Assembly: GCF_000993805.1 (NCBI RefSeq)
Contig: NZ_CP009961.1
Span: forward strand, 1,512,453-1,576,452
Direction: 5' to 3'
Length of the DNA stretch: 64,000 nucleotides
From: Thermofilum uzonense
Lineage (GTDB): Archaea; Thermoproteota; Thermoprotei; Thermofilales; Thermofilaceae
Position 1 is the stretch's first letter. Each line of letters begins with the position of its first letter. Made by a program: the position numbers and the translations under genes. The notes beneath the pieces were generated by a model. The model had not been told where the DNA came from. It was given only the letters and a program-made list of their open reading frames with translations, and did no database searches. Positions 1 through 64,000 of the stretch are shown here, piece by piece.

Positions 1-534
1 GGAAAGTTGCGGGGGCTTATCTCGGAGCGTCATCTGATCTCTCTTTTCGCGGATATTGAAACCCATGTTAAAGTCAAGGAGATCATGACGAGTAATTTTG
101 TCAGTTTGTCGCCCAGTGATACTCTTGCTGCGGGAATGAAGGTTATGTCTGAGCGCAGGGTTCGTCGACTCCCATTGATCTCGGGTGGTGCTCTGGAGGG
201 GATCGTCACTGTTAAGGACATGATAGGCTTCCTAGCATCAGAGGAGTCTCTGAACTCATTGAGCTCTGGGAGAGTGGAGGCTGTTTACGGCGTGCCCCTA
301 TCCTATATTGCAAGCAGGCCTGTGTTAACAGTCGATCCTGAAGAGGACGTGGGAAAAGCCATACTAAAGATGAAGAACCACAATGTAGGGGCCCTCATGG
401 TGGCTGTGGGTCAGAGGCCTATAGGTATACTTACTGAACGCGACGTCATGTCTAGATTGCCACGCATCAGAGGAGTAGAGACGTTCATAGATGAGATGCG
501 CCAGAAGATATACGCTTCCCGTGTTTCCTTCTAG
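1..534 (+). CDS. CBS-domain protein, truncated by the window edge
   Basis: The frame is open from base 1, so the 5' end lies outside the window. The first residues (GLISERHLI) resemble the last strand and helix of a CBS motif (GIxTERDL), suggesting that an upstream CBS pair is cut off. Two further CBS motifs follow, roughly codons 24-80 and 98-155, the second ending in IGILTERDVMSRL. CBS pairs usually bind adenine nucleotides and control an attached enzyme or channel, but no such domain is visible in this C-terminal part. A TTG at base 7 could serve as a start but would begin in the middle of a motif. The stop is followed within 50 bases by tRNA-Met. Confidence 0.8.
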   Translation, partial: GKLRGLISERHLISLFADIETHVKVKEIMTSNFVSLSPSDTLAAGMKVMSERRVRRLPLISGGALEGIVTVKDMIGFLASEESLNSLSSGRVEAVYGVPLSYIASRPVLTVDPEEDVGKAILKMKNHNVGALMVAVGQRPIGILTERDVMSRLPRIRGVETFIDEMRQKIYASRVSF

Positions 535-581
535 AGGAGCAGCGTAACGGATATATTTTCTTTCTGTAGTTTATTTTTCAA

Positions 582-674
582 GCCGGGGTCGCCTAGCCTG
601 GTCTAGGGCGCCGGACTCATAATCAACCGGGATGAGCTATCCGGTCTTCCCGGGTTCGAATCCCGGCCCCGGCA
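582..674 (+). tRNA. tRNA-Met (CAT), elongator type, with a 17-nt canonical intron
   Basis: The acceptor stem GCCGGGG/CCCCGGC ends in A73, and the T loop is TTCGAAT. The anticodon stem is CCGGA/TCCGG with anticodon CAT at 618-620. An intron at 622-638 lies at the usual 37/38 position. CTCA of the loop pairs with TGAG in the intron, with TAA and CTA as the three-base bulges, giving a bulge-helix-bulge. The mature length would be 76 nt. GCCGGGG with a CAT anticodon fits elongator Met better than initiator, but a tRNA-Ile2 with a modified C34 cannot be excluded from sequence alone. Confidence 0.93.
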
Positions 675-769
675 CTATATCCTACTAGCCGGTCTCTCGT
701 TCATCGATTTCCTAGTGCCTCGTGTGTGGCAAAAAATTTTTGAGTGAAACCCTTACTAATACGTGTGGT

Positions 770-861
770 GCGGCCGTAGTCTAGTCTGGTAGGATGGCGG
801 CCTCCCAAGCCGCAGAGCCCTGTAGGCGCGGAGAACCCGGGTTCAAATCCCGGCGGCCGCA
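770..861 (+). tRNA. tRNA-Gly (CCC) with an 18-nt intron in the variable region
   Basis: The acceptor stem is GCGGCCG/CGGCCGC with A73. The anticodon stem GCGGC/GCCGC carries a CTCCCAA loop, and the T arm is CCGGG-TTCAAAT-CCCGG. The variable region is 23 nt instead of about 5. Removing 816-833 restores it to AGAAC. The intron makes a strict bulge-helix-bulge: exon CCGC pairs with intron GCGG, the bulges are AGA and AGA, and the inner stem is GCC/GGC. The anticodon loop is uninterrupted. The mature length would be 74 nt. Confidence 0.93.
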
Positions 862-898
862 CCTCATATGCACTTCTGGTCACTTGGGGATAGCGTGA

Positions 899-1297
899 AT
901 GAATCCTCAGCCTACTCCTAATCCTGGTTGCAAAACGCTTATAACGGCATCAATGGAAGGGTTCAGTGGTGATTTCGTGAGCCTTACGGGAGTCGAAAGG
1001 TTCGTGCTTGCATATATCTACTATGAGTATGGCGGGAAAATATACTTCCAGGCTAGCAGCAACACCCCTGAGGAGTATCTAGCAGAGTTTATCACTGAGG
1101 AGTTTCTCCCCCGCAAGAACCCGAACTTTGCACGTGTTGTTGCTGGATTCGCGGAGGCTCTAAGAGGGTTGAAGGATAAAGGCTATGTTTCAATGACTGG
1201 ATACGAGGTAAACCTGACGGATGACGGTAAGAGGGAGGCCATGAAGGTTCCTCAGGAGGAGTACAGAGAGCTCAAAAGGAAGTTTACCAAGGTTTAA
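899..1297 (+). CDS. Hypothetical protein, winged-helix-like
   Basis: This 132-residue soluble protein is one I do not recognise. The region around residues 25-125 alternates helices with a short strand pair (GYVSMTGYEVNLTDDGKREA), a pattern common in winged-helix proteins whose wing ends in an xLTxxGxxxA motif. The ATG at 899 comes 38 bases after tRNA-Gly, with no clear Shine-Dalgarno site; the ATG at 951 (MEGFSGDF) is an alternative start. The gene is convergent with the next one and overlaps its stop by 4 bases. DNA binding is an inference from the fold pattern only. Confidence 0.6.
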   Translation: MNPQPTPNPGCKTLITASMEGFSGDFVSLTGVERFVLAYIYYEYGGKIYFQASSNTPEEYLAEFITEEFLPRKNPNFARVVAGFAEALRGLKDKGYVSMTGYEVNLTDDGKREAMKVPQEEYRELKRKFTKV

Positions 1298-1641
1298 GGG
1301 CTTCCTGAGAGTTGGAAAACATATTCTTCCTTGCTAGGGTCAAATTTTCTGACGACTACACCTTTCTCGATAAGCGATGTAAGGGCCTTGTAGAAAACAG
1401 CGGGCTTAATCCCCTTTTTCTTACTCCACTCGTAGAGTTGACTGCGCGTAAGCCCCCCGCCCTCCGGCTTCAAACGTTCAAGTATTAACTCTTCAACCTC
1501 CTCTGTCAGTAGAGCCCCTATACCGGGCTCCTCCCTCTTTTCCCCCTCTACAGTTTTCTTCTCCTCTGACCCTGGTGTTAGGAATGCTGTGAGGTCTACA
1601 CCACTAGGCTGTTTTTCCTCCTTTTTTCGTTTAGAGGGCAT
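1294..1641 (-). CDS. Small protein with a charged N-terminus and C-terminal winged helix
   Basis: The protein has 115 residues. The first 45 are rich in Lys, Glu and Pro and probably disordered (PSKRKKEEKQPSG at the start). Residues 45-115 look like a winged-helix domain: helix EEVEELILERL, then LTRSQLYEWSKKKGIKPAVFYKALTSL split over a turn, then a wing (VVVRKFDPSKEEYVF). A basic tail plus winged helix suggests nucleic-acid binding. I cannot assign a family. It lies 37 bases downstream of the OB-fold gene on the same strand, so the two may be co-transcribed. Confidence 0.6.
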   Translation of the reverse strand: MPSKRKKEEKQPSGVDLTAFLTPGSEEKKTVEGEKREEPGIGALLTEEVEELILERLKPEGGGLTRSQLYEWSKKKGIKPAVFYKALTSLIEKGVVVRKFDPSKEEYVFQLSGSP

Positions 1642-1678
1642 CCGCTTTTACCATTTATTCAAATCGGAGAATTGCTTA

Positions 1679-2128
1679 TTATGTTTTCGTGGGAGTTATA
1701 CTTCTCAAAATCAATTCGCGGTCAACGACTAATTGTCTTTTAAATACCTCGAAATAGGTCTCAGGGACTTTTTTAATGAGAGTTGCCGAGACATAGATGA
1801 CACCGTTGAACTCCCTTATCATCCCATATACCAGCACGGGCGTACCCTCGACAAGCCAACCCATCGTCTCCACCGGTATTTTATCTGGCCAGACACGAAC
1901 AATCACTTCATGCTCTTCAAAGCTGAGAGTGTAGTCTTGAAACGATCTCCACTTGTAAAGACTCTTTACTACTCCAATTGTGCTTATTTTCCTTGCACGC
2001 AGAGTTACATCTTTAAAACTTAGATTCAACGATACAGCGGCCCCGATCTTTACAATGTTCTCTGCCCTAATCTCTGATGGTAGCACCCGCAGGTGTCCAT
2101 CAACGGTTATCACGCGTTCTTCAGCCAT
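1679..2128 (-). CDS. OB-fold nucleic-acid-binding protein
   Basis: The protein has 149 residues. The centre (about 50-125) shows the strand order of an OB fold: a first strand with IGVVKSLYKWRSFQDYTLSF, then HEVIVRVWPD, a helix-turn, then GTPVLVYGMIREFNGVIYV, similar to RPA32/Stn1-type or tRNA-anticodon OB folds. It may bind single-stranded DNA or RNA; this is inferred from the fold pattern. It is divergent from the neighbouring HerA-like ATPase gene, with only about 50 bases between them, so a shared promoter region is likely. No zinc ligands or catalytic residues are visible. Confidence 0.6.
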   Translation of the reverse strand: MAEERVITVDGHLRVLPSEIRAENIVKIGAAVSLNLSFKDVTLRARKISTIGVVKSLYKWRSFQDYTLSFEEHEVIVRVWPDKIPVETMGWLVEGTPVLVYGMIREFNGVIYVSATLIKKVPETYFEVFKRQLVVDRELILRSITPTKT

Positions 2129-2180
2129 TACGTGTCTAACATATCTCGCAACGATTTAAGCCTCGCTAATTTAAACGGTG

Positions 2181-3155
2181 ATGCTTTCTAGGCAGTTGAG
2201 CGTAAACCTATCAAATAGGTTCTTCGGCAAGCTGAAGATACCTGACAGCCACATACTTATCATAGGTCCAACCGGGTCAGGTAAGACGAATACCGCTAAG
2301 GTTCTTGTCGAGGAGTACGTAAAGAAAGGGGTAAGTGTTTTGATACTTGATTGGCACGGTGAATACAAGGGTCTGAAGAGATATGTTCCCGGTGAGAACC
2401 TGTCGATGAATATCCTCGCCGGCCACGACAAGATCGACGTGGAGTTTGTGGTCGACCTCTTGTCTCAGGTCTTCCAGTTGACTGAACCTCAATGGTATTT
2501 TCTAGTTAAAAGCCTTAAAGAGAGAGGCAAAGATGGCTTAAAGCTCTCGTATCTTATAGAAGCCGTGGAGGATCAACCTTCACGAGACTACAAGGAGTTT
2601 GAAGTCAAGGCAGCCCTGCTCCGCAGGCTATCTCTACTAAACGAGGGCGTTATGGGCATGGTTTTGAACGGTGATGAAGCCCCCTATTTCCTTTTTGAAG
2701 ACAACGTCATCGTCGATCTAAGCACGCTCCCATTAAAGTACAGAGGGTTACTAGCCCTGGTCATTTTAAAACACCTTTATGATTTTTCAGTGTTCGCTAG
2801 AGGAATCACAGGAAGGATACTTCACGCCACGTTGATCGAGGAGGCATGGAATATAATTCCTTACAGGGCCAGGTGGGACCCCCCCTCCATAGGTGAGAGG
2901 CTCTTCCTGGAAGTCAGGAAGTTCGGCGAACAAGTCATAGCTGTCTCGCAGAGGCTTGACGACCTTTCAGAGCGAGTCGTGAGAAACTCACAACTCATCT
3001 TGATTCATAACCCGTACCCCCAGGATCTTCTCAAGATAGGTTTCCAAGCTGATACAATATCAAGAACAAGGTTTAAAGCTAAACGGGGAATTATCTACGC
3101 TGTATATCCTGACACAGTCAAGCCTCTACGGGTTAGGCGTGCCAGCATCCTCTAA
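2181..3155 (+). CDS. HerA/VirB4-like (DUF87) P-loop ATPase
   Basis: The protein has about 324 residues. Walker A is GPTGSGKT near residue 30. It is followed by LILDWHGEYKGL, the loop typical of HerA/DUF87 ATPases, and by a Walker B-like LIEEAW near residue 220. The motif VIAVSQRLDDLSERVVRN fits the sensor/arginine-finger region of these hexameric DNA pumps. Family members translocate DNA for end resection (HerA with NurA) or for plasmid and virus transfer. No nurA, mre11 or rad50 is adjacent, so this is probably a paralogue rather than the repair HerA. A GTG at 2178 directly precedes the ATG chosen here. Confidence 0.8.
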   Translation: MLSRQLSVNLSNRFFGKLKIPDSHILIIGPTGSGKTNTAKVLVEEYVKKGVSVLILDWHGEYKGLKRYVPGENLSMNILAGHDKIDVEFVVDLLSQVFQLTEPQWYFLVKSLKERGKDGLKLSYLIEAVEDQPSRDYKEFEVKAALLRRLSLLNEGVMGMVLNGDEAPYFLFEDNVIVDLSTLPLKYRGLLALVILKHLYDFSVFARGITGRILHATLIEEAWNIIPYRARWDPPSIGERLFLEVRKFGEQVIAVSQRLDDLSERVVRNSQLILIHNPYPQDLLKIGFQADTISRTRFKAKRGIIYAVYPDTVKPLRVRRASIL

Positions 3156-3215
3156 GTCATAAGCTTCACGCAAATAAAATATATTAATGTTCGACGTTTA
3201 AGCTTCGGTGTCTGA

Positions 3216-3491
3216 ATGCAGAGGAAGGAGAGGAGATTAAGGATTCGTAGAAAAGATGAGGTGCCGGAGGGCAAGGCTTACATGAATCCTTCAACAATGG
3301 CCGAGCTCGGGATAACCTCCGAGATTGAAGTCGTGATAGCCGGCAAGAAAAAACTACACTTCTCGAGCCAAACATTCGACAAGGTACCTCCCAACGAGGT
3401 TTGGTGCAACACCGACGAGCTTAAAACTCTGGGGGTGGCTGATAACACAATAGCAACTATAAGAGCTAGAGAGGTGAGCACGAGTGTCTAG
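3216..3491 (+). CDS. Small conserved beta-barrel-like protein
   Basis: The protein has 91 residues with a basic N-terminus (RKERRLRIRRKDEVPEG) followed by short strands. The pattern YMNPSTMAELGIT, then IEVVIAGKKKLHF, then NEVWCNTDELKTLGVADNTIATIRA resembles the double-psi beta-barrel of CDC48 N-domains and AbrB-type proteins. The resemblance is by eye, and no enzymatic motif is visible. Its last 8 bases overlap the GTG start of the DUF47-like gene, so the two are translationally coupled and probably functionally linked. Confidence 0.6.
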   Translation: MQRKERRLRIRRKDEVPEGKAYMNPSTMAELGITSEIEVVIAGKKKLHFSSQTFDKVPPNEVWCNTDELKTLGVADNTIATIRAREVSTSV

Positions 3492-4137
3492 CGTCTCAAT
3501 AGCCGACGCTAAACTAATAGCCATCCTACGCAAGGAGCTTACCCTCGCACAGGCAATACTCAACGACATAGCCCGGGTCTTGAAGACCATCGAAGACGAT
3601 ACTCAACGCGAGGAGCAGAAGAAACTCTTGGAAAACGCCCAGAGGATGAAGAACGAGACCAAGGATCTTCAAACAGAGTACCTCTCCTATCTCTCCAAAA
3701 TCTCGCGGATGCTTGAGCACAAGGAGGAGTGGGTCAGAATAGGCTCTAGAATAATGGCAATCATAGACAGGCTAAGCGGCATCACGAACAGGCTAAGCTT
3801 TCTAATACAGCGCAACTGGGTTGTCCCCGCCAACATCAAGGACGGGCTCATAAACATGAGTGAAGAACTAGGAAGAATGCTACAGACCATGGATGAACTT
3901 CTCAATAAACTACAGTCAAACCCCGCACAGGCCCTAGATTCTATCAAGCAGATATCGGAGCTTGAAAACAAGATAGATTCAATTTATAGATCCACGATCT
4001 TCAGCATCCTAGACTCGAACGTCTCAAGTAGTACTTCCCTCCTACTCCTAAGCGTCGCCGAGATGCTTGAAGATATCTCCGACACTGTCTACGACTTGAC
4101 AACCAACGTCTACATACTCCTATTCTATCTCCTATAA
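3484..4137 (+). CDS. DUF47/PhoU-like coiled-coil protein
   Basis: The protein has 217 residues, almost entirely helical, starting at a GTG that overlaps the previous gene. The heptad-rich helices and the C-terminal signature LSVAEMLEDISDTVYDLTTN match the PhoU-related DUF47 family (xxLExIxDxAExxAD). DUF47 proteins are usually encoded next to PitA-type phosphate transporters or linked to phosphate signalling. No transporter is seen here. Instead it is coupled to a 91-residue barrel-like protein, which is unusual for the family. The gene ends 3 bases before the end of the convergent polymerase gene. Confidence 0.6.
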   Translation: MSSVSIADAKLIAILRKELTLAQAILNDIARVLKTIEDDTQREEQKKLLENAQRMKNETKDLQTEYLSYLSKISRMLEHKEEWVRIGSRIMAIIDRLSGITNRLSFLIQRNWVVPANIKDGLINMSEELGRMLQTMDELLNKLQSNPAQALDSIKQISELENKIDSIYRSTIFSILDSNVSSSTSLLLLSVAEMLEDISDTVYDLTTNVYILLFYLL

Positions 4138-4140
4138 CAT

Positions 4141-6522
4141 CTAGGCAAAGTCGAATAGAGAGGACTGTTTCTTACCCTTATAGAAGTGTTCCTCCTTTAT
4201 GCCGAAATATTCCAGGATGCGTAAAGCTGCAGGTATAATCTGGCGTTTAGTATAGTATTCTGTGTCAACATCGCTGAGCGATTTCAGCATGAAGAAGGGA
4301 AGAGCCTTCTCAGAGACTTTCTCCCCGCCCTTAACCACGATATAGCCTATCTTAGACCCCTTGCCCACCCGCCAACCCTGACTGGCCATAATCTTGGCAG
4401 CCCTTACGTGTGGCGCGTCTACCTCGTATTCGTCAAGGCTTTTAGAAAGCGTCTTCCATATGACTAGCTTCTGTGCGGGAATCTTGTTTGCCTCCAAGTC
4501 TGCAATGACCTTTCTCACATAGTCCACAGCCTTCCAGGGATCTCCTTCCTTCAGGACGATCTCTATGACCTTTTCTTGAATCTCCTTGGATATCTCTGCC
4601 CAGTCACCCCTAACCGCTTCAAGCCCGACAACATCTATCCTACCATCCTGTAAAAGCCCACAATACCTCTTCTTCGCCTCTGTGAAGAATACTTTGACAT
4701 AGACCTTATCTACCTTTATCTCAAAGCCGAGGTTTTTCTCCACATAGTCAACGAGTTCCTGAACCTTCTTGGGATCATTTTCCAGGAAAAGAGAGTCCGT
4801 GTCACCGTAGATCACGTGGAGGCCGAGACCCTTAGCGCGTGACAGGGTGGTCTTTATAAGCTCTCTACCCCAGGCCGTCGTGGACTCTGCAACCTCCCTC
4901 ATATACCACCTTGCAACGCTCCAACCGCTATACCCATAGGTAGCGTTAGTGACAACCTTTATGGCCTTTTGTCTCTCGTCAAGCAGTCTGAAGGTATCGC
5001 TGTCAGGGTCGAGCTTCTTCATCTGTTCCCTGATCTTTCGCCTTGCCTCTAGTAGATCTTCCAGTACCTTTGAGTAAAACCCCTTTGGACTCTTCCTGAA
5101 CCTGTGACCGACTCCCGGGGCTATATTAACTTCTTCTGGATCAACCTCGAGGTCTGGAGGAACATAGGTATCAGGCGACACGTTGTACTTGATCATTATA
5201 TTAGGGTACATAGATGAGAAGTCCAAAACAGCTATGTTCTCGTGTATGCCGGGCTCAGGCTTAAGGACAATAGCGCCAGCGTAGGTTTCAAGGGGCCTCT
5301 CCTTACTGTTCGGCACCAGTTCATTAAAAGAATATGCTTTGCGGATAAGGTGCCACTCCACGCGGTTACCGACTGAAGCCGCAAAGACCTGGTCCAATGG
5401 GAGCCCTACAAGGCTTGAAAGTTGGATGGCAAAAGGTAAAACTGCCTCGGCAAGCCTGTATGTGCTTAACGCATCATCCCTATTATAGCGCCTTAGAACG
5501 TCACGCTGGGACGGGTTATCCCAATACTGATAGACTAGCATCGGGTCTATTAGCGTCCTCTCCTCTTTCTTTACCAGCCCGAGATAATCGACAATATTCT
5601 CCAAGGTCTTCATCTTGACCTCAGGGATTTCGCTGGCGTAGTCGTAGAGGTCCATGTTAGCACGCCCAACTATGCTGTAGTGTCCGTAAACGCTTTGGGC
5701 AGGCTCGCCAGTACTTCTAGCTATATCCAGCTTTACCCCGTTTTTACGGGCGCGCGTCAGAATATACGGCCAGTCAAACCTATTGCTATTATACCCGACG
5801 ATTACGTCCGGATCCTCCTCTAAGAGATCATCTACGAACTCTCTAATCAGCCTAGAATCATTCTTGTCCTCTGCTTCGAATGTCTCTATGCCATTCCTCG
5901 TCGCCCTACTTATCAAGACAATGTTGTCTCTCTCGGGATCCGGTTCTCCAAACTTGTTATAGCATTCTATGTCGAAGGCATACACTTTTAGACCAGGAAG
6001 TCTCTGTTCCTCTACGGGCTCCGGAGGCGTCACAGCCTCGAATACACGGTCTACCCGCCATACACGTGGTTTCTCAGCCTCCTTCACCTTTACACTGTGC
6101 CAGGCGCTGGGCCTGACATCATTGTCAACCATGTACCTCATGTAGAACCTGATGTCGGCCTCTAGAACCTCCTTTACACCCTTGGCTTTCGCAGCGGCTT
6201 CACGCGCTTCTGGAACACTTCGAGGATCCGACAAGGTTATCTTGACGACCTCGACCGGTTTACCGAAGTACTTCTTTTCTACTCTCTCTAAAGATAACAC
6301 TTTTATCTTGGAAAGACTCGTTTGGAGAGACCTCAGCAGCTCATCGGTTATTTTCTCGCCGGCCGGCAGCACGTAGAAATACGGGCGGAAACTCTTGTCG
6401 ATGACAACTATCCTCTCGCCAGCCTCGCTAATACCCCACAATCTAACCTCCGGTACCCCGTTAACCACATCATAGCTAACGTCGAGAAGCCAAAAGACTT
6501 CCTCAGACACGACCATCTTCAA
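4141..6522 (-). CDS. Family B DNA polymerase
   Basis: The protein has 793 residues, normal for archaeal PolB. The exonuclease motifs are present: ExoI FDIECYN at 183-189 (Asp184, Glu186), ExoII VGYNSNRFDWPYI near 242, and ExoIII YNRDDALSTY near 348. The polymerase motifs are also intact: A, DFSSMYPNIMIKYNVSPDT, near 435; B, KVVTNATYGYSG, near 520; C, YGDTDSLF, near 573. It should be a proofreading replicative or repair polymerase. The motif C form YGDTDSLF resembles the PolB3 group, but assigning it to B1, B2 or B3 needs a tree. Confidence 0.95.
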   Translation of the reverse strand: MKMVVSEEVFWLLDVSYDVVNGVPEVRLWGISEAGERIVVIDKSFRPYFYVLPAGEKITDELLRSLQTSLSKIKVLSLERVEKKYFGKPVEVVKITLSDPRSVPEAREAAAKAKGVKEVLEADIRFYMRYMVDNDVRPSAWHSVKVKEAEKPRVWRVDRVFEAVTPPEPVEEQRLPGLKVYAFDIECYNKFGEPDPERDNIVLISRATRNGIETFEAEDKNDSRLIREFVDDLLEEDPDVIVGYNSNRFDWPYILTRARKNGVKLDIARSTGEPAQSVYGHYSIVGRANMDLYDYASEIPEVKMKTLENIVDYLGLVKKEERTLIDPMLVYQYWDNPSQRDVLRRYNRDDALSTYRLAEAVLPFAIQLSSLVGLPLDQVFAASVGNRVEWHLIRKAYSFNELVPNSKERPLETYAGAIVLKPEPGIHENIAVLDFSSMYPNIMIKYNVSPDTYVPPDLEVDPEEVNIAPGVGHRFRKSPKGFYSKVLEDLLEARRKIREQMKKLDPDSDTFRLLDERQKAIKVVTNATYGYSGWSVARWYMREVAESTTAWGRELIKTTLSRAKGLGLHVIYGDTDSLFLENDPKKVQELVDYVEKNLGFEIKVDKVYVKVFFTEAKKRYCGLLQDGRIDVVGLEAVRGDWAEISKEIQEKVIEIVLKEGDPWKAVDYVRKVIADLEANKIPAQKLVIWKTLSKSLDEYEVDAPHVRAAKIMASQGWRVGKGSKIGYIVVKGGEKVSEKALPFFMLKSLSDVDTEYYTKRQIIPAALRILEYFGIKEEHFYKGKKQSSLFDFA

Positions 6523-6577
6523 GACTATCTATCGGGAGCTGTTTAAAAAAGATAATGTGCGGGATGCATATCTTGTC

Positions 6578-7189
6578 TCAGCGGGGGAGAGGCCAGGTAA
6601 GATTTTTCTCTCGAGCACCCTCCTTTGATATGGTTAGAACGTCTATACCATCCCCGCTAGCCGCGTCTCGTTTCATGGCGGCTTCTACTGCCTTCACGGC
6701 CAGCTTTTCCGCCTCCTCAATGCTTAAAGAGGAGTCATATGCGTCCTCGATGATACTTATCGCCAGCTGGGTTCCCGTTCCCAGCGCAACATAGTCATCT
6801 TCAATAATAGCTCCTATAGGGTCGAGCGAGTATAGATGAGAGCCACCCTCGTCTATCCCTCCGACAACTATCTCCGCGAAGTAGGGGAAAAGTCTCCTTT
6901 CATAGAGAACATAAGAGAGCAGTTTAGCCGTTGTCCATACACTAGGCGAAATCCCAGCGTCCAACGCGTACAAACGCATTTCAGCCTCAACGATTCTCGC
7001 CAGTGTCTGCATATCCGCCATAAGTCCCGCACTAGCTATGCCCATTCGGTCAAGTATCCTGTAGACCTTCTTACCCGACTTGCTCATCAGGTATAGACCA
7101 TAGGAGACCCTCTTCTCAGCTGCAAGCACAACACCATCAGCAACCCTAATACCCACTGTAGTACCAGGGAGGAACTCTGCCTCTCCCAT
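6578..7189 (-). CDS. psmB: Proteasome beta subunit
   Basis: The protein has 203 residues. A short propeptide (MGEAEFLPG) precedes the catalytic threonine of TTVGI, which autoprocessing would expose. The Asp of VADGVV and the Lys of LAAEKRVSYG correspond to Asp17 and Lys33 of the active site. GTGTQLAISIIEDAY and SGDGIDVLTI are family motifs. The protein forms the inner rings of the 20S core. Many crenarchaea carry two beta subunits, one inactive; the intact Thr/Asp/Lys set shows that this is the catalytic type. The alpha subunit is not in the window. Confidence 0.95.
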   Translation of the reverse strand: MGEAEFLPGTTVGIRVADGVVLAAEKRVSYGLYLMSKSGKKVYRILDRMGIASAGLMADMQTLARIVEAEMRLYALDAGISPSVWTTAKLLSYVLYERRLFPYFAEIVVGGIDEGGSHLYSLDPIGAIIEDDYVALGTGTQLAISIIEDAYDSSLSIEEAEKLAVKAVEAAMKRDAASGDGIDVLTISKEGAREKNLTWPLPR

Positions 7190-7307
7190 CAGTTACACCG
7201 CTTAAAAACAAAATATGCTAGGCTATAAGCCTTGTGTCTATTGAGAACCTCCCGTACATAAGTTTATAAGTTTCCATTAGGTCTTCTAATTAAGAGAGCG
7301 GGGTATC

Positions 7308-8252
7308 GTGGCTCCAGATATGACTGAGGAGAAGCCCAGGCATGCTTCACCGCTCTATGTGAAACTCCCTGAAAGTGAATATTGCATAGACTATATACTA
7401 GTAGCTGAGAAGAATGTGGTTCTCGCAAAGGAGTCTGACGACGCATCTAAGATAACGCCGGGGACAGCGAACACCCTTAAAACTATAGCTGATTTCCTGG
7501 ACGCGCTTCCCATTATACTCTCCAATAAGATTTCAGGAGAAAAGCTGGAGGAGAGCATTGTATATTCTCGCCACAACATCCCGGTGGTGAGCCACGAGAC
7601 TTTCAAGCATCTATTTACTGGAGGCAGGGCACCTCTCATCTACTTCTCTCACGGCGGCGTATACGTCAAAGTGAGGGGTAAAAAGCTCAAGGAGCTTCGG
7701 GAAAAAATGGGGTTGAGCAGGGGAGAGCTGGCCTGGAGGATAGGTGTCTCTAACAAGGCTATAGTTAACTACGAGGAGGGAGAGAGTGACGTTAGCCTGG
7801 ACGTCGCTTGGAAGCTAGAAAAGCTTTTCGGGGATGTTATTTTCGAGGAGGTCTCGACAGAGTCGTTGAAGGAAATCTTCAACGAGAAAATAAAGGCCCC
7901 AGACTCTGAACCCAGGGATGCTATACTTCGCTCCGTCTTCATAGAGCTTAGATCCTATGGCTTCAAGAACTATGTATTCTCCAAGGTGCCCTTCGACGCG
8001 GGTGTGAAGTTCGCACGCGAGAAGATAAACGTCAAGATAGCTATAAAAGAGGAGTCCTCGAGTAAAGACATCATGATAGCTAGCAAGGTCTCCGAGCACA
8101 CTCACACCCCCCTTGTCGTCATAGCTAACACGCTTGACGAGGTAGGGGATGAGGAGAACCTCGTTGTAGTTAAGAGCAAGGACCCACGCAAAGTCAGAGA
8201 TGCCATCCTTAACATCTTCAAGAGAGAAGGCCAGCAAGTTCACTTCCAGTAA
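7308..8252 (+). CDS. XRE-type HTH transcriptional regulator with large N- and C-domains
   Basis: The protein has 314 residues. An XRE-type helix-turn-helix lies at about 123-180: LKELREKMGLSRGELAWRIG, then VSNKAIVNYEEGESDVSLDVA. The N-terminal half and the C-terminal region (about 200-314, with repeated alpha/beta pattern and VVVKSKDPRKVRDAI) match the long archaeal putative HTH-type regulatory protein family rather than small phage repressors. The start is GTG at 7308; an ATG lies at 7320. The gene ends 10 bases before the trm1 start used here, so the two are probably co-transcribed. The ligand and targets are unknown. Confidence 0.82.
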   Translation: MAPDMTEEKPRHASPLYVKLPESEYCIDYILVAEKNVVLAKESDDASKITPGTANTLKTIADFLDALPIILSNKISGEKLEESIVYSRHNIPVVSHETFKHLFTGGRAPLIYFSHGGVYVKVRGKKLKELREKMGLSRGELAWRIGVSNKAIVNYEEGESDVSLDVAWKLEKLFGDVIFEEVSTESLKEIFNEKIKAPDSEPRDAILRSVFIELRSYGFKNYVFSKVPFDAGVKFAREKINVKIAIKEESSSKDIMIASKVSEHTHTPLVVIANTLDEVGDEENLVVVKSKDPRKVRDAILNIFKREGQQVHFQ

Positions 8253-8262
8253 GGCTGACTTC

Positions 8263-9450
8263 ATGACCGACTTTTGCAGGATACGGGAGACTTGCGAGGG
8301 GAAAGCCGTACTACGACATTGCGATCTAAGCGAGTATGCCGATGCCTCTGGATTTGTTGACCCTGCCTGGGCCCCGGTTTTCTACAATCCTAGGATGCGT
8401 TGCTCAAGAGATATTTCAACGTCGGTTGTCGCGGCTTACGCACAGCTAACCGGGAGAAGCAACCTGACGGTTATCGACGTGATGAGTGCGACAGGCGTGA
8501 GGGGGATACGGTATGCGCTCGAGGTCGAGGGCATCTCAAGGGTGATTTTGAACGACGTGAATCCCAGGGCGGTAGACCTTGCAAGACAGAATGTCGATTT
8601 GAACGGGTTGCGGGATGTAGCATCGGTTGAGAATAAGGAGGCGCACATCTTGCTAGCCTCTCTCAGGGCGGATATTGTGGACGTCGACCCCTTCGGGACT
8701 CCGGCCCCTTATGTCCATCCAGCGATAAGGGCTTTGAGGCACAAAGGACTGCTCTGCGTCACGGCAACGGACCTTCCACCTCTTTTGGGAAAATACCCTG
8801 CAGCCTGTGTCAGGAAATACTTCTCTCTAAGCTTCAAGTCGGAGTTTTCACGTGAACTGGCGGCTAGAATCCTTCTTTATTTTATCGCCCGTGAAGCGGC
8901 TAAGCTAGGAAGGCGTATAAGGCCCTTCTATACATATTATCTTGATCATCACATTAGAGTCTGCGTCATAATTGAAAAGAGCTCCAAAAGTAGTTTTCTC
9001 GAGGAAAACACGGGTCTCATACTCTACAACCCTGAAACGCTGGAGCGCCACAAGATCATTCTACGGGAGCTTTATGGACTGCCTGGCAAGCTGGCACCTA
9101 GCGGCGTAGCCGTATTGGGAGGCCCCTTATGGCTGGGAAGCTTATGGGGCGATGAGGCCGCTAATAAAGTGTTAGACCATTATACGTCTCGGGTGACCGC
9201 CCTAGGGCTGTGTAAGAAGGGGGCTAGACTCGCCAAAAGAGTCGTCGAGGAGCTGCACCACGAGAGCTTCTACTTCACTACCGAGAGTATAGCCTCCCGA
9301 TTCCAGCTCCCGCACGAAGTATCTCCTGATGATCTGATAACCCGGCTGAATTCTCTTGGTTACCCCTCCTCTCACACCCACTTTGACGACAAGGGCTTCA
9401 GGACACGCGCAGACCTGAAAACGATTCTGGACGCGTGGAGCTCTATCTGA
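8263..9450 (+). CDS. trm1: tRNA (guanine26-N2)-dimethyltransferase
   Basis: The protein has about 395 residues from the ATG at 8263. The SAM-binding Rossmann motif is [18 protein letters not shown]. The acidic strand-2 motif is [17 protein letters not shown], and the catalytic motif [15 protein letters not shown] is characteristic of Trm1. It makes N2,N2-dimethylguanosine at position 26 (and sometimes 10) of tRNA, which rigidifies tRNA in hyperthermophiles. The open frame reaches back to 8200, but that would add an unconserved leader overlapping the previous gene. The C-terminal domain has the expected winged-helix-like region (about 315-390). Confidence 0.93.
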
Positions 9451-9499
9451 AAAAGAAAACTTTATGTATGGAGGGGTAATCTTGACGTGGGAGAATCTC

Positions 9500-10060
9500 A
9501 TGGGCTATCAGAAATACCTCGCTGAAATCTGGAAGAGACCCCTCAAGGGGGATCACGGAAAGCTCATGAAGGAAAGATTCATATTCTGGCGAAGAGAGCC
9601 CACCGTGGTTAGAATCGAGAAGCCTACAAGGATAAACCGTGCACGAGCCTTAGGCTACAAGGCTAAACAGGGCTATGTCGTTGCCAGGGTTCGTGTCAGA
9701 AAGGGCGGCTTGAACAGGCCACGTCCAAGCAGTGGCAGGAGGCCGAAGAGAATGGGCGTCGAGGGCTACAGTCCTCACAAGAGCCTGCAATGGATAGCTG
9801 AAGAAAAAGCAGCTAGGAAGTTCCCAAATCTAGTAGTCCTTGGCTCATACTGGGTTGGTGAAGACGGAGTCTACAAATGGTATGAGGTAGTCATGGCTGA
9901 CCCTAACCATCCTGCTGTAAAGAACGACCCCGAGAGGAGGTGGATATCCGGGTTCAGCGTGAAGAAGGACTACAGGATCACCCGTGAAAAGCTATTAAAG
10001 ATCCTACAGAAAGCAAACCTCGAGTGGTCTCCTGGAGGCGAGGAGAAAGACTCAAAATGA
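9500..10060 (+). CDS. rpl15e: 50S ribosomal protein L15e
   Basis: The core is highly conserved: [20 protein letters not shown], then [39 protein letters not shown], and [19 protein letters not shown]. The family normally begins close to GxYKYxxExWKRP, matching [14 protein letters not shown], so I chose the ATG at 9500, which has GGGAG six bases upstream. In-frame TTG (9482) and ATG (9464) starts are possible. The protein binds 23S rRNA in the large subunit. It starts a three-gene unit with the exosome-type RNA-binding protein and Rpp30, each overlapping the next by 4 bases. Confidence 0.95.
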
Positions 10061-10515
10061 AAAAGACAAGGTTAGCAACATCCGTCGAGATCTCTAGTTT
10101 TATCCACGCTACAGAGGAAGAGGAAAGAGTCCTTCAAGCCGTGAAAAACCTTCTTCCTCCTGACCTCAGGAACCTAGAATATGTTGATGTAAAGAAAAGC
10201 ATCAGTTATGGTTACTATGGGAACCCTATAGTCTTCCTTAGCCTAAATTTCCCAGAGTCCCAAGTTGACGAGATAACGCTCTATATACTCTCCCATCTCC
10301 CAAAGGGGGACATCAAAAGCATATTAGATGATTTTGAGAAAAGATTTGCCAGGGGGCGTCTCTACCTGCGTTTCGATAAACAGGAGGCGTACTACGGGAA
10401 TCTGAAACTCAGCGAGGGGGATGAAGTGATTAAATGCGTTATAAAGTTTAAGCCCCATCTACGCAAGCGTGGCGACTTTGAATCAGTTTTCAAGGAGCTA
10501 GGAGTTTTATCATGA
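10057..10515 (+). CDS. RNA-binding protein, exosome-associated type (DUF54-like)
   Basis: The protein has about 152 residues. The ATG at 10057 overlaps the L15e stop as ATGA, which favours it over the earlier in-frame GTG. The sequence fits the archaeal RNA-binding/exosome subunit family found between rpl15e and the RNase P p30 gene: conserved [31 protein letters not shown], and a C-terminal [15 protein letters not shown]. The fold is related to ribosomal L5-like domains. Its biochemical role is not well defined; involvement in RNA processing is inferred from family and context. Confidence 0.8.
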
Positions 10516-11261
10516 AACGGAAACGTTTCTACGACGTTTTCTGCGGCCTCGTCGGAAACCTAGACCCGTACGAACTTAAAGGTCTCTACACGAGAGCGTC
10601 AAGACTCGGCTACGCCGGCTGTGCTATTGTCTATATAATCGAGGATTCCAGCGATGTACGAGAGGCATTTGAGAAACTTAGAGCCGCTCGCAGGGTTCTA
10701 GATATTCTCCAAGAGGATAATCACAAATTATACTTGAGATGTCACCTTAAGGTCTCGGGTCAGGGAAAGGCTAAGAGTTTCCTAGCTAGGGCTAGAAGGT
10801 TATGCGACTTAGCATCTATTGAGGGACTAACTCGTGAATCTATAGCCTTTGCGAGTCGTGACAGGAGGATTGACATTCTAACGTTAGTCCCAGGTGTCTC
10901 TCCAAGGCTGTTCCGTGGTGATATCCTTTACATAGCAGAATACGAGAAGCTGGTAGAGGTCCCCTTTTCATACATGTGGGACGCGGACCCATTAATCTTT
11001 TCCAAGAAGATTATGCACGCCCGCACCTCGCTGCAAAAGATTATAGCGAAGAAGTTGCCAGTACTCGTATCTAGTGGAGGGGATGGAAGTATTGATCCGA
11101 GGGCTCTGTTCTCTTTCGCCGAGCTTACACTGGGAGCCGATTACTCAGTTCTGGTCAAGTCAGCCTCAACGCTTATCGAGAAAAGATTGCATGAGAACAG
11201 GGAAAGGATACTTGGGATAAGACCCGTAGAGGGTGTGCGCGTAAAAGCTGATAAAGCTTAA
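10512..11261 (+). CDS. rnp3: RNase P protein component 3 (Rpp30)
   Basis: The protein has 249 residues and a PHP/TIM-barrel-like pattern. The motifs GYAGCAIVYII, IEGLTRESIAFASRDRRIDI, and LPVLVSSGGDGSIDPRA fit Rpp30. It pairs with Pop5 to stabilise the catalytic domain of RNase P RNA, which removes tRNA 5' leaders. The start overlaps the previous gene by 4 bases (ATGA). The Pop5 gene follows about 0.9 kb downstream on the same strand, separated by one gene on the opposite strand, so the usual archaeal cluster is interrupted. Confidence 0.88.
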   Translation: MKRKRFYDVFCGLVGNLDPYELKGLYTRASRLGYAGCAIVYIIEDSSDVREAFEKLRAARRVLDILQEDNHKLYLRCHLKVSGQGKAKSFLARARRLCDLASIEGLTRESIAFASRDRRIDILTLVPGVSPRLFRGDILYIAEYEKLVEVPFSYMWDADPLIFSKKIMHARTSLQKIIAKKLPVLVSSGGDGSIDPRALFSFAELTLGADYSVLVKSASTLIEKRLHENRERILGIRPVEGVRVKADKA

Positions 11262-11338
11262 CACGCCGACTGCTCGTAATAGGTTAATAAGAGAAAAAGA
11301 GAAATAATTTTGAAAGGATACTCGATTAGGTTGCCGGG

Positions 11339-11965
11339 TTATTCTGGAGGAGGTATCGAGCCTTTAAGGAGGTCTACATGTTCATCTGTTAGTAGACACT
11401 CCCTGTATGTGGCTAAGCTCGTTTTGCCCTCTGAAAGCTTTACTCTGTGGAACAGGAATTTCTTGTTTGGTATGTCTGCTGTGAAGACCCTGATCTCAGG
11501 CAACTGCTCCAAGTATTTTTTAAGATCTTCGTGTGACAGTACAGTGGATAGTTGTTTTGTCGCCAGCCATACCCGCACGTGAATAGCTAGTACTCCCTTG
11601 AATCTCGCCTTTGCTAGGGCTTTAAGGGTCTCTATGGTGGCTTCATTGACCGTGCTTAGCTTCTGCTCCCCACCGTATGAGATATATACTGCCTCGAATT
11701 TTTCCTCGACTATCTCTTTTGCTATCTCCTCAATTCTCTCCTTCTCGTAGGTAAAAACTACGCCTATTCCATCTCTATATCCCGTAACATATGTGAAGGA
11801 TGTTAGTGCGGATGCGGCCATGGCGGCGCATATTCTGTCGGGATACGTTAGAACGGCTACCCTCTTGAGCCCATCGAAGAGATGTTCTCCAACGAGTCTT
11901 CCTGTAAGTGAGCGGAGGTATAATTCCTTATACAGTGGCAGGAGAGATGCTGTTTTTGAAGCCAT
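11339..11965 (-). CDS. Conserved hypothetical protein, alpha/beta fold
   Basis: The protein has 208 residues from the ATG at 11965. An AT-rich box A-like element lies about 25 bases upstream (around 11990), which would give a leaderless transcript; a TTG at 12019 would lie upstream of this element. The sequence alternates strands and helices (VAVLTYPDRICAAMAASAL, IGVVFTYEKERIEEIAKEI, EAVYISYGG) in a Rossmann-like order reminiscent of DHH-type phosphoesterases, but no DHH or metal motif is present. I cannot assign a function. It sits between the two RNase P protein genes on the opposite strand. Confidence 0.65.
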   Translation of the reverse strand: MASKTASLLPLYKELYLRSLTGRLVGEHLFDGLKRVAVLTYPDRICAAMAASALTSFTYVTGYRDGIGVVFTYEKERIEEIAKEIVEEKFEAVYISYGGEQKLSTVNEATIETLKALAKARFKGVLAIHVRVWLATKQLSTVLSHEDLKKYLEQLPEIRVFTADIPNKKFLFHRVKLSEGKTSLATYRECLLTDEHVDLLKGSIPPPE

Positions 11966-12175
11966 GTTTTGAATTATATCTTGAAGGAATTTATTTCTTT
12001 TCCTAAACGGTTCTAACAATATCTCTTACCCATTTTTTCGATTATTTAAACCATCGTGTAAACCAGACGCTGTAAGTGTTTCATTCCCTGCTACTCTAAG
12101 TATCCTTAGTAGATCTCTTCCAGGTGAAAAATATTTTAGGAGCTGAATCTACGGCTTAATTACTGTTGCCCTGGT

Positions 12176-12487
12176 ATGAGGGACGTCAAGCACAGATACG
12201 TCGTGGTCCGTGTCAAGGATAGTTCAAAGTCTCCAGAAGAGATCGAGGGACTAGTAACCAGTCTTATACTCCAACTCTTCGGCGTTGATGGTCTCTCTAG
12301 AGTGCTCCCGAAGGTTGTCTACCGTAATGACCGTGGGATTTCCGTTATAAGGGTTAGACGCGAGGGCTTGAAAATCTTTAGAGCTTCCTTAACGTTGGAT
12401 CGTTCCTCGAGCATATATGTGATGAAAACCACTGGGACTCTAAGGAAGGCTTCACGTATAGCTGACAGTTGGAGGGATGAAGTCTAA
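12176..12487 (+). CDS. rnp2: RNase P protein component 2 (Pop5)
   Basis: The protein has 103 residues, normal for archaeal Pop5. It shows the RRM-like pattern KHRYVVVRV, then VVYRNDRGISVIRVRREGLK, FRASLTLDR, and VYVMKTTGTLRKA-type ending (IYVMKTTGTLRKASRIA). Pop5 forms a complex with Rpp30 that activates RNase P RNA. The two genes are near each other, supporting the call. An AT-rich promoter-like stretch (GAAAAATATTTTAGG, around 12126-12140) precedes the ATG by about 35 bases. Confidence 0.88.
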   Translation: MRDVKHRYVVVRVKDSSKSPEEIEGLVTSLILQLFGVDGLSRVLPKVVYRNDRGISVIRVRREGLKIFRASLTLDRSSSIYVMKTTGTLRKASRIADSWRDEV

Positions 12488-12547
12488 ACCGCCCTGCGCA
12501 GTAGGAAAGCCTAATAAGAAGTTAGTGTGCCTTTATCCTGAAAAATC

Positions 12548-13444
12548 ATGAATGAGTTGATAGTGTTAGGCGGTTCTACATGTACAGCCATCGGACTCGA
12601 GGTCTCGAGAATACTGGGAGTAGAGTTTCAGCCAGTGATTACCCGTGAGTTTCCCGACGGAGAGCTCTATGTAAGGGTTCCGTTAGGTGTTAGTGGGAAA
12701 AGAGTTTTCCTCGTCGAGTGTGCTGGGAGAAGGCCTAACTCAGCCTTAGTTGAGAGTGTCCTGACGGTGAAGACTCTTCTCAAGAAGGGGGCTCGTGAAG
12801 TTGTACTGGCCCTGCCGTACTTCCCTTATGCGCGGCAGGATGAGGAGTTCAATCCCGGGGAAGCCGAGAGCCTGAGGATCGTGGCAGAAATGCTGGAGGG
12901 GCTTGGGGTTTCAGGCATTGTTACGGTAGATATGCACCTTCACAGGTTTAAGAGTATGGAGCAGGTCTTTCACATCAAAGCAGTCAATGTGACTGCCATG
13001 AACGAACTCGCAAGTTATCTCTCCCAAAGATATAGTGATTTTTCCCTGGTCGTCGGTCCTGATGAAGAGGCTGAACAGTGGGCTAGGGTTTTTTCAGAAA
13101 AGGTTAACGCGCCGTACATAGTTCTAAGGAAAGAGAGAAGGGGTGATGAGGACGTCGAGGTCAGAGGAGGTCTCCCGTATAAAGGCAGAGTAGTTATAGT
13201 TGACGACATTATTAGTACTGGCTCTACCATTGCAGAGACAGCCTCGAATATAAAAGCTATGGGAGCGGGCGAAATACTTGTTGCCTGTACGCACGGTCTT
13301 TTCGTGAGCGGTGCGGAGTCAAAGATATTTGCCTCCGGTGTACAAGATATTATATCCACGAACAGCGTTCCTAACCCATTTGCCCGCGTTAGTGTAGCTC
13401 CGGCTTTAGCCGCCGGCTTAAAAAGGGTGATGGGTGATGAGTAA
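12548..13444 (+). CDS. prs: Ribose-phosphate pyrophosphokinase (PRPP synthetase)
   Basis: The protein has 298 residues. It makes PRPP from ribose 5-phosphate and ATP. Visible motifs are FPDGELYVRV, the ATP/Mg region LPYFPYARQDEEF, VDMHLHRF, the flexible-loop region, and the PRPP-binding loop VIVDDIISTGSTIAET at about 217-232. It is shorter than bacterial class I enzymes, as in other archaea. The stop overlaps the next gene start, tying PRPP supply to the eIF2B-like and R15P isomerase genes, which act on ribose 1,5-bisphosphate and related metabolites. Confidence 0.95.
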   Translation: MNELIVLGGSTCTAIGLEVSRILGVEFQPVITREFPDGELYVRVPLGVSGKRVFLVECAGRRPNSALVESVLTVKTLLKKGAREVVLALPYFPYARQDEEFNPGEAESLRIVAEMLEGLGVSGIVTVDMHLHRFKSMEQVFHIKAVNVTAMNELASYLSQRYSDFSLVVGPDEEAEQWARVFSEKVNAPYIVLRKERRGDEDVEVRGGLPYKGRVVIVDDIISTGSTIAETASNIKAMGAGEILVACTHGLFVSGAESKIFASGVQDIISTNSVPNPFARVSVAPALAAGLKRVMGDE

Positions 13445-14402
13445 GATCGATTACTCGGAGGTTATTGAAAGCATAAGGTCGGGACGAATTCATAGTTCTT
13501 CCGAGGTGGTTATCTTCGCCTTGAATAAGATGGTTGACGTTCTTGAGTCCGAGAAAAAGCTCAGCAGTTTTGCTAATTTTGCACTTAAAGTTGTGAAATC
13601 GCGTCCCACGTCTGCTTTGCTAGTGAACGCTACACGGGAACTTGCACAAGTAATACTGAAGAACAAGGAAAGCAGCATTGAGGAGATATTGGAGCTTTCC
13701 AGAAGGAAGGTGGAAGAGTTAAAGGGGCGTATTCATGACTCTGTTGAATCTTCCGCCGCGATAGCCGAGAAGAGAATCGAGTCGGGTGACACCCTGCTTA
13801 CAACTTCTTACAGTATTTTCGTGAAGAGAACCCTTGAAAACGCGGTTAAAAAGGGGAAAGATTTAAAGGTGGTTGTAACCGAGTCGCGGCCCGGTAGCGA
13901 GGGATTCAGAATGGCTTCAGAGCTTGTCTCACTGGGCTTAGACGTTACTCTAATCGTTGACTCGGCGGTCAGGTTTGTAATGAAAAATGTTGACAAGGTT
14001 TTTCTTTCTTCTGAGAGCGTCACCGCTAATGGAGCGAATGTTACAAAGGTGGGCTCCAGTCAGATTGCGCTCGCAGCCCACGAGGCTCGAGTCAGAGTGT
14101 TCGTGGTGACGTCAACTTTGAAGTTTAGCCCTGAAACACTTGTCGGCGAACTCGTGGAGATACCTGAAGCTGATACCAGTGAAATGCGGGAAATGTTGCT
14201 AAAGAAAGGGTTGGATAAGGTAAAGATAAGGGCCCCTCTATTTGACGTCACACCACCCGAGTATATAGACGCGATCATAACTGAGAAGGGCCTTGTAGCG
14301 CCATCCTTTGCTATAATGACTGTTCGCGACCTTTACGGGTGGCCTCCTAAACCTCCTCTTCTTGAAGAGACTCTCATGGAATTGGCACGGGTTGACAGAT
14401 GA
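13437..14402 (+). CDS. eIF2B-alpha/beta/delta-like protein with altered active-site residues
   Basis: The protein has 321 residues of the IF-2B/R15P-isomerase family, with the conserved C-terminal Rossmann region (VTESRPGSEGFRMA, LIVDSAVRFVM, ESVTANGA, GSSQIALAAHEARV, FDVTPPEYIDAIITEKG). In alignment with the next gene, the catalytic Cys of the isomerase is replaced by Ser124 (LTTSYS) and the catalytic Asp by Glu193 (SSESV). It is therefore unlikely to be an R15P isomerase. It may be an eIF2B-like nucleotide sensor, or a non-catalytic partner of the neighbouring isomerase. It overlaps prs by 8 bases and ends inside the ATG of the next gene. Confidence 0.85.
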   Translation: MSKIDYSEVIESIRSGRIHSSSEVVIFALNKMVDVLESEKKLSSFANFALKVVKSRPTSALLVNATRELAQVILKNKESSIEEILELSRRKVEELKGRIHDSVESSAAIAEKRIESGDTLLTTSYSIFVKRTLENAVKKGKDLKVVVTESRPGSEGFRMASELVSLGLDVTLIVDSAVRFVMKNVDKVFLSSESVTANGANVTKVGSSQIALAAHEARVRVFVVTSTLKFSPETLVGELVEIPEADTSEMREMLLKKGLDKVKIRAPLFDVTPPEYIDAIITEKGLVAPSFAIMTVRDLYGWPPKPPLLEETLMELARVDR

Positions 14403-15385
14403 TGGAGCGAGCTCTCCCTGAGGAGGTTGTCGAGATAGCGCGTGACATAAAGGATATGAGGATACGGGGCGCTGGGAGGATTGCGAGAGCCGCGGCTCGG
14501 GCTCTCAGCATGGCCGTGGAGAAATATTCTGGGGACGACTTGGAAGACTTTAGGAGGTACATCGGGTTCGTTGCTGAGTATCTTGTAAAGACTCGTCCCA
14601 CGGCTGTCTCGCTTCCGAACGCGGTAAGCTTTGTGGTGAATCCCTTCTTTAAGGCTCGGGATTTGAAAAGCGTGCAGGAGGCGAGGAGAATGCTTTTAGA
14701 ACGTGCCTCAGCATTCATAAAATATTCGGAGGATGCTCTCGAGAGAATAGCCGAGATCGGGAGCAGGTTGGTACAGGACGGAGATAACATTCTTACGCAT
14801 TGTAACAGCGAGGCTGTTGCCTCTATCATCCGGCGTGCGATTCGTGAGGGAAAAAACATTAAGGTGTTTGCCACGGAGACCCGTCCCTTGTATCAGGGAC
14901 ATATCACTGCCAGGATGCTTCTCGATGCTGGCGCGGATATAACTCTAATACCGGACTCAAGCATTAGAAGCATTATTCGTAGAATTGACAAGGTCATAGT
15001 GGGTGCTGATACTGTGACAGCTAACGGTGCAGTTGTCAACAAGATTGGCACGAGCCTTATAGCTTTGATAGCTCACGAAAGGAGGACTGACTTCTATGTG
15101 GCAACTGAGACCTACAAGTTCAGCCCCTACACGGTCTGGGGCGAGCCAGTAGTTATAGAAGAGAGGGCTCCAACAGAAGTAGCATCTCAAGAGTTTCTAG
15201 ACAAGCATCCCAAGTTAAAAATACTTAACCCCTCTTTTGACGTCACGCCATCAAGTTACATAACAGGGATAATCACGGAGATAGGTCTAATACCGCCGAA
15301 CGCTGCCCTTCTCGTGCTAGAGGAAGTATACGGGCGTGAGGCTGGACACGAGCCGATCCAAGGATTAGATGAGGGGGAGGTTTAA
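14399..15385 (+). CDS. Ribose-1,5-bisphosphate isomerase
   Basis: The protein has 328 residues. It keeps the catalytic pair of the family: Cys135 in ILTHCNSEA and Asp204 in VGADTVTANG, close to Cys133 and Asp202 of the Thermococcus enzyme. Other motifs are TETRPLYQGHITARML, NKIGTSLIALIAHE, and ETYKFSPYTVWG. It converts ribose 1,5-bisphosphate to ribulose 1,5-bisphosphate in the archaeal AMP degradation route that ends at type III RuBisCO. AMP phosphorylase and RuBisCO are not in the window. It overlaps the preceding paralogue by 4 bases (ATGATG/TGA). Confidence 0.9.
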   Translation: MMERALPEEVVEIARDIKDMRIRGAGRIARAAARALSMAVEKYSGDDLEDFRRYIGFVAEYLVKTRPTAVSLPNAVSFVVNPFFKARDLKSVQEARRMLLERASAFIKYSEDALERIAEIGSRLVQDGDNILTHCNSEAVASIIRRAIREGKNIKVFATETRPLYQGHITARMLLDAGADITLIPDSSIRSIIRRIDKVIVGADTVTANGAVVNKIGTSLIALIAHERRTDFYVATETYKFSPYTVWGEPVVIEERAPTEVASQEFLDKHPKLKILNPSFDVTPSSYITGIITEIGLIPPNAALLVLEEVYGREAGHEPIQGLDEGEV

Positions 15386-15433
15386 CCCCTTAAGAGGCGA
15401 TAAAGCTAATTTGCCGTTTAAACTATTAGATAT

Positions 15434-16051
15434 ATGGTTGGTGGATCCCCTAAAATTACAACGATCTCATGGAGCGAACTATTCAGTGACACCTTAGAGT
15501 TGGCTAAGAGAATTATTTCAAGCGGCTTTATCCCTGAAAGACTTATCGTTGTTGTGAGGGGAGGATTAGTCGTCGGACGGATTCTCTCAGATCTCCTGCA
15601 AGTTAAAGAGCTCGTAAACCTTCCGGTCTCCTTTTACAAGGGTGTCGGAACCACTCGGGACAAACCCGTAATCTCAGCAGATATAGATGAGAGTATAATT
15701 AAGGGTAGGAGTGTACTGATAGTCGACGACATTGTCGACACGGGTGAAACCTTGAAAGCTGTCCTGGCCTATGTCGAGAGTCTTAAACCCAGAATTGTTA
15801 GGAGTGCTGCCCCGTATGTCAAGCCCTGGGCTAACCCCTTCCCGGATTACTACGTTAAAATCGTAGAGGACTGGGTGGTTTTTCCTTATGAACTCCGGGA
15901 AACAATGGAAACCCTCCCGGCTAACACCGCTGAAAATTTGGGGCTGGATGAAAAGACTCTAGAGGAGATAAAAACACTTATCGGCATGTTCAACGCCGAA
16001 AAAGAGGGGACGTCTAGAGAACCTCAAGGGAATACCAATGGATTACTCTAA
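15434..16051 (+). CDS. Phosphoribosyltransferase, Gpt-like
   Basis: The protein has 205 residues. The PRPP loop is VLIVDDIVDTGETLKAVL at about 93-110, preceded by VVVRGGLVVGRILSDLL. The pattern and the C-terminal YVKIVEDWVVFPYEL match archaeal xanthine/guanine (Gpt-like) phosphoribosyltransferases for purine salvage. Substrate choice (guanine, xanthine or hypoxanthine) cannot be read from the sequence. It lies 48 bases after the R15P isomerase, and its last 14 bases overlap the GINS gene. Co-location with prs fits a nucleotide-salvage role. Confidence 0.85.
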   Translation: MVGGSPKITTISWSELFSDTLELAKRIISSGFIPERLIVVVRGGLVVGRILSDLLQVKELVNLPVSFYKGVGTTRDKPVISADIDESIIKGRSVLIVDDIVDTGETLKAVLAYVESLKPRIVRSAAPYVKPWANPFPDYYVKIVEDWVVFPYELRETMETLPANTAENLGLDEKTLEEIKTLIGMFNAEKEGTSREPQGNTNGLL

Positions 16052-16613
16052 CATCTTCGCTAAATTCATAAGCGAGCTATTGAACAGGAATTTAGAAAGA
16101 CTTGAGAAAGATTTCTATGAAAGGACAGTTAATGAGCTCAACAAGCTTAGAGGTGAGAGGGTTTTAGCGAGAAGCATATCAAATACTCTAAAGGTCATGT
16201 TGATCCTGAGGCTTTCCAAGGAGCTTATGATGCTCGTCACAGATCCCTCTAAGCTCGACGTGGAAACATTGCCAATACTAGAAAAGAAAATCCTCCTTGA
16301 AATCATCGACGCCTTGAAATCCCTGGAGCCTAGTCAGGACGTGAAAGACAATGCCCCAAAGACGGGTGAAACGAGCTCCACCCAGAAGCCTGGGGGTGAA
16401 AGCTCTAGATCTCCTCCAATAGTTAGCGAAGTGAAACAGGAGGGGAAAACCCTTGTCTTCTTCTTGAAGGCGTATCCACGCATAATCGACCATGACTTGA
16501 GTCTGGGGCCATTCAATAAGGGTGACATAGCTTATCTTCCCAAAAGGCTTGCCAAGGAGCTTGTCAACTCGGGTTATGTCGAGGAGATTGTTGAGATAAC
16601 ACCGCCTGCCTGA
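16038..16613 (+). CDS. GINS complex subunit, Gins51/Gins15 type
   Basis: The protein has 191 residues. The helical A domain (1-95, with RSISNTLKVMLILRLSKEL) is followed by a polar linker (100-130) and a C-terminal B domain (about 133-188): VFFLKAYPRIIDHDLSLGPF then NKGDIAYLPKRLAKELVNSG. A domain first and B domain last is the Gins51 arrangement. GINS joins MCM and the Cdc45/RecJ-like protein in the replicative helicase. Family members are often near primase or PCNA genes; here it lies between a phosphoribosyltransferase and aIF2-beta. Confidence 0.85.
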   Translation: MDYSNIFAKFISELLNRNLERLEKDFYERTVNELNKLRGERVLARSISNTLKVMLILRLSKELMMLVTDPSKLDVETLPILEKKILLEIIDALKSLEPSQDVKDNAPKTGETSSTQKPGGESSRSPPIVSEVKQEGKTLVFFLKAYPRIIDHDLSLGPFNKGDIAYLPKRLAKELVNSGYVEEIVEITPPA

Positions 16614-16654
16614 CCTCATACTTAACGTTGTACATTGTAAGCTGAGTGGTAGCC

Positions 16655-16670
16655 GGAAAAGCTTAATATG
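16655..16670 (+). promoter_or_regulatory. Box A promoter of the aIF2-beta gene
   Basis: GGAAAAGCTTAATATG has the BRE plus TATA-like composition of archaeal box A. It lies 18-33 bases upstream of the GTG at 16688, a spacing that predicts a leaderless or very short 5' end. Confidence 0.55.
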
Positions 16671-16687
16671 TTGCTATCCTTGAGAGA

Positions 16688-17131
16688 GTGAGGATAATGA
16701 CTAGTATGGAAGGTGACTTCGCCTCGTATGATGAACTGCTTGAAAGAGCGTATAAACTACTGCCCCGGCGCAGGTCAAAATCAACGGGAGAGAGATTTGT
16801 ATTACCGAGGTTCGAGGTAAACATTACGGGTAAAAGGGTCTATATTATAAACTTTAAGGAAGTCGCAGAAACTCTCAACAGGGATCCTCACGTCTTGCTT
16901 AGATTTCTTCTTAAAGAAGTAGCTCTTCCAGGCGTATACGATGAGGGGGTAGCTGTTATTCAGGGTGAGGTCTCTCCACAGCTTCTGAACAAGCTCTTGG
17001 AGAGGTTCTTCAACGAGTATGTAAAGTGCCCCATATGCGAAAGCCCAGACACACTCCTCGTAAAGGAGAAGAAGATCATGCAGATCAAATGCATGGCTTG
17101 CGGAGCAATTTCTCCGGTTAAACCTTTCTAG
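16688..17131 (+). CDS. eif2b: Translation initiation factor aIF2 subunit beta
   Basis: The protein has 147 residues. The central alpha/beta domain has LPRFEVNITGKRVYIINFKE and DPHVLLRFLLKEVALPG. The C-terminal zinc ribbon has CPIC-x17-CMAC (about 122-142). It is a subunit of the GTP-dependent factor that delivers initiator tRNA. The GTG at 16688 is placed at box A spacing for a leaderless message; an ATG lies three codons on. The stop overlaps the stop of the convergent Nog1-like gene by 14 bases. Confidence 0.95.
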   Translation: MRIMTSMEGDFASYDELLERAYKLLPRRRSKSTGERFVLPRFEVNITGKRVYIINFKEVAETLNRDPHVLLRFLLKEVALPGVYDEGVAVIQGEVSPQLLNKLLERFFNEYVKCPICESPDTLLVKEKKIMQIKCMACGAISPVKPF

Positions 17132-18113
17132 TCTTTTCCTCAATTGCTTCCTCGATAGCCTCGATTAGTTTCTCTAGGTTCTGCTTTTTCTCGGCGGATA
17201 TACCGATAAACTCCAGGTTTTGGAAGACTTGCCTAAATCTAGTAAGATGTTCATCGTTAGCAGCATCTATCTTGTTTAGGACTATTATTTGTCTGATATG
17301 GGGAAAGTTTCCTGCTATGCCTGTGTAAACAGCCCTCTGATATTCTAGTGGGAATCCACACATCTCCGTAGGATCCACTACGAACAGTATGAGCTTGGAT
17401 ATGTGTCGGATTGCGAGTACGGCCTGGAGCTCTATCCTGTTCTTCTCTTCGAGAGGCGTGTCCAGTAAACCAGGGGTATCTAATAGTTGAACCCTGGACC
17501 ATTTGAGGTCAAGAATGCCGACTTGTAATTCTTTCGTGGTAAACGGGTACGGGCTGACCTTTGGCTTGGCATTCGTGAGTGCCCTCAGGAGGGTTGATTT
17601 TCCAACGTTGGGTGCTCCCGCTATCACTACTGATGGGATCTCAGTGTCGATCTCTGGGAGCTTTAGGAAGGCTTCCTGGACGTTTCTTACTGTGGAGAAA
17701 CAGTTTTCCAAGCTTTTCAAGACAGATAGTGTTCGTCCAAAGAACGCCCGTCTCGCCTTGACTGCCTCGGCTTGACTTGCGGAGGATTTTATCCTCCTTT
17801 TTGACTCAGAGTAGATTTTCCTAATGATTTTTCTGGCAGAGGCAAGCTTTGCTGCACATTTCTTATACTCATTGGGATCCACACTCAGAAGTAGAAGATC
17901 ACGGAAGAGTGGGTGAAGGTCGTCGAGATAGGGACTGGTCTCTACTATTGCCCTGAGACGTGTGTCTACAACCTTAAAAGATCTTTCTATGCATCGTTGA
18001 GCGTCGAGTCTCATTCTCTCGAGTTTTTCCACCCGGGGCGGAGGTGGTCGTCTCTTGCAAGCCTCAACGGCTCTTTCGAAGAGGTCTTTAGGCTCACGGT
18101 AAGCTAGTACCAT
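17118..18113 (-). CDS. Nog1-like Obg-family GTPase
   Basis: The protein has about 331 residues. GTPase motifs are G1 AGAPNVGKSTLLRAL, G2/switch SPYPFTTKELQVG, G3 LLDTPGLLDTPLEEKNRIE, G4 VLNKIDAA and G5 GISAEK. The helical N-terminal half (1-160) matches the Nog1 helical bundle. Nog1 proteins act in large-subunit maturation. The ATG at 18113 (MVLAYREP) is preferred over an upstream GTG at 18149, which lies nearer the fibrillarin stop. The neighbours (fibrillarin, Nop5) also act in RNA or ribosome maturation. Confidence 0.9.
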   Translation of the reverse strand: MVLAYREPKDLFERAVEACKRRPPPPRVEKLERMRLDAQRCIERSFKVVDTRLRAIVETSPYLDDLHPLFRDLLLLSVDPNEYKKCAAKLASARKIIRKIYSESKRRIKSSASQAEAVKARRAFFGRTLSVLKSLENCFSTVRNVQEAFLKLPEIDTEIPSVVIAGAPNVGKSTLLRALTNAKPKVSPYPFTTKELQVGILDLKWSRVQLLDTPGLLDTPLEEKNRIELQAVLAIRHISKLILFVVDPTEMCGFPLEYQRAVYTGIAGNFPHIRQIIVLNKIDAANDEHLTRFRQVFQNLEFIGISAEKKQNLEKLIEAIEEAIEEKTRKV

Positions 18114-18194
18114 TTTTTTCTTTTGTAGTTCAATATTCAAAATGATCACATGAGCAGAGTTATTATGGTGGTGGAAAATGATGCTTTCTGTAGG

Positions 18195-18896
18195 CTATTC
18201 TTTCTGAGCCACTATGAATGCATGGGCCTCGTCGTAAGGTTCTAGGTGTAGCGACTCCTGCACTTTATACCCGCGCTGTTCAAGATGCTCCATTTCTTTC
18301 TTGTATGTCTCGGATGGAGCTTTAGTTACGTCGATGCTCATGGCCTTGATCGCCATCATTATCCATCCGCCCTTTTTCAAAAACATGTCAGCATTGTCTG
18401 CCACGTACTTACTCTGGAATGGCTGCGCTATGTCCGCGTAGATGACGTCTACTGACTCAACTATGTGCGCGTACTTTGAGGGGAACCTTGCATCAGCTAG
18501 TAGAGGGATCACATTCATCCTGTGATTGGCTACTTTCTCGATAAATTCTCTCATGACGCGGGGGGCGAACTCGACGCCATAGAGGATACCTTTCGGGCCT
18601 ACAATATCGGAGACATGACTGGGGGTGGTTCCCGAGGCGACTCCTAGGTAGAGAACCTTTGTACCTGGCCGAATGGGATTGATTTTCAGTCCCTTTGATA
18701 TGGCACCCGCTAGCTTGCTCCTGTATGGATTCCATATCCTATACTCTTTTCCCTCTAGGACAATTAACTGTTCCCCATAAACCTTTATCCCTGGTGCCAG
18801 GTTTACCGTTGCCAATCTTTCACTTCCGTCCTCGAAAGACACGACGTAGACAGCCGGGAAACTCGTATGTTCCTGAACACTTATAGCTCTAATCAT
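18195..18896 (-). CDS. flpA: Fibrillarin (rRNA/tRNA 2'-O-methyltransferase)
   Basis: The protein has 233 residues. The N-terminal domain (1-60) carries [15 protein letters not shown]. The SAM-binding region has [18 protein letters not shown], followed by [31 protein letters not shown], and [13 protein letters not shown] with the catalytic Lys. It methylates the 2'-OH of rRNA and tRNA sites selected by C/D box sRNAs, in a complex with Nop5 and L7Ae. Its ATG overlaps the stop of nop5 by 4 bases, the usual archaeal nop5-flpA operon. Confidence 0.96.
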
Positions 18897-20125
18897 CTCC
18901 TATCACCTTTCCAATGTTTTTTACCCTTTTTAACCCTTCTAGGCTTCTCGCTCTCCTTCTTTAAAGGAGGTTTCTCGTAAAGTTTCTTTATCTCATCGAC
19001 TCTCTTCTCTAAATCTTCTCGAAGCTCATCGGCTCGATACTCGCCTGAGAATGCATCAATACGTGCTGCTATCGCCAGCTTCGCAGCTAGTGCTCTTGCG
19101 ATTTTTCCTCTTTGCCATCGGGGCGATTTGTGAATTAAGGGGTGCTGGAATATCACGCCGTGCTTTGGAGGCTTGGCGCCGTATCTGAGTGCCCTGAAAA
19201 GCGCCTTCTCTGCGCCTAGAACCTGTATCGTGCTGGCAGGCAGTTTGGCTAGTTTTTCTAGCCCACCAGCAAGTGCGATGAGCCTGGCACCCAGTAGCGA
19301 GCCTACGAGTCCCCTTACGTTTGGAGCAACCTCGTACATTGCCTCGTCAATATACTTTTCAAGGCTTCGTCTTACGATGTAGAGGCGAAGACCAGTATCT
19401 GAGATCAGCCTGATGGCCTCAAGGTCGAATTCGGTGAGATCCGCGCCCATGCTTTTGCTTGCCGCGTCGACGATCTTATTTGCAAGTTCTTCCTTAATAC
19501 CAAGCTTGACTAGTGATTCCTTGGTAATTTTTTCTCTAAAGCCAGCATTACTGACTATTTTGAAGTAGTCCTCGTGTTCCTCAACCAATGAATCTAACTC
19601 GGGGAAGTGTAAGCTATACCATTCTCTTACTCTCGACGCGAAGAGGTTTATCGTCTTGTTTACATCGTCGAGGGCGTTAATGGCCTGGGCTATGGATAGG
19701 TCTCTCTTTTCGGCTACCTCTTTTACTTTTAGCCTAGCAAGATGTAGGGCTGCATCGCGTAGAATCTTGTAGTACTCGTCCTCCTTTATTCCTAGCGTTT
19801 TCTCGACGAGAACAACAATTTTTTCTCGTGCTCTCGCGAAAACAGTGTTGTTGGGGGAGTGCTCCACCTTAATATTCCGTAAATTCGAGGAGAGAAACCG
19901 TCCAAGATCTTCGTCTTCGACTATTATCGTATCACCAGTTTTCGTTGATTCCATGATGAACTTGAGAGCGTTTTCAGATAGCCTCCCTTGTTCTAGTTCG
20001 TATAAGTAGTTTGCAATAGAGGCCAAATCGGGGGCTTGGTACATCTGATAATATTTAATTGGCTCCGCGTTCTCATTGAGTAAGTAGAGGGCGAAGGGCG
20101 ATGGAAATAGATACAGTACAGACAT
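18893..20125 (-). CDS. nop5: Nop5 (Nop56/58) C/D RNP protein
   Basis: The protein has about 410 residues from the ATG at 20125. The N-terminal fibrillarin-binding domain is followed by a coiled-coil (about 130-250) and the NOP domain: [20 protein letters not shown], then [20 protein letters not shown], then the RNP-binding region [20 protein letters not shown]. The tail is strongly basic ([13 protein letters not shown]). It is the scaffold of the C/D box sRNP. The gene order nop5-flpA with a 4-base overlap is conserved in archaea. Confidence 0.95.
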
Positions 20126-20369
20126 ATCTACCACTTTAGATTTGTTTTGGTCTCAAATATAAACCTCTCCCGAGTTTAAAGTTACGTAAATGATCTCTAG
20201 GGAATGCTTACTTCTCTTTAATTATATTTCATTAAGAGACAAAGACATGCTTTGATCCATGTAACGTTGTAAAAGTGATTGGGCGGGTATTCCTGTATAT
20301 TTGGAGAGCCTGTAGTCCTTCGGCGAAAATCTTAAAGTAGTGAATGCTCTTTACTTAGGAGAAGTTTTC

Positions 20370-20651
20370 ATGAGGCCTCTAGGGAAAGTTAGACTTTATA
20401 CTCGTGCTAAGAATCTCCTGGTTGAGGCGCAGGAGGTTCCGGAGATAGGGGAGCGTGTCTTTGACGAGAAAATGGCGCAGATAGGATATATATACGATAT
20501 TATAGGTCCGGTGAATTCTCCCTATGTCTTGGTCAAGGTTGATGAGAGTCGATGGAAGCCTGAGGCATTTATAGGGAAGATTCTTTATTGGAAGGGGACG
20601 CCCCGAGGCGCAAGGAAGGTTAGGAAGGGGGGAGGCGGTGGTCGACGTTAA
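20370..20651 (+). CDS. gar1: H/ACA RNP protein Gar1
   Basis: The protein has about 93 residues from the ATG at 20370, which has AGGAG at 20357-20361 (eight bases upstream). The core is GKVRLYTRAKNLLVEAQEVP, then GERVFDEKMAQIGYIYDIIG, VLVKVDE, and a Gly/Arg-rich tail (RKGGGGGRR), all typical of Gar1. It is part of the H/ACA guide RNP that makes pseudouridines with Cbf5, Nop10 and L7Ae. The last 14 bases overlap the GTG start of tfb; gar1-tfb is a frequent archaeal pair. Confidence 0.93.
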   Translation: MRPLGKVRLYTRAKNLLVEAQEVPEIGERVFDEKMAQIGYIYDIIGPVNSPYVLVKVDESRWKPEAFIGKILYWKGTPRGARKVRKGGGGGRR

Positions 20652-21516
20652 GTGTCCCTCTTGTGGATCAACCAAGCCGCCTGTCTTTAACCCTGATTCT
20701 GGGGAATATATATGCCCTGATTGTGGATATATTTACGGTCCAGTCTGGGAGCCATTTATCCCAAGGTCGAAGGACGAGTACAGGATGAAAGTTCACAGCG
20801 AGAAAATGTCGCGGAACCCTGACACTACGCCTAAATCACTCATTAAAAAATATCCCCTAGGACGGAGGTTACTGAAGCAGGATGAGGCTAGAGTTGTTAG
20901 GTATGATATGTATCTCTCGAGCGTTCAGCGCACGTATAATGTGCCCGAGTATGTTATAGAAGAGGTCCGGAAGCTTTTTCAAAAACTACAAGAGGGAAGG
21001 GTTTTGAAGGGTAGAAGCCATAAGCTCGTGATAGCAACGCTCCTATATGTTGTCTCGAAAAAATACCCAAACGTTAAGGTCACTAGAGAAACGCTTGAGA
21101 AAATATCCGAGTCGGACATTACGAGGATTTACAGGTTTTATAGGTTTCTCGTAAGAGAAGGCTATATTGATTCGCCGAAGCCCTCAACTCCTAGGAAGCC
21201 TGGGCACTATTTGCCAGAGATAACTAGTCGAATAGAACAAGAGTTAAAGAGCTCGCCGGAGAAAGGTAAGGTTCTAACGTTTTTTCACAGAATCCCTCAA
21301 AACCTACTGCTCAAGGCCTCGGAGGAGTTTTCAAAGTATCTTCAGGGAACTAAGCCTAACGGTTTGGCAGCCGCAACTATCTACTTTTTCTTGCGTGTAA
21401 CCGGGATCAGGCTTAACCAGGATGTAATAGCTAATATTGCGGAGGTCTCGCCTTTAACGGTGAGAAGGATTATTAAAGAAATTACAAACTCCACGGATAT
21501 TGTTCTAAAGATATAA
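20638..21516 (+). CDS. tfb: Transcription initiation factor B (TFB)
   Basis: The protein has 292 residues. The N-terminal zinc ribbon (CPSC near 5-8 and CPDC near 26-29) is followed by the B-reader/linker (about 40-75) and two cyclin-like repeats (about 95-190 and 205-292), the second with GLAAATIYFFLRVTGIRLNQ and a recognition-helix-like EVSPLTVRRIIKEI. TFB recruits RNA polymerase to TBP-bound promoters. The cyclin repeats are more divergent than usual, so it may be one of several TFB paralogues. It starts with a GTG inside gar1. Confidence 0.9.
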   Translation: MVDVKCPSCGSTKPPVFNPDSGEYICPDCGYIYGPVWEPFIPRSKDEYRMKVHSEKMSRNPDTTPKSLIKKYPLGRRLLKQDEARVVRYDMYLSSVQRTYNVPEYVIEEVRKLFQKLQEGRVLKGRSHKLVIATLLYVVSKKYPNVKVTRETLEKISESDITRIYRFYRFLVREGYIDSPKPSTPRKPGHYLPEITSRIEQELKSSPEKGKVLTFFHRIPQNLLLKASEEFSKYLQGTKPNGLAAATIYFFLRVTGIRLNQDVIANIAEVSPLTVRRIIKEITNSTDIVLKI

Positions 21517-21614
21517 GATTACTCCAATGAATAAGTAAAAGTTTTTAAATGTAAAGTTTATATTGGGAATTAAGTTGTGCAAAAATGCTCGTAAAGCGCC
21601 ACAAACCGCAATTT

Positions 21615-21631
21615 CATATGGTGACCATATG
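21615..21631. repeat. 17-bp perfect inverted repeat at a start codon
   Basis: CATATGGT-G-ACCATATG has perfect 8-base arms around one central base. Its last three bases fall in the ATG (21629) of the coiled-coil gene. It could be an operator or an RNA hairpin that hides the start codon. It may also be chance, since the arms contain the self-complementary CATATG. Confidence 0.5.
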
Positions 21632-22585
21632 GCTATAGTTAACGAGGACATTCAGACTTTAAGACAACAGTTCATTGAGTTGCGCAAAAAACTGCAAGAG
21701 TTGAATGAGCGAATTTCTGAGCTGCGTAGCAACCGAGATCTATCAAACTCGGAGGTGAAAAAACTATCCGCTGAGATAAAATCCCTACGCGAACAATTAT
21801 TCCAAATGCGGGATCAAGCGACGCAACTAATTGCAAGGAAAAAAGAGCTTTACGATAAGCTTGTGGCCATCCGTGATGAGAGGCGTAAGCTTATCGAAGA
21901 GCTTAACAAGAGCAGGGAAGACCTGAAAAGATTAAATGCCGAGTACAAGTCGCTACGAAGCTTTCTAGGCTCTAGAACTTACGATGAAGAAGAGCTGAGA
22001 AGCCGAATTGAGCAGCTTGAATGGCAGTACCAGACTATGACTCTGCCGCCCGAGGTCGAGAAGATCCTAATTAACAAGATTAGAAGCCTCGAGTCTATTT
22101 ACGTTAACGTTAAACACCTCAATGAGTTAAGATCGCGCCTCGAGGAAACCAGGCAGAAGATCCCCCAGCTTAAAGATAAAATTTCAAAGTTGTCCCAGGA
22201 ATTAAAACAGGTTGTAGATGAATACCTTAAAGCTAAAGAGGAGGTTCAGAAGCTGAAAACACAGAGGAGCGAGCTCTTCAAGAAAATCCAGGAGCTTAGA
22301 CAACAAAGGGATTCCATTCGCGAAAAGGCCAATGCATATCATCAAGAGCTTATCTCATTACTACAAGAGGAGAAAACTTTACGTGAAGAGCTTGAGAGAG
22401 TATCAGTCCTCTTAAAGGCAAAGGAGTTGTCACAGCATCTGGAAGAGAGGAAAAAGTTGCTTTACGGCAAGGCTCTAGAGGCCTACGAAAAATACCAGAG
22501 GGGAGAGTCTCTAACGTTGGACGAATTCAAGCTGCTTGTCGAGTTTAACATGCTTGGAAAAGAGCTTCAAAAAAGTAATCCCTAA
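21629..22585 (+). CDS. Long coiled-coil protein
   Basis: The protein has about 318 residues, rich in Leu, Glu, Lys and Arg, with continuous heptad-like repeats over residues 5-285 (for example LRKKLQELNERISELRS and ELFKKIQELRQQRDSIREK). There is no membrane segment or enzymatic motif. A predicted box A (AAGTTTTTAAATG, around 21539-21551) would place transcription start after the TTG at 21563, so the ATG at 21629 is preferred. A resemblance to SMC/Rad50-type coiled coils is expected from composition alone. Its function is unknown; it may be structural or a scaffold. Confidence 0.8.
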   Translation: MAIVNEDIQTLRQQFIELRKKLQELNERISELRSNRDLSNSEVKKLSAEIKSLREQLFQMRDQATQLIARKKELYDKLVAIRDERRKLIEELNKSREDLKRLNAEYKSLRSFLGSRTYDEEELRSRIEQLEWQYQTMTLPPEVEKILINKIRSLESIYVNVKHLNELRSRLEETRQKIPQLKDKISKLSQELKQVVDEYLKAKEEVQKLKTQRSELFKKIQELRQQRDSIREKANAYHQELISLLQEEKTLREELERVSVLLKAKELSQHLEERKKLLYGKALEAYEKYQRGESLTLDEFKLLVEFNMLGKELQKSNP

Positions 22586-22620
22586 CAAAAACATTAATTT
22601 CCACAGATAATGCCTATTTT

Positions 22621-23316
22621 GTGAGCTCAACAACCAAGTTACAGATAGCGGTTGACGTCACTGATGAAAAACAGGCTCTAGGGATAGCTGGATTAGTAGA
22701 TACAGCATGCAACCAGGGTCTTTTAGATTGTAAGAGGATCATCCTTGAGGCTGGAACCCCACTGATAAAGATGTACGGTATGAGTATTTTGTCGAGGATG
22801 AAGCTAGCATCTCCGAAAACAAAGCTTATGGCAGACTTAAAGACGGCCGATGTCGGTCGACTTGAGGCGGAACTAGCATACTCTTTTTCCGCGGACAGCG
22901 TTTCTGTTTTAGCAGCGGCACCATTCTCGACAATCAGGTCCGTGTTGATCACGGGGAAGGACTACGGTAGGGGGGTCGTAATTGACTTCCTTGGAGTCTC
23001 TGATCTGAGAGCTAGGTCTAAGAGAATACTAGAAATTGTACACGAGATTAATTTTCCCACCGAGAACCTGGTTTTCGAATTTCACAGAGGGATAGATGAA
23101 GAAAGAGGGATAAGCGTGGAAGAGTTCTTCGGAGAGGTCGCCGACGTGGCTGGGGCTCTTAAAAAAACACTACCCGAGCTTTCAATAGCGGTTGCCGGGG
23201 GAATCACGCCTCAACTAAAACGCGAGATCGAGCAAACGCTCAAGGCCGACATTTATGTTGTAGGTAGATACATAACTTCTAACCCAACCATCGACAAAAT
23301 TCTGGAGTTCTTATAG
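22621..23316 (+). CDS. 3-hexulose-6-phosphate synthase-like (HUMPS/OMPDC superfamily)
   Basis: The protein has 231 residues, starting with GTG. It is a TIM-barrel protein with LQIAVDVTD at the first strand, EAGTPLIKMYG, the catalytic MADLKTAD (DxKxxD), FEFHRGID, and the phosphate-binding loop VAGGITPQ plus YVVGRYITS. EAGTPLI and HRGID favour 3-hexulose-6-phosphate synthase over orotidine-5'-phosphate decarboxylase. In archaea this enzyme, with a PHI isomerase, supplies ribulose 5-phosphate and hence ribose 5-phosphate for Prs. No PHI gene is adjacent. Confidence 0.82.
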   Translation: MSSTTKLQIAVDVTDEKQALGIAGLVDTACNQGLLDCKRIILEAGTPLIKMYGMSILSRMKLASPKTKLMADLKTADVGRLEAELAYSFSADSVSVLAAAPFSTIRSVLITGKDYGRGVVIDFLGVSDLRARSKRILEIVHEINFPTENLVFEFHRGIDEERGISVEEFFGEVADVAGALKKTLPELSIAVAGGITPQLKREIEQTLKADIYVVGRYITSNPTIDKILEFL

Positions 23317-23385
23317 CCTTGAATTCTAATGAAACTTTTTAATTTTTAATCATGTATTTGTCTGGGCTTTCATATTCAATCTCAA

Positions 23386-24168
23386 TCACTCACTTTGAGG
23401 TGTTTCGAAATCTTCTCCACCCATATAGATCTGTTGAAGGTAGAAGTAGACTTCTTCAAAGTTCTCGCTCTTCTTTGCCGACACCATAACCACGGGTATT
23501 ATGGACAGGAACTCTGTTAAAACCCTAACAACACTTCCCGTGAAATGAGCGTCATAGTCTCTGGGAACCTTAGATATCTCAAACTCCAATGTCTCTGGAT
23601 GTGCCAGCCAGTTCAAGATCTTCTCCTTCTCACTGTCGGACAGCAAGTCCATCTTGTTCAATAGCACTATGAGTGGGAGTTTAAACCTGTAGAAAGCTGA
23701 TGCCGCTAGGAATATTTGTGATACGAGGTTATAAGGGTCAATTGATAGTGACGCGTCAAGCAGGAAGGCGACAGCGCAGGCCTTATCCTTCGAGCACAAT
23801 GTGTTGACCATTATGCCTCCGCTCTGCCTAAAAGTGAACACCTCCATTTGTCCCGGTGTATCTATAAGCACATACCCCTCAGCCTCCTCGTCAATGCTTT
23901 TACTAATTTTAGGTAAATGCTCCAGTGATAAATCGGTAGCCGCTATTATGGCGCCGTTAGGGCCAAGCCCATATTCTTCCAGAACATCCCGTACAAACAC
24001 GTATTCACGTACATCGACGTCTGGTACATAATCGAGGTTCTCAACTGCTGGATCTAGGTTGACGGTGGCTGTAGGTACATTGTGGCTCTGAAGCCAGTCT
24101 CGAAAACTTGCCGTGAAGGTCGACTTTCCGGAGCCTGCCGGGCCAATTATGTATACGAGCAGCTTCAT
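23386..24168 (-). CDS. GPN-loop GTPase
   Basis: The protein has about 260 residues from the ATG at 24168, with GAGG six bases upstream. Walker A/G1 is GPAGSGKSTF at 8-17. The GPN insert appears in YGLGPNGAI near 69. The switch region is LIDTPGQMEVF, and the guanine-specificity motif is LLNKMDLLS near 170. GPN GTPases are homodimeric in archaea; eukaryotic relatives assist assembly of RNA polymerase II. The nearby genes for TFE-beta and Rpo11 are on the opposite strand. Confidence 0.92.
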   Translation of the reverse strand: MKLLVYIIGPAGSGKSTFTASFRDWLQSHNVPTATVNLDPAVENLDYVPDVDVREYVFVRDVLEEYGLGPNGAIIAATDLSLEHLPKISKSIDEEAEGYVLIDTPGQMEVFTFRQSGGIMVNTLCSKDKACAVAFLLDASLSIDPYNLVSQIFLAASAFYRFKLPLIVLLNKMDLLSDSEKEKILNWLAHPETLEFEISKVPRDYDAHFTGSVVRVLTEFLSIIPVVMVSAKKSENFEEVYFYLQQIYMGGEDFETPQSE

Positions 24169-24285
24169 GATCCTCAAATAAGATAGACTAGAAGATATGC
24201 ATTAAACATTGCTCTACAAAGCTTTGGGGGATATAACAAGCAATAAATTCATGTTTTCATAAAGATCATTTAGGCGATCGCTCTA

Positions 24286-24702
24286 ATGTCCTCGCGGTCA
24301 AAGATCTCCCTAGCTGAGGAGAACATCGAGAAGCTAGAAGAGTCGTCAGTGCAGTTCGACCTGCTTCTCAAGAAAGTTCTAGAGACTATTGTGAATGAGG
24401 GAGACTCTGGGATCCTTCAAAAAGAGTTGTGGAAGAAGCTTGGCCTTGACAGCAGGAAAGGCCTTAAAATCATCAAACGGCTGGAGGAACAAGGATTGAT
24501 CGAAAGAGAACAGGTAATCCAACGCGGCAGGAAAACTTACATTGTGAGAGCCGCACATAGGGCCAGGAAGGAGATAGAGTTACCAGCCTTTCTCGACGAG
24601 ATACCCTGTTTCTATTGCCCAAACCTCGCAAGATGTGCCAGTGGCGAGGTAGACTTCCTCTCTTGTCCTCTACTAAAAAGGTGGTTGGAAAGTGACCAAT
24701 GA
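24286..24702 (+). CDS. TFE subunit beta-like (RPC34/hRPC39-type) winged-helix Fe-S protein
   Basis: The protein has 138 residues. An N-terminal winged helix (about 25-90: SGILQKELWKKLGLDSRKGL, then IIKRLEEQGLIEREQVIQRG) is followed by a C-terminal Cys cluster CFYCPNLARC-x8-C at about 107-126. This arrangement is that of crenarchaeal TFE-beta, whose cysteines hold a 4Fe-4S cluster and which with TFE-alpha helps promoter opening. A related archaeal Fe-S winged-helix protein is the alternative. Its last 11 bases overlap the thpR start. Confidence 0.75.
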   Translation: MSSRSKISLAEENIEKLEESSVQFDLLLKKVLETIVNEGDSGILQKELWKKLGLDSRKGLKIIKRLEEQGLIEREQVIQRGRKTYIVRAAHRARKEIELPAFLDEIPCFYCPNLARCASGEVDFLSCPLLKRWLESDQ

Positions 24703-25267
24703 GAGAGTCCTAAGGGTCTTTGTAGCCGTTAAGATAACCAACAGTCAAGTGCTAGAAGAGATAAAGAGAGTACAGGAAGACCTAGAGAGAGCTGGTATAA
24801 AAGCGAAAATGGTTGAGCTGGAGAACATGCATATTACTCTACAATTTATAGGTGAAATCCCCCACGAGAAAGTTCTCCTCATACAACGAAATCTTCAAGA
24901 GGTTAAGGCCTCCCCCTTCACGATCGAGTTTGAGGGTTTGGGTGCCTTCCCGAACATACGCAACCCTAGGGTCATATGGGTCGGTGTCAAGAAAGGAGCT
25001 GACGAGCTATCCGCCCTCGCGAGGGCTGTACAGCAAGCCGTAGCCTTATCCCGCATAAGGTTCGAGTCAGAGGAATTCACCCCACACTTGACGATAGCTC
25101 GTGTGAAGGCACCAATAAACAGCGAGGTCAGAAAAATACTAGAGAGTAACGGCTCAACGCATTTCGGTGAACAGGAGGTTCACCAATTCCATCTAATAAA
25201 GAGTACTTTAACTCCTAGGGGTCCCATTTACACAGACCTTGCAGTCTACCCACTGTCTCAAACATGA
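24692..25267 (+). CDS. thpR: RNA 2',3'-cyclic phosphodiesterase (2H superfamily)
   Basis: The protein has 191 residues, starting with GTG at 24692 inside the previous gene. The two catalytic HxT motifs are present: HITLQFIG near 47 and HLTIARV near 131. The 2H fold opens 2',3'-cyclic phosphates and can ligate tRNA halves in vitro (formerly LigT). In archaea it commonly precedes the CCA-adding enzyme, as here with a 15-base gap, which suggests a role in tRNA end processing or repair. Confidence 0.92.
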   Translation: MTNERVLRVFVAVKITNSQVLEEIKRVQEDLERAGIKAKMVELENMHITLQFIGEIPHEKVLLIQRNLQEVKASPFTIEFEGLGAFPNIRNPRVIWVGVKKGADELSALARAVQQAVALSRIRFESEEFTPHLTIARVKAPINSEVRKILESNGSTHFGEQEVHQFHLIKSTLTPRGPIYTDLAVYPLSQT

Positions 25268-25282
25268 ATTAAATGCAAATAA

Positions 25283-26683
25283 ATGAGAGGTATGGCTGAC
25301 AAATCGCTTGAAGTAAACCTGGAGTGTGTCAATGACTACTCGTATCTATATGAACCCACACCTGAACAACGCGAGAATATCGAGAAAATAACCAGAGAGG
25401 TTATCTCGAAAATCAATGAAGTTATCGAAGAGCTAGGGCTTCGAGGAGTGATCCGAGAGGTCTCCGTACAAGGGTCTTTTGCTAGAGACACATGGCTGCC
25501 CGAGGACACTGATGTAGATGTTTTCCTGCTGTTCGATAAGAGCTTCGACTTCGAACAAATGAGGAAGATGACAGAACTGATAAGCGGCAAGGTTGCTGTG
25601 AAGCTGGGAGCTTCTATTGAAACACGTTTTGCCTCTCACCCTTACTATGTCATCGGGTTTAACAGGGTTGAAGTAGAAATAGTCCCGGCATATAAGATAG
25701 AAGACATTAGGGAAATGAGGACGGCTGTGGATAGAACCCCCTTCCACACATCCTACATAACCTCATCCCTTCTTAGGAAACCATGGCTCAAAAAAGAGAT
25801 ACGCGTATTGAAAGTCTTGCTTAAAAGACTTGGAATTTACGGTGCCGAGTTGGAGGTCAGAGGATTCTCAGGCTACTTATCCGAAGTACTGGTGATAGCC
25901 TATGATGGGCTCGTCCCACTTTTGGAAGCCGCGTCGAGGTGGATACCCTGGAAGGTACTTATCCCCCATGATGCTCCCCGGAGCCTGATAGGTACAGCAC
26001 CCCTAATAGTTCTAGATCCGGTTGATTTAAGGCGTAACGCGGCTGCCGCTGTCGGTCTTGAGCAGCTCTCGAAATTCATTGCTTTCTCTAAAATCTTCGT
26101 GGAAAATCCTGAGATTTTGTGCTGCATGCTAGAGGGTAAGAGAGAGGTTCCCGACTATATGTTGGACGAGAACATAATTATTCTCCGCCTATTATCTCAT
26201 CCACCCCTATCCGATGACGCGCTAGCCGGCAAGCTTAGAAGAATTCTTGACTCAACGCGTAACACACTAGAGAGAAACGGGTTCAATGTTCTCAGAGGGC
26301 TTATGGTTCATGCAAGAAGGGATTTCTTTCTCGTATTCCAGCTCGAAACATCTGTTCTGCCTCCTCTTGAAAAGAAGATTGGTCCCCCCGTATGGCATAC
26401 AAACTCTAAAAACTTTCTGAGAAAATGGGCTTCTCATACACCGGCACCCTTCATAGACGGCGACAGATGGGTTGTTATCTCGGAACGAAAAATAAGGAAG
26501 GCCGAGGAAGTGATCATGAACGCGCTGAAAGTATACAAGGGCTTTGAATGGGAGATTATGAGAGGAGAGGAATCCTACTGGAAGATTGCGGAGGATGAAT
26601 ACCGCGAGATAAAAGGAGTCTTAGCGGGGAGCGAGATTTGGATCTACTGCTTGAAGAAATACGTGAGTGGGCACAAATTATAA
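25283..26683 (+). CDS. cca: CCA tRNA nucleotidyltransferase, archaeal class I
   Basis: The protein has 466 residues. The nucleotidyltransferase signature is VQGSFARDTWLPEDTDVDVF (about 58-77), with the GS motif and catalytic DxD. A third carboxylate lies in VEVEIVPAYKI. The central domain has RTPFHTSYI and KKEIRVLKVLLKRLGIYGAE. The large C-terminal body/tail (about 280-466) is typical of class I enzymes. It adds or repairs CCA on tRNA 3' ends; none of the four tRNA genes in this window encodes CCA, so the enzyme is needed. It overlaps the kinase gene by 46 bases. Confidence 0.95.
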   Translation: MRGMADKSLEVNLECVNDYSYLYEPTPEQRENIEKITREVISKINEVIEELGLRGVIREVSVQGSFARDTWLPEDTDVDVFLLFDKSFDFEQMRKMTELISGKVAVKLGASIETRFASHPYYVIGFNRVEVEIVPAYKIEDIREMRTAVDRTPFHTSYITSSLLRKPWLKKEIRVLKVLLKRLGIYGAELEVRGFSGYLSEVLVIAYDGLVPLLEAASRWIPWKVLIPHDAPRSLIGTAPLIVLDPVDLRRNAAAAVGLEQLSKFIAFSKIFVENPEILCCMLEGKREVPDYMLDENIIILRLLSHPPLSDDALAGKLRRILDSTRNTLERNGFNVLRGLMVHARRDFFLVFQLETSVLPPLEKKIGPPVWHTNSKNFLRKWASHTPAPFIDGDRWVVISERKIRKAEEVIMNALKVYKGFEWEIMRGEESYWKIAEDEYREIKGVLAGSEIWIYCLKKYVSGHKL

Positions 26684-27375
26684 CGTATCCTGTACCCTAC
26701 TCCGAGGAGCTTTTTAGGAGGGTTACAGAGTTCAGAATGCTAGGCATCAAGCGGTTTATCGAAGAAGGTGGAGTCGAGGTTCTAGGAAAGAGAGTTCTAG
26801 GAAAGGGAACCGTAGGTATAGTTGTCAGGGCTGAATTCATTGGAGGAACGAGTGTTGCCGTGAAAATACGAAGACTAGATGCATCACGCCCCACTCTTCT
26901 ACGCGAAGCAAGAATACTTCATAAGATCAATGCTTTAAATGTAGGTCCCAGGCTCATAGCAGCTTCCAGAAACTTCCTGGTTTGGAAATTTGTTGAGGGC
27001 GTCCCCCTAGATGAATGGATACTGAAAAGCAGTGCGACAGAAATACGCCTCACTTTTAGCCTTATCCTCAGCCAACTCTGGACTCTTGACAGGATAGGTG
27101 TAGCACATAATGAGCTTTCGAGGTTTAAAGATCACATACTCGTCCAGAGAGACGGTACGCCTGTGATTATCGATTTCGAGTCATCCTCGGAAAACAAGTT
27201 TGCATCCAATATTCCTCAATTCCTTGGCTTTCTGCTTAATGAGAACTCACGGCTTGCGAGAATACTCTACGAGAAACTAGGGGTAAAAAAGTCTCGCGAA
27301 GAAATAGTGCAAACATTAAGAAATTACAAGAAGGGAAGGGCCTCTCTCTATGATATTTATGCTCTTCTAGAGTGA
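26638..27375 (+). CDS. Atypical serine/threonine protein kinase (COG2112-like)
   Basis: The protein has 245 residues, starting with TTG inside cca. Kinase elements are a Gly loop VLGKGTVGIVVRAE (about 53-66), the ATP-anchoring Lys in VAVKIRR, and a helix-C Glu in LLREARIL. The catalytic loop HNELSRFKDHILV lacks the usual HRD-K-N order, and IIDFES stands in place of DFG. This pattern is seen in the archaeal predicted kinase family COG2112. The coupling to cca suggests a role near tRNA metabolism; this is an inference, and the target is unknown. Confidence 0.8.
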   Translation: MDLLLEEIREWAQIITYPVPYSEELFRRVTEFRMLGIKRFIEEGGVEVLGKRVLGKGTVGIVVRAEFIGGTSVAVKIRRLDASRPTLLREARILHKINALNVGPRLIAASRNFLVWKFVEGVPLDEWILKSSATEIRLTFSLILSQLWTLDRIGVAHNELSRFKDHILVQRDGTPVIIDFESSSENKFASNIPQFLGFLLNENSRLARILYEKLGVKKSREEIVQTLRNYKKGRASLYDIYALLE

Positions 27376-27382
27376 GAAATTC

Positions 27383-27847
27383 TCATTTTAAGGTCTCGAT
27401 CACGATATATGTTTTTGTCTCGCGTACCCCTTCAAGTGTATTTATCTTGTTCAAGACCTGGTCAAGAAGGCTTTGTGAAACTTGTATCACAACATCATAT
27501 TCTCCGGTCACTCTGTACACTTTTTCAAGCGGCATTTCTCTAAGTATAGAATATATGTGAAGTCGTTTTTGAGGCTCAAGTTTTAGCATGATCAAAGCTG
27601 TACCGCTTTGCCCTGAGATCATTTGGACTGCTTTCTCAGTTAGATCAATAAAACCTCTTCCCGTGCGTATAAGACCATGCTCGCGTAGCTTCTTGAGATG
27701 CATGTTTAGTGCCTGTCTAGTAATGCCCAAGTTTTTAGCTATAGAGCTTTGGGTTTCAGTGACTGTATAGACACGGATTGGTTGACTTTTTTTGAAGAAA
27801 TAATTTAGTAGTTCAAATTGTTTTTCAGTAAGGGTTCCTGAATCCAT
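27383..27847 (-). CDS. Lrp/AsnC-like transcriptional regulator
   Basis: The protein has 154 residues. A winged helix-turn-helix (about 8-70: ETQSSIAKNLGITRQALNMH, then LKKLREHGLIRTGRGFIDLT) is joined to a C-terminal ligand-sensing domain of RAM type (about 80-154: VYRVTGEYDVVIQVSQSLL, then LEGVRETKTYIVIETLK). RAM domains bind amino acids or other small ligands and drive oligomerisation. A box A-like element (27866-27884) lies just upstream on this strand, next to the methyltransferase promoter, so the regulator could affect both genes. Confidence 0.85.
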   Translation of the reverse strand: MDSGTLTEKQFELLNYFFKKSQPIRVYTVTETQSSIAKNLGITRQALNMHLKKLREHGLIRTGRGFIDLTEKAVQMISGQSGTALIMLKLEPQKRLHIYSILREMPLEKVYRVTGEYDVVIQVSQSLLDQVLNKINTLEGVRETKTYIVIETLK

Positions 27848-27865
27848 AAGTCTATTAATACAAAT

Positions 27866-27948
27866 GTAAAAATAAATTTTTCTTATTTACCCAGGTGATT
27901 CAGCAACTCGTTTCACGAAGCATACCCCTCATAAACTTTTAATCATGG
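27866..27948. promoter_or_regulatory. Divergent promoter region
   Basis: On the minus strand, an AT-rich box A-like run (27866-27884) faces the Lrp-like gene. On the plus strand, ATAAACTTTTAATCATGG (27931-27948) precedes the methyltransferase ATG at 27967. TTAATC occurs twice, four bases apart, at 27939-27944 and 27949-27954, which could be a regulator half-site pair. Identified by composition and spacing only. Confidence 0.45.
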
Positions 27949-27966
27949 TTAATCAAAGAGGGAGTT

Positions 27967-28449
27967 ATGAGTATAAGTGTTCCATATGTGCCTAGCCCGC
28001 CCGAAGTCATCAAAAAGGCGTTCCAAATAGCTGACTTGAAGCCGGGCGAGCTCGTTCTTGACCCAGGGTGCGGTGATGGCAGGTCTCTCGTAATAGCATC
28101 CAAGTACTTCGGGGCTAGAGGTGTGGGTATTGAGATTAGGAAGGATTTACTCGAGACCGCTATGAGAAGGATAGTGGACGAGGGGGTATCGGATAAGGTT
28201 TTACTGATACACGGAAGCTTCTACGATATAAAGTTTCCTCCAGCCGATGTTGTTTTCCTCTATTTGTTAACTTCAGTAAATGAACGTCTCAGACCGAAAC
28301 TAGAAAGAGAGCTTAAGCCGGACACGAGGATAGTCTCACACGACTTTGAAATAACGGGCTGGAAGCCTGTGGAGGTAGTGACTGTTGAAGAGGGCGGCAG
28401 GACTCACAAAATCTATTTTTATATAGTCGGCGAGAGTAGGAGGACATGA
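27967..28449 (+). CDS. Class I SAM-dependent methyltransferase
   Basis: The protein has 160 residues. Motif I is VLDPGCGDGRSLVIASKYF near 30, followed by an acidic strand end GVGIEIRKDLLE and HGSFYDIKFPPADVVFLYLL as motifs II-III. The N-terminus YVPSPPEVIKKAF resembles a group of small archaeal and eukaryotic protein-lysine methyltransferases (FAM173/ATPSC-KMT-like), but the target cannot be read directly. GGAG lies six bases from the ATG. Rpo11 starts one base after the stop, so the two are in one operon. Confidence 0.82.
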   Translation: MSISVPYVPSPPEVIKKAFQIADLKPGELVLDPGCGDGRSLVIASKYFGARGVGIEIRKDLLETAMRRIVDEGVSDKVLLIHGSFYDIKFPPADVVFLYLLTSVNERLRPKLERELKPDTRIVSHDFEITGWKPVEVVTVEEGGRTHKIYFYIVGESRRT

Positions 28450-28450
28450 T

Positions 28451-28741
28451 ATGTCTTCTGAAGAGGTTATTGTGGAAGTTGAAAATATCTCGAAAAACTC
28501 CATGGAAGTCAAAATCAGGGGCGAGGGGCATACAATACTAAACATGCTCGTAGATGAACTAAACAAGAATCCCCATGTTACAGCATCGTATAAGATTGAT
28601 CACCCTCTTTTACCCTTTGCCCATCTACTGATCCAAACAGATGGAACACTATCCCCTATAGAGGCTCTGCGTGAAGCAACATCCTCACTTAAAAACAAGT
28701 TGGAAGCATTGCGGGAGTCCTTACGGAAAGGGACGACTTAA
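28451..28741 (+). CDS. rpo11: DNA-directed RNA polymerase subunit Rpo11 (RpoL)
   Basis: The protein has 96 residues. The signature GEGHTILNMLVDELNKNPHV followed by ASYKIDHPLLPFAHLLIQTD and a C-terminal helix is diagnostic of Rpb11/AC19/Rpo11. It dimerises with Rpo3 to start polymerase assembly. GGAGGACATGAT places a Shine-Dalgarno site before its ATG. Its TAA stop shares one base with an ATT that is the likely start of the next gene. Confidence 0.95.
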   Translation: MSSEEVIVEVENISKNSMEVKIRGEGHTILNMLVDELNKNPHVTASYKIDHPLLPFAHLLIQTDGTLSPIEALREATSSLKNKLEALRESLRKGTT

Positions 28742-29085
28742 TTTCTATACTTTCAAATAAGGATCTGGCCAGGCTAGGAGATGCTTTGGTAAACTTTGTA
28801 GTTTCAGCTGCACTCACGCTGGCCACGGGGAAAATAAAAGGGGTTAAAGTACCCGGCAAGCTTTTAAACAAGGTTTATCATCTATCAGGCTTGTCTTCTA
28901 TGCGCCTACCTTACCATGTTGAGCCCGGAGAGAGCGTAGAATCGCTTCTTGGCTTCGCTTGGCTGAAAAACTGTATAAGTTGTGAGGTGGCCGCGGAAAT
29001 TGTCTACTCAGCTGTTAAAAATGGCAAAAGTATTGAGGAGGCTCTGTCAATCCTGGTAAACGAGATCTTAAGACGATGTGCTTGA
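28741..29085 (+). CDS. Archaeal RNase III-like protein, probable non-standard start
   Basis: The recognisable sequence [20 protein letters not shown] then [18 protein letters not shown] resembles the small archaeal RNase III-like family (LGDxLVNFxYSLAxSxAxG). The first ATG, GTG or TTG is the TTG at 28786, which lies inside this conserved block (after LGDA). The frame is open back to 28693 and contains no ordinary start codon. The ATT at 28741 overlaps the Rpo11 stop as TAATT, mirroring the common TAATG coupling, and would give a 114-residue protein. Catalysis is unproven, since no full RNase III signature is visible. Confidence 0.7.
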
Positions 29086-29393
29086 CTGTGCGGCGAGTAT
29101 CCTTCGCTTAAAGTTTCGAAGGTTCCTCCTTCGCGGGATGAGGTTTTTTCTGGGCTTTGGAGGTATTTTGGGAGTAGCATTTCTTACTTTTCCTGCTTTC
29201 GTTAAACTACCGTGTGAAGGCATAAATTATTCCCGGATTCCCTCTTTTATTCAATAATATAAGCTTTTCTCTAATGTTGATCTGCGGAAACAGTTTCTTT
29301 TCGATTATATTTTCTCTTGATTCAGGCTTTGGCAGAATGGAAGTAAACTGTGTTAAACTTAAAAATTCACATAGACTTTGGAAAACGTTAACT
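29086..29393. other. Intergenic region upstream of gatD
   Basis: This stretch of about 310 bases has no convincing gene. It contains short T-rich runs and a small inverted pair around CGAAGGTTCCTCCTTCG (29118-29134). An AT-rich promoter-like element (CTTAAAAATTCACATAG, near 29359) lies about 30 bases before the chosen gatD start. Open frames extending from gatD into it are unconserved in character. Confidence 0.4.
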
Positions 29394-30740
29394 ATGGAGG
29401 ACTCTGGATACAGTCCGCGTGTAAGGGAGTTGTTAGAGAGTAATAGTGTTAAAGTCTTTGACCTCGTCTCGGTGCAATTAAAAGATGGGATCAACCTAAG
29501 AGGTATTATTTTACCCAGGCCTTCGACCGGGGAACGAGACGCACTTGTTCTTAAGCTTGAGAACGGTTACAACGTAGGTATTCTTGTGGATAGGATCAAG
29601 GAAATCAGGCTCGAAGAAGAGGCTCATGTCAAGCAGGAGCAGATCTTGGAATCTACGAGAAAAACTCTCGCGAAGGCAAAAGTTCACTTTATAGGTACGG
29701 GCGGGACGATAGCTTCAAGGGTAGATTACGCGACGGGCGCGGTTTATCCGTATTTCACAGCTGAAGAGCTGTACTCGATGATACCTGAACTTGAGGAGAT
29801 TGCACTAATTGAGAGCGAGACAATTTTCAACATCTTCAGTGAGGATATGACACCATCACAATGGAGCCAGATAGCCAGAAAGATAAAACAGGTGTTCGAG
29901 CAAAATGCTCCTGCAGGAGTAGTGGTAGCCCACGGCACCGATACTATGCACTACTCGGCCTCCGCGATTGCGTTCGCTGTTCAGAAGGCACCGGGTCCCA
30001 TTGTCTTCACAGGAGCCCAGAGATCATCCGACAGGCCTTCCAGCGACGCATCGCTAAACGTAATCGGAGCCACAATCACTGCTGTCGATGCCCCATTTGC
30101 CGAATCGGTTATAGTAATGCATGGGAGTGTTAACGATGACAAGCTTCTCGTTCACAGGGGTGTGCGTGCTAGGAAGATGCATACGAGCAGGAGAGACGCA
30201 TTCATAAGCATTAATGAGTTGCCACTTGCATCTGTAGATCCATATTCTAAGAAACTCAGCCTGTTAACAAAAGAGTACAAACAGAAGAGCAATGATCTAG
30301 AAGTATACCCTGAATTTAGCGAGAAAGTGGCTTTAGTAAAGTTCTACCCTGGAATGGATCCATCGATCTTTGAATTCTACCGAGATAAGGGGTATCATGG
30401 TCTAGTAATAGAAGGCACGGGATTGGGGCATGTTAACAGTAAGTTGATTAGCGTTTTGGGAGGGCTCGTTAAAGATGGGATGGTTGTTGTAATGGCTTCG
30501 CAATGCCTTTGGGGGTCTATCAACATGAACGTTTATCGTACAGGAGTAGAGCTACTTAGAGCTGGAGTTTTACCAGCTGGAAACATGCTTCCTGAGACAT
30601 CATACGTTAAGCTAAGCTGGGTTTTCGGCCAAACTACCGAGGTCGAAGAGGCCGTCAAGTTATTCAAAAAGAACATAGCCTTCGAAACCTCTGAGAGGAA
30701 CGAGTACAAGTTTTACCCTGGAGCCTGGTGGTGGCAATGA
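29394..30740 (+). CDS. gatD: Glutamyl-tRNA(Gln) amidotransferase subunit D
   Basis: The protein has about 448 residues from the ATG at 29394 (the frame is open further upstream). The N-terminal beta-barrel domain (about 15-95) precedes an asparaginase-like amidase with FIGTGGTIASRVDYATGAVY, AHGTDTMHYSASAIAF, and the catalytic region GAQRSSDRPSSDASLN. With GatE it converts Glu-tRNA(Gln) to Gln-tRNA(Gln) in archaea. The ending ATGA overlaps the start of gatE, so the two are translated in step. Confidence 0.95.
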   Translation: MEDSGYSPRVRELLESNSVKVFDLVSVQLKDGINLRGIILPRPSTGERDALVLKLENGYNVGILVDRIKEIRLEEEAHVKQEQILESTRKTLAKAKVHFIGTGGTIASRVDYATGAVYPYFTAEELYSMIPELEEIALIESETIFNIFSEDMTPSQWSQIARKIKQVFEQNAPAGVVVAHGTDTMHYSASAIAFAVQKAPGPIVFTGAQRSSDRPSSDASLNVIGATITAVDAPFAESVIVMHGSVNDDKLLVHRGVRARKMHTSRRDAFISINELPLASVDPYSKKLSLLTKEYKQKSNDLEVYPEFSEKVALVKFYPGMDPSIFEFYRDKGYHGLVIEGTGLGHVNSKLISVLGGLVKDGMVVVMASQCLWGSINMNVYRTGVELLRAGVLPAGNMLPETSYVKLSWVFGQTTEVEEAVKLFKKNIAFETSERNEYKFYPGAWWWQ

Positions 30741-32641
30741 CGACACTGTCAAGGAAGATAAAGTGCGGCATAGAGATACACCAGATGCTAGACACCCAGT
30801 CAAAACTGTTCTGTTCCTGTCCCACGAAAATCAGAAAGGATCCCCCAGACTTCACTTTCCTGCGGAGGTTGAGGCTGGCGCGAAGCGAGATCGGCGAGAT
30901 AGACCCTGCTGCCTTGTTTGAATTCGAGAAAGGGCTCCAATTCCTCTATGAGGGCTACAATGACAGCGTTTGTTTAGTGGAAATGGACGAGGAGCCGCCC
31001 CACCCTACAAACATGGAAGCATTGACTATTGCGCTTAAGTTCGCTCTACTAGTCAACGCGAGAATTATTGATGAAATCCACGTGATGAGGAAAATAGTGA
31101 TAGACGGGTCTAACACCACGGGGTTTCAGCGAACAATGCTTGTGGCTGTTGGCGGCTCGATAAACGTGAAGGGCAAAGAGATACCAATTGAAACAATATG
31201 CTTAGAGGAGGATGCGGCTAGGAAGATCGATGAAAGAAAAGACCAGCAGACAGTAATTTACCGGCTTGACAGGCTAGGAATACCCCTAATTGAGGTGGCA
31301 ACCGGTCCGGTAATCGAGTCCCCTGAGGAGGCTCGTGAAGTGGCCCACTATATCGGGCTTCTCTTAAGATCTCTGGGGAAAGTAAAGAGGGGGCTAGGGA
31401 CTATAAGGCAGGATCTTAACATATCTGTTGAGGGGGGTGCAAGGGTTGAGGTTAAGGGAGTACAGTACCTAGATTTAATCCCGCTTGTTGTTGAAAACGA
31501 GGTTAAAAGACAGGTAAAACTCCTCGAAATAAGAGACGAGCTTGTCGCCCGTGGGCTCTCTGTAACGGACATCCTTTTCGAGCCCGTCGACGTCTCCAAG
31601 TACTTTGAAAAAACAAAGTCTAAGGTGGCGAGAAGTGCCCTGGAAAAGGGCGGTGTTGCCCTGGCCTTGAAGCTCAAGGGGTTCAAGGGCATCCTTGGAA
31701 AGGAGATACAGCCGGGTAGAAGGTTTGGTACGGAGTTGGCTGACAGGGCTCGCTACTGGGCGAGGGTTGGAGGGATATTTCACAGCGACGAGCTTCCGGG
31801 TTATGGCATCTCGGAGGAGGAAGTTAAAATCCTCTCGGAGGTTCTCAGTCTAGGAGAAAACGATGCCTTCGTGCTGGTATTTGACGAGAGAGAAAAAGCC
31901 TTGAAAGCACTTGAAGCTGTTTACAAGAGAGTATTGGAAGCTTTCTCCGGAGTACCAGAGGAGACGAGGGCGGCAAACACTGACGGAACCACACGGTTTA
32001 TGCGGCCTAGGCCTGGTAAAGCAAGGATGTACCCGGAAACAGATATTAGACCTATCGTAATATCGTCACAGTTGATAGAAAAACTTAAAGGAGAGCTTCC
32101 GGAGCCACCTGAGGAAACCTTAAAGAGATTAAAGAAACACTATGGTCTCTCAGACGTGTTGGCCCAGCAGCTTTTCAGCTCAGAGTACCTTTTCTTCTTT
32201 GAAGAGCTAGTACAGGAGACGGGCGTACAGCCAGTTATAGCTGCTACCCTGCTCACGAATACTTTGAAAAGCCTGAGACGAGAGGGAGTTAACGTCGAAG
32301 TGTTAGAAGAGGAGCACATAAAGAAGGTTTTAAAGGCGGTTGCCGAGAACAAGCTAGCGAAGGAGGCAATACCGGAAGTCTTAAGAGCACTAGCCGAGAA
32401 CCCTGAGTCTAGTGTGGAGGACGTGATTGAGAAGCTGTCTCTACGAGGTCTAACATTGCAGGAGCTTGAGCGTTTGGTGGATGAGATTATATCTGAGAGG
32501 AAGCAGTTGATAATGGAGAAAAAGGAAAAGGCTTTTAGCCCAATCATGGGAATAGTCATGGAGAAGGTTAGGGGTAAAATCGACGGAAAAATAGTCGCAG
32601 AGGTTGTGCGTAAAAAGATAACTGAGGCTATTTCTTCTTAG
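30737..32641 (+). CDS. gatE: Glutamyl-tRNA(Gln) amidotransferase subunit E
   Basis: The protein has about 634 residues. The N-terminal GatB-like kinase domain starts KCGIEIHQMLDTQSKLFCSC and includes GSNTTGFQRTMLVA, LGTIRQDLNISVEGGARVEV, and PRPGKARMYPETDIRPI. The middle carries the GatE-specific AspRS-like insertion (about 300-410), and the C-terminal tail (about 500-634) is the tRNA-binding YqeY-like domain. ATGA overlap with gatD supports the start at 30737; a GTG nine bases earlier is possible. It activates Glu-tRNA(Gln) by phosphorylation. Confidence 0.95.
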   Translation: MTTLSRKIKCGIEIHQMLDTQSKLFCSCPTKIRKDPPDFTFLRRLRLARSEIGEIDPAALFEFEKGLQFLYEGYNDSVCLVEMDEEPPHPTNMEALTIALKFALLVNARIIDEIHVMRKIVIDGSNTTGFQRTMLVAVGGSINVKGKEIPIETICLEEDAARKIDERKDQQTVIYRLDRLGIPLIEVATGPVIESPEEAREVAHYIGLLLRSLGKVKRGLGTIRQDLNISVEGGARVEVKGVQYLDLIPLVVENEVKRQVKLLEIRDELVARGLSVTDILFEPVDVSKYFEKTKSKVARSALEKGGVALALKLKGFKGILGKEIQPGRRFGTELADRARYWARVGGIFHSDELPGYGISEEEVKILSEVLSLGENDAFVLVFDEREKALKALEAVYKRVLEAFSGVPEETRAANTDGTTRFMRPRPGKARMYPETDIRPIVISSQLIEKLKGELPEPPEETLKRLKKHYGLSDVLAQQLFSSEYLFFFEELVQETGVQPVIAATLLTNTLKSLRREGVNVEVLEEEHIKKVLKAVAENKLAKEAIPEVLRALAENPESSVEDVIEKLSLRGLTLQELERLVDEIISERKQLIMEKKEKAFSPIMGIVMEKVRGKIDGKIVAEVVRKKITEAISS

Positions 32642-32930
32642 GCTCCCTCCTTAGCTTAACCAACTCGACAGCTATCTTTTTTAAAACAACACTTTTCCGG
32701 TCTGCCGTCCTCACGATAATTCTTCCCTCGCTCTCATACCAGAAAGCCGGGAATTTTTTATCGCTCTCTATTAAGACGTCAGTATAGCCGGCGTTTTTAG
32801 CTGCTAACACCAGTTCATCTACGCGAGGCTTTTCGACAGATAAAACTTTAGGGACGCGGCGCCCCTTATCCCGGGGTTTTAGAGAATCAAAGTATACGGT
32901 CCAGATTATCTTGCCTTCTCTTTTCTTCAT
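32628..32930 (-). CDS. srp19: Signal recognition particle 19 kDa protein
   Basis: The protein has 100 residues. The pattern IIWTVYFDSLKPRDKGRRVP, then VEKPRVDELVLAAKNAG, WYESEGRIIVRT and a basic C-terminus (KLRREPKKK) fits SRP19. It binds SRP RNA and prepares the SRP54 site for targeting membrane and secreted proteins. It overlaps the S8e stop by 4 bases (ATGA) and converges with gatE, overlapping its end by 14 bases. SRP RNA itself was not recognised in the window. Confidence 0.92.
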   Translation of the reverse strand: MKKREGKIIWTVYFDSLKPRDKGRRVPKVLSVEKPRVDELVLAAKNAGYTDVLIESDKKFPAFWYESEGRIIVRTADRKSVVLKKIAVELVKLRREPKKK

Positions 32931-33319
32931 GAAGACTCCACAAGAACAGCATTCACAACGCCATCCTGTCCTGGACGCGAGGTCACAACGGCTTTACCGG
33001 CTTCCGTTTGAATAACTGCTCCCCGAGTTATAACTCCCCTCCTAGCAAGGTTCCTGTTGGAGGGATTGTCCAGAACCTTCAAAATTTTTACGCGAATAGT
33101 CTTCTTTTGGCTTGGAATATATACGTTAGCCTCTGCTGCAACTTTCACTCTAACCTTATAGTTTCCTCCGCGAGCACGGATTACTTTAACTTCAGTCCTA
33201 TTGCCGACCGTAGGGTTAAGTGGGTATCGACCGGTAAGGTATTTTCTCTTAACCTTTACATGCCTACTTTTAAGCCCTCCGCTTATCTTTCTCAAGTCGT
33301 TACCGTGGTATATTCCCAT
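32927..33319 (-). CDS. rps8e: 30S ribosomal protein S8e
   Basis: The protein has 130 residues. The conserved opening GIYHGNDLRKISGGLKSRHV followed by KRKYLTGRYPLNPTVG, and the ending NRNLARRGVITRGAVIQTEA then GKAVVTSRPGQDGVVNAVLV, is full-length S8e. The 4-base overlap with srp19 is a common archaeal arrangement. It is divergent from the PAC2-family gene, with about 100 bases between the starts. Confidence 0.96.
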   Translation of the reverse strand: MGIYHGNDLRKISGGLKSRHVKVKRKYLTGRYPLNPTVGNRTEVKVIRARGGNYKVRVKVAAEANVYIPSQKKTIRVKILKVLDNPSNRNLARRGVITRGAVIQTEAGKAVVTSRPGQDGVVNAVLVESS

Positions 33320-33420
33320 GACCTATACCCTATCTCCCTACTCTACGAGCCTTTTTAGTTTTTCGCTACCGTTTGAACACAAGTTTATTTACTCGTAATG
33401 CCTAATGTTATGGGTCTATT

Positions 33421-34158
33421 ATGAGGGTCGTTGAAAAGGGAAGGATTAAAATACTCTTAAACAGGGATGTTCAACCTCACTATCTCGTAGCTGGGTTTCA
33501 CGGAATAGGCCACGTTGGATGGATATCAGTGAGGCACCTAGTCGAAAAAACCAATGCGGAGAGAGTAGGATACGTTTTTTCACCCTACATGCAGCCATTT
33601 GTATCGATAAAGAAGGGGGTCAAGACTCCCTATGAGTTCTACCTTACCGGTGACACCCTGTATTTCTTGCCGAACGTCCCGCTAAGTCAAAAGGATGCCT
33701 CCATAGTCACTTTGAGCCTAGCAGAGTTCGCACTCGAGGTTGGAGTGCGAGAGGCTATACTATTTGGAGGACTCGACCATCGTTTTAAGGAGGATGACAA
33801 GATTCGCTTAGCACCGACCACGGCGTTCTATAACGAGCGGAGGGAATTATTCGAAACCGGTAAGCTTAAACTCATCGAGGAGGGCTTAGGGGTGGTTGGC
33901 CCCCTAGCAATTCTTCTTTCAGTGTTTGAAGCTGAGGGTGTACCGGCAGTAGCGATACTGCCATACGCAGCCCCGGACAGACCTGATCCCAAGGCAGCCG
34001 CCGAGGCTCTACGGATGTTCAACGAGATTTATGGCTATAGCGTAACGGTTGATGAGTTGATCGAGGAGGGCACAATGCTTGAGAGAGAGTTAGAGGAAGT
34101 TGAGAGGAAAATGAGAGAGATGGTTAAGGAGAGAGAGCCTCCTGTCTATCACGTGTAA
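33421..34158 (+). CDS. PAC2-family (proteasome assembly chaperone 2-like) protein
   Basis: The protein has 245 residues. The pattern LVAGFHGIGHVGWISVRHLV, PYMQPFVSIKKG, REAILFGGLDHRF, GPLAILLSVFEAEGVPAVAI and a C-terminal helical tail (LERELEEVERKMREMVKERE) matches the archaeal PAC2 family (COG1938/COG2047). Some members assist proteasome assembly; others are of unknown role. A box A-like element (CAAGTTTATTTACTCG, near 33380-33395) lies about 30 bases from the ATG. The 3' end overlaps the convergent tgtA by 35 bases. Confidence 0.87.
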   Translation: MRVVEKGRIKILLNRDVQPHYLVAGFHGIGHVGWISVRHLVEKTNAERVGYVFSPYMQPFVSIKKGVKTPYEFYLTGDTLYFLPNVPLSQKDASIVTLSLAEFALEVGVREAILFGGLDHRFKEDDKIRLAPTTAFYNERRELFETGKLKLIEEGLGVVGPLAILLSVFEAEGVPAVAILPYAAPDRPDPKAAAEALRMFNEIYGYSVTVDELIEEGTMLERELEEVERKMREMVKEREPPVYHV

Positions 34159-35785
34159 TCATCCCTTTAAGGATGGCCACTGCATCTAGTATCTTCTTTG
34201 AAGTTCTCTCATGTTCACTCAAAGCTTTTTCATAGCTGGGAAGGCTTACCTCCATAAAAATGACCCCCTCGTCTCTTAACTTGTTCCCCATTTTTCTCAC
34301 GAATTTGCTTGGAAGAGAATAATATGCGAGAACAACCCCCCGGTAAGCCTTGTTTAAGATAAACCAAACCACGTCCGCAAGGATTTCATCCTTTGCCTCT
34401 TCGAACACGAGCCTGCTCGCCTCGTATTGAGACAAGGGATAGAAGCCGTCGAGCTCTACAGGTATTATGGAAAATGCTGGCGAAATGACAGCTACATCAT
34501 ACTCACTAAGAATGCTCATAGCATTGGTAAGAAACTCCTTTATTAGTCCAAACCGCGTAAAGGGTTTTTGCGGGGTTTCTTCAAATAAGATGAGAATGTC
34601 GCTTCTACTCTTATACCTAGTCTTGAGCCTATTGACATGTCTAACTACCTCTGGTCTATATCTGCTAGGAGCTCCAAGGAAGAATATCCCCCTTGGATTG
34701 GACCTCGTAGAAGGATGAATTTTAGCAAAGAACTCGGAGTACCTTAAAAACTCCCTAAAAGCGTTTGTAAGCGCGGGGTGGGCCCGGGCCTTTTCCTCCA
34801 CTAGCTCCCAGAGCCTGCCCTCATGTATTGCTTGTTTTATCCGTTTTATCTCTTCCCAAATAACGTAAAGGTTGTGGAGAGCTATCAGCTCCACGCGTTC
34901 TTGTGATGGAAGCTCTCGCAGCTCGCGTGCGGTATACTTGGAGCAAACAGGGCAAGAACAGGGTAGCTCTTCAACGTCTTGCAGCCTCAATGTCCCCCTG
35001 GAAGTTATTATCCTATTGTTTCTAGCATATAGTGCGTAAGATGCGGAATCAAAGACGTCTACACCCATGGCTACGGCGAGAGGTAAGATCAACGGGTGCC
35101 CAGCTCCGAATAAATGTAATGGTGCACCCCACGGTAGATTTAGTCTTGCGGTCATTACAAGCCTAACGACCTCCTCGTAATCATACTCCTCCATAAACTG
35201 TGTCGGCCCCCCTACGGCATAAAGATCTGCTGGTATCTGGGAAGCCTTTCGAGCAGAATACGCGACAAGGCTTGTGTGAACACCGCCTTGAATTGGAGCG
35301 ACAAGCAGCATGCCTTTTCTATCTACCTGGGCGGCTTCGCGTAACCGCTTGAGAGTCTCCTCAACCTCCGCACGAGCCTGTTGGAAGGGGGTTTCACGCC
35401 TTGTTGGGATGTCTAATATGACCCCGACATCTGATCCGATCTCTATTTGATATGTGAAGATTTCGAGTGGGCTTACCTCAACCTTCCCATAGACTAGAAG
35501 CTGGTAAGCTCCTGAGTCAGTGTAAACTGGGCCGTCCACACCCAGGATACCGTGAACTGTTAGTTCCTTAGCCAGGTCGCCGTAGTTCCTCTTTATGATG
35601 TAAGAGTTGGTGATGAGCATGGGAAAGCCTATCTCTTTTATTCTCTTTGCGGAAATAATCTGCCTGCTTGGATTAATCACAGGTGTCAGAGTGGGCGTCT
35701 CAACAACGCCCCGCCTGGTATAAAGTTTCCCCCGTCGCCCAAAGATATCGATCTCTTCAATCTCAAATACCTCGTTCCAAACCAC
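34124..35785 (-). CDS. tgtA: Archaeosine tRNA-guanine transglycosylase, lacking a visible PUA domain
   Basis: The protein has 553 residues. The TIM-barrel domain has TNSYIIKRNYGDLAKEL, the active-site DSGAYQLLVYG, the second Asp region VGVILDIPTRRETP, PIQGGVHTSLV, HLFGAGHPLILPLAVAMGVD, and zinc ligands in CSCPVC. The central/C-terminal region (about 380-530) looks like the archaeal TgtA C1 domain. The PUA domain normally found at the end of single-chain TgtA is not recognisable and may be encoded elsewhere, as in split crenarchaeal enzymes. It inserts preQ0 at position 15 of the tRNA D loop. Confidence 0.93.
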   Translation of the reverse strand: MVWNEVFEIEEIDIFGRRGKLYTRRGVVETPTLTPVINPSRQIISAKRIKEIGFPMLITNSYIIKRNYGDLAKELTVHGILGVDGPVYTDSGAYQLLVYGKVEVSPLEIFTYQIEIGSDVGVILDIPTRRETPFQQARAEVEETLKRLREAAQVDRKGMLLVAPIQGGVHTSLVAYSARKASQIPADLYAVGGPTQFMEEYDYEEVVRLVMTARLNLPWGAPLHLFGAGHPLILPLAVAMGVDVFDSASYALYARNNRIITSRGTLRLQDVEELPCSCPVCSKYTARELRELPSQERVELIALHNLYVIWEEIKRIKQAIHEGRLWELVEEKARAHPALTNAFREFLRYSEFFAKIHPSTRSNPRGIFFLGAPSRYRPEVVRHVNRLKTRYKSRSDILILFEETPQKPFTRFGLIKEFLTNAMSILSEYDVAVISPAFSIIPVELDGFYPLSQYEASRLVFEEAKDEILADVVWFILNKAYRGVVLAYYSLPSKFVRKMGNKLRDEGVIFMEVSLPSYEKALSEHERTSKKILDAVAILKGMITRDRQEALSP

Positions 35786-35847
35786 GCGTTCTTAGGAAAC
35801 ATAAAACTTATTATAATTCACGCTAAGTGTGTAGCGGAGAGAGAAAA

Positions 35848-36192
35848 ATGAAGGGAACAATCACAAGCATGGGCATCGTGTCCTACGCTAATGTTAAGCG
35901 TGTCCAGATAGAGATCGAGGGAGAAACACTAGACGTAGAAATACCTGACAAACTACTACAGGAAGTAGGAGCTGACCCCAGAGTGGGAAGTGAAGTTGAG
36001 GTCGAGCTCTCTAGGGAGCCTGGAGACCTATCTTACTGGCAAATAGTCATGTCAGCCGAAACATATCTTAAACAAGAGGCACAGGGAAAAATCTATGCCT
36101 CGGCGGGCGGGTTGCAAGTCGTAATACCCTCGAAAATCCTTGGCGATAAAATTGATATTGGTGAAAAGGTTTACCTGAAGCTTCGCTTCTAA
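35848..36192 (+). CDS. RNA polymerase subunit Rpo8-like (RpoG) OB-type protein
   Basis: The protein has about 114 residues from the ATG at 35848 (GGAGAGAG lies upstream). It has a double-strand-rich pattern: GTITSMGIVSYANVKRVQIE, TLDVEIPDKLL, VEVELSREPGDLSYWQIVMS, GKIYASAGGLQVVIPSKIL, and a final EKVYLKLRF. The order and the ending resemble archaeal Rpo8/RPB8 (ending in a DxVYFxVK-type strand), found in Crenarchaeota and Korarchaeota. The similarity is by eye and moderate; another OB-fold protein remains possible. Confidence 0.6.
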   Translation: MKGTITSMGIVSYANVKRVQIEIEGETLDVEIPDKLLQEVGADPRVGSEVEVELSREPGDLSYWQIVMSAETYLKQEAQGKIYASAGGLQVVIPSKILGDKIDIGEKVYLKLRF

Positions 36193-36248
36193 TAGGAGTT
36201 GGACGTTAGATTTTTAGTTGAAGCCCACAAATAAGAATTTGCCAAGTT

Positions 36249-36539
36249 ATGTTAAATGTTAAGCAGCTTGAGGCTTTACTTGAGTGGGCCAGAGCTAAGA
36301 ACGCAGTTATAGACTTCTTTTTCCGGGAGACAAACTACAGGCTCAGAATAGACAAAATGTTTCGCGCTGTAGACCAGAGTGGGAATGCTGTGTCCTGGGC
36401 CAAGGCGTTTGGCACGAAAAAGCCCTGGGACATTCTTGAAGCCTTTACCCTCGACAAGATTATAATAAGGCTTGAGGGTAAAGAGGAGGTATACCCTAAC
36501 GTCCAGGCATTGACGCGCGCAATTTCATTAAAGGTTTAA
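36249..36539 (+). CDS. Hypothetical protein
   Basis: The protein has 96 residues with mixed helix and strand, and no recognised domain. It starts MLNVKQLEALLEWARAKNAV and ends with IIIRLEGKEEVYPNVQALTR. The ATG lies 57 bases after the Rpo8-like gene and has no clear Shine-Dalgarno site. It converges with the histone gene, overlapping its end by 12 bases. Its position next to transcription and chromatin genes may be meaningful but is only context. Confidence 0.55.
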   Translation: MLNVKQLEALLEWARAKNAVIDFFFRETNYRLRIDKMFRAVDQSGNAVSWAKAFGTKKPWDILEAFTLDKIIIRLEGKEEVYPNVQALTRAISLKV

Positions 36540-36782
36540 CTGTGTACATATAATCCTTTGAAGCCTACTGATGGCGAATTTGATGTCTTCCTCACTCACT
36601 GTTTTTCTCTCCGCATGTTTAGATGCGTCAACCGCTTCGCGTGCGATTTCCTGAGCAATTTTCTCGAGAAAATTCCTCAGTAGGATTACTGCGTCCTCGC
36701 TAACCCTCTCAGCTCCCTGTCTGTGAAGTATCCTGTCAATAGGGGCTAGGGGGATCTCGTATTCTTTTTTCTTTACAGGCAT
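36528..36782 (-). CDS. Archaeal histone
   Basis: The protein has 84 residues from the ATG at 36782. The histone fold is clear: IPLAPIDRILHRQGAERVSE, then DAVILLRNFLEKIAQEIARE, then ASKHAERKTVSEEDIKFAIS. It has a short basic N-terminal tail (MPVKKKEYE) and a C-terminal extension of about 10 residues (RLQRIICTQLNL) beyond the usual end. An upstream ATG at 36812 lies inside the box A element and is therefore unlikely. Histones are rare in Crenarchaeota and are a marker for Thermofilum-like lineages. Confidence 0.93.
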   Translation of the reverse strand: MPVKKKEYEIPLAPIDRILHRQGAERVSEDAVILLRNFLEKIAQEIAREAVDASKHAERKTVSEEDIKFAISRLQRIICTQLNL

Positions 36783-36810
36783 AATTTTATCCTTCTGTTT
36801 TATTTCAAAC

Positions 36811-36829
36811 ATATATTAAAAATTTTTTC
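36811..36829 (-). promoter_or_regulatory. Box A promoter of the histone gene
   Basis: Read on the minus strand this is AAAAAATTTTTAATATAT, ending about 28 bases before the ATG at 36782. The spacing predicts a short leader that contains GAAGGA as a ribosome-binding site. Confidence 0.55.
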
Positions 36830-36866
36830 CTCTGTTGTTGAACGAAAGAGGTTTTATGAAGCCCTA

Positions 36867-36880
36867 GTTCCAATTGGAAC
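36867..36880. promoter_or_regulatory. 14-bp perfect palindrome between histone and S17e promoters
   Basis: GTTCCAATTGGAAC is a perfect 14-base palindrome located about 40 bases upstream of the histone box A and about 22 bases upstream of the S17e box A. Its central position in a divergent promoter region makes it a candidate operator. No regulator is known to me for this site. Confidence 0.5.
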
Positions 36881-36901
36881 ATTGCATAAGCAAGCAAGTG
36901 C

Positions 36902-36915
36902 AAAAATTTTTAAGA
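36902..36915 (+). promoter_or_regulatory. Box A promoter of rps17e
   Basis: AAAAATTTTTAAGA lies about 32 bases upstream of the S17e ATG at 36947, with GGGAGATAG as a ribosome-binding site just before the ATG. Confidence 0.55.
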
Positions 36916-36946
36916 GTGGATATCAGCGAAAGACCAGGGAGATAGA

Positions 36947-37216
36947 ATGGGTAATGTACGGACAAAGCTCGTCAAGAGGACCTCGAAGATGCTTGCGGAA
37001 AAGTTTGGAGACTATTTCACGACAGATTTCCAGTTTAACAAGGAAAAGGTATCCGAGCTTATAGATACGCCATCAAAAAAGCTTCGAAACCAAATAGCAG
37101 GGTATGTTACGCGTCAAATAAAGCGCAAAAAGATGATAGAGACACAGCTCAGCCTCAGGCAAGAAATAACAACTACAGACGAAGAGGAATATATACGACA
37201 GATCGAAGGAGTGTAA
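36947..37216 (+). CDS. rps17e: 30S ribosomal protein S17e
   Basis: The protein has 89 residues. MGNVRTKLVKRTSKMLAEKF followed by TTDFQFNKEKVSELIDTPSK and KLRNQIAGYVTRQIKR is the complete S17e signature. A ribosome-binding site (GGGAG) precedes the ATG. It is divergent from the histone gene; the shared upstream region holds two box A elements and a palindrome. The C-terminal tail (TTTDEEEYIRQIEGV) is acidic. Confidence 0.95.
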   Translation: MGNVRTKLVKRTSKMLAEKFGDYFTTDFQFNKEKVSELIDTPSKKLRNQIAGYVTRQIKRKKMIETQLSLRQEITTTDEEEYIRQIEGV

Positions 37217-37606
37217 GTGACCGTCACCGCCGCGTGCGCACCCGGGGCCGGCTCCCGGTTACCCTTCTTTAGGGGTATTCTCTGGCTCCTGATGATGTTG
37301 TCTTTTTCTTCTTGGTGAGGTCCTAGGCTGACGTCATGCCAGACTACAGGAAGGCATTCGACGGCATGGATGTGATGCTCAGGTAGGCTAGAAGAACTTC
37401 AAAGCGGGATTTAAGGCCTCCTCGAGGACTGGGAGGTGGGGAGGACATACTAGGGGTCTCCCCCGAGATTATAGAGAGTGGGAATGGCTTCGGCCTGCCT
37501 GGGGCCTCATAGAAAAGTGCTCTGGATTTGTAGTGAAAATTATTATGCTCCTCACGGTCTATAGCCTAGAAAAATATTTTACCCTTTTACTAACTTATCA
37601 ACACTG
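37217..37606. other. 390-bp intergenic region with GC-rich and hairpin-forming segments
   Basis: No convincing protein gene is seen. Near 37240-37259 the sequence CCGGGGCCGGCTCCCGG can fold into a strong hairpin. Around 37289-37333 there is a TGATGA, a GGTGAGG and a CTGA, which superficially resemble C, C' and D boxes, but their spacing is wrong for a standard C/D guide. The block 37420-37510 is purine-rich with CCTCCTCGAGGACTGGGAGG-type complementarity. It ends with the tRNA-Leu promoter. An unannotated RNA is possible. Confidence 0.4.
37570..37581 (+). promoter_or_regulatory. Box A promoter of tRNA-Leu
   Basis: AAAAATATTTTA ends 25 bases before the tRNA 5' end at 37607, matching archaeal TATA box spacing for a tRNA transcribed with little or no leader. 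Confidence 0.6.
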
Positions 37607-37707
37607 GCGGGGGTGCCCGAGCTAGGACAAAGGGGGCGGACTTAGGATCACAGAGATAAGAGCTCCGCTGGCGTCGGCCTGCCCGGGTTCGAATCCCGGC
37701 CCCCGCA
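37607..37707 (+). tRNA. tRNA-Leu (TAG) with a 16-nt canonical intron
   Basis: The acceptor stem is GCGGGGG/CCCCCGC with A73, and the long variable arm is that of a class II tRNA. The anticodon stem is GCGGA/TCCGC with anticodon TAG at 37643-37645. The intron at 37647-37662 follows position 37: CTTA of the loop pairs with TAAG of the intron, and the bulges are GGA and AGC, a proper bulge-helix-bulge. The T arm is CCGGG-TTCGAAT-CCCGG. The mature length would be 85 nt. Confidence 0.94.
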
Positions 37708-37802
37708 CCTCTCTCATTTAAAACCTTATCCTAGTGTAGCATCTATGTTCCTACTCCTCCGAAAATATAGAAAAATACTTCTGTCGGGCACACTATGAAA
37801 AG

Positions 37803-37817
37803 AAACATTTAAATTAC
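37803..37817 (+). promoter_or_regulatory. Box A promoter of rpl21e
   Basis: AAACATTTAAATTAC lies about 33 bases upstream of the L21e ATG at 37850. The spacing suggests a very short leader. Confidence 0.5.
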
Positions 37818-37849
37818 CTCCAGAGACATTCAACGCGGTGTACTGTTAG

Positions 37850-38152
37850 ATGAGGCACTCCCATGGCTATAGAAGCCGCGGAAGAAAGATCTTTAGGATA
37901 ACCCCCAGGTTACGAGGATATAGAGGGTTAAGCAGGCTAATGCAAGAGTACAATATAGGTGATACTGTTGTTATTGATGTCAACCCAACGTTCATAGAAA
38001 CAGCGCCACATCGTAGATATCAAGGAAAGGTGGGGAAGATAATAGAGCGCAGAGGAAGGGCTTACGTTATCGAGATCCGAGTTGGGAACAAGATCAAGAA
38101 AATCATAACAACATCTGAACACATTATCCCATTTAAACAAGCAGGCTCTTAG
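37850..38152 (+). CDS. rpl21e: 50S ribosomal protein L21e
   Basis: The protein has 100 residues. RHSHGYRSRGRKIFRITPRL, then YNIGDTVVIDVNPTFIETAP, HRRYQGKVGKIIERRGRAY and a basic C-terminus identify L21e. In many archaea it is followed on the same strand by Rpo4 and DUF655. Here those two genes lie about 1.3-2.4 kb further on and on the opposite strand, after Pus10, so the usual order is rearranged. Confidence 0.95.
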   Translation: MRHSHGYRSRGRKIFRITPRLRGYRGLSRLMQEYNIGDTVVIDVNPTFIETAPHRRYQGKVGKIIERRGRAYVIEIRVGNKIKKIITTSEHIIPFKQAGS

Positions 38153-38188
38153 CCTTCAATTGTCTGTTCTCGATAGCCATTTCTTCCT

Positions 38189-39466
38189 CTAGTCGATATT
38201 TATAACGTCTAGTTCTATCTTCTCTACGCTCTTCCCGAGAATTCCGGCTATGCTGGGGTTAGTACGGCCCCCGTCTCCATGAATAAATTCCTTGATATAG
38301 AATCCTCCTTGGGCATCAATTAGAAGTTCGATTTCTCGGTCGGAGACTCTGGAGGCCTCAACCCTGTATACAACTTTACGCCTCAACTTGTCGGCCCTCC
38401 GATGTAGGACTCTAGTAGGAGTTTTCTGTTCAACTGTCACGCCATTAAAACTACTGTTTATTTTTTCTATGTCCTCATCCGATATTGGTGACGAGAAAGT
38501 AACAAGGGCTCGATATGTTTTCCTGGCTATTTCCGCTAGACTCTTAAGCGTTTTGATACTTCTACGCTCGCAGTAAGCAAGGCCTTCAACTTCAATTAAT
38601 CCACCCGCGCGAGTATTAATTAGACGCTCGAGTTCTTCCAGGTTTACACTACGTTTCCTAGGACGCCTTAGCTCTAGAACGAAAGGCCTGCCTGTACCAA
38701 GTGTCCTAACATCTATATCTTCTCTTCCCCCTGCATGGAATCTTGCACCCGTTGCTTGGAAAAGCTCTATAGCTGGCTGTGCGATAAGTTCTTCTATAGA
38801 GGTCTTGTATTTTATTCTGTCGTCTGAGTAGGGCCAAGGGTTCTGAGGTAGCCCCCTGACGAGTTTTCTATATCTTCCACATACAAAGACCGGTTGAGGG
38901 ATCATCTCAATATTGTCCCCCTCTAAATCAAGTATTATGAGTAAATCAGGCTTCTCTGGATCGTATTCTTTTCCAGTGATTCTTGAAAAAATTTTCCCTA
39001 CTTCACGAGTCACTTCATTTTTGAGTGACTCTGCGTCACTGAGCTTATATCTGCGCCACAACTCTTCTTCCCTCTTAAGAGTTTCAAGTGGCAGTCTAAC
39101 TCCAAACTGGAAGGTCTTAAACTCGTAGCTTAAAGCCTCCCTAGCAGCCTGAGCGGCTATATCCTCGTATCTTTCGGTTATACCTCCACAAACGTGACAC
39201 TTCTCACGGACGGTAGTTTGTCCCTCTAAACTTGAAAGAATAATTCTCGCAGGCTCAAACCCCCCAGCGCTAAGACTCCTCAAAAGTTTCAAGTTAAGTT
39301 CTCGGGGAGAGCTCTTATATGCTTCTAGAAAAAGAACGGTCTTTATAGCCTTCCCGCGTTCAGCATTGCTTAGACCATAACCTCTTAAGCCGAAAAGCCT
39401 ACCGAGGCACGAATCGCAAAGCACGTATCCATTTTCGAGTATTTCCTTGGCAACCTCCACGATCAT
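38189..39466 (-). CDS. pus10: tRNA pseudouridine(54/55) synthase Pus10
   Basis: The protein has 425 residues. The N-terminal part has zinc-type cysteines (LCDSC at 17-21, CHVCGG near 91) and a THUMP-like region. The catalytic domain has FHAGGREDIDVRTLGTGRPF with the nucleophilic Asp, then VLELRRPRKR, and near the C-terminus IDAQGGFYIKEFIHGDGGRT and the closing PSIAGIL. It makes pseudouridine 55 (and often 54) in the tRNA T loop of archaea. It lies about 30 bases after the DUF655 gene on the same strand. Confidence 0.94.
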   Translation of the reverse strand: MIVEVAKEILENGYVLCDSCLGRLFGLRGYGLSNAERGKAIKTVLFLEAYKSSPRELNLKLLRSLSAGGFEPARIILSSLEGQTTVREKCHVCGGITERYEDIAAQAAREALSYEFKTFQFGVRLPLETLKREEELWRRYKLSDAESLKNEVTREVGKIFSRITGKEYDPEKPDLLIILDLEGDNIEMIPQPVFVCGRYRKLVRGLPQNPWPYSDDRIKYKTSIEELIAQPAIELFQATGARFHAGGREDIDVRTLGTGRPFVLELRRPRKRSVNLEELERLINTRAGGLIEVEGLAYCERRSIKTLKSLAEIARKTYRALVTFSSPISDEDIEKINSSFNGVTVEQKTPTRVLHRRADKLRRKVVYRVEASRVSDREIELLIDAQGGFYIKEFIHGDGGRTNPSIAGILGKSVEKIELDVINID

Positions 39467-39495
39467 TTTGACCTACAACTAGGCTTTCAGGCATC

Positions 39496-40137
39496 TTAAA
39501 AACCATGCCTAAAGTGTGTATCTCTGCGCCCCTCGTAGGGGGGTGAAGGACGCGAAGAAGGGCCGAAAGGTGGATTAACGAAAAGATAGCGTACCTGGGG
39601 CTCGCTCAACTCCTCCAAGATCCGATCCACAAGGAGCTCTACGGGCTTGATGCCCGTTCGCCTCTCAAGATCTTCAAATGACTCAAAAGGCTTTTTACTC
39701 CGTTCCTCGAGAATTTTCCAGAGCGTCTTCTTACCTATCCCTTTTAGGAGTTCGAGCTCATGGGCCTTTTTAGACAGTGGTTGCGCTTTATTAAAGAATT
39801 CTACGAATTTTTTCTCCCTCTCTAGGACAATATTCGACACGATGTCTCTTAAGATAGACTTAGCGTTCCCTGTCAGGTCTTCATGTCTTATAATTCTAAC
39901 AGAATGTATAAGGCCGGCCTCTACGCCTGCCGCAAGATCCATTTTCTCCCCTACTTTCACCTGGGGTATTATCTTTTCATCCACTCTGAGCTCCATCAGT
40001 AAAAGTTTCTCCTCGCCTATCCCCTGGACGAGAGGATAAGGTATCCTTCTTATAGGATCCCCATATGGCAGAACGTCTAATACAATTAGGGAGCTCTCAG
40101 GAGTCCTGAGGGTTCTTCTGAAATCATGCCTAAACAT
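39496..40137 (-). CDS. DUF655 helix-hairpin-helix protein
   Basis: The protein has 213 residues. The N-terminal beta-rich part (about 10-80: SLIVLDVLPYGDPIRRIPYP, then VQGIGEEKLLLMEL) is followed by a helical region and a helix-hairpin-helix (LELLKGIGKKTLWKILEERS). This is the DUF655 family, usually between Rpo4 and KsgA in archaea and presumed to bind nucleic acid. The last 20 or so residues (GPSSRPSPPYEGRRDTHFR) are encoded by a hairpin-like stretch and look unlike the family, suggesting a read-through tail or an inserted remnant. Confidence 0.85.
   Translation of the reverse strand: MFRHDFRRTLRTPESSLIVLDVLPYGDPIRRIPYPLVQGIGEEKLLLMELRVDEKIIPQVKVGEKMDLAAGVEAGLIHSVRIIRHEDLTGNAKSILRDIVSNIVLEREKKFVEFFNKAQPLSKKAHELELLKGIGKKTLWKILEERSKKPFESFEDLERRTGIKPVELLVDRILEELSEPQVRYLFVNPPFGPSSRPSPPYEGRRDTHFRHGF
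39529..39541. repeat. Short perfect hairpin in the 3' end of the DUF655 gene
   Basis: CCCCT-CGT-AGGGG has 5-base arms and a 3-base loop, with GC-rich flanks. It could be an RNA hairpin at the end of the transcript or a trace of a small inserted element. It is too short to decide. Confidence 0.4.
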
Positions 40138-40167
40138 GTGACAACCCCAAGAGAAGCTTGTGAAAAG

Positions 40168-40509
40168 TTACTCAGAGTTAACGATCTCCAAGATGCGTTT
40201 ATAATCCTCTTCTGAAAAGACTTTACTCAATGGTAAAAATACGAGTCTGATCTCTCCCGGATCTTGGGGTTTCAGATTAACGAGTTGAACCGCAATATCC
40301 TCTGGTATGTCAAAGGTTTTTATAAGCTCCTCAACTTTAGCCCTTGCTCGCTGGGGGTCATTTTCCTTAGAAAACCTTCTAGCATACTCCAGAGTGTATC
40401 GCTCGAGGTTTGTAAGCTCTCTAACCCTTTCCTCTTTCTCAAGGATTTCCCGTAACTCAGCGAGCGTCAGATTCCTCTCGTTAATAATCCTTGGCAATGT
40501 AGATGACAC
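40168..40509 (-). CDS. rpo4: DNA-directed RNA polymerase subunit Rpo4 (RpoF)
   Basis: The protein has 113 residues, all-helical, ending in an HRDC-like unit: LTLAELREILEKEERVRELT, then NLERYTLEYARRFSK, and IPEDIAVQLVNLKPQDPGEI followed by EEDYKRILEIV. This matches Rpo4, which pairs with Rpo7 as the polymerase stalk. Its position directly upstream of DUF655 is the standard archaeal arrangement and supports the call. Rpo7 is not in the window. Confidence 0.9.
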   Translation of the reverse strand: MSSTLPRIINERNLTLAELREILEKEERVRELTNLERYTLEYARRFSKENDPQRARAKVEELIKTFDIPEDIAVQLVNLKPQDPGEIRLVFLPLSKVFSEEDYKRILEIVNSE

Positions 40510-40633
40510 CTATTCTTTATTTTTATCTTTTTAACTATTTAATGTTTTTCTATTTTTTAAGAAAAGGAAAAAATACCCGAAAACAAAGAACCATGAAGAG
40601 ACCCTACCTTTACTTTCTATACACTGTAAAAAG

Positions 40634-40733
40634 CGCCGGGGCCGGGATTCCCGCATAGCCTCATAGGCTATGTTTCGAACCCGGGACCGCCCGGTTAACA
40701 GCCGGGCGCTCCACCTGGCTGAGCTACCCCGGC
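40634..40733 (-). tRNA. tRNA-Asn (GTT) with a 26-nt intron in the T loop
   Basis: The acceptor stem is GCCGGGG/CCCCGGC with G73. The anticodon stem CCCGG/CCGGG carries the loop CTGTTAA. The T loop reads TTCGAA, then 26 extra bases (40648-40673), then T, so removing them restores TTCGAAT. The insert forms a strict bulge-helix-bulge: exon TTCG pairs with intron CGGG (two G-U pairs), the bulges are AAA and AAT, and the inner stem is CATAGCC/GGCTATG. The anticodon loop has no intron. The mature length would be 74 nt. Confidence 0.94.
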
Positions 40734-41029
40734 TCAACTCCTTTATTTAAGCTGACTCATTTAAAATTTATGTTTGGCTTGTTGTGAGATGCATAGATGC
40801 GCTTTTACCGTTGTGTGCACATGCAAACTCTTCTTTAAGCATTAACATGTATCTCGATAACTTTGGATAGTCGGGCTTTTCTCCTCTTCTTCTAAGCCTC
40901 TTAAAGCTCCTGGGATCATGGATAGAAGAAGAGTAGGCTTAGCGTAGTACAAAGATACTATATCCGTCTTTTTCACATTTGTATTTGAAGCATAATTTTG
41001 TCTGTTTCATGTTTGAATATTTGACGTAC
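40734..41029. other. Intergenic region between tRNA-Asn and the surface protein
   Basis: About 300 bases. On the minus strand, an AT-rich box A-like stretch (AAATTTTAAATGAG, around 40755-40772) serves tRNA-Asn. On the plus strand, TACTATATCC near 40960 may be the promoter of the surface-protein gene. A minus-strand frame of about 50 codons between 40780 and 40950 has protein-like composition but no start codon, so it is not annotated. Confidence 0.4.
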
Positions 41030-42931
41030 ATGAGAAGGTTGATAGTATCCGTATTGCTCGTAATCTTGCTAAGCAGTGTAGCTGCTACGATACTTGCAGC
41101 AGAGACAACACCCGTGTTTTATGCGCGTGTAGACTATTTGCTCAGAACCGAGGAGAACGTCGAGCTTGACTTTGGAAGCAAGAGCATAATAAAGCTCTCC
41201 AGTTATGCCGCTCCCCCGGGATTCACGCTCGAATCTTTTACCGTAGTGTTCGAAGGAAAAACTCCAGCTCAAGTGATCCCGATCGAATATGATAAGATAA
41301 GTAAAAACATGGATGTTTTGGCGTCTGTCACCTCGTTTTCTGGAGAGATAACTTTAGGTAGTAATGGCTACAATGGTACGGTGAAGGCTAAGCTGGTAAC
41401 AGTCTTCAAGAGGAGCAGTTGGGTTCCTCTACAAGACAACTTAACTATCGATACGAGCGAGTTCAAGGATACTGGGCTCCAGGTAGTCGTAAAAGTCACC
41501 ATTGACAATTACGCGCCCTATGCCGTCAAATCCGTGACTGACCCGAAGGGGAATGAGCTCACAAGCCTTAGTATGCAGGACAAGCTTCCCGCTGGGGCCT
41601 TCAAGGTAGATCCTAAGCACGTAGAATTTGATGCTACGACGATAGGCTTCGGGAAGTACAAAATAGCTTTTAATGTGGGGGACGACTACAAGCTGCCAAA
41701 CAGCTTTCTCGTAATTGAGGATCGATACATGGAGGTCACTATTCCGGCCAAGACTTCTAAAAACTACATGTTGAAGAGCAAGGCAGGCTGGAACACCCTG
41801 GGCTTCATTATCGTCTTATACTCAGTCACTCCAGGTCCCCTTTCAAGTGACGCTCGCGTAACAGGCGCTCTAGTTGACAAGGCATTCGAGAGGAGTGAAG
41901 AATTCGAAATAAGGGGAGCATCTCTCTTAATACCACCCTTACTGATGAACTACTGGATAAAGGCCTTCCTCGTTTACGGTAACTCAGCCGTCATCTCCAA
42001 TAACGAGGGACATGATATCCAAGCCATCGTGATACCGATCTATTACAGACAAATAGGAACATGGACGCCTAAAGGGCTTGTAGCCACCATAAACAAGAAA
42101 GACGTGGCTGATGCTTATAGTGCGTACTTGGTAGTACAGGTACCAACAATCGCTACCATTCAATCGATAACACTACCTGGAGGCCAGAAGATCGAGGGAG
42201 TCGAGAGCTTCACATCCAACTGGCTTGGGACTTGGCGCAGTGCCGTGATTGAAAAGACTGAAGCATCAATACAGGTAAAGAACGGGGATAGTATAGAGGA
42301 GGGAGACTACTTTGTCGAGATATCATGGAAGCCGGTAAAGATGATATTCACTGATCCTAAAGGTAACCCTGTACCAGGTGTCCAAGTCTCTGTGGAAGGC
42401 CCACAGACCGCCCAGGTGGTAAGCGGGGTTGACGGTGTAGCGTCAATTAACGTCTATACACCAGGAGTTTACAGTATCAGGGCCAACTTCAAGGGTTCAA
42501 CTATTGCTGCACTGACTCTTGGAACACTGATAGACACTGACTTCAACATAGAGTGCAAGGTATACAGGTTGACTGTAAACGTGAAAAACGCACTGGGCAA
42601 CCCTATCGCCGGAGCCTCAGTCACTATAACTAACGGCAACTATACACAAACCTTGGAGAGCGACTCTTCCGGAAGCGTGGTCTTCAACCAGATGCCAGTA
42701 GGAGTGTACACCGTCACGGCACAGTACAAGAGGATAACATCATCGATGAAAGTCACACTCGACGGTGACAAGAATGTCGACATAAACACTGGCATACTCT
42801 TCGATATACCCTTCGTAGGGCCTGTTACAGCCATGGAAGTAGCAGCTGTCTCTGCTGCAGCGGCGGTGACTTCGGCGCTGTTCTTCAGGCCTAGGAAGGA
42901 AGAGGAAGTGGCCGAAATAGAGATCGGCTAA
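41030..42931 (+). CDS. Secreted or membrane-anchored surface protein with Ig-like repeats
   Basis: The protein has about 633 residues from the ATG at 41030. A classical signal sequence (MRRLIVSVLLVILLSSVAAT and a following AA-E site) opens it, and a hydrophobic segment just before the C-terminus (AAVSAAAAVTSALFFRP) plus a charged tail acts as an anchor. Near residues 435-500 and 515-585 are two carboxypeptidase-regulatory/SpaA-like beta domains (GNPVPGVQVSVEG and GNPIAGASVTITNG). The rest is beta-rich. It is likely exposed on the cell surface; partner and ligand are unknown. The M48 peptidase gene follows after about 15 bases. Confidence 0.78.
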   Translation: MRRLIVSVLLVILLSSVAATILAAETTPVFYARVDYLLRTEENVELDFGSKSIIKLSSYAAPPGFTLESFTVVFEGKTPAQVIPIEYDKISKNMDVLASVTSFSGEITLGSNGYNGTVKAKLVTVFKRSSWVPLQDNLTIDTSEFKDTGLQVVVKVTIDNYAPYAVKSVTDPKGNELTSLSMQDKLPAGAFKVDPKHVEFDATTIGFGKYKIAFNVGDDYKLPNSFLVIEDRYMEVTIPAKTSKNYMLKSKAGWNTLGFIIVLYSVTPGPLSSDARVTGALVDKAFERSEEFEIRGASLLIPPLLMNYWIKAFLVYGNSAVISNNEGHDIQAIVIPIYYRQIGTWTPKGLVATINKKDVADAYSAYLVVQVPTIATIQSITLPGGQKIEGVESFTSNWLGTWRSAVIEKTEASIQVKNGDSIEEGDYFVEISWKPVKMIFTDPKGNPVPGVQVSVEGPQTAQVVSGVDGVASINVYTPGVYSIRANFKGSTIAALTLGTLIDTDFNIECKVYRLTVNVKNALGNPIAGASVTITNGNYTQTLESDSSGSVVFNQMPVGVYTVTAQYKRITSSMKVTLDGDKNVDINTGILFDIPFVGPVTAMEVAAVSAAAAVTSALFFRPRKEEEVAEIEIG

Positions 42932-42947
42932 ACGCTTGGAGGATAAG

Positions 42948-44216
42948 ATGAGCGGTCATCCCAAGAAAAAGTGTAGTTTATTCTTTTTACCGCTTGTTTG
43001 TTTATCTCCTGGTTTTTCAAAATCAGATTTTCTCGCTAAGCTTCAAGGGTTTGGATTCAGTCCCAGTGAAAGTAATGGTGGTGTCATAAGCTTTACACTT
43101 GAAGGCTTCGATATTACTCTAGAATACACTGGGGGCGTGATAAGGGCCTGTTCGGAGAGCGAAAAAGCTCTAAAGATATTTAGGAAGACGATACTAGATC
43201 ATTTTCTCTTGGAGTGTCGCGATAACCCTGAGGTTATACTTGTATTATCGGATGGTAAGCAGATTGAAGCGTACCCTGAAATGGGACTTGGCTCATGGTT
43301 TTTCCAGGCAACACAAAATCTAGTCCCCGTCTTTCTTATCATTGCATCCGTCGCTCTCCCCATTCTCTTCAGCCTATATGGGATTGCGACACCTTTGCTA
43401 GCCTCGCTTGTGACAATAATGGCCTTGCTCGTTTTCCTGTCAATACTTCCACTCGTCTATCGTGGGTCAAGCTGTATAAGGGTTCCTCGGGACTCTAAAA
43501 CTCTCTTCCTTGTTCGAGTGCAGCTTATCGAACTATCAAGCGAGGATGTAACACTCTTAGCTATAGTGAAACACATTCTTTCACGGGAAAGAAGAGTTCT
43601 AGACGAAGAGAGAATAAAGAGATTGTTGGATGACATAGGGTTAAGTTATGAGAGGGTAACTGTTGAAGAGATAAGCCTTGCTGATATTCTGCAATCCGTG
43701 TGTAAAAAAGTTGGGGTGAAAGCTGATTTGTGTATTGTGCCCTCTTCTCGAAGGAACGCTTACGCTTTGGGTTTAATCCCAAAGCTTGCGAGGATATATT
43801 TGACTGTGGGCTTGTTATTGGATTTGAGCCAAAGGGAGGTCGAGGCGGTTCTGGCTCACGAGCTTGCCCACCTCAAGAACAGGCACATATTAAAGGTTTT
43901 TTCGCTACTCAGCCTAGAGTACATTGTGAGAACTTACCTTATTACGTCATTTTATGTATTGTTTCCAGTAATCGCAGTGTACTTGCTCGCATACATGTAT
44001 GTTGTCTCCCGCCTTCTCTGGAGGATAGAATTCGCCGCCGATCGAGAAGCGGCACAAGCTTCCGGTGCAGAAAACCTGGTTAGCGCACTGGTAAAGCTGG
44101 AGTATCCCGTGCTTCTCAGAAGCGAGAAACCACTAGAAAGGTTAAAATCACGGTGTATCCCTTCGTCTCATCCCCATCCTTTGAACAGGATACTTTACGT
44201 TCTCTCTCTTAAGTAA
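42948..44216 (+). CDS. M48-family (HtpX/Ste24-like) membrane metallopeptidase
   Basis: The protein has about 422 residues, with GGAGG five bases before the ATG at 42948. The zinc-binding HExxH is in VLAHELAHLKNRHI near 300, and the third ligand is probably in IEFAADREAAQASG near 362. Hydrophobic segments occur near 120-170 (LVPVFLIIASVALPILFSLY and the next) and after the active site (about 328-355). The first 115 residues form a soluble domain not typical of HtpX. It probably degrades or processes envelope proteins, consistent with the preceding surface-protein gene. Confidence 0.85.
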   Translation: MSGHPKKKCSLFFLPLVCLSPGFSKSDFLAKLQGFGFSPSESNGGVISFTLEGFDITLEYTGGVIRACSESEKALKIFRKTILDHFLLECRDNPEVILVLSDGKQIEAYPEMGLGSWFFQATQNLVPVFLIIASVALPILFSLYGIATPLLASLVTIMALLVFLSILPLVYRGSSCIRVPRDSKTLFLVRVQLIELSSEDVTLLAIVKHILSRERRVLDEERIKRLLDDIGLSYERVTVEEISLADILQSVCKKVGVKADLCIVPSSRRNAYALGLIPKLARIYLTVGLLLDLSQREVEAVLAHELAHLKNRHILKVFSLLSLEYIVRTYLITSFYVLFPVIAVYLLAYMYVVSRLLWRIEFAADREAAQASGAENLVSALVKLEYPVLLRSEKPLERLKSRCIPSSHPHPLNRILYVLSLK

Positions 44217-44302
44217 TCTTGTAATACGTTTGTAATAGAATTGAAGCTAAGATTTGCCAAGTTTAACCTGGATTTTTACTTCAACGCCATACGTATAGAT
44301 GT

Positions 44303-44650
44303 ATGCGTAGTCAGGTTATCAAAGCATTAGAGGTTGTCGAGGATCTCCTCGAAAGCGAGGATCTTCCAGACAAGCATAGGAAAGCTCTCTTACAGATCCA
44401 GAAATATCTTCTCACCGCATTGGACAGTGTTGTAGATGTGAAAAGCAAGGTTCGAGATATTACTTACACGCTTCAAGAGCTGGCCGAGACGCTGGGCCTC
44501 GAAGTTAAGCTCTCATCTCCAAGGTTGCTCTTGGAGGACGAGGATCTCGTCAAAACTATTAGTGAAAGCGCGATGGCAGACATAGAGATAGAGGGCGAGA
44601 AAGCCATAATAAGAAAACTCGTAGCGGCTCAGCAGACCACACAGGCGTAG
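44303..44650 (+). CDS. Small helical hypothetical protein
   Basis: The protein has 115 residues, mainly helical, with heptad-like repeats in 1-65 (VIKALEVVEDLLESEDLPDK, then HRKALLQIQKYLLTALDSVV). It has no cysteine or membrane segment and I cannot assign a family. It lies 86 bases after the peptidase gene and just before a zinc-ribbon membrane protein. The charged, soluble nature suggests a cytoplasmic role. Confidence 0.55.
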   Translation: MRSQVIKALEVVEDLLESEDLPDKHRKALLQIQKYLLTALDSVVDVKSKVRDITYTLQELAETLGLEVKLSSPRLLLEDEDLVKTISESAMADIEIEGEKAIIRKLVAAQQTTQA

Positions 44651-44728
44651 TAGAGGCAACTACTCCTTTCCCGGTGTGCCTACTCTAAACAAGCCTCATC
44701 CGCAATCTTAAATAGTTAGCTGTGCAGC

Positions 44729-45409
44729 GTGAAGTGTGTGAGTCGGTCTAAACCTAGAAGGGTGTCTTCACGGGAAGCTCCAGTGGATCCTGTAAATGAA
44801 GAGTTTCGGAGAATGAGGCTGAAGGCTCTTATAATAGGACTTACGTTAATACTGTCTCCCCTGCTATTCATTATTGCTTATTTTCTGGCGCCCGGCTATG
44901 ATCATATGTATTCAATCATGGCAGTTGTTCTTGCCGGTCTTGGACTACTTTTGATGAACTATTATCTTCAGGAGGCCTACAACTATAAGCTTTACATGAG
45001 ATTAGCAGGGCTTCTTACTCAGAGGACAGAGCAGCCGATACCGACTCTACAACAGGCTCAACCTCAACCCCAGCCTTCACGCGTTCAGAGCCCCCTAAAG
45101 CCCGTACACCCGGGTGTCCCCCAGCAGGCCCCGCAACGACGTGTCCCGCAGCAGCCAGCCGTTTTACAAAGCGCCTCAGACATGTTGTTACAACAGCCGC
45201 AACAAGCTAGGGGGGAAGCTCGAGTATCAGCTTATGCAAGACCGCAGCAGCCTTTACAGAAGCCTGTTCAAGCGCGACAACCTAGCTTTGAGACTCAACC
45301 TATTCAGCCATCCAGGCAGGGAGTTAAGGTTTGTCCCCACTGCGGGCGTGAACTGCCTTACGGCGACCTTCACCTAATATGTCCCTTCTGCGGTGCCCCC
45401 CTCAAGTAG
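44729..45409 (+). CDS. Membrane protein with Gln/Pro-rich linker and C-terminal zinc ribbon
   Basis: The protein has 226 residues, starting with GTG. Two membrane segments (about 33-53 and 60-80: LIIGLTLILSPLLFIIAYFL and YSIMAVVLAGLGLLLMNYYL) are followed by a long low-complexity linker (about 105-195) rich in Gln and Pro. A zinc ribbon at the C-terminus has CPHCGRELPYGD and CPFCGAPLK. Tail-end ribbons on flexible linkers often recruit partners to membranes, but the function here is unknown. It overlaps the convergent transglutaminase-like gene by 8 bases. Confidence 0.68.
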   Translation: MKCVSRSKPRRVSSREAPVDPVNEEFRRMRLKALIIGLTLILSPLLFIIAYFLAPGYDHMYSIMAVVLAGLGLLLMNYYLQEAYNYKLYMRLAGLLTQRTEQPIPTLQQAQPQPQPSRVQSPLKPVHPGVPQQAPQRRVPQQPAVLQSASDMLLQQPQQARGEARVSAYARPQQPLQKPVQARQPSFETQPIQPSRQGVKVCPHCGRELPYGDLHLICPFCGAPLK

Positions 45410-46484
45410 ACTTCTCCTTGTGTATTATCAGAGCTGCTGAGACTAGTATTGCGATCACTACTAACCACATGCTAGGAGGGCCTTGAGTATCCTCTCTAAT
45501 CTTTACAGTATAGCTAACCCTCGATGCGCCGTTAGGCGCGAAGATCGCTAGGAAAGTGTCTGGAGTGGACTTCTTAATCCACCCCATGACTATTATATTG
45601 TCGAGCTGGTTCACTGCAGAGCCCCTAGTGAAGTCGGGAAAAACTGGTGCAGTGTTAGCAGTTAAATCGATCGGGAAGACGTAGCCTGAGGAGTTTATCA
45701 TGGTAAAAACGTGCGGCTCTACGGCGTAGAGGGTATAGGTCCACTTATCGATGTTTTGGGTTATGTTCCTCTCAGGGATAAAAACATAGGCATAAGCCAA
45801 GTAAGCATCAACCCCACCAATCCTAAGCAGTGCAGTGAGCAATGCATGGATATCTGCGCAGGCCCCTTCTCTCCGCGACAAAGTCACCCCGGGGCATTGA
45901 ACACCACCTAAAGTGTTCGCGGTATATTTGATGTTTCTATAAACCCAATCGGCTGATCTTGAAACATACTCTCGAATATTGGTTGAGGCGGCTTTTATTT
46001 CCCGTCCTATGCTTAGTAGACTTGTAAAGTTTGCGTTCTGTGCTTTGCATGCCCAAAATTGGGATTTGGAAAGTTCATTTATGTTAGCGGGATACCCCTC
46101 GACGTCAGAGGGCATCTCAGCCACCTTACGAAATGGCGGACGTATTACCTCAACTGTTTGTACAAGCGTTATGTTCACCTTTCCCGCGAATGATAGTGGG
46201 CCAGGATACGCAAACTTGTTTCCGTCCTCGTCTTTCACCATGGAAAACGCAGTTGTCCTCGAATTGATTAGCAAGGTGGCATTTTTTAATTCCTGCCAGC
46301 CAGGGATGTCGGGTGCGATGCGAAAGGCTCTAGCAAAAACATCTTTGTCCACAACGCCGTTTCCCTGAATTATCATCTGAGCTACAATTACGTAGCGTGT
46401 TTTGTTGTACTCGAGAGGGATGCTAGTGACCGCAAGCGCAATTAGGGCGACAGTGACTACCTCTTTAAGTATCATTGTCTTCAT
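45402..46484 (-). CDS. Membrane-anchored transglutaminase-like protein
   Basis: The protein has about 360 residues from the ATG at 46484; an upstream ATG lies inside a box A-like element. An N-terminal signal or anchor (VVTVALIALAVTSI) and a C-terminal membrane segment (WLVVIAILVSAALII) flank an extracytoplasmic domain. The transglutaminase-like core has REGACADIHALLTALLRIGG with the catalytic Cys near 215, and candidate His and Asp partners in VEPHVFTMI and FPIDLTA. Such domains are cysteine proteases or cross-linkers. The orientation is convergent with the zinc-ribbon gene. Confidence 0.75.
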   Translation of the reverse strand: MKTMILKEVVTVALIALAVTSIPLEYNKTRYVIVAQMIIQGNGVVDKDVFARAFRIAPDIPGWQELKNATLLINSRTTAFSMVKDEDGNKFAYPGPLSFAGKVNITLVQTVEVIRPPFRKVAEMPSDVEGYPANINELSKSQFWACKAQNANFTSLLSIGREIKAASTNIREYVSRSADWVYRNIKYTANTLGGVQCPGVTLSRREGACADIHALLTALLRIGGVDAYLAYAYVFIPERNITQNIDKWTYTLYAVEPHVFTMINSSGYVFPIDLTANTAPVFPDFTRGSAVNQLDNIIVMGWIKKSTPDTFLAIFAPNGASRVSYTVKIREDTQGPPSMWLVVIAILVSAALIIHKEKST

Positions 46485-46542
46485 TGTAACTGGCTCTAAA
46501 ACCATATTTTACAATTGCCGTTACTGAATGCCGTGATCTCGA

Positions 46543-46558
46543 CCACATCTAGGTGTGG
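46543..46558. promoter_or_regulatory. 16-bp near-palindrome at the A-ATPase promoter
   Basis: CCACATCTAGGTGTGG is an inverted repeat with one mismatched pair, placed immediately upstream of the box A-like GGAAAAAAATTAATGTG (46557-46573). The ATG of atpA is at 46609. The position suggests a regulator site over the BRE, but this is only inferred from geometry. Confidence 0.45.
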
Positions 46559-46608
46559 AAAAAAATTAATGTGTCTTATTTACAAGTCTCAAGGGCAGGT
46601 AAATCGCT

Positions 46609-48417
46609 ATGAGTGATCGTAGGGGCTATATAGCCAGAATCTCTGGCCCTGTGGTTATAGGCAAGGGAATAAGCGACGTCAAGCTTGGCGAAGTTGTATA
46701 CGTTGGACAAGAAGGCCTATTAGGGGAGGTTGTGCGAATAGGTCCAGACTACTTCGCAGCCCAAGTTTACGAGGATACAAGCGGGCTCCGACCAAAGGAG
46801 CCGATTATAGGAACAGGCAAACTCCTGGTGGCTGAGCTGGGACCAGGACTTATGGCAAGCGTCTTTGACGGCGTCCAGAGGCCCTTAGAGGATATACGAG
46901 AACTCGTGGGGCCATTCGTTAAAAGAGGTGTAAAGGTTAACCCTCTGCCTAGGAACAAGAAATGGCACTTTACACCAAGGGTGAGCAAGGGCACCCGCGT
47001 AGAAGCCGGAGACATCATTGGCGTAGTACAGGAAACCCCCCTTGTTGAGCACAGAATTATGATACCACCAGGTATGAAAGGACGCATCAAGGAAATAGTG
47101 CCAGAAGGTGATTATACCATTGAGGATCCTATTGCTACAATAGAGCTAGACGGGAGAGAAGCTGCCGTATATATGAGGCAGGAATGGCCTGTTAGGCAGG
47201 CTAGGCCCTATAAGGAGAGATTATCCAGCGAGGTCCCCCTTCTAATAGGTCAAAGGGTCATCGACACGTTCTTTCCCATAGCTAAAGGTGGCGCCGGCGC
47301 AATTCCCGGCGGTTTCGGGACAGGGAAAACTGTAACACTACATAAGGTGGCTATGCACAGCGACTCACAAATAGTGATATACATAGGTTGTGGGGAGCGA
47401 GGTAACGAGATAGCGGAAATGTTGATGGAGTTCCCTGAGCTAATAGACCCTAAGTCGGGTCGACCAATTATTGATAGGAGCATAGTGATCGCCAATACTT
47501 CAAACATGCCGGTTTCGGCTAGGGAGGCCTCCATATACATGGGAATAACCATAGCTGAATACTATAGAGATCAGGGATACGATGTAACGCTCATCGCAGA
47601 CTCCACCAGCCGATGGGCCGAAGCCCTGCGGGAGATAGCTGGGAGGCTAGGCGAGCTCCCGGTTGAGAGGGGGTATCCGGCTTATCTTCCAGACAAGATC
47701 GCCGAGTTCTATGAGAGAGGTGGTCGTGTTAAGCCTTTAGGGACACCAGAGAGAACAGGCTCTGTTACTGTTTTAGGTGCTGTGTCACCGCCGGGAGGAG
47801 ACTACAATGAGCCAGTCACCATACACACCTTGAGATTTGTTGGCGTAATGTGGGCGCTCGATACGGATCTAGCATACAGGAGACACTTCCCAGCTATAAA
47901 CTGGCTTAGAAGTTTCAGCCAGTATGCCGACATCGTTGAGAGATGGTGGGTCAAGAACGTCTCACCTGAGTTTCCTCAATATAGGAGAAGAGCCCTCCGA
48001 CTAATGACTGTTGCTAGCGAGATCGAAGCCATAGCCTCTGTTGTGGGTGAGGGAGCTCTCCCTGACGACCAACGCTTAATTCTCTTAACCTCCGAGATAA
48101 TTAAGGAGGGTTTCCTAAGGCAGACAGCTTTAACCGGTGAAGACGTTTTCTGCAAGCCTGAGAAACAGTACTGGATGTTAAAGATGATGATAGACTTCTT
48201 CGACAAGGCCTACGAGCTAGTAAAGAAGAGGGTCTCAATAGAAGAAATCACTAAGCTGCCTGAGGTATATGAGATGATGAGAGTAAAAGAGGACGAGCGC
48301 GGACTAGAAGCCGTTAAAGAGCTCTACAACCGAATTATGCAGAAACTAGACGAGATAGCTGAGAGGCATGGGGTTCAAGTTTCCATACCTGTTGGTGGGG
48401 TGGTGGGGAGTGCCTGA
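46609..48417 (+). CDS. atpA: A-type ATP synthase subunit A
   Basis: The protein has 602 residues. It is the catalytic subunit: Walker A is [13 protein letters not shown] near 236 after the family's insertion domain (about 115-185), followed by [33 protein letters not shown], and [12 protein letters not shown]. It works at the AB interface of the archaeal ATP synthase on the membrane, coupled to ion flow through the I and K subunits. The stop codon lies inside the start region of atpB (8-base overlap). Confidence 0.97.
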
Positions 48418-49825
48418 TGAAGTAATCAGTAGCATTTTAGAACGATACCCCGGGAAGATATACCGCGGTGTAAAGGAGATCCGCGGAAGCCTATTGATAC
48501 TTGATGGTGTAGAAGACGCTGCGTACGACGAGGTAGTAAAAATATATGGGAAAGACAAAAGGGAGAGATTCGGCAGAGTCCTCGAGACAAGCATAGGAAG
48601 TGCTGTAGTCCAGGTCTTAGGCGACCGAGAGGGACTCGAAACGGATACCCTCGTGAAGTTTACGGGGTCAACATTTAAGATAAGAGTCTCTGAAGACATT
48701 CTAGGTAGAATCTTTAACGGGCGCTTCGAGCCGATAGACGGCCTACCTCCAGTCATAACGGGCGAGCTTCGCGACATCACAGGCGAACCAATAAACCCTG
48801 TTGCCAGGGAGTACCCTCACGACTTCATCCAGACAGGCGTCTCCGTGATCGACGGCCTCTTCAGCATAGTTAGAGGACAAAAATTACCCATATTTAGCGT
48901 CTCAGGACTACCTCATAACCTCCTGGCAGCACAGGTTGCAAGGCAAGCAACAGTCCGAGGTGAGGGGGAAAAGTTTGCCGTAGTCTTCGCTGGTTTAGGC
49001 CTCAGGAAGACAGAAGCAGAGTTCTTTATGGAACAATTCCGCGAGACTGGAGCTATAGAAAGACTTGTAGCTGTTCTTAACCTTGCCGACGATCCAGCTG
49101 TTGAGCGGCTTATGACCCCGAGAATCGCGCTGACTGTGGCCGAGTACCTTGCATTCGACCTGGACATGCATGTACTCGTCATAATGTCTGACATGACTAA
49201 CTATTGTGAAGCCCTGCGCGAGGTAAGCTCTGCGAGGGGCGAAATCCCGGGTAGAATGGGATACCCTGGATACATGTACAGTGACCTTGCAACCCTCTAT
49301 GAGAGGGCAGGTATAATAAAGGGCAAGAAGGGGAGTATTACGCTCTTTCCCATCCTCACCATGCCCGGTGGAGACCTCAGGCATCCGATACCGGACCTTA
49401 CGGGGTATATTACTGAAGGTCAGATCTTTCTCAGCCAGGAGTTATATGCCCAAGGCATATATCCACCTGTTAACGTCCTCCCAAGCCTCAGCAGGCTCAT
49501 GAAAGCGGGTATAGGTGCTGGAAAAACTAGAGAGGATCACAGGTACCTTGCCGACCAGTTATACGACGCATATTCCCGAGGCGTTAGAGCCAGGGATCTG
49601 GCGAGAATTATTGGAGAAATGGGACTCAGCGATCGAATGCGAAGGTTCCTCAAGTTTGCCGAGGAGTTCGAGAATAACTTTGTGAGCCAGGCGTTTCACG
49701 AGAACAGGAGCGTAGAGGAAACCCTTGACAGGGGATGGAAGGTTCTCGCGGTCCTTCCTGAAGAGGAGCTCGTAAGGATTCCAAGGAAACTAATCGAAAA
49801 GTACCATCCAGCATACAGGAGCTGA
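48410..49825 (+). CDS. atpB: A-type ATP synthase subunit B
   Basis: The protein has about 471 residues from the GTG at 48410 (the frame is open to 48368, but the extra 14 residues are unlike the family start). It is the non-catalytic partner of subunit [21 protein letters not shown] replaces the P-loop. Other motifs are [40 protein letters not shown] and [20 protein letters not shown]. It ends just before atpD (5-base gap). Confidence 0.96.
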
Positions 49826-49830
49826 GAGCT

Positions 49831-50433
49831 ATGGTGTTAAGCGAGCTGGCCTTTCTGCCAGCCTCAAGAGGAACTTTACAGCTCCTGCGAAGAAGACTCG
49901 AGCTCGTAAAGAGGGGGAAAGACGTCCTGCAGATGCGGCGCGACCAGCTAGCCAAAGAATTATTAAGCATAATGGATGAGCTTCAAAAGAGGCCGAAAGC
50001 AGAGCAGGAATTTATCCAGGCAGCGCGAAGAGCCGCTTTAATGCGTGTAGCTCGTGGAGAGTTCGAATTCAGGTCGGTATCCTCATTAGTAAAGCCTCCC
50101 AAAATTACAAGCATAATCGTGAGTTATCAAGGCATACCCGTCCCCCAGGCTAGGATTGTACACGATCCCGATTTTTCACAGATAACCGACCCGGACTACA
50201 AGGAGACAATCGAACAGCTATGGAACGCTGTTAAGACAATGATAGATGTCGCTAATAAGGAAGTGGCAGTTGAGAAGATCAGTGAACAACTCTTATATAT
50301 AAATAGGGTTGTCAACAGTCTTGAGAAAAACCTAATACCGGCTTTAACAGATGTTCTCAGGAGGATTGAGGAGAGAGTTGTCGAGGAGGAGTTAGAAGAC
50401 TTCGTCCGTGTAAAACTCCTAGGGGGTGTGTAA
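49831..50433 (+). CDS. atpD: A-type ATP synthase subunit D
   Basis: The protein has 200 residues. It is the central rotor stalk subunit, with two long coiled-coil helices: TLQLLRRRLELVKRGKDVLQ at the N-terminus and INRVVNSLEKNLIPALTDVL near the C-terminus. It lies directly after atpB, the standard archaeal B-D order, and atpC begins at the base after its stop. The unusual point is what follows: C rather than further rotor subunits. Confidence 0.93.
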   Translation: MVLSELAFLPASRGTLQLLRRRLELVKRGKDVLQMRRDQLAKELLSIMDELQKRPKAEQEFIQAARRAALMRVARGEFEFRSVSSLVKPPKITSIIVSYQGIPVPQARIVHDPDFSQITDPDYKETIEQLWNAVKTMIDVANKEVAVEKISEQLLYINRVVNSLEKNLIPALTDVLRRIEERVVEEELEDFVRVKLLGGV

Positions 50434-51321
50434 ATGGAGACCTATGCGGCTGTTAGGGCACACGGGCTCAAATCGAGACTTCTGTCAAGGGGAGACTACG
50501 AGGACATTCTTAAAGGCGAGAAAAAACTGTCAGATTTCAAAGACTACTCTTCGATTCTCGACACAGATGCCCTTGATGCCAAACTTGAAAAAATCTATAG
50601 GGTATATGTGTCACGTCTCGAGACTATCTCTAAAGCGGGCCCCGAGATATCTGGATTCGTCCTAGCCTTACTCGACAAGCTTGAAGTCGAAAACATAAAG
50701 ATACATTTACGTTACATTCTAGGAGCCCAGCGTCCAGTAATCTACTATCCTTATGGGCGTCATTTAGGCCCAGCCAAGCTCTCAACAATTAAGACGGAGG
50801 GCATGCTGTGGGAGGCTCTCTCAAGGACAGTTTACCAGGCTCCCCCTTCGCCCAACTTCACTACGCCGCTAGAATCTGAAAGAGAGCTTTTGCTGGATCT
50901 CTTATATTACAACTATCTGCTAAGAAAAGTCGAAGAGCTAAAAGTCTCGAATGACTCCAAAGAGGCTTTGCAGAACTTAATAAGGGAAGAGCTTGAGAAA
51001 AAGATATTGGTATGGTCCCGGGTAATCGATTCAAGTATTATTTACAAGTTAGCAAGTTCTCTAAGATTCCGTGTAAGAATACCAGGCATTCCAGATGATT
51101 GGAAAAACCTAAAGACAACAGAGCTTATGCAAAACGTTGAGATGAGCCTCTTAAAGGATATTGAGGTAAAAATCAGCCTGAGGTTCCCCGTTAGTATCGG
51201 TTTCGTCTACTACTATAATGCGCTCGCTTTCCTGGAGGCGAGAAACCTGGAGAAAATCATCATTGGAAAAGAGCTAGGGTTTCCAGAAGAAGTTATTCTC
51301 AGAAACCTAATTCTTGTGTAG
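50434..51321 (+). CDS. atpC: A-type ATP synthase subunit C (rotor socket, V-ATPase d-like)
   Basis: The protein has 295 residues, mainly helical, in the three-fold repeat style of subunit C/d: AVRAHGLKSRLLSRGDYEDI at the start, LEVENIKIHLRYILGAQRP in the middle, and FVYYYNALAFLEARNLEKII near the end. It caps the K ring and connects it with the D shaft. It starts at the base after the atpD stop. In most archaea atpC precedes F and A; here it follows D. Confidence 0.9.
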   Translation: METYAAVRAHGLKSRLLSRGDYEDILKGEKKLSDFKDYSSILDTDALDAKLEKIYRVYVSRLETISKAGPEISGFVLALLDKLEVENIKIHLRYILGAQRPVIYYPYGRHLGPAKLSTIKTEGMLWEALSRTVYQAPPSPNFTTPLESERELLLDLLYYNYLLRKVEELKVSNDSKEALQNLIREELEKKILVWSRVIDSSIIYKLASSLRFRVRIPGIPDDWKNLKTTELMQNVEMSLLKDIEVKISLRFPVSIGFVYYYNALAFLEARNLEKIIIGKELGFPEEVILRNLILV

Positions 51322-51429
51322 TCTTTTTATCGACCGTTTCAACTCCTGTTGAGAATACTATGTTGATATAAGCAACACCGATAATAAATAATATTTAGTC
51401 GTCTTGAAATTCAACATGGTGGGTCGGAT

Positions 51430-52923
51430 TTGCCCAATGAACTTAAGCCGTTCTTTGAGCCGAGTGGAATAATACTCGTCGGCGCTTCTAGGGAGGAAGA
51501 CAAGCCTGGACACGTGATATTCAAAATTCTTCTAGAAAACTATGAAAAAGGGGTTCTACGCGTACCCATTTATCCGGTTAATCCCAATGCTGACTCAATC
51601 CTCGGACATAAGGTGTATAAAAGCATAAAGGATGTTCCCAGCGGGGCAGATCTTGCAATCATAGTTGTTCCAGCGAAGATAGTTCCGGCTGTTGTTCGAG
51701 AACTAGGCGAACAAGGAGTGAAAGCGGCCGTAATTATTTCCTCTGGTTTCAGCGAGATAGGCCGTGTGGATTTAGAAGAAGAACTCGTCAGGGAGGCCAG
51801 GAGCAAGGGAGTCAGAATTCTAGGGCCAAACTGTGTTGGCATATATTCCCCGTGGAGCGGCCTAGACACGATTTTCCTCCCATACACTAAGAAACTAAAG
51901 GATGGTAGAGAGATACTTAGCGCGCCTAGACCCACGCGTGGCCACGTAGCCCTAATCTCGCAGAGTGGTGCAGTCGGCACGGCAGCATTAGACTATATGC
52001 ACGGCGAAGGAATAGGTTTGTCATACTTTTTCAGCATAGGAAACAAGGCAGACATAGACGAGGTTGAGTTAATTAGAGAGTTAGGCGAAGATGATAAGAC
52101 CAGGGTTATTCTACTTTATGTTGAAAGCATCAAAAGGGGGAGAGAATTCGTAGATACAGCTGAAAAAGTTTCACTAAAGAAACCAATAGTCGCTATGAAG
52201 GCGGGGAGAACCCAGGCCGGTAAGAGGGCAGCCGCGTCTCATACAGCATCACTTGCAGGATCAGATGAGATTTATGAGGCCGCCTTCAGGCGCAGTGGCG
52301 TTATACGCGCCCAGGACATAGAAGAGCTTTTTGACTTCGCCAAGGTATTTGCAAGCCAACCCCCTCCCAGGGGTCCAAGAGTAGGTATAGTAACTGACGG
52401 CGGCGGAGCCGGCGTTATGGCAACAGACATGGCAGAGATGCTTGGATTACAGGTTCCAGAGCTCAAACTAGAGGCGCGTTTAAAGCTTGAGGAATTGAAA
52501 AAGAATGGTATAATACCGGAGTTTGCCCAAATATCTAATCCTGTTGACCTAACAGGCTCGGCTTCTAGCGAAATGTTCGTAGAAGCCACTAGGATATTAC
52601 TGGAGAGCTCAGAGGTCGACATGGTAGCTATTCTAGCTTTACACCAAGTTCCTGGAATACCTGACCCAGTAGAACTTGCCAAAGAACTCTCAAGGCTAAC
52701 AAAAGAGTATTCTAAACCCGTTGTAGCCGTAGATACCGGTTGGAGCGAGGCGGCGATCCTCGAGCGCAAAGAGTTCGACAAGAACGGGATTCCAGCATAT
52801 CCTACACCCGAAAGGGCGGTTAAGGCATTATGGGCCTTGTATAAATACGGCGAATTTCTGAAAAGCAAAAACTCTTTAGAAAGATATATCGAGAGCTTTC
52901 TTGGCGGAAAATATAAAAATTGA
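51430..52923 (+). CDS. acdA: ADP-forming acetyl-CoA synthetase alpha subunit
   Basis: The protein has 497 residues, starting with TTG. The N-terminal CoA-binding Rossmann domain begins FEPSGIILVGASREEDKPGH. The ligase region has ILGPNCVGIYSPW, ISQSGAVGTAALDYMHGEGI, and the phosphohistidine motif AAASHTASLAGSD. It corresponds to the alpha subunit of archaeal ACD, which makes ATP from acyl-CoA plus ADP and phosphate. No beta subunit (ATP-grasp) lies adjacent. It sits between two parts of the ATPase gene set, with intergenic gaps of about 100 bases on both sides, so it may be an independent unit. Confidence 0.9.
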   Translation: MPNELKPFFEPSGIILVGASREEDKPGHVIFKILLENYEKGVLRVPIYPVNPNADSILGHKVYKSIKDVPSGADLAIIVVPAKIVPAVVRELGEQGVKAAVIISSGFSEIGRVDLEEELVREARSKGVRILGPNCVGIYSPWSGLDTIFLPYTKKLKDGREILSAPRPTRGHVALISQSGAVGTAALDYMHGEGIGLSYFFSIGNKADIDEVELIRELGEDDKTRVILLYVESIKRGREFVDTAEKVSLKKPIVAMKAGRTQAGKRAAASHTASLAGSDEIYEAAFRRSGVIRAQDIEELFDFAKVFASQPPPRGPRVGIVTDGGGAGVMATDMAEMLGLQVPELKLEARLKLEELKKNGIIPEFAQISNPVDLTGSASSEMFVEATRILLESSEVDMVAILALHQVPGIPDPVELAKELSRLTKEYSKPVVAVDTGWSEAAILERKEFDKNGIPAYPTPERAVKALWALYKYGEFLKSKNSLERYIESFLGGKYKN

Positions 52924-53017
52924 ATTATATAAAGAATTATATAAAAAGGTTTTTGGGAGTTAGAAATACACACAATTATTTATATTTGCAACCTAGATTC
53001 TAATCACCGGGATCAAT

Positions 53018-55855
53018 TTGATTACGCCTGAACCTCTCAACAAATTCAGGGTAGCTGTTCCATCAGAATACGAGGTAAACCTCCTAGACGCTCTTGCATC
53101 TGTAGGAATTGTCCACCTTGAAAGCACGATGGAGGCTAGGAGCGTACTCCCCCCTATGCTCGTCGACGTTTTAGAAGGAAAAATATCTCCCCAGACACTC
53201 GATGTGAATGAGGCGCTAGACGTCGCTAGAAAAGTTTTGAGACCAGACGATATTCTCCTTAAGCAAATCGAGGAGAAGGTCGAGTATTATAAACAGCTTT
53301 TGAAACTAAGGAAAATTGTTGACAGGCTGTATGAAGTAGGCGTCTCACCTGAAGATATGGGCAAGGAGAAACTAGGGTTAGTTACTGATTTAATTATTGT
53401 TACTGACGAGAATTTACACGACGCGATATCCTCATTTCTCTCTTTAGGAGCAATCGTTCGCCGAGGAAGGATATCTGAATATGAGCACGTCCTCCTTCTC
53501 ATATACAAGAGAGACCTTAAAGAAAAAGTAGAGGAGTTTAAAAAAATATACTCTAAACCTTTAGAGCTGCCCTCGTGGTTTTACGACAAACCTGAAATTG
53601 TCTTAAAGAGGATTAATGAGGAGGAGAATGAGATCCGTGGGGAGTTGCATCATCTACTAGTGGAGGTTGCAAATGTTCTTCGTGATGCCTTCGAGTTTGA
53701 AAAAGCTTCTAGGCTAGAAGCAATAGGTAATGCTTATAGGGCTTTAAAAGAGCTTAGAAAAAATAAGGAAGCCCTAGCTGACATCCTATATACTTATGCC
53801 TCTCTTCAACTAGCCTACAAGGAATGCAAGGAAAACGCAAAAGTTTTACCTCGCTTAAAAGTAGCAAAAGAGTACTGTGAACTTGTACAATCAGTTCTAG
53901 AAGAAAAAGTCTTTACCAAAGAGAGAATTGAGAAGCTGACACGACTACCTCCATTTAGTAGAGATCCCCAATCAATTTCAAACAGCATAATACTTCTCAA
54001 CAAATACGTAGGTAGCCTGAGCATCCTTAAAGAGGCTTTAACAAAAAATCTTAGTGAGTTTTGCAGCAACAATGCTAGAATAGTTGTTTCATACGGTGAC
54101 GAAGGTCTTAAAGAGCTGTGTGAAACTCAAGCCTTAAATCTTTATGGTGCAACTGAAATCCAGAAAGGTTGTGTTGAATGGGGTTATGGCTGTATTTTAA
54201 CAATCCCAGAGACCCTGGAGGAAACTTTTCCAGAAGTTCTTAGATCAAAATATAATGCACTTGTCTATGTAACAAGGTGTGATAAAACAGATCTAGAATC
54301 ACTTCTCCAGGAGCTCGATAAGAAGAAACAAGCAGTTAAGAATTCCCTTATAGCGAAAATCCTCAAGACAACTCTAATACATTTCAAGGTCGATTTACAG
54401 AAGGTAGGCGAGGTACTAGGCGACGATGAATTCCTTAATCTAGTCGAGCTTTACAAGAAAGCATTCGAGCACGTTCAACTTAAACCTTTGCCGACAGAAG
54501 ATCGTTTTACGTTCTTGAGAAACTTACTAACGAGTATTGATAGCGTAGTGGAGGATATTAAACAAGTACAAGAAGAGGTTAACAACATTCTTGAGCTTCC
54601 CTCCGAGGTAATACTCTCAAAACTCGCTACTCAAAAAATACTCTTAAGAGACATACTGCAGAAGATAGGTGAGTATCTCTCCTATGAGACAACCCTTGAA
54701 GCCATGCACCGAGCCCAACCTCTTCTCAGCGAGATAAGAGTGTTTAGAACAAGAAGAATAACATATGTTGAAGGATACATACCAGTAAGATATCAAGAGT
54801 CTCTTAGACGAGAGCTTTCAAGTAGGGTTCCAAGGCTCTTGTATCTAAAGTTCGACGAAGTTAAGAGAAGTGAAAAAGCACCATCCTACATCGAGAATAA
54901 GGGGCTAAAGAAATACCTCTACAGGCTTACCTCGATGCGTGGTACTCCAAGTTATTGGGAAATCGACCCAACCATCATCTTCACAGGACTTTTCACGATA
55001 ATGTACGGTATGATGTTCGGAGATGTTGGACAAGGATTACTCCTGTTTGTTTTCGGATTATTCATGCTGAAAACCAAATATCCTTTACTGGGTATAAGCC
55101 GTGAAGGGGCGGGCACTCTCGGGGCATTAGCAACCCTCGCAGGCATCTCAAGCATGATATTTGGAGCCATGTATGGATTCATGTTTTTCTTGAAACCTCT
55201 TGCAACCCCTATCCTCAGCCCGATTCATGATGTTTATGAGATAATAGCAGTAGCGCTATGGTTCGGCGTCCTACAATTACTACTGGCAATGACACTCAAC
55301 GTCTTGAATCTGCTGCGCTTCGGAGACACGCTAGGCGCGATTTTCAGTGGAATGGGTGGCATGGGCATCTTGTTCTATTCTTCGGGTGTAGCCATAGCGT
55401 ACAAGCTTGCTCTGAACAACTTTAGCTTCTCCGCACTCGCTTCCCCGGATGTAACGTTACTCCTAAGTCTAGTAGTCTTATCATTAATAATTGTTCTTTC
55501 ATTCGGAATATACGAGACTATAACTTCACACCATAAAGAGAAACTCATGCACGCTCTTTCGGAAGTTATCGAGATGATAATAGCATTTCCAGCGAACTCT
55601 CTGTCATTTATACGACTAGCGGCTTTTGCGATGGCCCACGAGGCTTTCAGCATATTAGCCGAAAACATGGCATTAATGGTTGGTAGCCTGGCAAGCTACT
55701 TGGTAGCAAACTTCCTGGTTTTAGGCATTGAGGCTCTAGCTGTAGGCATTCAAGCCTTAAGGCTTACCTATTATGAGTTCTCGACCAAGTTCTTTAAAGG
55801 TGAGGGCATTGAGTTTAAACCAATTGGTTACTTATCACAGGCTGTAAGCGAATAA
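53018..55855 (+). CDS. atpI: A-type ATP synthase subunit I, unusually large
   Basis: The protein has 945 residues, starting with TTG. The C-terminal membrane domain (about 646-945) is normal: WEIDPTIIFTGLFTIMYGMM, GDVGQGLLLFVFGLFM, several further segments, and the conserved arginine in SFIRLAAFAMAHEAFSI. The N-terminal cytoplasmic arm is about 645 residues, roughly twice the usual 320, with long charged helices. It is the stator subunit that forms the ion half-channels. A rich AT region (52920-52990) provides a separate promoter. It is followed by atpK after 21 bases. Confidence 0.9.
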   Translation: MITPEPLNKFRVAVPSEYEVNLLDALASVGIVHLESTMEARSVLPPMLVDVLEGKISPQTLDVNEALDVARKVLRPDDILLKQIEEKVEYYKQLLKLRKIVDRLYEVGVSPEDMGKEKLGLVTDLIIVTDENLHDAISSFLSLGAIVRRGRISEYEHVLLLIYKRDLKEKVEEFKKIYSKPLELPSWFYDKPEIVLKRINEEENEIRGELHHLLVEVANVLRDAFEFEKASRLEAIGNAYRALKELRKNKEALADILYTYASLQLAYKECKENAKVLPRLKVAKEYCELVQSVLEEKVFTKERIEKLTRLPPFSRDPQSISNSIILLNKYVGSLSILKEALTKNLSEFCSNNARIVVSYGDEGLKELCETQALNLYGATEIQKGCVEWGYGCILTIPETLEETFPEVLRSKYNALVYVTRCDKTDLESLLQELDKKKQAVKNSLIAKILKTTLIHFKVDLQKVGEVLGDDEFLNLVELYKKAFEHVQLKPLPTEDRFTFLRNLLTSIDSVVEDIKQVQEEVNNILELPSEVILSKLATQKILLRDILQKIGEYLSYETTLEAMHRAQPLLSEIRVFRTRRITYVEGYIPVRYQESLRRELSSRVPRLLYLKFDEVKRSEKAPSYIENKGLKKYLYRLTSMRGTPSYWEIDPTIIFTGLFTIMYGMMFGDVGQGLLLFVFGLFMLKTKYPLLGISREGAGTLGALATLAGISSMIFGAMYGFMFFLKPLATPILSPIHDVYEIIAVALWFGVLQLLLAMTLNVLNLLRFGDTLGAIFSGMGGMGILFYSSGVAIAYKLALNNFSFSALASPDVTLLLSLVVLSLIIVLSFGIYETITSHHKEKLMHALSEVIEMIIAFPANSLSFIRLAAFAMAHEAFSILAENMALMVGSLASYLVANFLVLGIEALAVGIQALRLTYYEFSTKFFKGEGIEFKPIGYLSQAVSE

Positions 55856-55876
55856 TATTTTTATAGATGGTCTAGT

Positions 55877-56251
55877 ATGAGGAATTCTGTTATGAACGTA
55901 AGAAAGGCGATGTTAATACTATTAGCGATTAACATTGTTATACTTGCTGTATCCCTTAGCGTATTTGCATCGACAGTCATTAAGGTCTCAAAGGGTATAG
56001 AACCAGCTCAAGAAGCCCCTGCAAAGACGTTACAAATGGCTGATGCCATAGCCCTGCTAGCCGGAGCAATCGCTGTTGCCGGATCCACCGTGGCCTCTGG
56101 TATAGCGTTAAGAAGCGTTGCAACTGCTGGCTTTGCGGCGGCAGTCGAGAAACCCGAGTTGACGACATGGATGCTCATCATGGGAGGTCTAGCTGAAGGT
56201 ATTGCTGTGTACGGACTTCTACTGGCTATACTCATTCTAGGAAAAATATAA
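55877..56251 (+). CDS. atpK: A-type ATP synthase subunit K (ring proteolipid)
   Basis: The protein has 124 residues. Two transmembrane hairpin helices (about 53-80 and 95-122) carry the ion-binding glutamate in GGLAEGIAVYGLLLA. An extra N-terminal hydrophobic segment (about 12-32: AMLILLAINIVILAVSLSVF) precedes them and may be a leader peptide or a third helix. The K ring rotates against subunit I. The gene is the last of the ATPase set; subunits E, F and H are not found in the window. Confidence 0.93.
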   Translation: MRNSVMNVRKAMLILLAINIVILAVSLSVFASTVIKVSKGIEPAQEAPAKTLQMADAIALLAGAIAVAGSTVASGIALRSVATAGFAAAVEKPELTTWMLIMGGLAEGIAVYGLLLAILILGKI

Positions 56252-56591
56252 GCTCCAGTATTAGCTTTGATTTTTCTTGTTTAAATTATCTCTTACCGAA
56301 ACATAGGGAAGTTATAAACTTTATCTGTCAGTCATACCTTTTATCTCTGTCACCTCAGTGTCACACTAGAAATAAATAACCTATACGAAAAACTTACACA
56401 TGACAATGGAATTTACTTCAAAAATAGTAAAACTGAGATGAATCTATATGCGTGAATTCCTTTCTTCTTTATATTTTTGTATTATATTTAATTTAAAAAT
56501 AGAAGATGCGATAAAACCAAAAACATTAACTTTCAATCTATACCCCTTATCGTTTATTATTATCCAAAGAGACATGGTCTTTTAGACTCAC
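56252..56591. other. AT-rich intergenic region before nrdD
   Basis: About 340 bases, strongly AT-rich and with stops in all frames. A box A-like TTTAATTTAAAAATAG near 56488-56503 could be a promoter, though it lies about 90 bases from the nrdD ATG. No RNA gene or repeat was recognised. Confidence 0.4.
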
Positions 56592-58505
56592 ATGGTTACT
56601 CCAGTCGTTTTAAGACATGAAGATGAAATAATTAGACTTGAGAAAAAGTATCTTTCAGACCTGGATTGGGAGAAGCATGAGAATGCTAATCACAACGTAA
56701 GCTATAGTAACTTTCGCAACTATCTCTTCGAGAAGCTCGTAGAGACCCCAGAAGTACTTAAAAAATATATTCCTCCTGTCGCCGTCGAGCAGCATTATAG
56801 GGGGGATTTACACATTCACAAGCTTCCTGACAGCTTGTGGATTCCCTACTGTGCTGGCTGGAGCTTTAAGAAAATATTACAGCTTGGTTTAAAGACGCCC
56901 ACCATCGTCTCGGCTCCCGCCAAACATTTCGACACCGCCGTGGCACACCTCACTAATTTCTTCTTCATGGGGGCTCAGGAGTGGACCGGAGCCCAAGCTG
57001 TAAGTGCATTCGACTTGTACGTAGCACCCTTTGTTGAGGCGGATTCGCTTGAGTTTACACGGATCAAACAAATATTGCAGGGGATGCTTTTTGAACTTAA
57101 CTATCCTGCACGTGCAGGTTACCAGTCACCTTTCACAAACATTACACTAGTTTTGGACACAAGCAAGGATATGCTTGAGGGCGAGGCTATAATCGGGGGA
57201 ATTAAGAGTGGAAGCCTAGGAGATTATATAGACGAAGCAATAAAGGTCGACAAGGCGCTCTTCCAGTTGTACGCTGAAGGGGACGCGATTGGACAGCCAT
57301 TTACTTTCCCGATACCGACTTTGATGCTTACAAAGAATTTTGACTGGAATAACCGAAGGTGGGACGGGCTCACTGATTTAATATTTGAGACTCTTGCAAA
57401 GAAGGGATCGGCATACCTGCTTAACGGCTACTCAAGCAACGTTGAAGCCCTCTACGCGATGTGCTGTCGTCTAACAATTGACGTGAACCATGTTGTCTCA
57501 AAGGGTAACGGCTCCCTTACCTTAAGGCTAGACAAGGCGAGCCAGGAGGAAGCATTGGAAAAATTCCTTAAGTCAAGGGAAAGCTCTAGAACTTACGGAA
57601 TATGGGCCTTACCAGACGCAACGGGAAGTATAGGCGTCGTAACCCTTAACCTGCCTAGACTTGCCCACCTTAGCAAGGGAGAGTGGACCGTATTCGAGGA
57701 ATTATTAATTTCTCTCAGCGAAAGTGCACGAAAAGTCCTGCTAGCGTGGCGCAAAAGATATGAGGATACTATGAAGGCTGGCCTTATGCCGCTGACAAAG
57801 TTATACCTTGGACACTTGAGACATCACTTCAACACAATAGGAGTTATAGGTCTCCCCGAGGCCGCTGCTAACTTCATGAGGAATCCGAAGCTCTGGTTTG
57901 AAAGCTCTACAAGGGAGATGGAGGAAGCCATAATGATAGAGAAGAAAATGGTCTCAATGATAAGGAAGCTCGCAGAAGAATTCGAGGAAAGTGATGGTTA
58001 TCTCTACAATGTCGAGGAGGTTCCAGGAGAGAGTACAGGCTATAAACTTGCTAAAGCTGACATTGAGATGTTCAAGGATGACTATGAGAAAGGCGAGCTC
58101 CTAATACCGTCAGACGGTATAAGTCCCTTCTACAGCAACAGTATAGTACCCTACTATGCTGACGTTCCAATATACCAAAGAGCGATATGGGAGGGAGAGG
58201 TTCAAAAAGAGTTTACCGGCGGAGTCATGATGCATTTATTCCTCCACGAGCAGCCAGATCCCAAGGCCTTAAAGAACCTCATCTATCGAATAGTAACTAA
58301 CACCAAAGTAGTCTACTTCAGTATAACACCAACAATCACAGTTTGCAAGAAGTGTGGCAGAAGCGTTACAGGATACGTTGACAGCTGTCCTTACTGCGGA
58401 AGCGCCGAATTAGAACACTGGAGTAGGATAGTAGGCTACTACAGACCCGTTAGCAACTGGAACCCTGGCAAGAAGGCCGAGTTTAAGCTAAGAGTCACTT
58501 ATTGA
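56592..58505 (+). CDS. nrdD: Anaerobic (class III) ribonucleoside-triphosphate reductase
   Basis: The protein has 637 residues. Near residue 90 is an active-site-type PYCAGWSFKKILQLGL with Cys, followed by the long glycyl-radical barrel. The C-terminal zinc site has CKKCG and CPYCG, and the glycyl-radical region is RIVGYYRP with the candidate radical Gly at about 615. There is no N-terminal ATP-cone, so the usual allosteric activity site is absent. It converts NTPs to dNTPs anaerobically. The radical-SAM activase NrdG is not adjacent. Confidence 0.9.
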   Translation: MVTPVVLRHEDEIIRLEKKYLSDLDWEKHENANHNVSYSNFRNYLFEKLVETPEVLKKYIPPVAVEQHYRGDLHIHKLPDSLWIPYCAGWSFKKILQLGLKTPTIVSAPAKHFDTAVAHLTNFFFMGAQEWTGAQAVSAFDLYVAPFVEADSLEFTRIKQILQGMLFELNYPARAGYQSPFTNITLVLDTSKDMLEGEAIIGGIKSGSLGDYIDEAIKVDKALFQLYAEGDAIGQPFTFPIPTLMLTKNFDWNNRRWDGLTDLIFETLAKKGSAYLLNGYSSNVEALYAMCCRLTIDVNHVVSKGNGSLTLRLDKASQEEALEKFLKSRESSRTYGIWALPDATGSIGVVTLNLPRLAHLSKGEWTVFEELLISLSESARKVLLAWRKRYEDTMKAGLMPLTKLYLGHLRHHFNTIGVIGLPEAAANFMRNPKLWFESSTREMEEAIMIEKKMVSMIRKLAEEFEESDGYLYNVEEVPGESTGYKLAKADIEMFKDDYEKGELLIPSDGISPFYSNSIVPYYADVPIYQRAIWEGEVQKEFTGGVMMHLFLHEQPDPKALKNLIYRIVTNTKVVYFSITPTITVCKKCGRSVTGYVDSCPYCGSAELEHWSRIVGYYRPVSNWNPGKKAEFKLRVTY

Positions 58506-58529
58506 CTCCAAGCTATTTTCAATCATCGC

Positions 58530-59366
58530 TCATACTAGGTCTTGGATTTCCCTCTTCTTGTTCTCAACAAGCAGTGCCCTAGGATTTTCTATAGGATAGA
58601 ATCGACAACTAAATATACTGATCAATTTACCATCAAAGAAAATCTTGTATCCTTCTGGGAAGGGTTCATGTGCTCTCACTATGAACTTTAGACCACTTTC
58701 CTCTAGGAAGCTCTCAACAGGCTTTCTTCCATAAAGGTATATCCCCCACCCCCTGGGACTCGGTGCAAAGTCCTCAACTTCTTCGCTTGGGTCATTCCAG
58801 AGCATCTGAAAAATGATCTCGTCGTCGATATTATGCTCACTCTTGGGTAGATTCTCGATCTGATTAGCACTATACAGCCCCTTTGCAATACCGCCGTGAA
58901 CAGCGAAGATCTCGTTGTTTACGGTGGCTGCAACGCTCATGTTCGAGAAGACTTTAAGCATGAGTTCGTACACCTCGTAATCGTAATAGTTTAGCATTTC
59001 TCTTAGGAAGCCGTAAACCTCGTTCATCTCTCTTGACTCGTGATTCCCTCTCAGTAGGAACACTTTGTCGGGATACTCTCTCTTTGCCAAGAGTAATAGT
59101 TCTATGTTTTCGATTTGGAATTTACCTCTATCAACATAGTCGCCTAGGAATACCTTCACGTTTGCATCGCTTTTAAGGGCTTTAATACTCGACTCTACGT
59201 CTCCATGAGTGTCTCCCACAAACAGAATTCTTGGAGCTTCTATCTTGATCAACTGTTCTTCACTCTTCAGTATAGTGGTGACATCGTCCAGAAGTTCAAT
59301 TAAGGAGTCTCTTCTGAGGGGGCGAAGCTCTTTTAAAAAATCCTCAAAAGATTTGCTTGTGCTCAC
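58530..59366 (-). CDS. PPP-family serine/threonine protein phosphatase
   Basis: The protein has 278 residues. All PPP metal motifs are present: GDTHGD near 51, GDYVDRG near 74, RGNHESREM near 104 and FAVHGGIAKG near 152. The pattern is that of archaeal PP1/PP2A-like phosphatases. It probably dephosphorylates Ser/Thr proteins, perhaps including targets of the atypical kinase elsewhere in the window (an inference). It is convergent with nrdD, with a 24-base gap. Confidence 0.93.
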   Translation of the reverse strand: MSTSKSFEDFLKELRPLRRDSLIELLDDVTTILKSEEQLIKIEAPRILFVGDTHGDVESSIKALKSDANVKVFLGDYVDRGKFQIENIELLLLAKREYPDKVFLLRGNHESREMNEVYGFLREMLNYYDYEVYELMLKVFSNMSVAATVNNEIFAVHGGIAKGLYSANQIENLPKSEHNIDDEIIFQMLWNDPSEEVEDFAPSPRGWGIYLYGRKPVESFLEESGLKFIVRAHEPFPEGYKIFFDGKLISIFSCRFYPIENPRALLVENKKREIQDLV

Positions 59367-59385
59367 GCGTGTAACCCGTACACGC

Positions 59386-59631
59386 TTATAAAGGGTTACC
59401 CCTACAATAGACTATGCCTCGAACTCTTCTGACAAAGTTTTTACATCCATAGCATTGTAGAAAAGCCACTGTTTTATTCAATACAGGGCAGTCTACGGCC
59501 TCCTTTTTCATTTGACTTATCATCTTCTTTGACAAAGCCTTGCTTAACTGCTCTACGAGTTCCTTGTCAACACTCATAGCCGTTTCTAGCTTTTTCACTG
59601 GAATTTCATACTTGTAGTCCTGCATGGACAC
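59386..59631 (-). CDS. Small four-cysteine hypothetical protein
   Basis: The protein has 81 residues. The last 35 contain four cysteines with spacing C-x11-C-x2-C-x12-C, which could bind zinc or an iron-sulphur cluster. The N-terminal half is helical (LETAMSVDKELVEQLSKALS). I do not recognise the family. It precedes the phosphatase gene by 19 bases on the same strand and is probably co-transcribed with it. Confidence 0.62.
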   Translation of the reverse strand: MSMQDYKYEIPVKKLETAMSVDKELVEQLSKALSKKMISQMKKEAVDCPVLNKTVAFLQCYGCKNFVRRVRGIVYCRGNPL

Positions 59632-59753
59632 AAGACTATCCAGGATTCACATGATTTTATCTTTAACTTTCCTAACTGGTTCAGGAATCCTAATATCTGA
59701 ATAACCTATTTTTTAGGAACAAATAAATATCGGAATTATCTCCATTTCAAGCT

Positions 59754-60179
59754 ATGAGCGACCTCACATGGTTTATTTATGCACTTCTCGACGCATTTTT
59801 CGCTGCCCTAGCAACGATTTTAGCCAAGATGGGTTTGTCCAGAGTAGACCCTGTCGTCGCTACAGGCCTCAGATCCATCGTGATGATGATATTTACCGTT
59901 TCCCTTATGCTTGTCATTAGGGATAAGGCGCTTATATCAAGCCTTACGTCGAGAGAGATATTATTTATAATTTTGAGCGGTGTAGCAGGAGCTCTCTCAT
60001 GGTTGCTCTACTTTGTAGCGTTACAATACGGTAAAGCCGTCAATGTCGCAGTTGTGGACAGGTCCAGTATTCTCTTTATCGTCATATTAGCGGCGTTAAT
60101 TCTCGGCGAAGAGATCACGTTGAAAAAGGGGATTGCGGCGCTCCTCGTTCTTATAGCCCTAATTCTCATTTCACTGTAA
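59754..60179 (+). CDS. Half-size EamA-type (DMT) transporter protein
   Basis: The protein has 141 residues with four to five membrane segments. The features LLDAFFAALATILAKMGL, AGALSWLLYFVALQYGKAVN, and VAVVDRSSILFIVILAALIL followed by EEITLKKGIAALLVL match one EamA repeat (COG2510 type). Full EamA transporters have two repeats, so this half-size protein probably acts as a dimer. The substrate is unknown. Its 3' end overlaps a small membrane-protein gene on the opposite strand by 9 bases. Confidence 0.82.
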   Translation: MSDLTWFIYALLDAFFAALATILAKMGLSRVDPVVATGLRSIVMMIFTVSLMLVIRDKALISSLTSREILFIILSGVAGALSWLLYFVALQYGKAVNVAVVDRSSILFIVILAALILGEEITLKKGIAALLVLIALILISL

Positions 60180-60329
60180 CTTGGAAGCCTTGACTATCAC
60201 TTTTCTTAATTCACGTCTCAACCGCCAGTGATGGTATTCTATGGCGATTATTACTATCGCGACAATCAAAGCAATGGTTCCGATGACCAACCCTATGAAG
60301 TCCCATAGACCTAAAACTATTTCGGGCAC
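60171..60329 (-). CDS. 52-residue single-pass membrane protein
   Basis: A GTG at 60327-60329, preceded by AGGAG about nine bases upstream, opens a 52-residue frame on the minus strand. It has a short N-terminus (MPEIVLGLWDF), one clear membrane helix (about 11-30: FIGLVIGTIALIVAIVIIAI) and a basic cytoplasmic tail (HHWRLRRELRKVIVKASK). The helix-then-basic-tail layout and the ribosome-binding site support a real gene. It is divergent from thiI with about 30 bases between the starts. Its function is unknown. Confidence 0.6.
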   Translation of the reverse strand: MPEIVLGLWDFIGLVIGTIALIVAIVIIAIEYHHWRLRRELRKVIVKASKLQ

Positions 60330-60360
60330 AAATTGTTACTCCTAGAGGGGGTATATTTCT

Positions 60361-61824
60361 ATGTCTCTCAAGAAAGTTGTCCTGATACGTCTGGGTGAGC
60401 TGACCATAAAAGGGCTTGCTACGCGAAAACACTTTGAAAACTTATTGAAGCGCAACATAATGGATGCTCTGAGACGTGCGGGTATTGAGGCGGAGTTAAG
60501 GAAGAAGTTCGGGCGTTTTTATATCTATGGGCCCTATGAATCTATAGACGTCTTGAGGAGAGTATTCGGAATAAAGTCCCTTTCCCCAGCTGTGGAGTAT
60601 GAGTTCAAGGACCTAGAAGACTTAATTGCGACTGCTGAGGAGTACTTCAAGGAGAAAGTACTAGGAAAGAGATTCGCCGTAAGGACAAGACGCGTAGGGT
60701 CCCATACGTTTAGCTCGATAGATGTCAACAGGCTTCTCGGCGAGAGGTTACTCAAATATGCTTCAAAAGTAGACCTTGAGAACCCTGAGGTCACAGCATA
60801 CGTCGAGGTTCGAGGTAACAAAGCCTATTTCTTCACTGAAATTATCAAGGCTTGGGGTGGATTACCTGTAGGAAGCGAGGGCAGGGTAATATCCCTGGTA
60901 TCCGGAGGCTTTGACTCGATTGTAGCATCCTGGTTGATGCTTAAGAGGGGCGCTGAAGTGGATTTTCTCTATCTTAACCTAGGGGGACCGGTCTCGAAAT
61001 GTTATGTATTGCGGGTTGTTAAGACGCTGGCTGACAATTGGTGCTATGGATATCATCCGAAACTATACATTGTCGACTTTACAACTGTGGTCCACGAACT
61101 TAAACAAAAGGTGAAGCCCGAGCTAATAGGGGTTGTCCTGAAGAGGCTTATGTATAGAGTCGCCAACAGAATCGCCCTGAAGACTGGTGCTGAGGGGATA
61201 GTAACTGGCGAGAATCTTGGACAGGTTTCTTCTCAGACTCTGGCTAATCTCAACGTGATAGATAAGTCATCAGACCTTATCGTCCTACGACCCGTAATAG
61301 CATACGACAAAGACGAGATAGTTGAGTTGGCTCGCAAGATAGGGACATATGAGGCCTCTAGCCAAGTCAAAGAGATATGCGGTGTTTACTCTTTCCATCC
61401 CACAACACATGCTAGGCTAGACGAAGTCCTTGAAGAAGAGGCAAAGATCGACGTAAGTGTTCTTGAAAAGTCATTGGATAATGTCGAGATAATAGACCTA
61501 CATAGCTCGTCTCCTATTGACGCGGGCTGCGGCACTAACTTCCAAGAGTTAGAGGTGGACGAAATACCTAGTAATGCTGTTGTTCTCGACGTTAGACCTC
61601 CAGAGAAGTATAGGTCTGGAAGAATCCCGGGAAGCATCAACGTAGACATATGGTCTCTCGAAGACTACGTAACCAGCCTAGGTAAAGAGAAGAAATACGT
61701 TGTTGTTTGTGATGAAGGAGGGTTAAGCCGGGAAGCTGCTTTTCTCTTAAGAAAAATGGGAGTAGATGCATACAGCCTTAGAGGTGGTCTGAGGCGCTAT
61801 TGGCGTGCAGGCGTAAAAAGCTGA
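60361..61824 (+). CDS. thiI: ThiI-type tRNA sulfurtransferase with rhodanese domain
   Basis: The protein has 487 residues. A ferredoxin-like/THUMP N-terminus (1-165) precedes the PP-loop ATPase SGGFDSIVASWLM near 181. A conserved Cys lies in KEICGVYSFHPTTHA near 340. A C-terminal rhodanese domain (about 400-487) carries VVVCDEGGLSREAAFLLRKM with its active-site Cys. It makes 4-thiouridine in tRNA, and in some organisms also supplies thiamine sulphur. The stop TGA lies at the junction with the TnpB element; the element may have supplied it. Confidence 0.93.
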   Translation: MSLKKVVLIRLGELTIKGLATRKHFENLLKRNIMDALRRAGIEAELRKKFGRFYIYGPYESIDVLRRVFGIKSLSPAVEYEFKDLEDLIATAEEYFKEKVLGKRFAVRTRRVGSHTFSSIDVNRLLGERLLKYASKVDLENPEVTAYVEVRGNKAYFFTEIIKAWGGLPVGSEGRVISLVSGGFDSIVASWLMLKRGAEVDFLYLNLGGPVSKCYVLRVVKTLADNWCYGYHPKLYIVDFTTVVHELKQKVKPELIGVVLKRLMYRVANRIALKTGAEGIVTGENLGQVSSQTLANLNVIDKSSDLIVLRPVIAYDKDEIVELARKIGTYEASSQVKEICGVYSFHPTTHARLDEVLEEEAKIDVSVLEKSLDNVEIIDLHSSSPIDAGCGTNFQELEVDEIPSNAVVLDVRPPEKYRSGRIPGSINVDIWSLEDYVTSLGKEKKYVVVCDEGGLSREAAFLLRKMGVDAYSLRGGLRRYWRAGVKS

Positions 61825-63253
61825 CCTCCTCCCCGCCCTGAAGGGCGAGGGTTCCCTCAGGACGGATCATGGGTTTGTGGTTTACCGCCTTCATTTTCAC
61901 CGCTTCATTGCTAGTGGGTGCACAACGCACCCACCCCGCTCCACTCGTCCAGCGGTAGACCACGGGCTGGGTCTTCAGCCCATTACCCCTATCCCTCACG
62001 GGGAGTTCCCCCCTGCTCCCAGATCCTAGGGACTCGGGGATATGTAGGGAGATATGTAGGATATTAATAGCACCGTTTAGGTCTGCGTTTATGACCTTCC
62101 CCGTGCGGGGACACCTGAACAAACCACGTTTAACACGCCCACCCTCGTGGGCTTCCCCGCACAAGGAACAGAGTTTGGAAGTGTTTGCCTCGCTCACTTT
62201 GACGACCTTGATACCTAGTTCCTCCCCTATTTCCTCGAAACGTTTTATGACGTAGTTGTAGTTCCAGAAGTTCGCGGTGAGTTTATTGCCGTGGTTCCTT
62301 GCGATCTCCTTTGGGTAGCCAACGACTACTTCCCTCACGCCCTTTCCTTGTAGCTCCTCCATCACCTTTCTCACCATACTGTTCAGAGCGTGTTTCAAGA
62401 ACCTCCTCCTCTTGTCGTAAAGCAGTTTCAGCTTCCTACTCCCCTTTTGCTTATGTCTAGCTAGAACCTTCTGGACTACGCTTATCCTCTTGCTGTAATA
62501 CTCATATAGAGAAAGCACGCTACCGCCCTTGAAGATGTACCACGTGCCGTCCTCGACGTAAACCGTGGCCAGGTTTACGATCCCTAAATCTACTGAAGCC
62601 CTCAGTTCGCCTTTATTTTCAGCTACATTTTTGACTTCGACTGGGATATATGCATACCAACTCCTCCTGGTTTTGTCGTAGATTATCTCCAGCCTCCCTT
62701 GTTTCCCATGCCACTTGAGTTTCCCCTTAAACTCTAGCGAGAGCTTGAAGTCCTTCAGGTAGATGGTTCTATCCTCCTCGTCCACCTCGTAGCGGTCGTT
62801 CCTCACGATGACGGCCAGCCTGTACTCGCCGTTTTCGTCCTTCCAATATCCTGGAGGTCTCGGTTTGAACCACTTTGGTAATTTCCCCTCCCTCTTCTCT
62901 CTAACTAACTCAAAGAAGCTCCTCCAAGCCTCAGCGTTTTTCCTAGCAACTTGTTGTGCATTAACCTTTAATATGTGCTTGTATCTCTCGTAGACCTCTT
63001 TTTCCGTCTTTGTAAAGTCTATCTTCCTCCTCTCCTTGAACTGCTGCATTCGCAGCCAGTTCACTGTGTTCCAGCACTTGGCCGTATGAACCGCTAGTTC
63101 AACGAGCCTCTCATGGACGTTCTTATCTACAACGAGTTTAACTATGTTGGTTCTCCTCGTCCTCTTTCTCCTTGAAGCCCTGGACTTCGCCCCACCCCCA
63201 CCCCCCTGGAGGGGCGGGGCCACCGCAATTCCGCTCTCTTTCTTCCTGCTCAT
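61778..63253 (-). CDS. tnpB: TnpB-type RNA-guided nuclease of an IS200/IS605-like element
   Basis: The frame has 491 residues. The N-terminal OrfB helix-turn-helix region (about 35-130) is followed by the RuvC-like core: ASVDLGIVNLATVY with the first Asp near 221, and NADLNGAINI with the third acidic residue near 390. The RuvC-II position reads VVVGYPKEI, with Gly where Glu is usual. The zinc site has CSLCG, but the second pair is only CPRTGK. The C-terminal portion (about 400-470, with VVYRWTSGAGW) follows. The last 15-16 residues are encoded inside thiI, beyond the element. No TnpA is present. Confidence 0.9.
   Translation of the reverse strand: MSRKKESGIAVAPPLQGGGGGAKSRASRRKRTRRTNIVKLVVDKNVHERLVELAVHTAKCWNTVNWLRMQQFKERRKIDFTKTEKEVYERYKHILKVNAQQVARKNAEAWRSFFELVREKREGKLPKWFKPRPPGYWKDENGEYRLAVIVRNDRYEVDEEDRTIYLKDFKLSLEFKGKLKWHGKQGRLEIIYDKTRRSWYAYIPVEVKNVAENKGELRASVDLGIVNLATVYVEDGTWYIFKGGSVLSLYEYYSKRISVVQKVLARHKQKGSRKLKLLYDKRRRFLKHALNSMVRKVMEELQGKGVREVVVGYPKEIARNHGNKLTANFWNYNYVIKRFEEIGEELGIKVVKVSEANTSKLCSLCGEAHEGGRVKRGLFRCPRTGKVINADLNGAINILHISLHIPESLGSGSRGELPVRDRGNGLKTQPVVYRWTSGAGWVRCAPTSNEAVKMKAVNHKPMIRPEGTLALQGGEEVSFLRLHANSASDHL
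61822..63253 (-). mobile_element. Solitary TnpB element (IS200/IS605 superfamily), inserted at the thiI stop
   Basis: The right end is near 61822-61850, where the GC-rich hairpin CGCCC-TGAA-GGGCG (61834-61847) resembles the conserved end structures of this superfamily. The left end is not clear, because the DNA beyond the tnpB start (63254 onwards) is very GC-rich. There is no Y1 transposase, so the element would depend on one elsewhere. Target duplication is not expected for this family. Confidence 0.7.
61826..61900 (-). ncRNA. Possible omega RNA / right-end structure of the TnpB element
   Basis: In related elements a guide (omega) RNA covers the 3' end of tnpB and the element end. Here the hairpin at 61834-61847 has an 5-bp stem and TGAA loop, extended by further G-C pairs, and it overlaps the tnpB 3' coding region. 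If an RNA is made, its guide part would lie in thiI sequence at or below about 61822. This is inferred from family knowledge; no transcript evidence exists. Confidence 0.35.
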
Positions 63254-63741
63254 CCCTTACTCACCCCTCTCGGGGGCCCGGGTTCCTCGGCGTGGAGCCG
63301 CCAACCGTGGCCAGCGTCCACGCGTCACAGCGTAGCCCGGGCTCCTGTACTGTTGCCCGGGGCCCCAGTGAAGGGGCGCAGGCCTGTAGGCCCGGGCCCC
63401 CCGAGGGGTGGTTACCCGGGAACCCTGCCCCAGACCCCTCCCCTCCCCCCTGTATCACTGCCCCGTCATGCCTGGACGCCCCCCGCGTCTCGGCGCCCAC
63501 GCAGCCCACCCGGGAGCCGCCCCCAGTGACAACCCCCCTCTTTACCCCCCACTCCCACCCATTCCAAACTCCGCGTGGGCTTAGCCGCGCCCAGGGGGCT
63601 TCAGGGGCTGTGGCCGGAGCCCTGGGGGCGGGCTGCCGGCCTGCTATTGGGGCGATCCTCTAGGCGGACACCCCCATGATGGCCGGGGGCACCCCGGTGA
63701 GGGGTAGCGGGCGCGCGCCCCTAGCGCCCGCCCCGCGACCG

Positions 63742-63768
63742 CCAAACCCCCTCAAAACACAAGCCTTT
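63742..63768 (-). repeat. Inverted copy of the 27-nt repeat, reading left
   Basis: Read on the minus strand it begins AAAGGCTTGTGTTTTGAG and ends GGGGGTTTGG. It matches the plus-strand copy at 63911-63937 at 25 of 27 positions. It lies directly upstream of the GC-rich block in the minus direction. Confidence 0.75.
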
Positions 63769-63910
63769 CCCAGCGCCCCCGTTTCGCCTCGGGCTACTCC
63801 GGGGGGCGCCCCTCGGGCCCTGCGGCCCACGGGGCCGGCGGGGCCCTCACAGGACCCTCCACCCCCTCACAAGGGGGTGCCACCACTAAAGGCGGGAGTG
63901 AAGGGTAAAA

Positions 63911-63937
63911 AAAGGCTTATGTTTTGAGGGGGTCTGG
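63911..63937 (+). repeat. Plus-strand copy of the 27-nt repeat, reading right
   Basis: It begins AAAGGCTTATGTTTTGAG and ends GGGGGTCTGG, and is preceded by an A-run (GGGTAAAA), so the whole has the look of an archaeal promoter (BRE followed by a TATA-like CTTATG). The minus-strand copy lies 142 bases to the left. Confidence 0.75.
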
Positions 63938-64000
63938 TTTCGGCCCATAGCATTTGCTGCGCCGGGCATGCGTGCCCCTCTCCCGCCCTGCTTTCTTTTC

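What the first reader, a model, noticed from the sequence alone, without database searches (positions are those of the whole stretch)
13437..15385. eIF2B-like protein that lost the R15P isomerase residues, next to the intact isomerase
Seen: the tandem paralogues differ at the catalytic pair (Cys135/Asp204 in the second, Ser124/Glu193 in the first), and they overlap by 4 bases. Known: Cys and Asp are essential in Thermococcus R15P isomerase, and eIF2B-type relatives bind nucleotides or sugar phosphates without catalysis. Inference: the first protein may regulate or hetero-oligomerise with the second, linking PRPP/AMP status to the AMP pathway.
Basis: partly seen in the sequence, partly recalled or inferred. 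Interest (0 to 1): 0.6.

Follow-up and report, generated by a model that had tools for sequence, protein, structure and literature searches.

The report
Enzyme split into catalytic, AMP-sensing subunits
Next to the enzyme that feeds nucleotide sugar into archaeal RuBisCO sits a catalytically dead sister protein that has kept the enzyme's AMP-binding residues while the enzyme itself has often lost them, which suggests that the two form one complex with a working half and an AMP-sensing half.

Summary
Window 13437-14402 (A) and 14399-15385 (B) are tandem paralogues, 38% identical, overlapping by 4 bp; B has Cys135/Asp204, A has Ser124/Glu193. B passes the curated ribose-1,5-bisphosphate (R15P) isomerase model; A does not. 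The genome also carries AMP phosphorylase and form III RuBisCO.

A is not local decay. It is a conserved family: 55 distinct A-then-B pairs across Thermofilales, Desulfurococcales and relatives, plus divergently transcribed pairs in Asgard archaea. None of 60 A proteins has the catalytic Cys; most lost the 1-phosphate contacts. Yet the AMP-site residues mapped in Pyrococcus R15P isomerase (R124, R229, D290) are intact in 54 of 55. B shows the reverse: catalytic residues are kept, while 38 of 66 A-paired B proteins lost that AMP half-site but kept the AMP residues donated by other protomers (N209 in 36/38). Of 101 unpaired isomerases 17 are damaged, nearly all one presumed haloarchaeal clade that also lost N209.

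Best explanation: a hetero-oligomeric R15P isomerase with catalytic B and regulatory, AMP-sensing A. Complex formation and AMP binding are inferred, not measured. I found no published description. Pocket and tree also link A to eIF2B-alpha, unresolved.

The parts
12548..13444 (+). Ribose-phosphate diphosphokinase (PRPP synthetase), upstream gene overlapping A by 8 bp
   Evidence: TIGR01251 229.8 bits over cut-off 113; overlap
13437..14402 (+). A: non-catalytic paralogue of R15P isomerase (proposed AMP-sensing regulatory subunit)
   Evidence: PF01008 205.7 bits; TIGR00511 226.6 bits, below cut-off 314.1; AF2 model pLDDT 87, best PDB match R15P isomerase 5yft, TM 0.83
13773..13775 (+). A Arg113 (= PH0208 Arg124, AMP contact), retained
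   Evidence: Invariant in alignment A1; residue table
13806..13808 (+). A Ser124 (replaces catalytic Cys135)
13899..13901 (+). A Glu155 (replaces Gln166, 1-phosphate contact)
14013..14015 (+). A Glu193 (replaces catalytic Asp204)
14088..14096 (+). A Arg218-Val-Arg220 (= PH0208 Arg229 and Trp231 positions, AMP phosphate contacts), Arg at both
   Evidence: Invariant in A1; 55/55 representatives
14268..14270 (+). A Asp278 (= PH0208 Asp290, AMP ribose contact), retained
   Evidence: Invariant in A1; 55/55
14399..15385 (+). B: R15P isomerase, catalytic subunit
   Evidence: TIGR00511 379.9 bits over cut-off 314.1; all catalytic and substrate residues present
14768..14770 (+). B Leu124 (PH0208 Arg124, AMP contact, lost)
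14801..14803 (+). B catalytic Cys135
15008..15010 (+). B catalytic Asp204
15263..15265 (+). B Thr289 (PH0208 Asp290, AMP contact, lost)

Best explanation
A and B are the two subunits of a hetero-oligomeric R15P isomerase of the AMP degradation (pentose bisphosphate) pathway: AMP phosphorylase makes R15P, B isomerises it to RuBP, and form III RuBisCO uses the RuBP. B is the catalytic subunit. A is a catalytically dead paralogue that supplies the AMP-binding half-site (Arg124, Arg229, residue 231 and Asp290 in PH0208 numbering) at the interface between protomers, so AMP acts on the enzyme through A. In single-gene isomerases such as Pyrococcus PH0208 one polypeptide does both jobs in a homohexamer. 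Shown by sequence: loss of catalytic residues in A, retention of its AMP residues, the opposite pattern in many B proteins, conserved gene pairing, presence of the pathway. Inferred: the physical complex, AMP binding by A, and AMP activation. A's old active-site pocket keeps the 5-phosphate and sugar contacts but not the 1-phosphate contacts, so it may bind a sugar monophosphate as a second input (weaker inference).
For: (1) A lost catalysis: Cys135 absent in 60/60 A proteins; Gln166 absent in 55/55 representatives and Arg22 in 52/55. Cys135Ser in PH0208 is inactive (PMC5789824). (2) A kept the AMP site: Arg124, Arg229 and Asp290 all intact in 54/55 representatives, among the most conserved columns. 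(3) 38/66 paired B proteins, all with intact catalytic residues, lost part of the Arg124/Arg229/Asp290 half-site; N209, donated by another protomer, is kept in 36/38. In the 17 damaged unpaired isomerases (of 101) N209 is kept in 1/17. (4) A scan of 298 columns for excess change in paired B ranks Arg229 second, Arg124 seventh, Asp290 twenty-first; Ala188 and Ile184, close in sequence to AMP contact Arg190, are also near the top. (5) 55 distinct A-then-B gene pairs on one strand; three order members lack both genes. (6) Replicated in Asgard archaea: B proteins beside an A-like gene have Leu/Met124, and those without one have Arg124. (7) L103, a B with a damaged half-site and no adjacent A, was checked for an A elsewhere in its genome; it has one. 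(8) AMP phosphorylase and RuBisCO III in the genome; RuBisCO beside A-B in several relatives.
Against: No biochemical data and no multimer model. In Desulfurococcaceae and other lineages B keeps the whole AMP half-site although A is present (28/66), so dependence on A is not universal. AMP-site damage also occurs without A in a presumed haloarchaeal clade and three other Halobacteriota. A's presence changes few times on the tree, so an independent-pairs test has too few pairs, and the branch-length test gives only p 0.017 and 0.025 for positions 124 and 229 and 0.13 for 290. Conservation at these positions in A could reflect oligomer packing and not AMP binding. B has an Arg at the neighbouring position 123, which might partly substitute for Arg124.
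Confidence: 0.64

Rival explanations
1. A and B form a hetero-oligomer, but A is only a structural partner; the conserved 'AMP site' residues in A are kept for subunit packing, and AMP control is altered or absent.
For: The AMP site lies at a three-protomer interface, and Arg229 also contacts Glu287/Tyr288 of a neighbour (PMC5789824). In paired B the columns that change most include Ala188, Ile184, Ala236 and Thr238 as well as AMP residues.
Against: Arg124 and Asp290 are described as moving to meet the AMP ribose and are kept together in A in 54/55; paired B selectively keeps N209 (36/38).
Confidence: 0.17
2. A is an archaeal counterpart of eIF2B-alpha that senses sugar phosphates and acts on translation initiation (aIF2), not on B.
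For: A's pocket resembles human eIF2B-alpha (Tyr130, Glu198, Asn208, Lys234; PMC8187479): Tyr at 136 in 41/55, Glu at 204 in 45/55, Asn at 214 in 33/55, Lys at 240 in 55/55. A groups with Asgard A-like proteins and eIF2B-alpha, 97/100 support, apart from catalytic isomerases. An R15P isomerase homologue is a hub of initiation factor interactions in Haloferax (PMC8576121). aIF2-beta lies downstream in the window.
Against: A keeps the R15P isomerase AMP site that eIF2B-alpha lacks, was not found without B except at contig ends, and sits beside RuBisCO in several genomes. eIF2B-alpha's place is unresolved (AU p 0.23 for leaving it out; very long branch). The window protein has Thr203 where eIF2B-alpha has Asn208.
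Confidence: 0.1
3. A is an active isomerase with another substrate, using Ser/Glu chemistry.
For: The 5-phosphate contact residues and Lys215 are kept, so a ligand pocket persists.
Against: The Cys position holds Ser, Thr, Ala or Gly across the family; Cys135Ser and Asp204Asn both abolish activity in PH0208.
Confidence: 0.05
4. A is a relict duplicate without a specific role, kept by linkage.
For: It lost catalytic residues.
Against: It persists as an intact reading frame in 24/27 genomes of the order and in distant families with dozens of invariant residues.
Confidence: 0.02

Closest known systems
Archaeal R15P isomerase (TIGR00511; PH0208 of Pyrococcus horikoshii, TK0185 of Thermococcus kodakarensis)
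   Same: Fold (TM 0.83), 38% identity of A to the catalytic paralogue, AMP-site residues, AMP degradation pathway setting
   Different: Known enzymes are homohexamers of one polypeptide holding both catalytic and AMP sites; here the two sets of residues are divided between two paralogues
eIF2B-alpha, regulatory subunit of eukaryotic eIF2B
   Same: Non-catalytic relative of the isomerase; Ala/Ser-Tyr-Ser and Gly-Ala-Glu type pocket motifs; 1-phosphate contacts lost
   Different: eIF2B-alpha lacks the AMP-site residues (Phe, Asn, Pro, Thr at 124, 229, 231, 290), and no catalytic eIF2B gamma/epsilon link is proposed for A
Paired catalytic/regulatory enzymes from gene duplication (HisG-HisZ, NAD isocitrate dehydrogenase, PRPP synthetase with its associated proteins; from general knowledge)
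   Same: One paralogue keeps catalysis, the other has a regulatory role
   Different: Not described, in the literature I could search, for R15P isomerase
Methylthioribose-1-phosphate isomerase (MtnA)
   Same: Same superfamily; one separate MtnA-like copy in this genome (G000:C1:50108-50974)
   Different: Lacks the AMP-site residues and groups outside

Membership tests
R15P isomerase (TIGR00511), protein B | Score above the curated cut-off | tested here: met
   379.9 bits against 314.1
R15P isomerase (TIGR00511), protein B | Catalytic Cys135 and Asp204 and phosphate contacts Arg22, Arg65, Gln166, Lys215, Ser137, Lys240 | tested here: met
   All present
R15P isomerase (TIGR00511), protein B | Intact AMP-binding half-site Arg124, Arg229, Asp290 (described as conserved in R15P isomerases, PMC5789824) | tested here: not met
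   Leu124, Arg229, Thr at 290 in the window's B; this is a regulatory feature, so B is still filed as an R15P isomerase
R15P isomerase (TIGR00511), protein A | Score above the curated cut-off | tested here: not met
   226.6 bits against 314.1
R15P isomerase (TIGR00511), protein A | Catalytic Cys and Asp | tested here: not met
   Ser124 and Glu193; Cys absent in 60/60
R15P isomerase (TIGR00511), protein A | AMP-binding residues | tested here: met
   Arg113, Arg218, Arg220 (Trp in PH0208), Asp278, Asn198, Arg179, Lys183
IF-2B superfamily (PF01008) | Pfam gathering score | tested here: met
   A 205.7 and B 299.8 bits, cut-off 22.4
eIF2B-alpha | Sugar-phosphate pocket residues Tyr130, Glu198, Asn208, Lys234 | tested here: inconclusive
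   Tyr125, Glu193, Lys229 present in A; Thr203 in place of Asn (33 of 55 representatives have Asn)
eIF2B-alpha | Common descent apart from catalytic isomerases | tested here: inconclusive
   Clade 97/100 with A and Asgard A-like proteins, but leaving eIF2B-alpha out is not rejected, p 0.23
eIF2B-alpha | Binding to eIF2/aIF2 | not testable with these tools
   Needs pull-down
Heteromeric catalytic/regulatory enzyme | Physical complex of the two subunits | not testable with these tools
   No multimer predictor offered; only gene pairing and complementary residue loss

The most novel reading that the evidence does not exclude
The non-catalytic A lineage (Thermoproteota A plus Asgard A-like) is the source of eukaryotic eIF2B-alpha: the regulatory core of eIF2B would descend from the regulatory subunit of an archaeal hetero-oligomeric R15P isomerase that already had a dead, sugar-phosphate-binding pocket. 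The evidence does not exclude this: A, Asgard A-like and human eIF2B-alpha fall in one clade (97/100) and share pocket motifs, but eIF2B-alpha has a very long branch and its membership is not statistically required.
Probability: 0.15. Interest if true: 0.88.

Novelty: new variant of a known kind. Interest (0 to 1): 0.64.

Why it matters
R15P isomerase is a key step by which archaea route AMP into RuBisCO, and AMP is reported to activate the Thermococcales enzyme. A natural split into a catalytic and an AMP-sensing polypeptide would show which residues do each job, would mean that annotating or assaying B alone misses the regulation, and would give a heteromeric isomerase in archaea as a model for how the homohexameric sugar-phosphate enzyme could turn into the heterohexameric regulatory core of eIF2B.

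Tried and rejected
PRPP sensing: rejected as unsupported, since PRPP synthetase also neighbours unpaired isomerases. 'AMP-site loss happens only with A': first seen as 0 of 62 unpaired against 39 of 67 paired, then corrected after fetching 40 more Halobacteriota, where a presumed haloarchaeal clade lost R229 and N209 without A. Independent-pairs sign test: too few pairs. A dimer or hexamer salt-bridge signature separating A from B: none clear. A structure prediction was also run for B; no PDB search was made with it.

Full report
What is there. The window belongs to a complete 1.61 Mb archaeal genome in one contig whose relatives include named Thermofilum and Thermofilales assemblies. PRPP synthetase (12548-13444), A (13437-14402) and B (14399-15385) overlap head to tail; a phosphoribosyltransferase (15434-16051) follows, then a Gins51-like gene and aIF2-beta. 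A third PF01008 gene elsewhere in the genome is MtnA-like; no others were found. The genome has an AMP phosphorylase over the curated cut-off (C1:181636-183123) and a form III RuBisCO (C1:713188-714471), so B's substrate source and product sink are both present.

The finding's residues. B carries every substrate and catalytic residue mapped in Pyrococcus PH0208 (PMC5789824): Arg22, Arg65, Gln166, Lys215 for the 1-phosphate, Ser137 and Lys240 for the 5-phosphate, and Cys135, Asp204, Asn214. A keeps Arg65, Lys215, Ser137 and Lys240 equivalents but has Ser for Cys135, Glu for Asp204, Glu for Gln166 and His for Arg22. Cys135Ser and Asp204Asn mutants of PH0208 are inactive but still bind substrate. 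A scores 226.6 bits on TIGR00511 (cut-off 314.1) and B 379.9. The AlphaFold2 model of A (pLDDT 87.2) matches R15P isomerase 5yft best, TM 0.83.

A is a family. A and B lie side by side in 15 of 17 genomes of the family; in the order 24 of 27 genomes have A, 23 of them with B and the last with A at a contig end, while the other three have neither. The wider phylum search found more families with the pair, and named matches include Zestosphaera, Desulfurococcales and a Sulfolobales MAG. I counted 55 distinct A-then-B pairs on one strand; in G030 and G392, and in the genome of L103, A and B are apart. In the genomes examined A was seen without B only where A sits at a contig end.

Complementary loss. 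I aligned A, B and PH0208 and read the AMP-site residues (PMC5789824): Arg124, Arg229, Trp231 and Asp290 from one protomer, Asn209 and Val251 from a second, Arg190 and Lys194 from a third. Across 55 A representatives Arg229, Asp290 and Arg at 231 are 55/55, Arg124 and Arg190 54/55, and Asn209 52/55, against a median modal fraction of 0.49 for all columns. None of 60 A proteins keeps Cys135. I took 66 B proteins with an A partner, selected for intact catalytic residues; 38 have lost at least one of Arg124, Arg229, Asp290, and of these 36 keep Asn209 and 33 keep Arg190. The window's own B has Leu124 and Thr at 290, with Arg229 kept. In 101 unpaired isomerases chosen in the same way 17 are damaged, and only 1 of those keeps Asn209. 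Most of these form one clade in the phylum of Methanocellales, presumably haloarchaea; the assay mixture described for a haloarchaeal R15P isomerase lists no AMP (PMC9700705). So when AMP control is lost outright both faces of the site decay, whereas with A present only the face that A could supply decays. That is what a shared site in a hetero-oligomer predicts.

Unbiased and replicated checks. With AMP columns left out of the tree, 298 columns were ranked for excess change in paired B relative to unpaired B: Arg229 is second, Arg124 seventh, Asp290 twenty-first; two of the four one-protomer contacts fall in the top ten (hypergeometric p 0.006). Branch-length tests of loss events give p 0.017 (position 124), 0.025 (229) and 0.13 (290), modest because A's presence changes few times on the tree; the independent-pairs test lacked power. 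In Asgard archaea several genomes carry an A-like gene divergently transcribed from B. Those A-like proteins have Gln166Glu and Asp204Glu, lack Arg22, mostly still have Cys135, and keep the AMP residues, while their B partners have Leu or Met124; Asgard B without an A-like gene has Arg124. L103, a lone B with a damaged half-site, turned out to have an A elsewhere in its genome.

Tree. In the careful tree A, Asgard A-like proteins and two odd archaeal paralogues form a clade with human eIF2B-alpha, 97/100 support, apart from catalytic isomerases. Leaving eIF2B-alpha out is not rejected (p 0.23). A's pocket resembles eIF2B-alpha's sugar-phosphate pocket (PMC8187479), but eIF2B-alpha lacks the AMP site.

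Pathway context. RuBisCO lies beside A-B in several relatives (L076, G036/L079, L093, G007, G015, G016). In unpaired lineages AMP phosphorylase, RuBisCO, the isomerase and PRPP synthetase form one cluster (L178, L179).

Mechanism, with status. Shown by sequence: division of catalytic and AMP residues between two conserved, paired paralogues in an organism with the pathway. Inferred: physical complex; AMP binding at A-containing interfaces; AMP activation of B through A. AMP activation of the Thermococcales enzyme is reported in PMC5789824 citing earlier work I could not read. Speculative: sugar-monophosphate binding in A's old pocket, suggested by loss of the 1-phosphate contacts and retention of the 5-phosphate contacts.

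Novelty. Searches of the open-access library found no description of a two-subunit R15P isomerase or of this paralogue; subscription papers were not searchable. I rate it a new variant of a known kind.

Noticed in passing
L096 5860-6807 with 4751-5743; also L238, L244-L248: Asgard archaea carry divergently transcribed A-like and B genes; most A-like copies keep Cys135 but lost Arg22 and have Gln166Glu and Asp204Glu, a possible intermediate stage.
   Followed up: partly
L312 (G703:C1:56517-57428): A second R15P isomerase copy in one Halobacteriota genome has Ser at 135 and Cys at 22 while its sister copy L321 is intact: apparently an independent, younger pseudo-copy.
   Followed up: no
L194, L222, L226: A separate divergent PF01008 group in families f39/f44 has Gly for the Cys and no Asp at 204; it was the only match above threshold in those genomes.
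   Followed up: no
L061 (G017:C151:714-1655): A third IF-2B paralogue in one order member groups with the Asgard A-like proteins, although that genome also has a normal A-B pair.
   Followed up: no
L085-L095, L101, L166: A proteins of Desulfurococcales relatives mostly keep Asp204 with Cys135 replaced by Ser, and their B proteins keep the whole AMP half-site.
   Followed up: partly
L295-L308: A clade of large-genome Halobacteriota isomerases has Gly or Asp at 229 and Asp at 209 without any A partner, suggesting AMP-independent enzymes.
   Followed up: partly
window 582-675 and 770-863: Two tRNA predictions of 94 bases each, one with a four-base anticodon, probably intron-containing tRNAs misread by the program.
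   Followed up: no
window 11339-12019 (-): A 226-aa ORF with no Pfam or NCBIfam match lies between two RNase P subunit genes.
   Followed up: no
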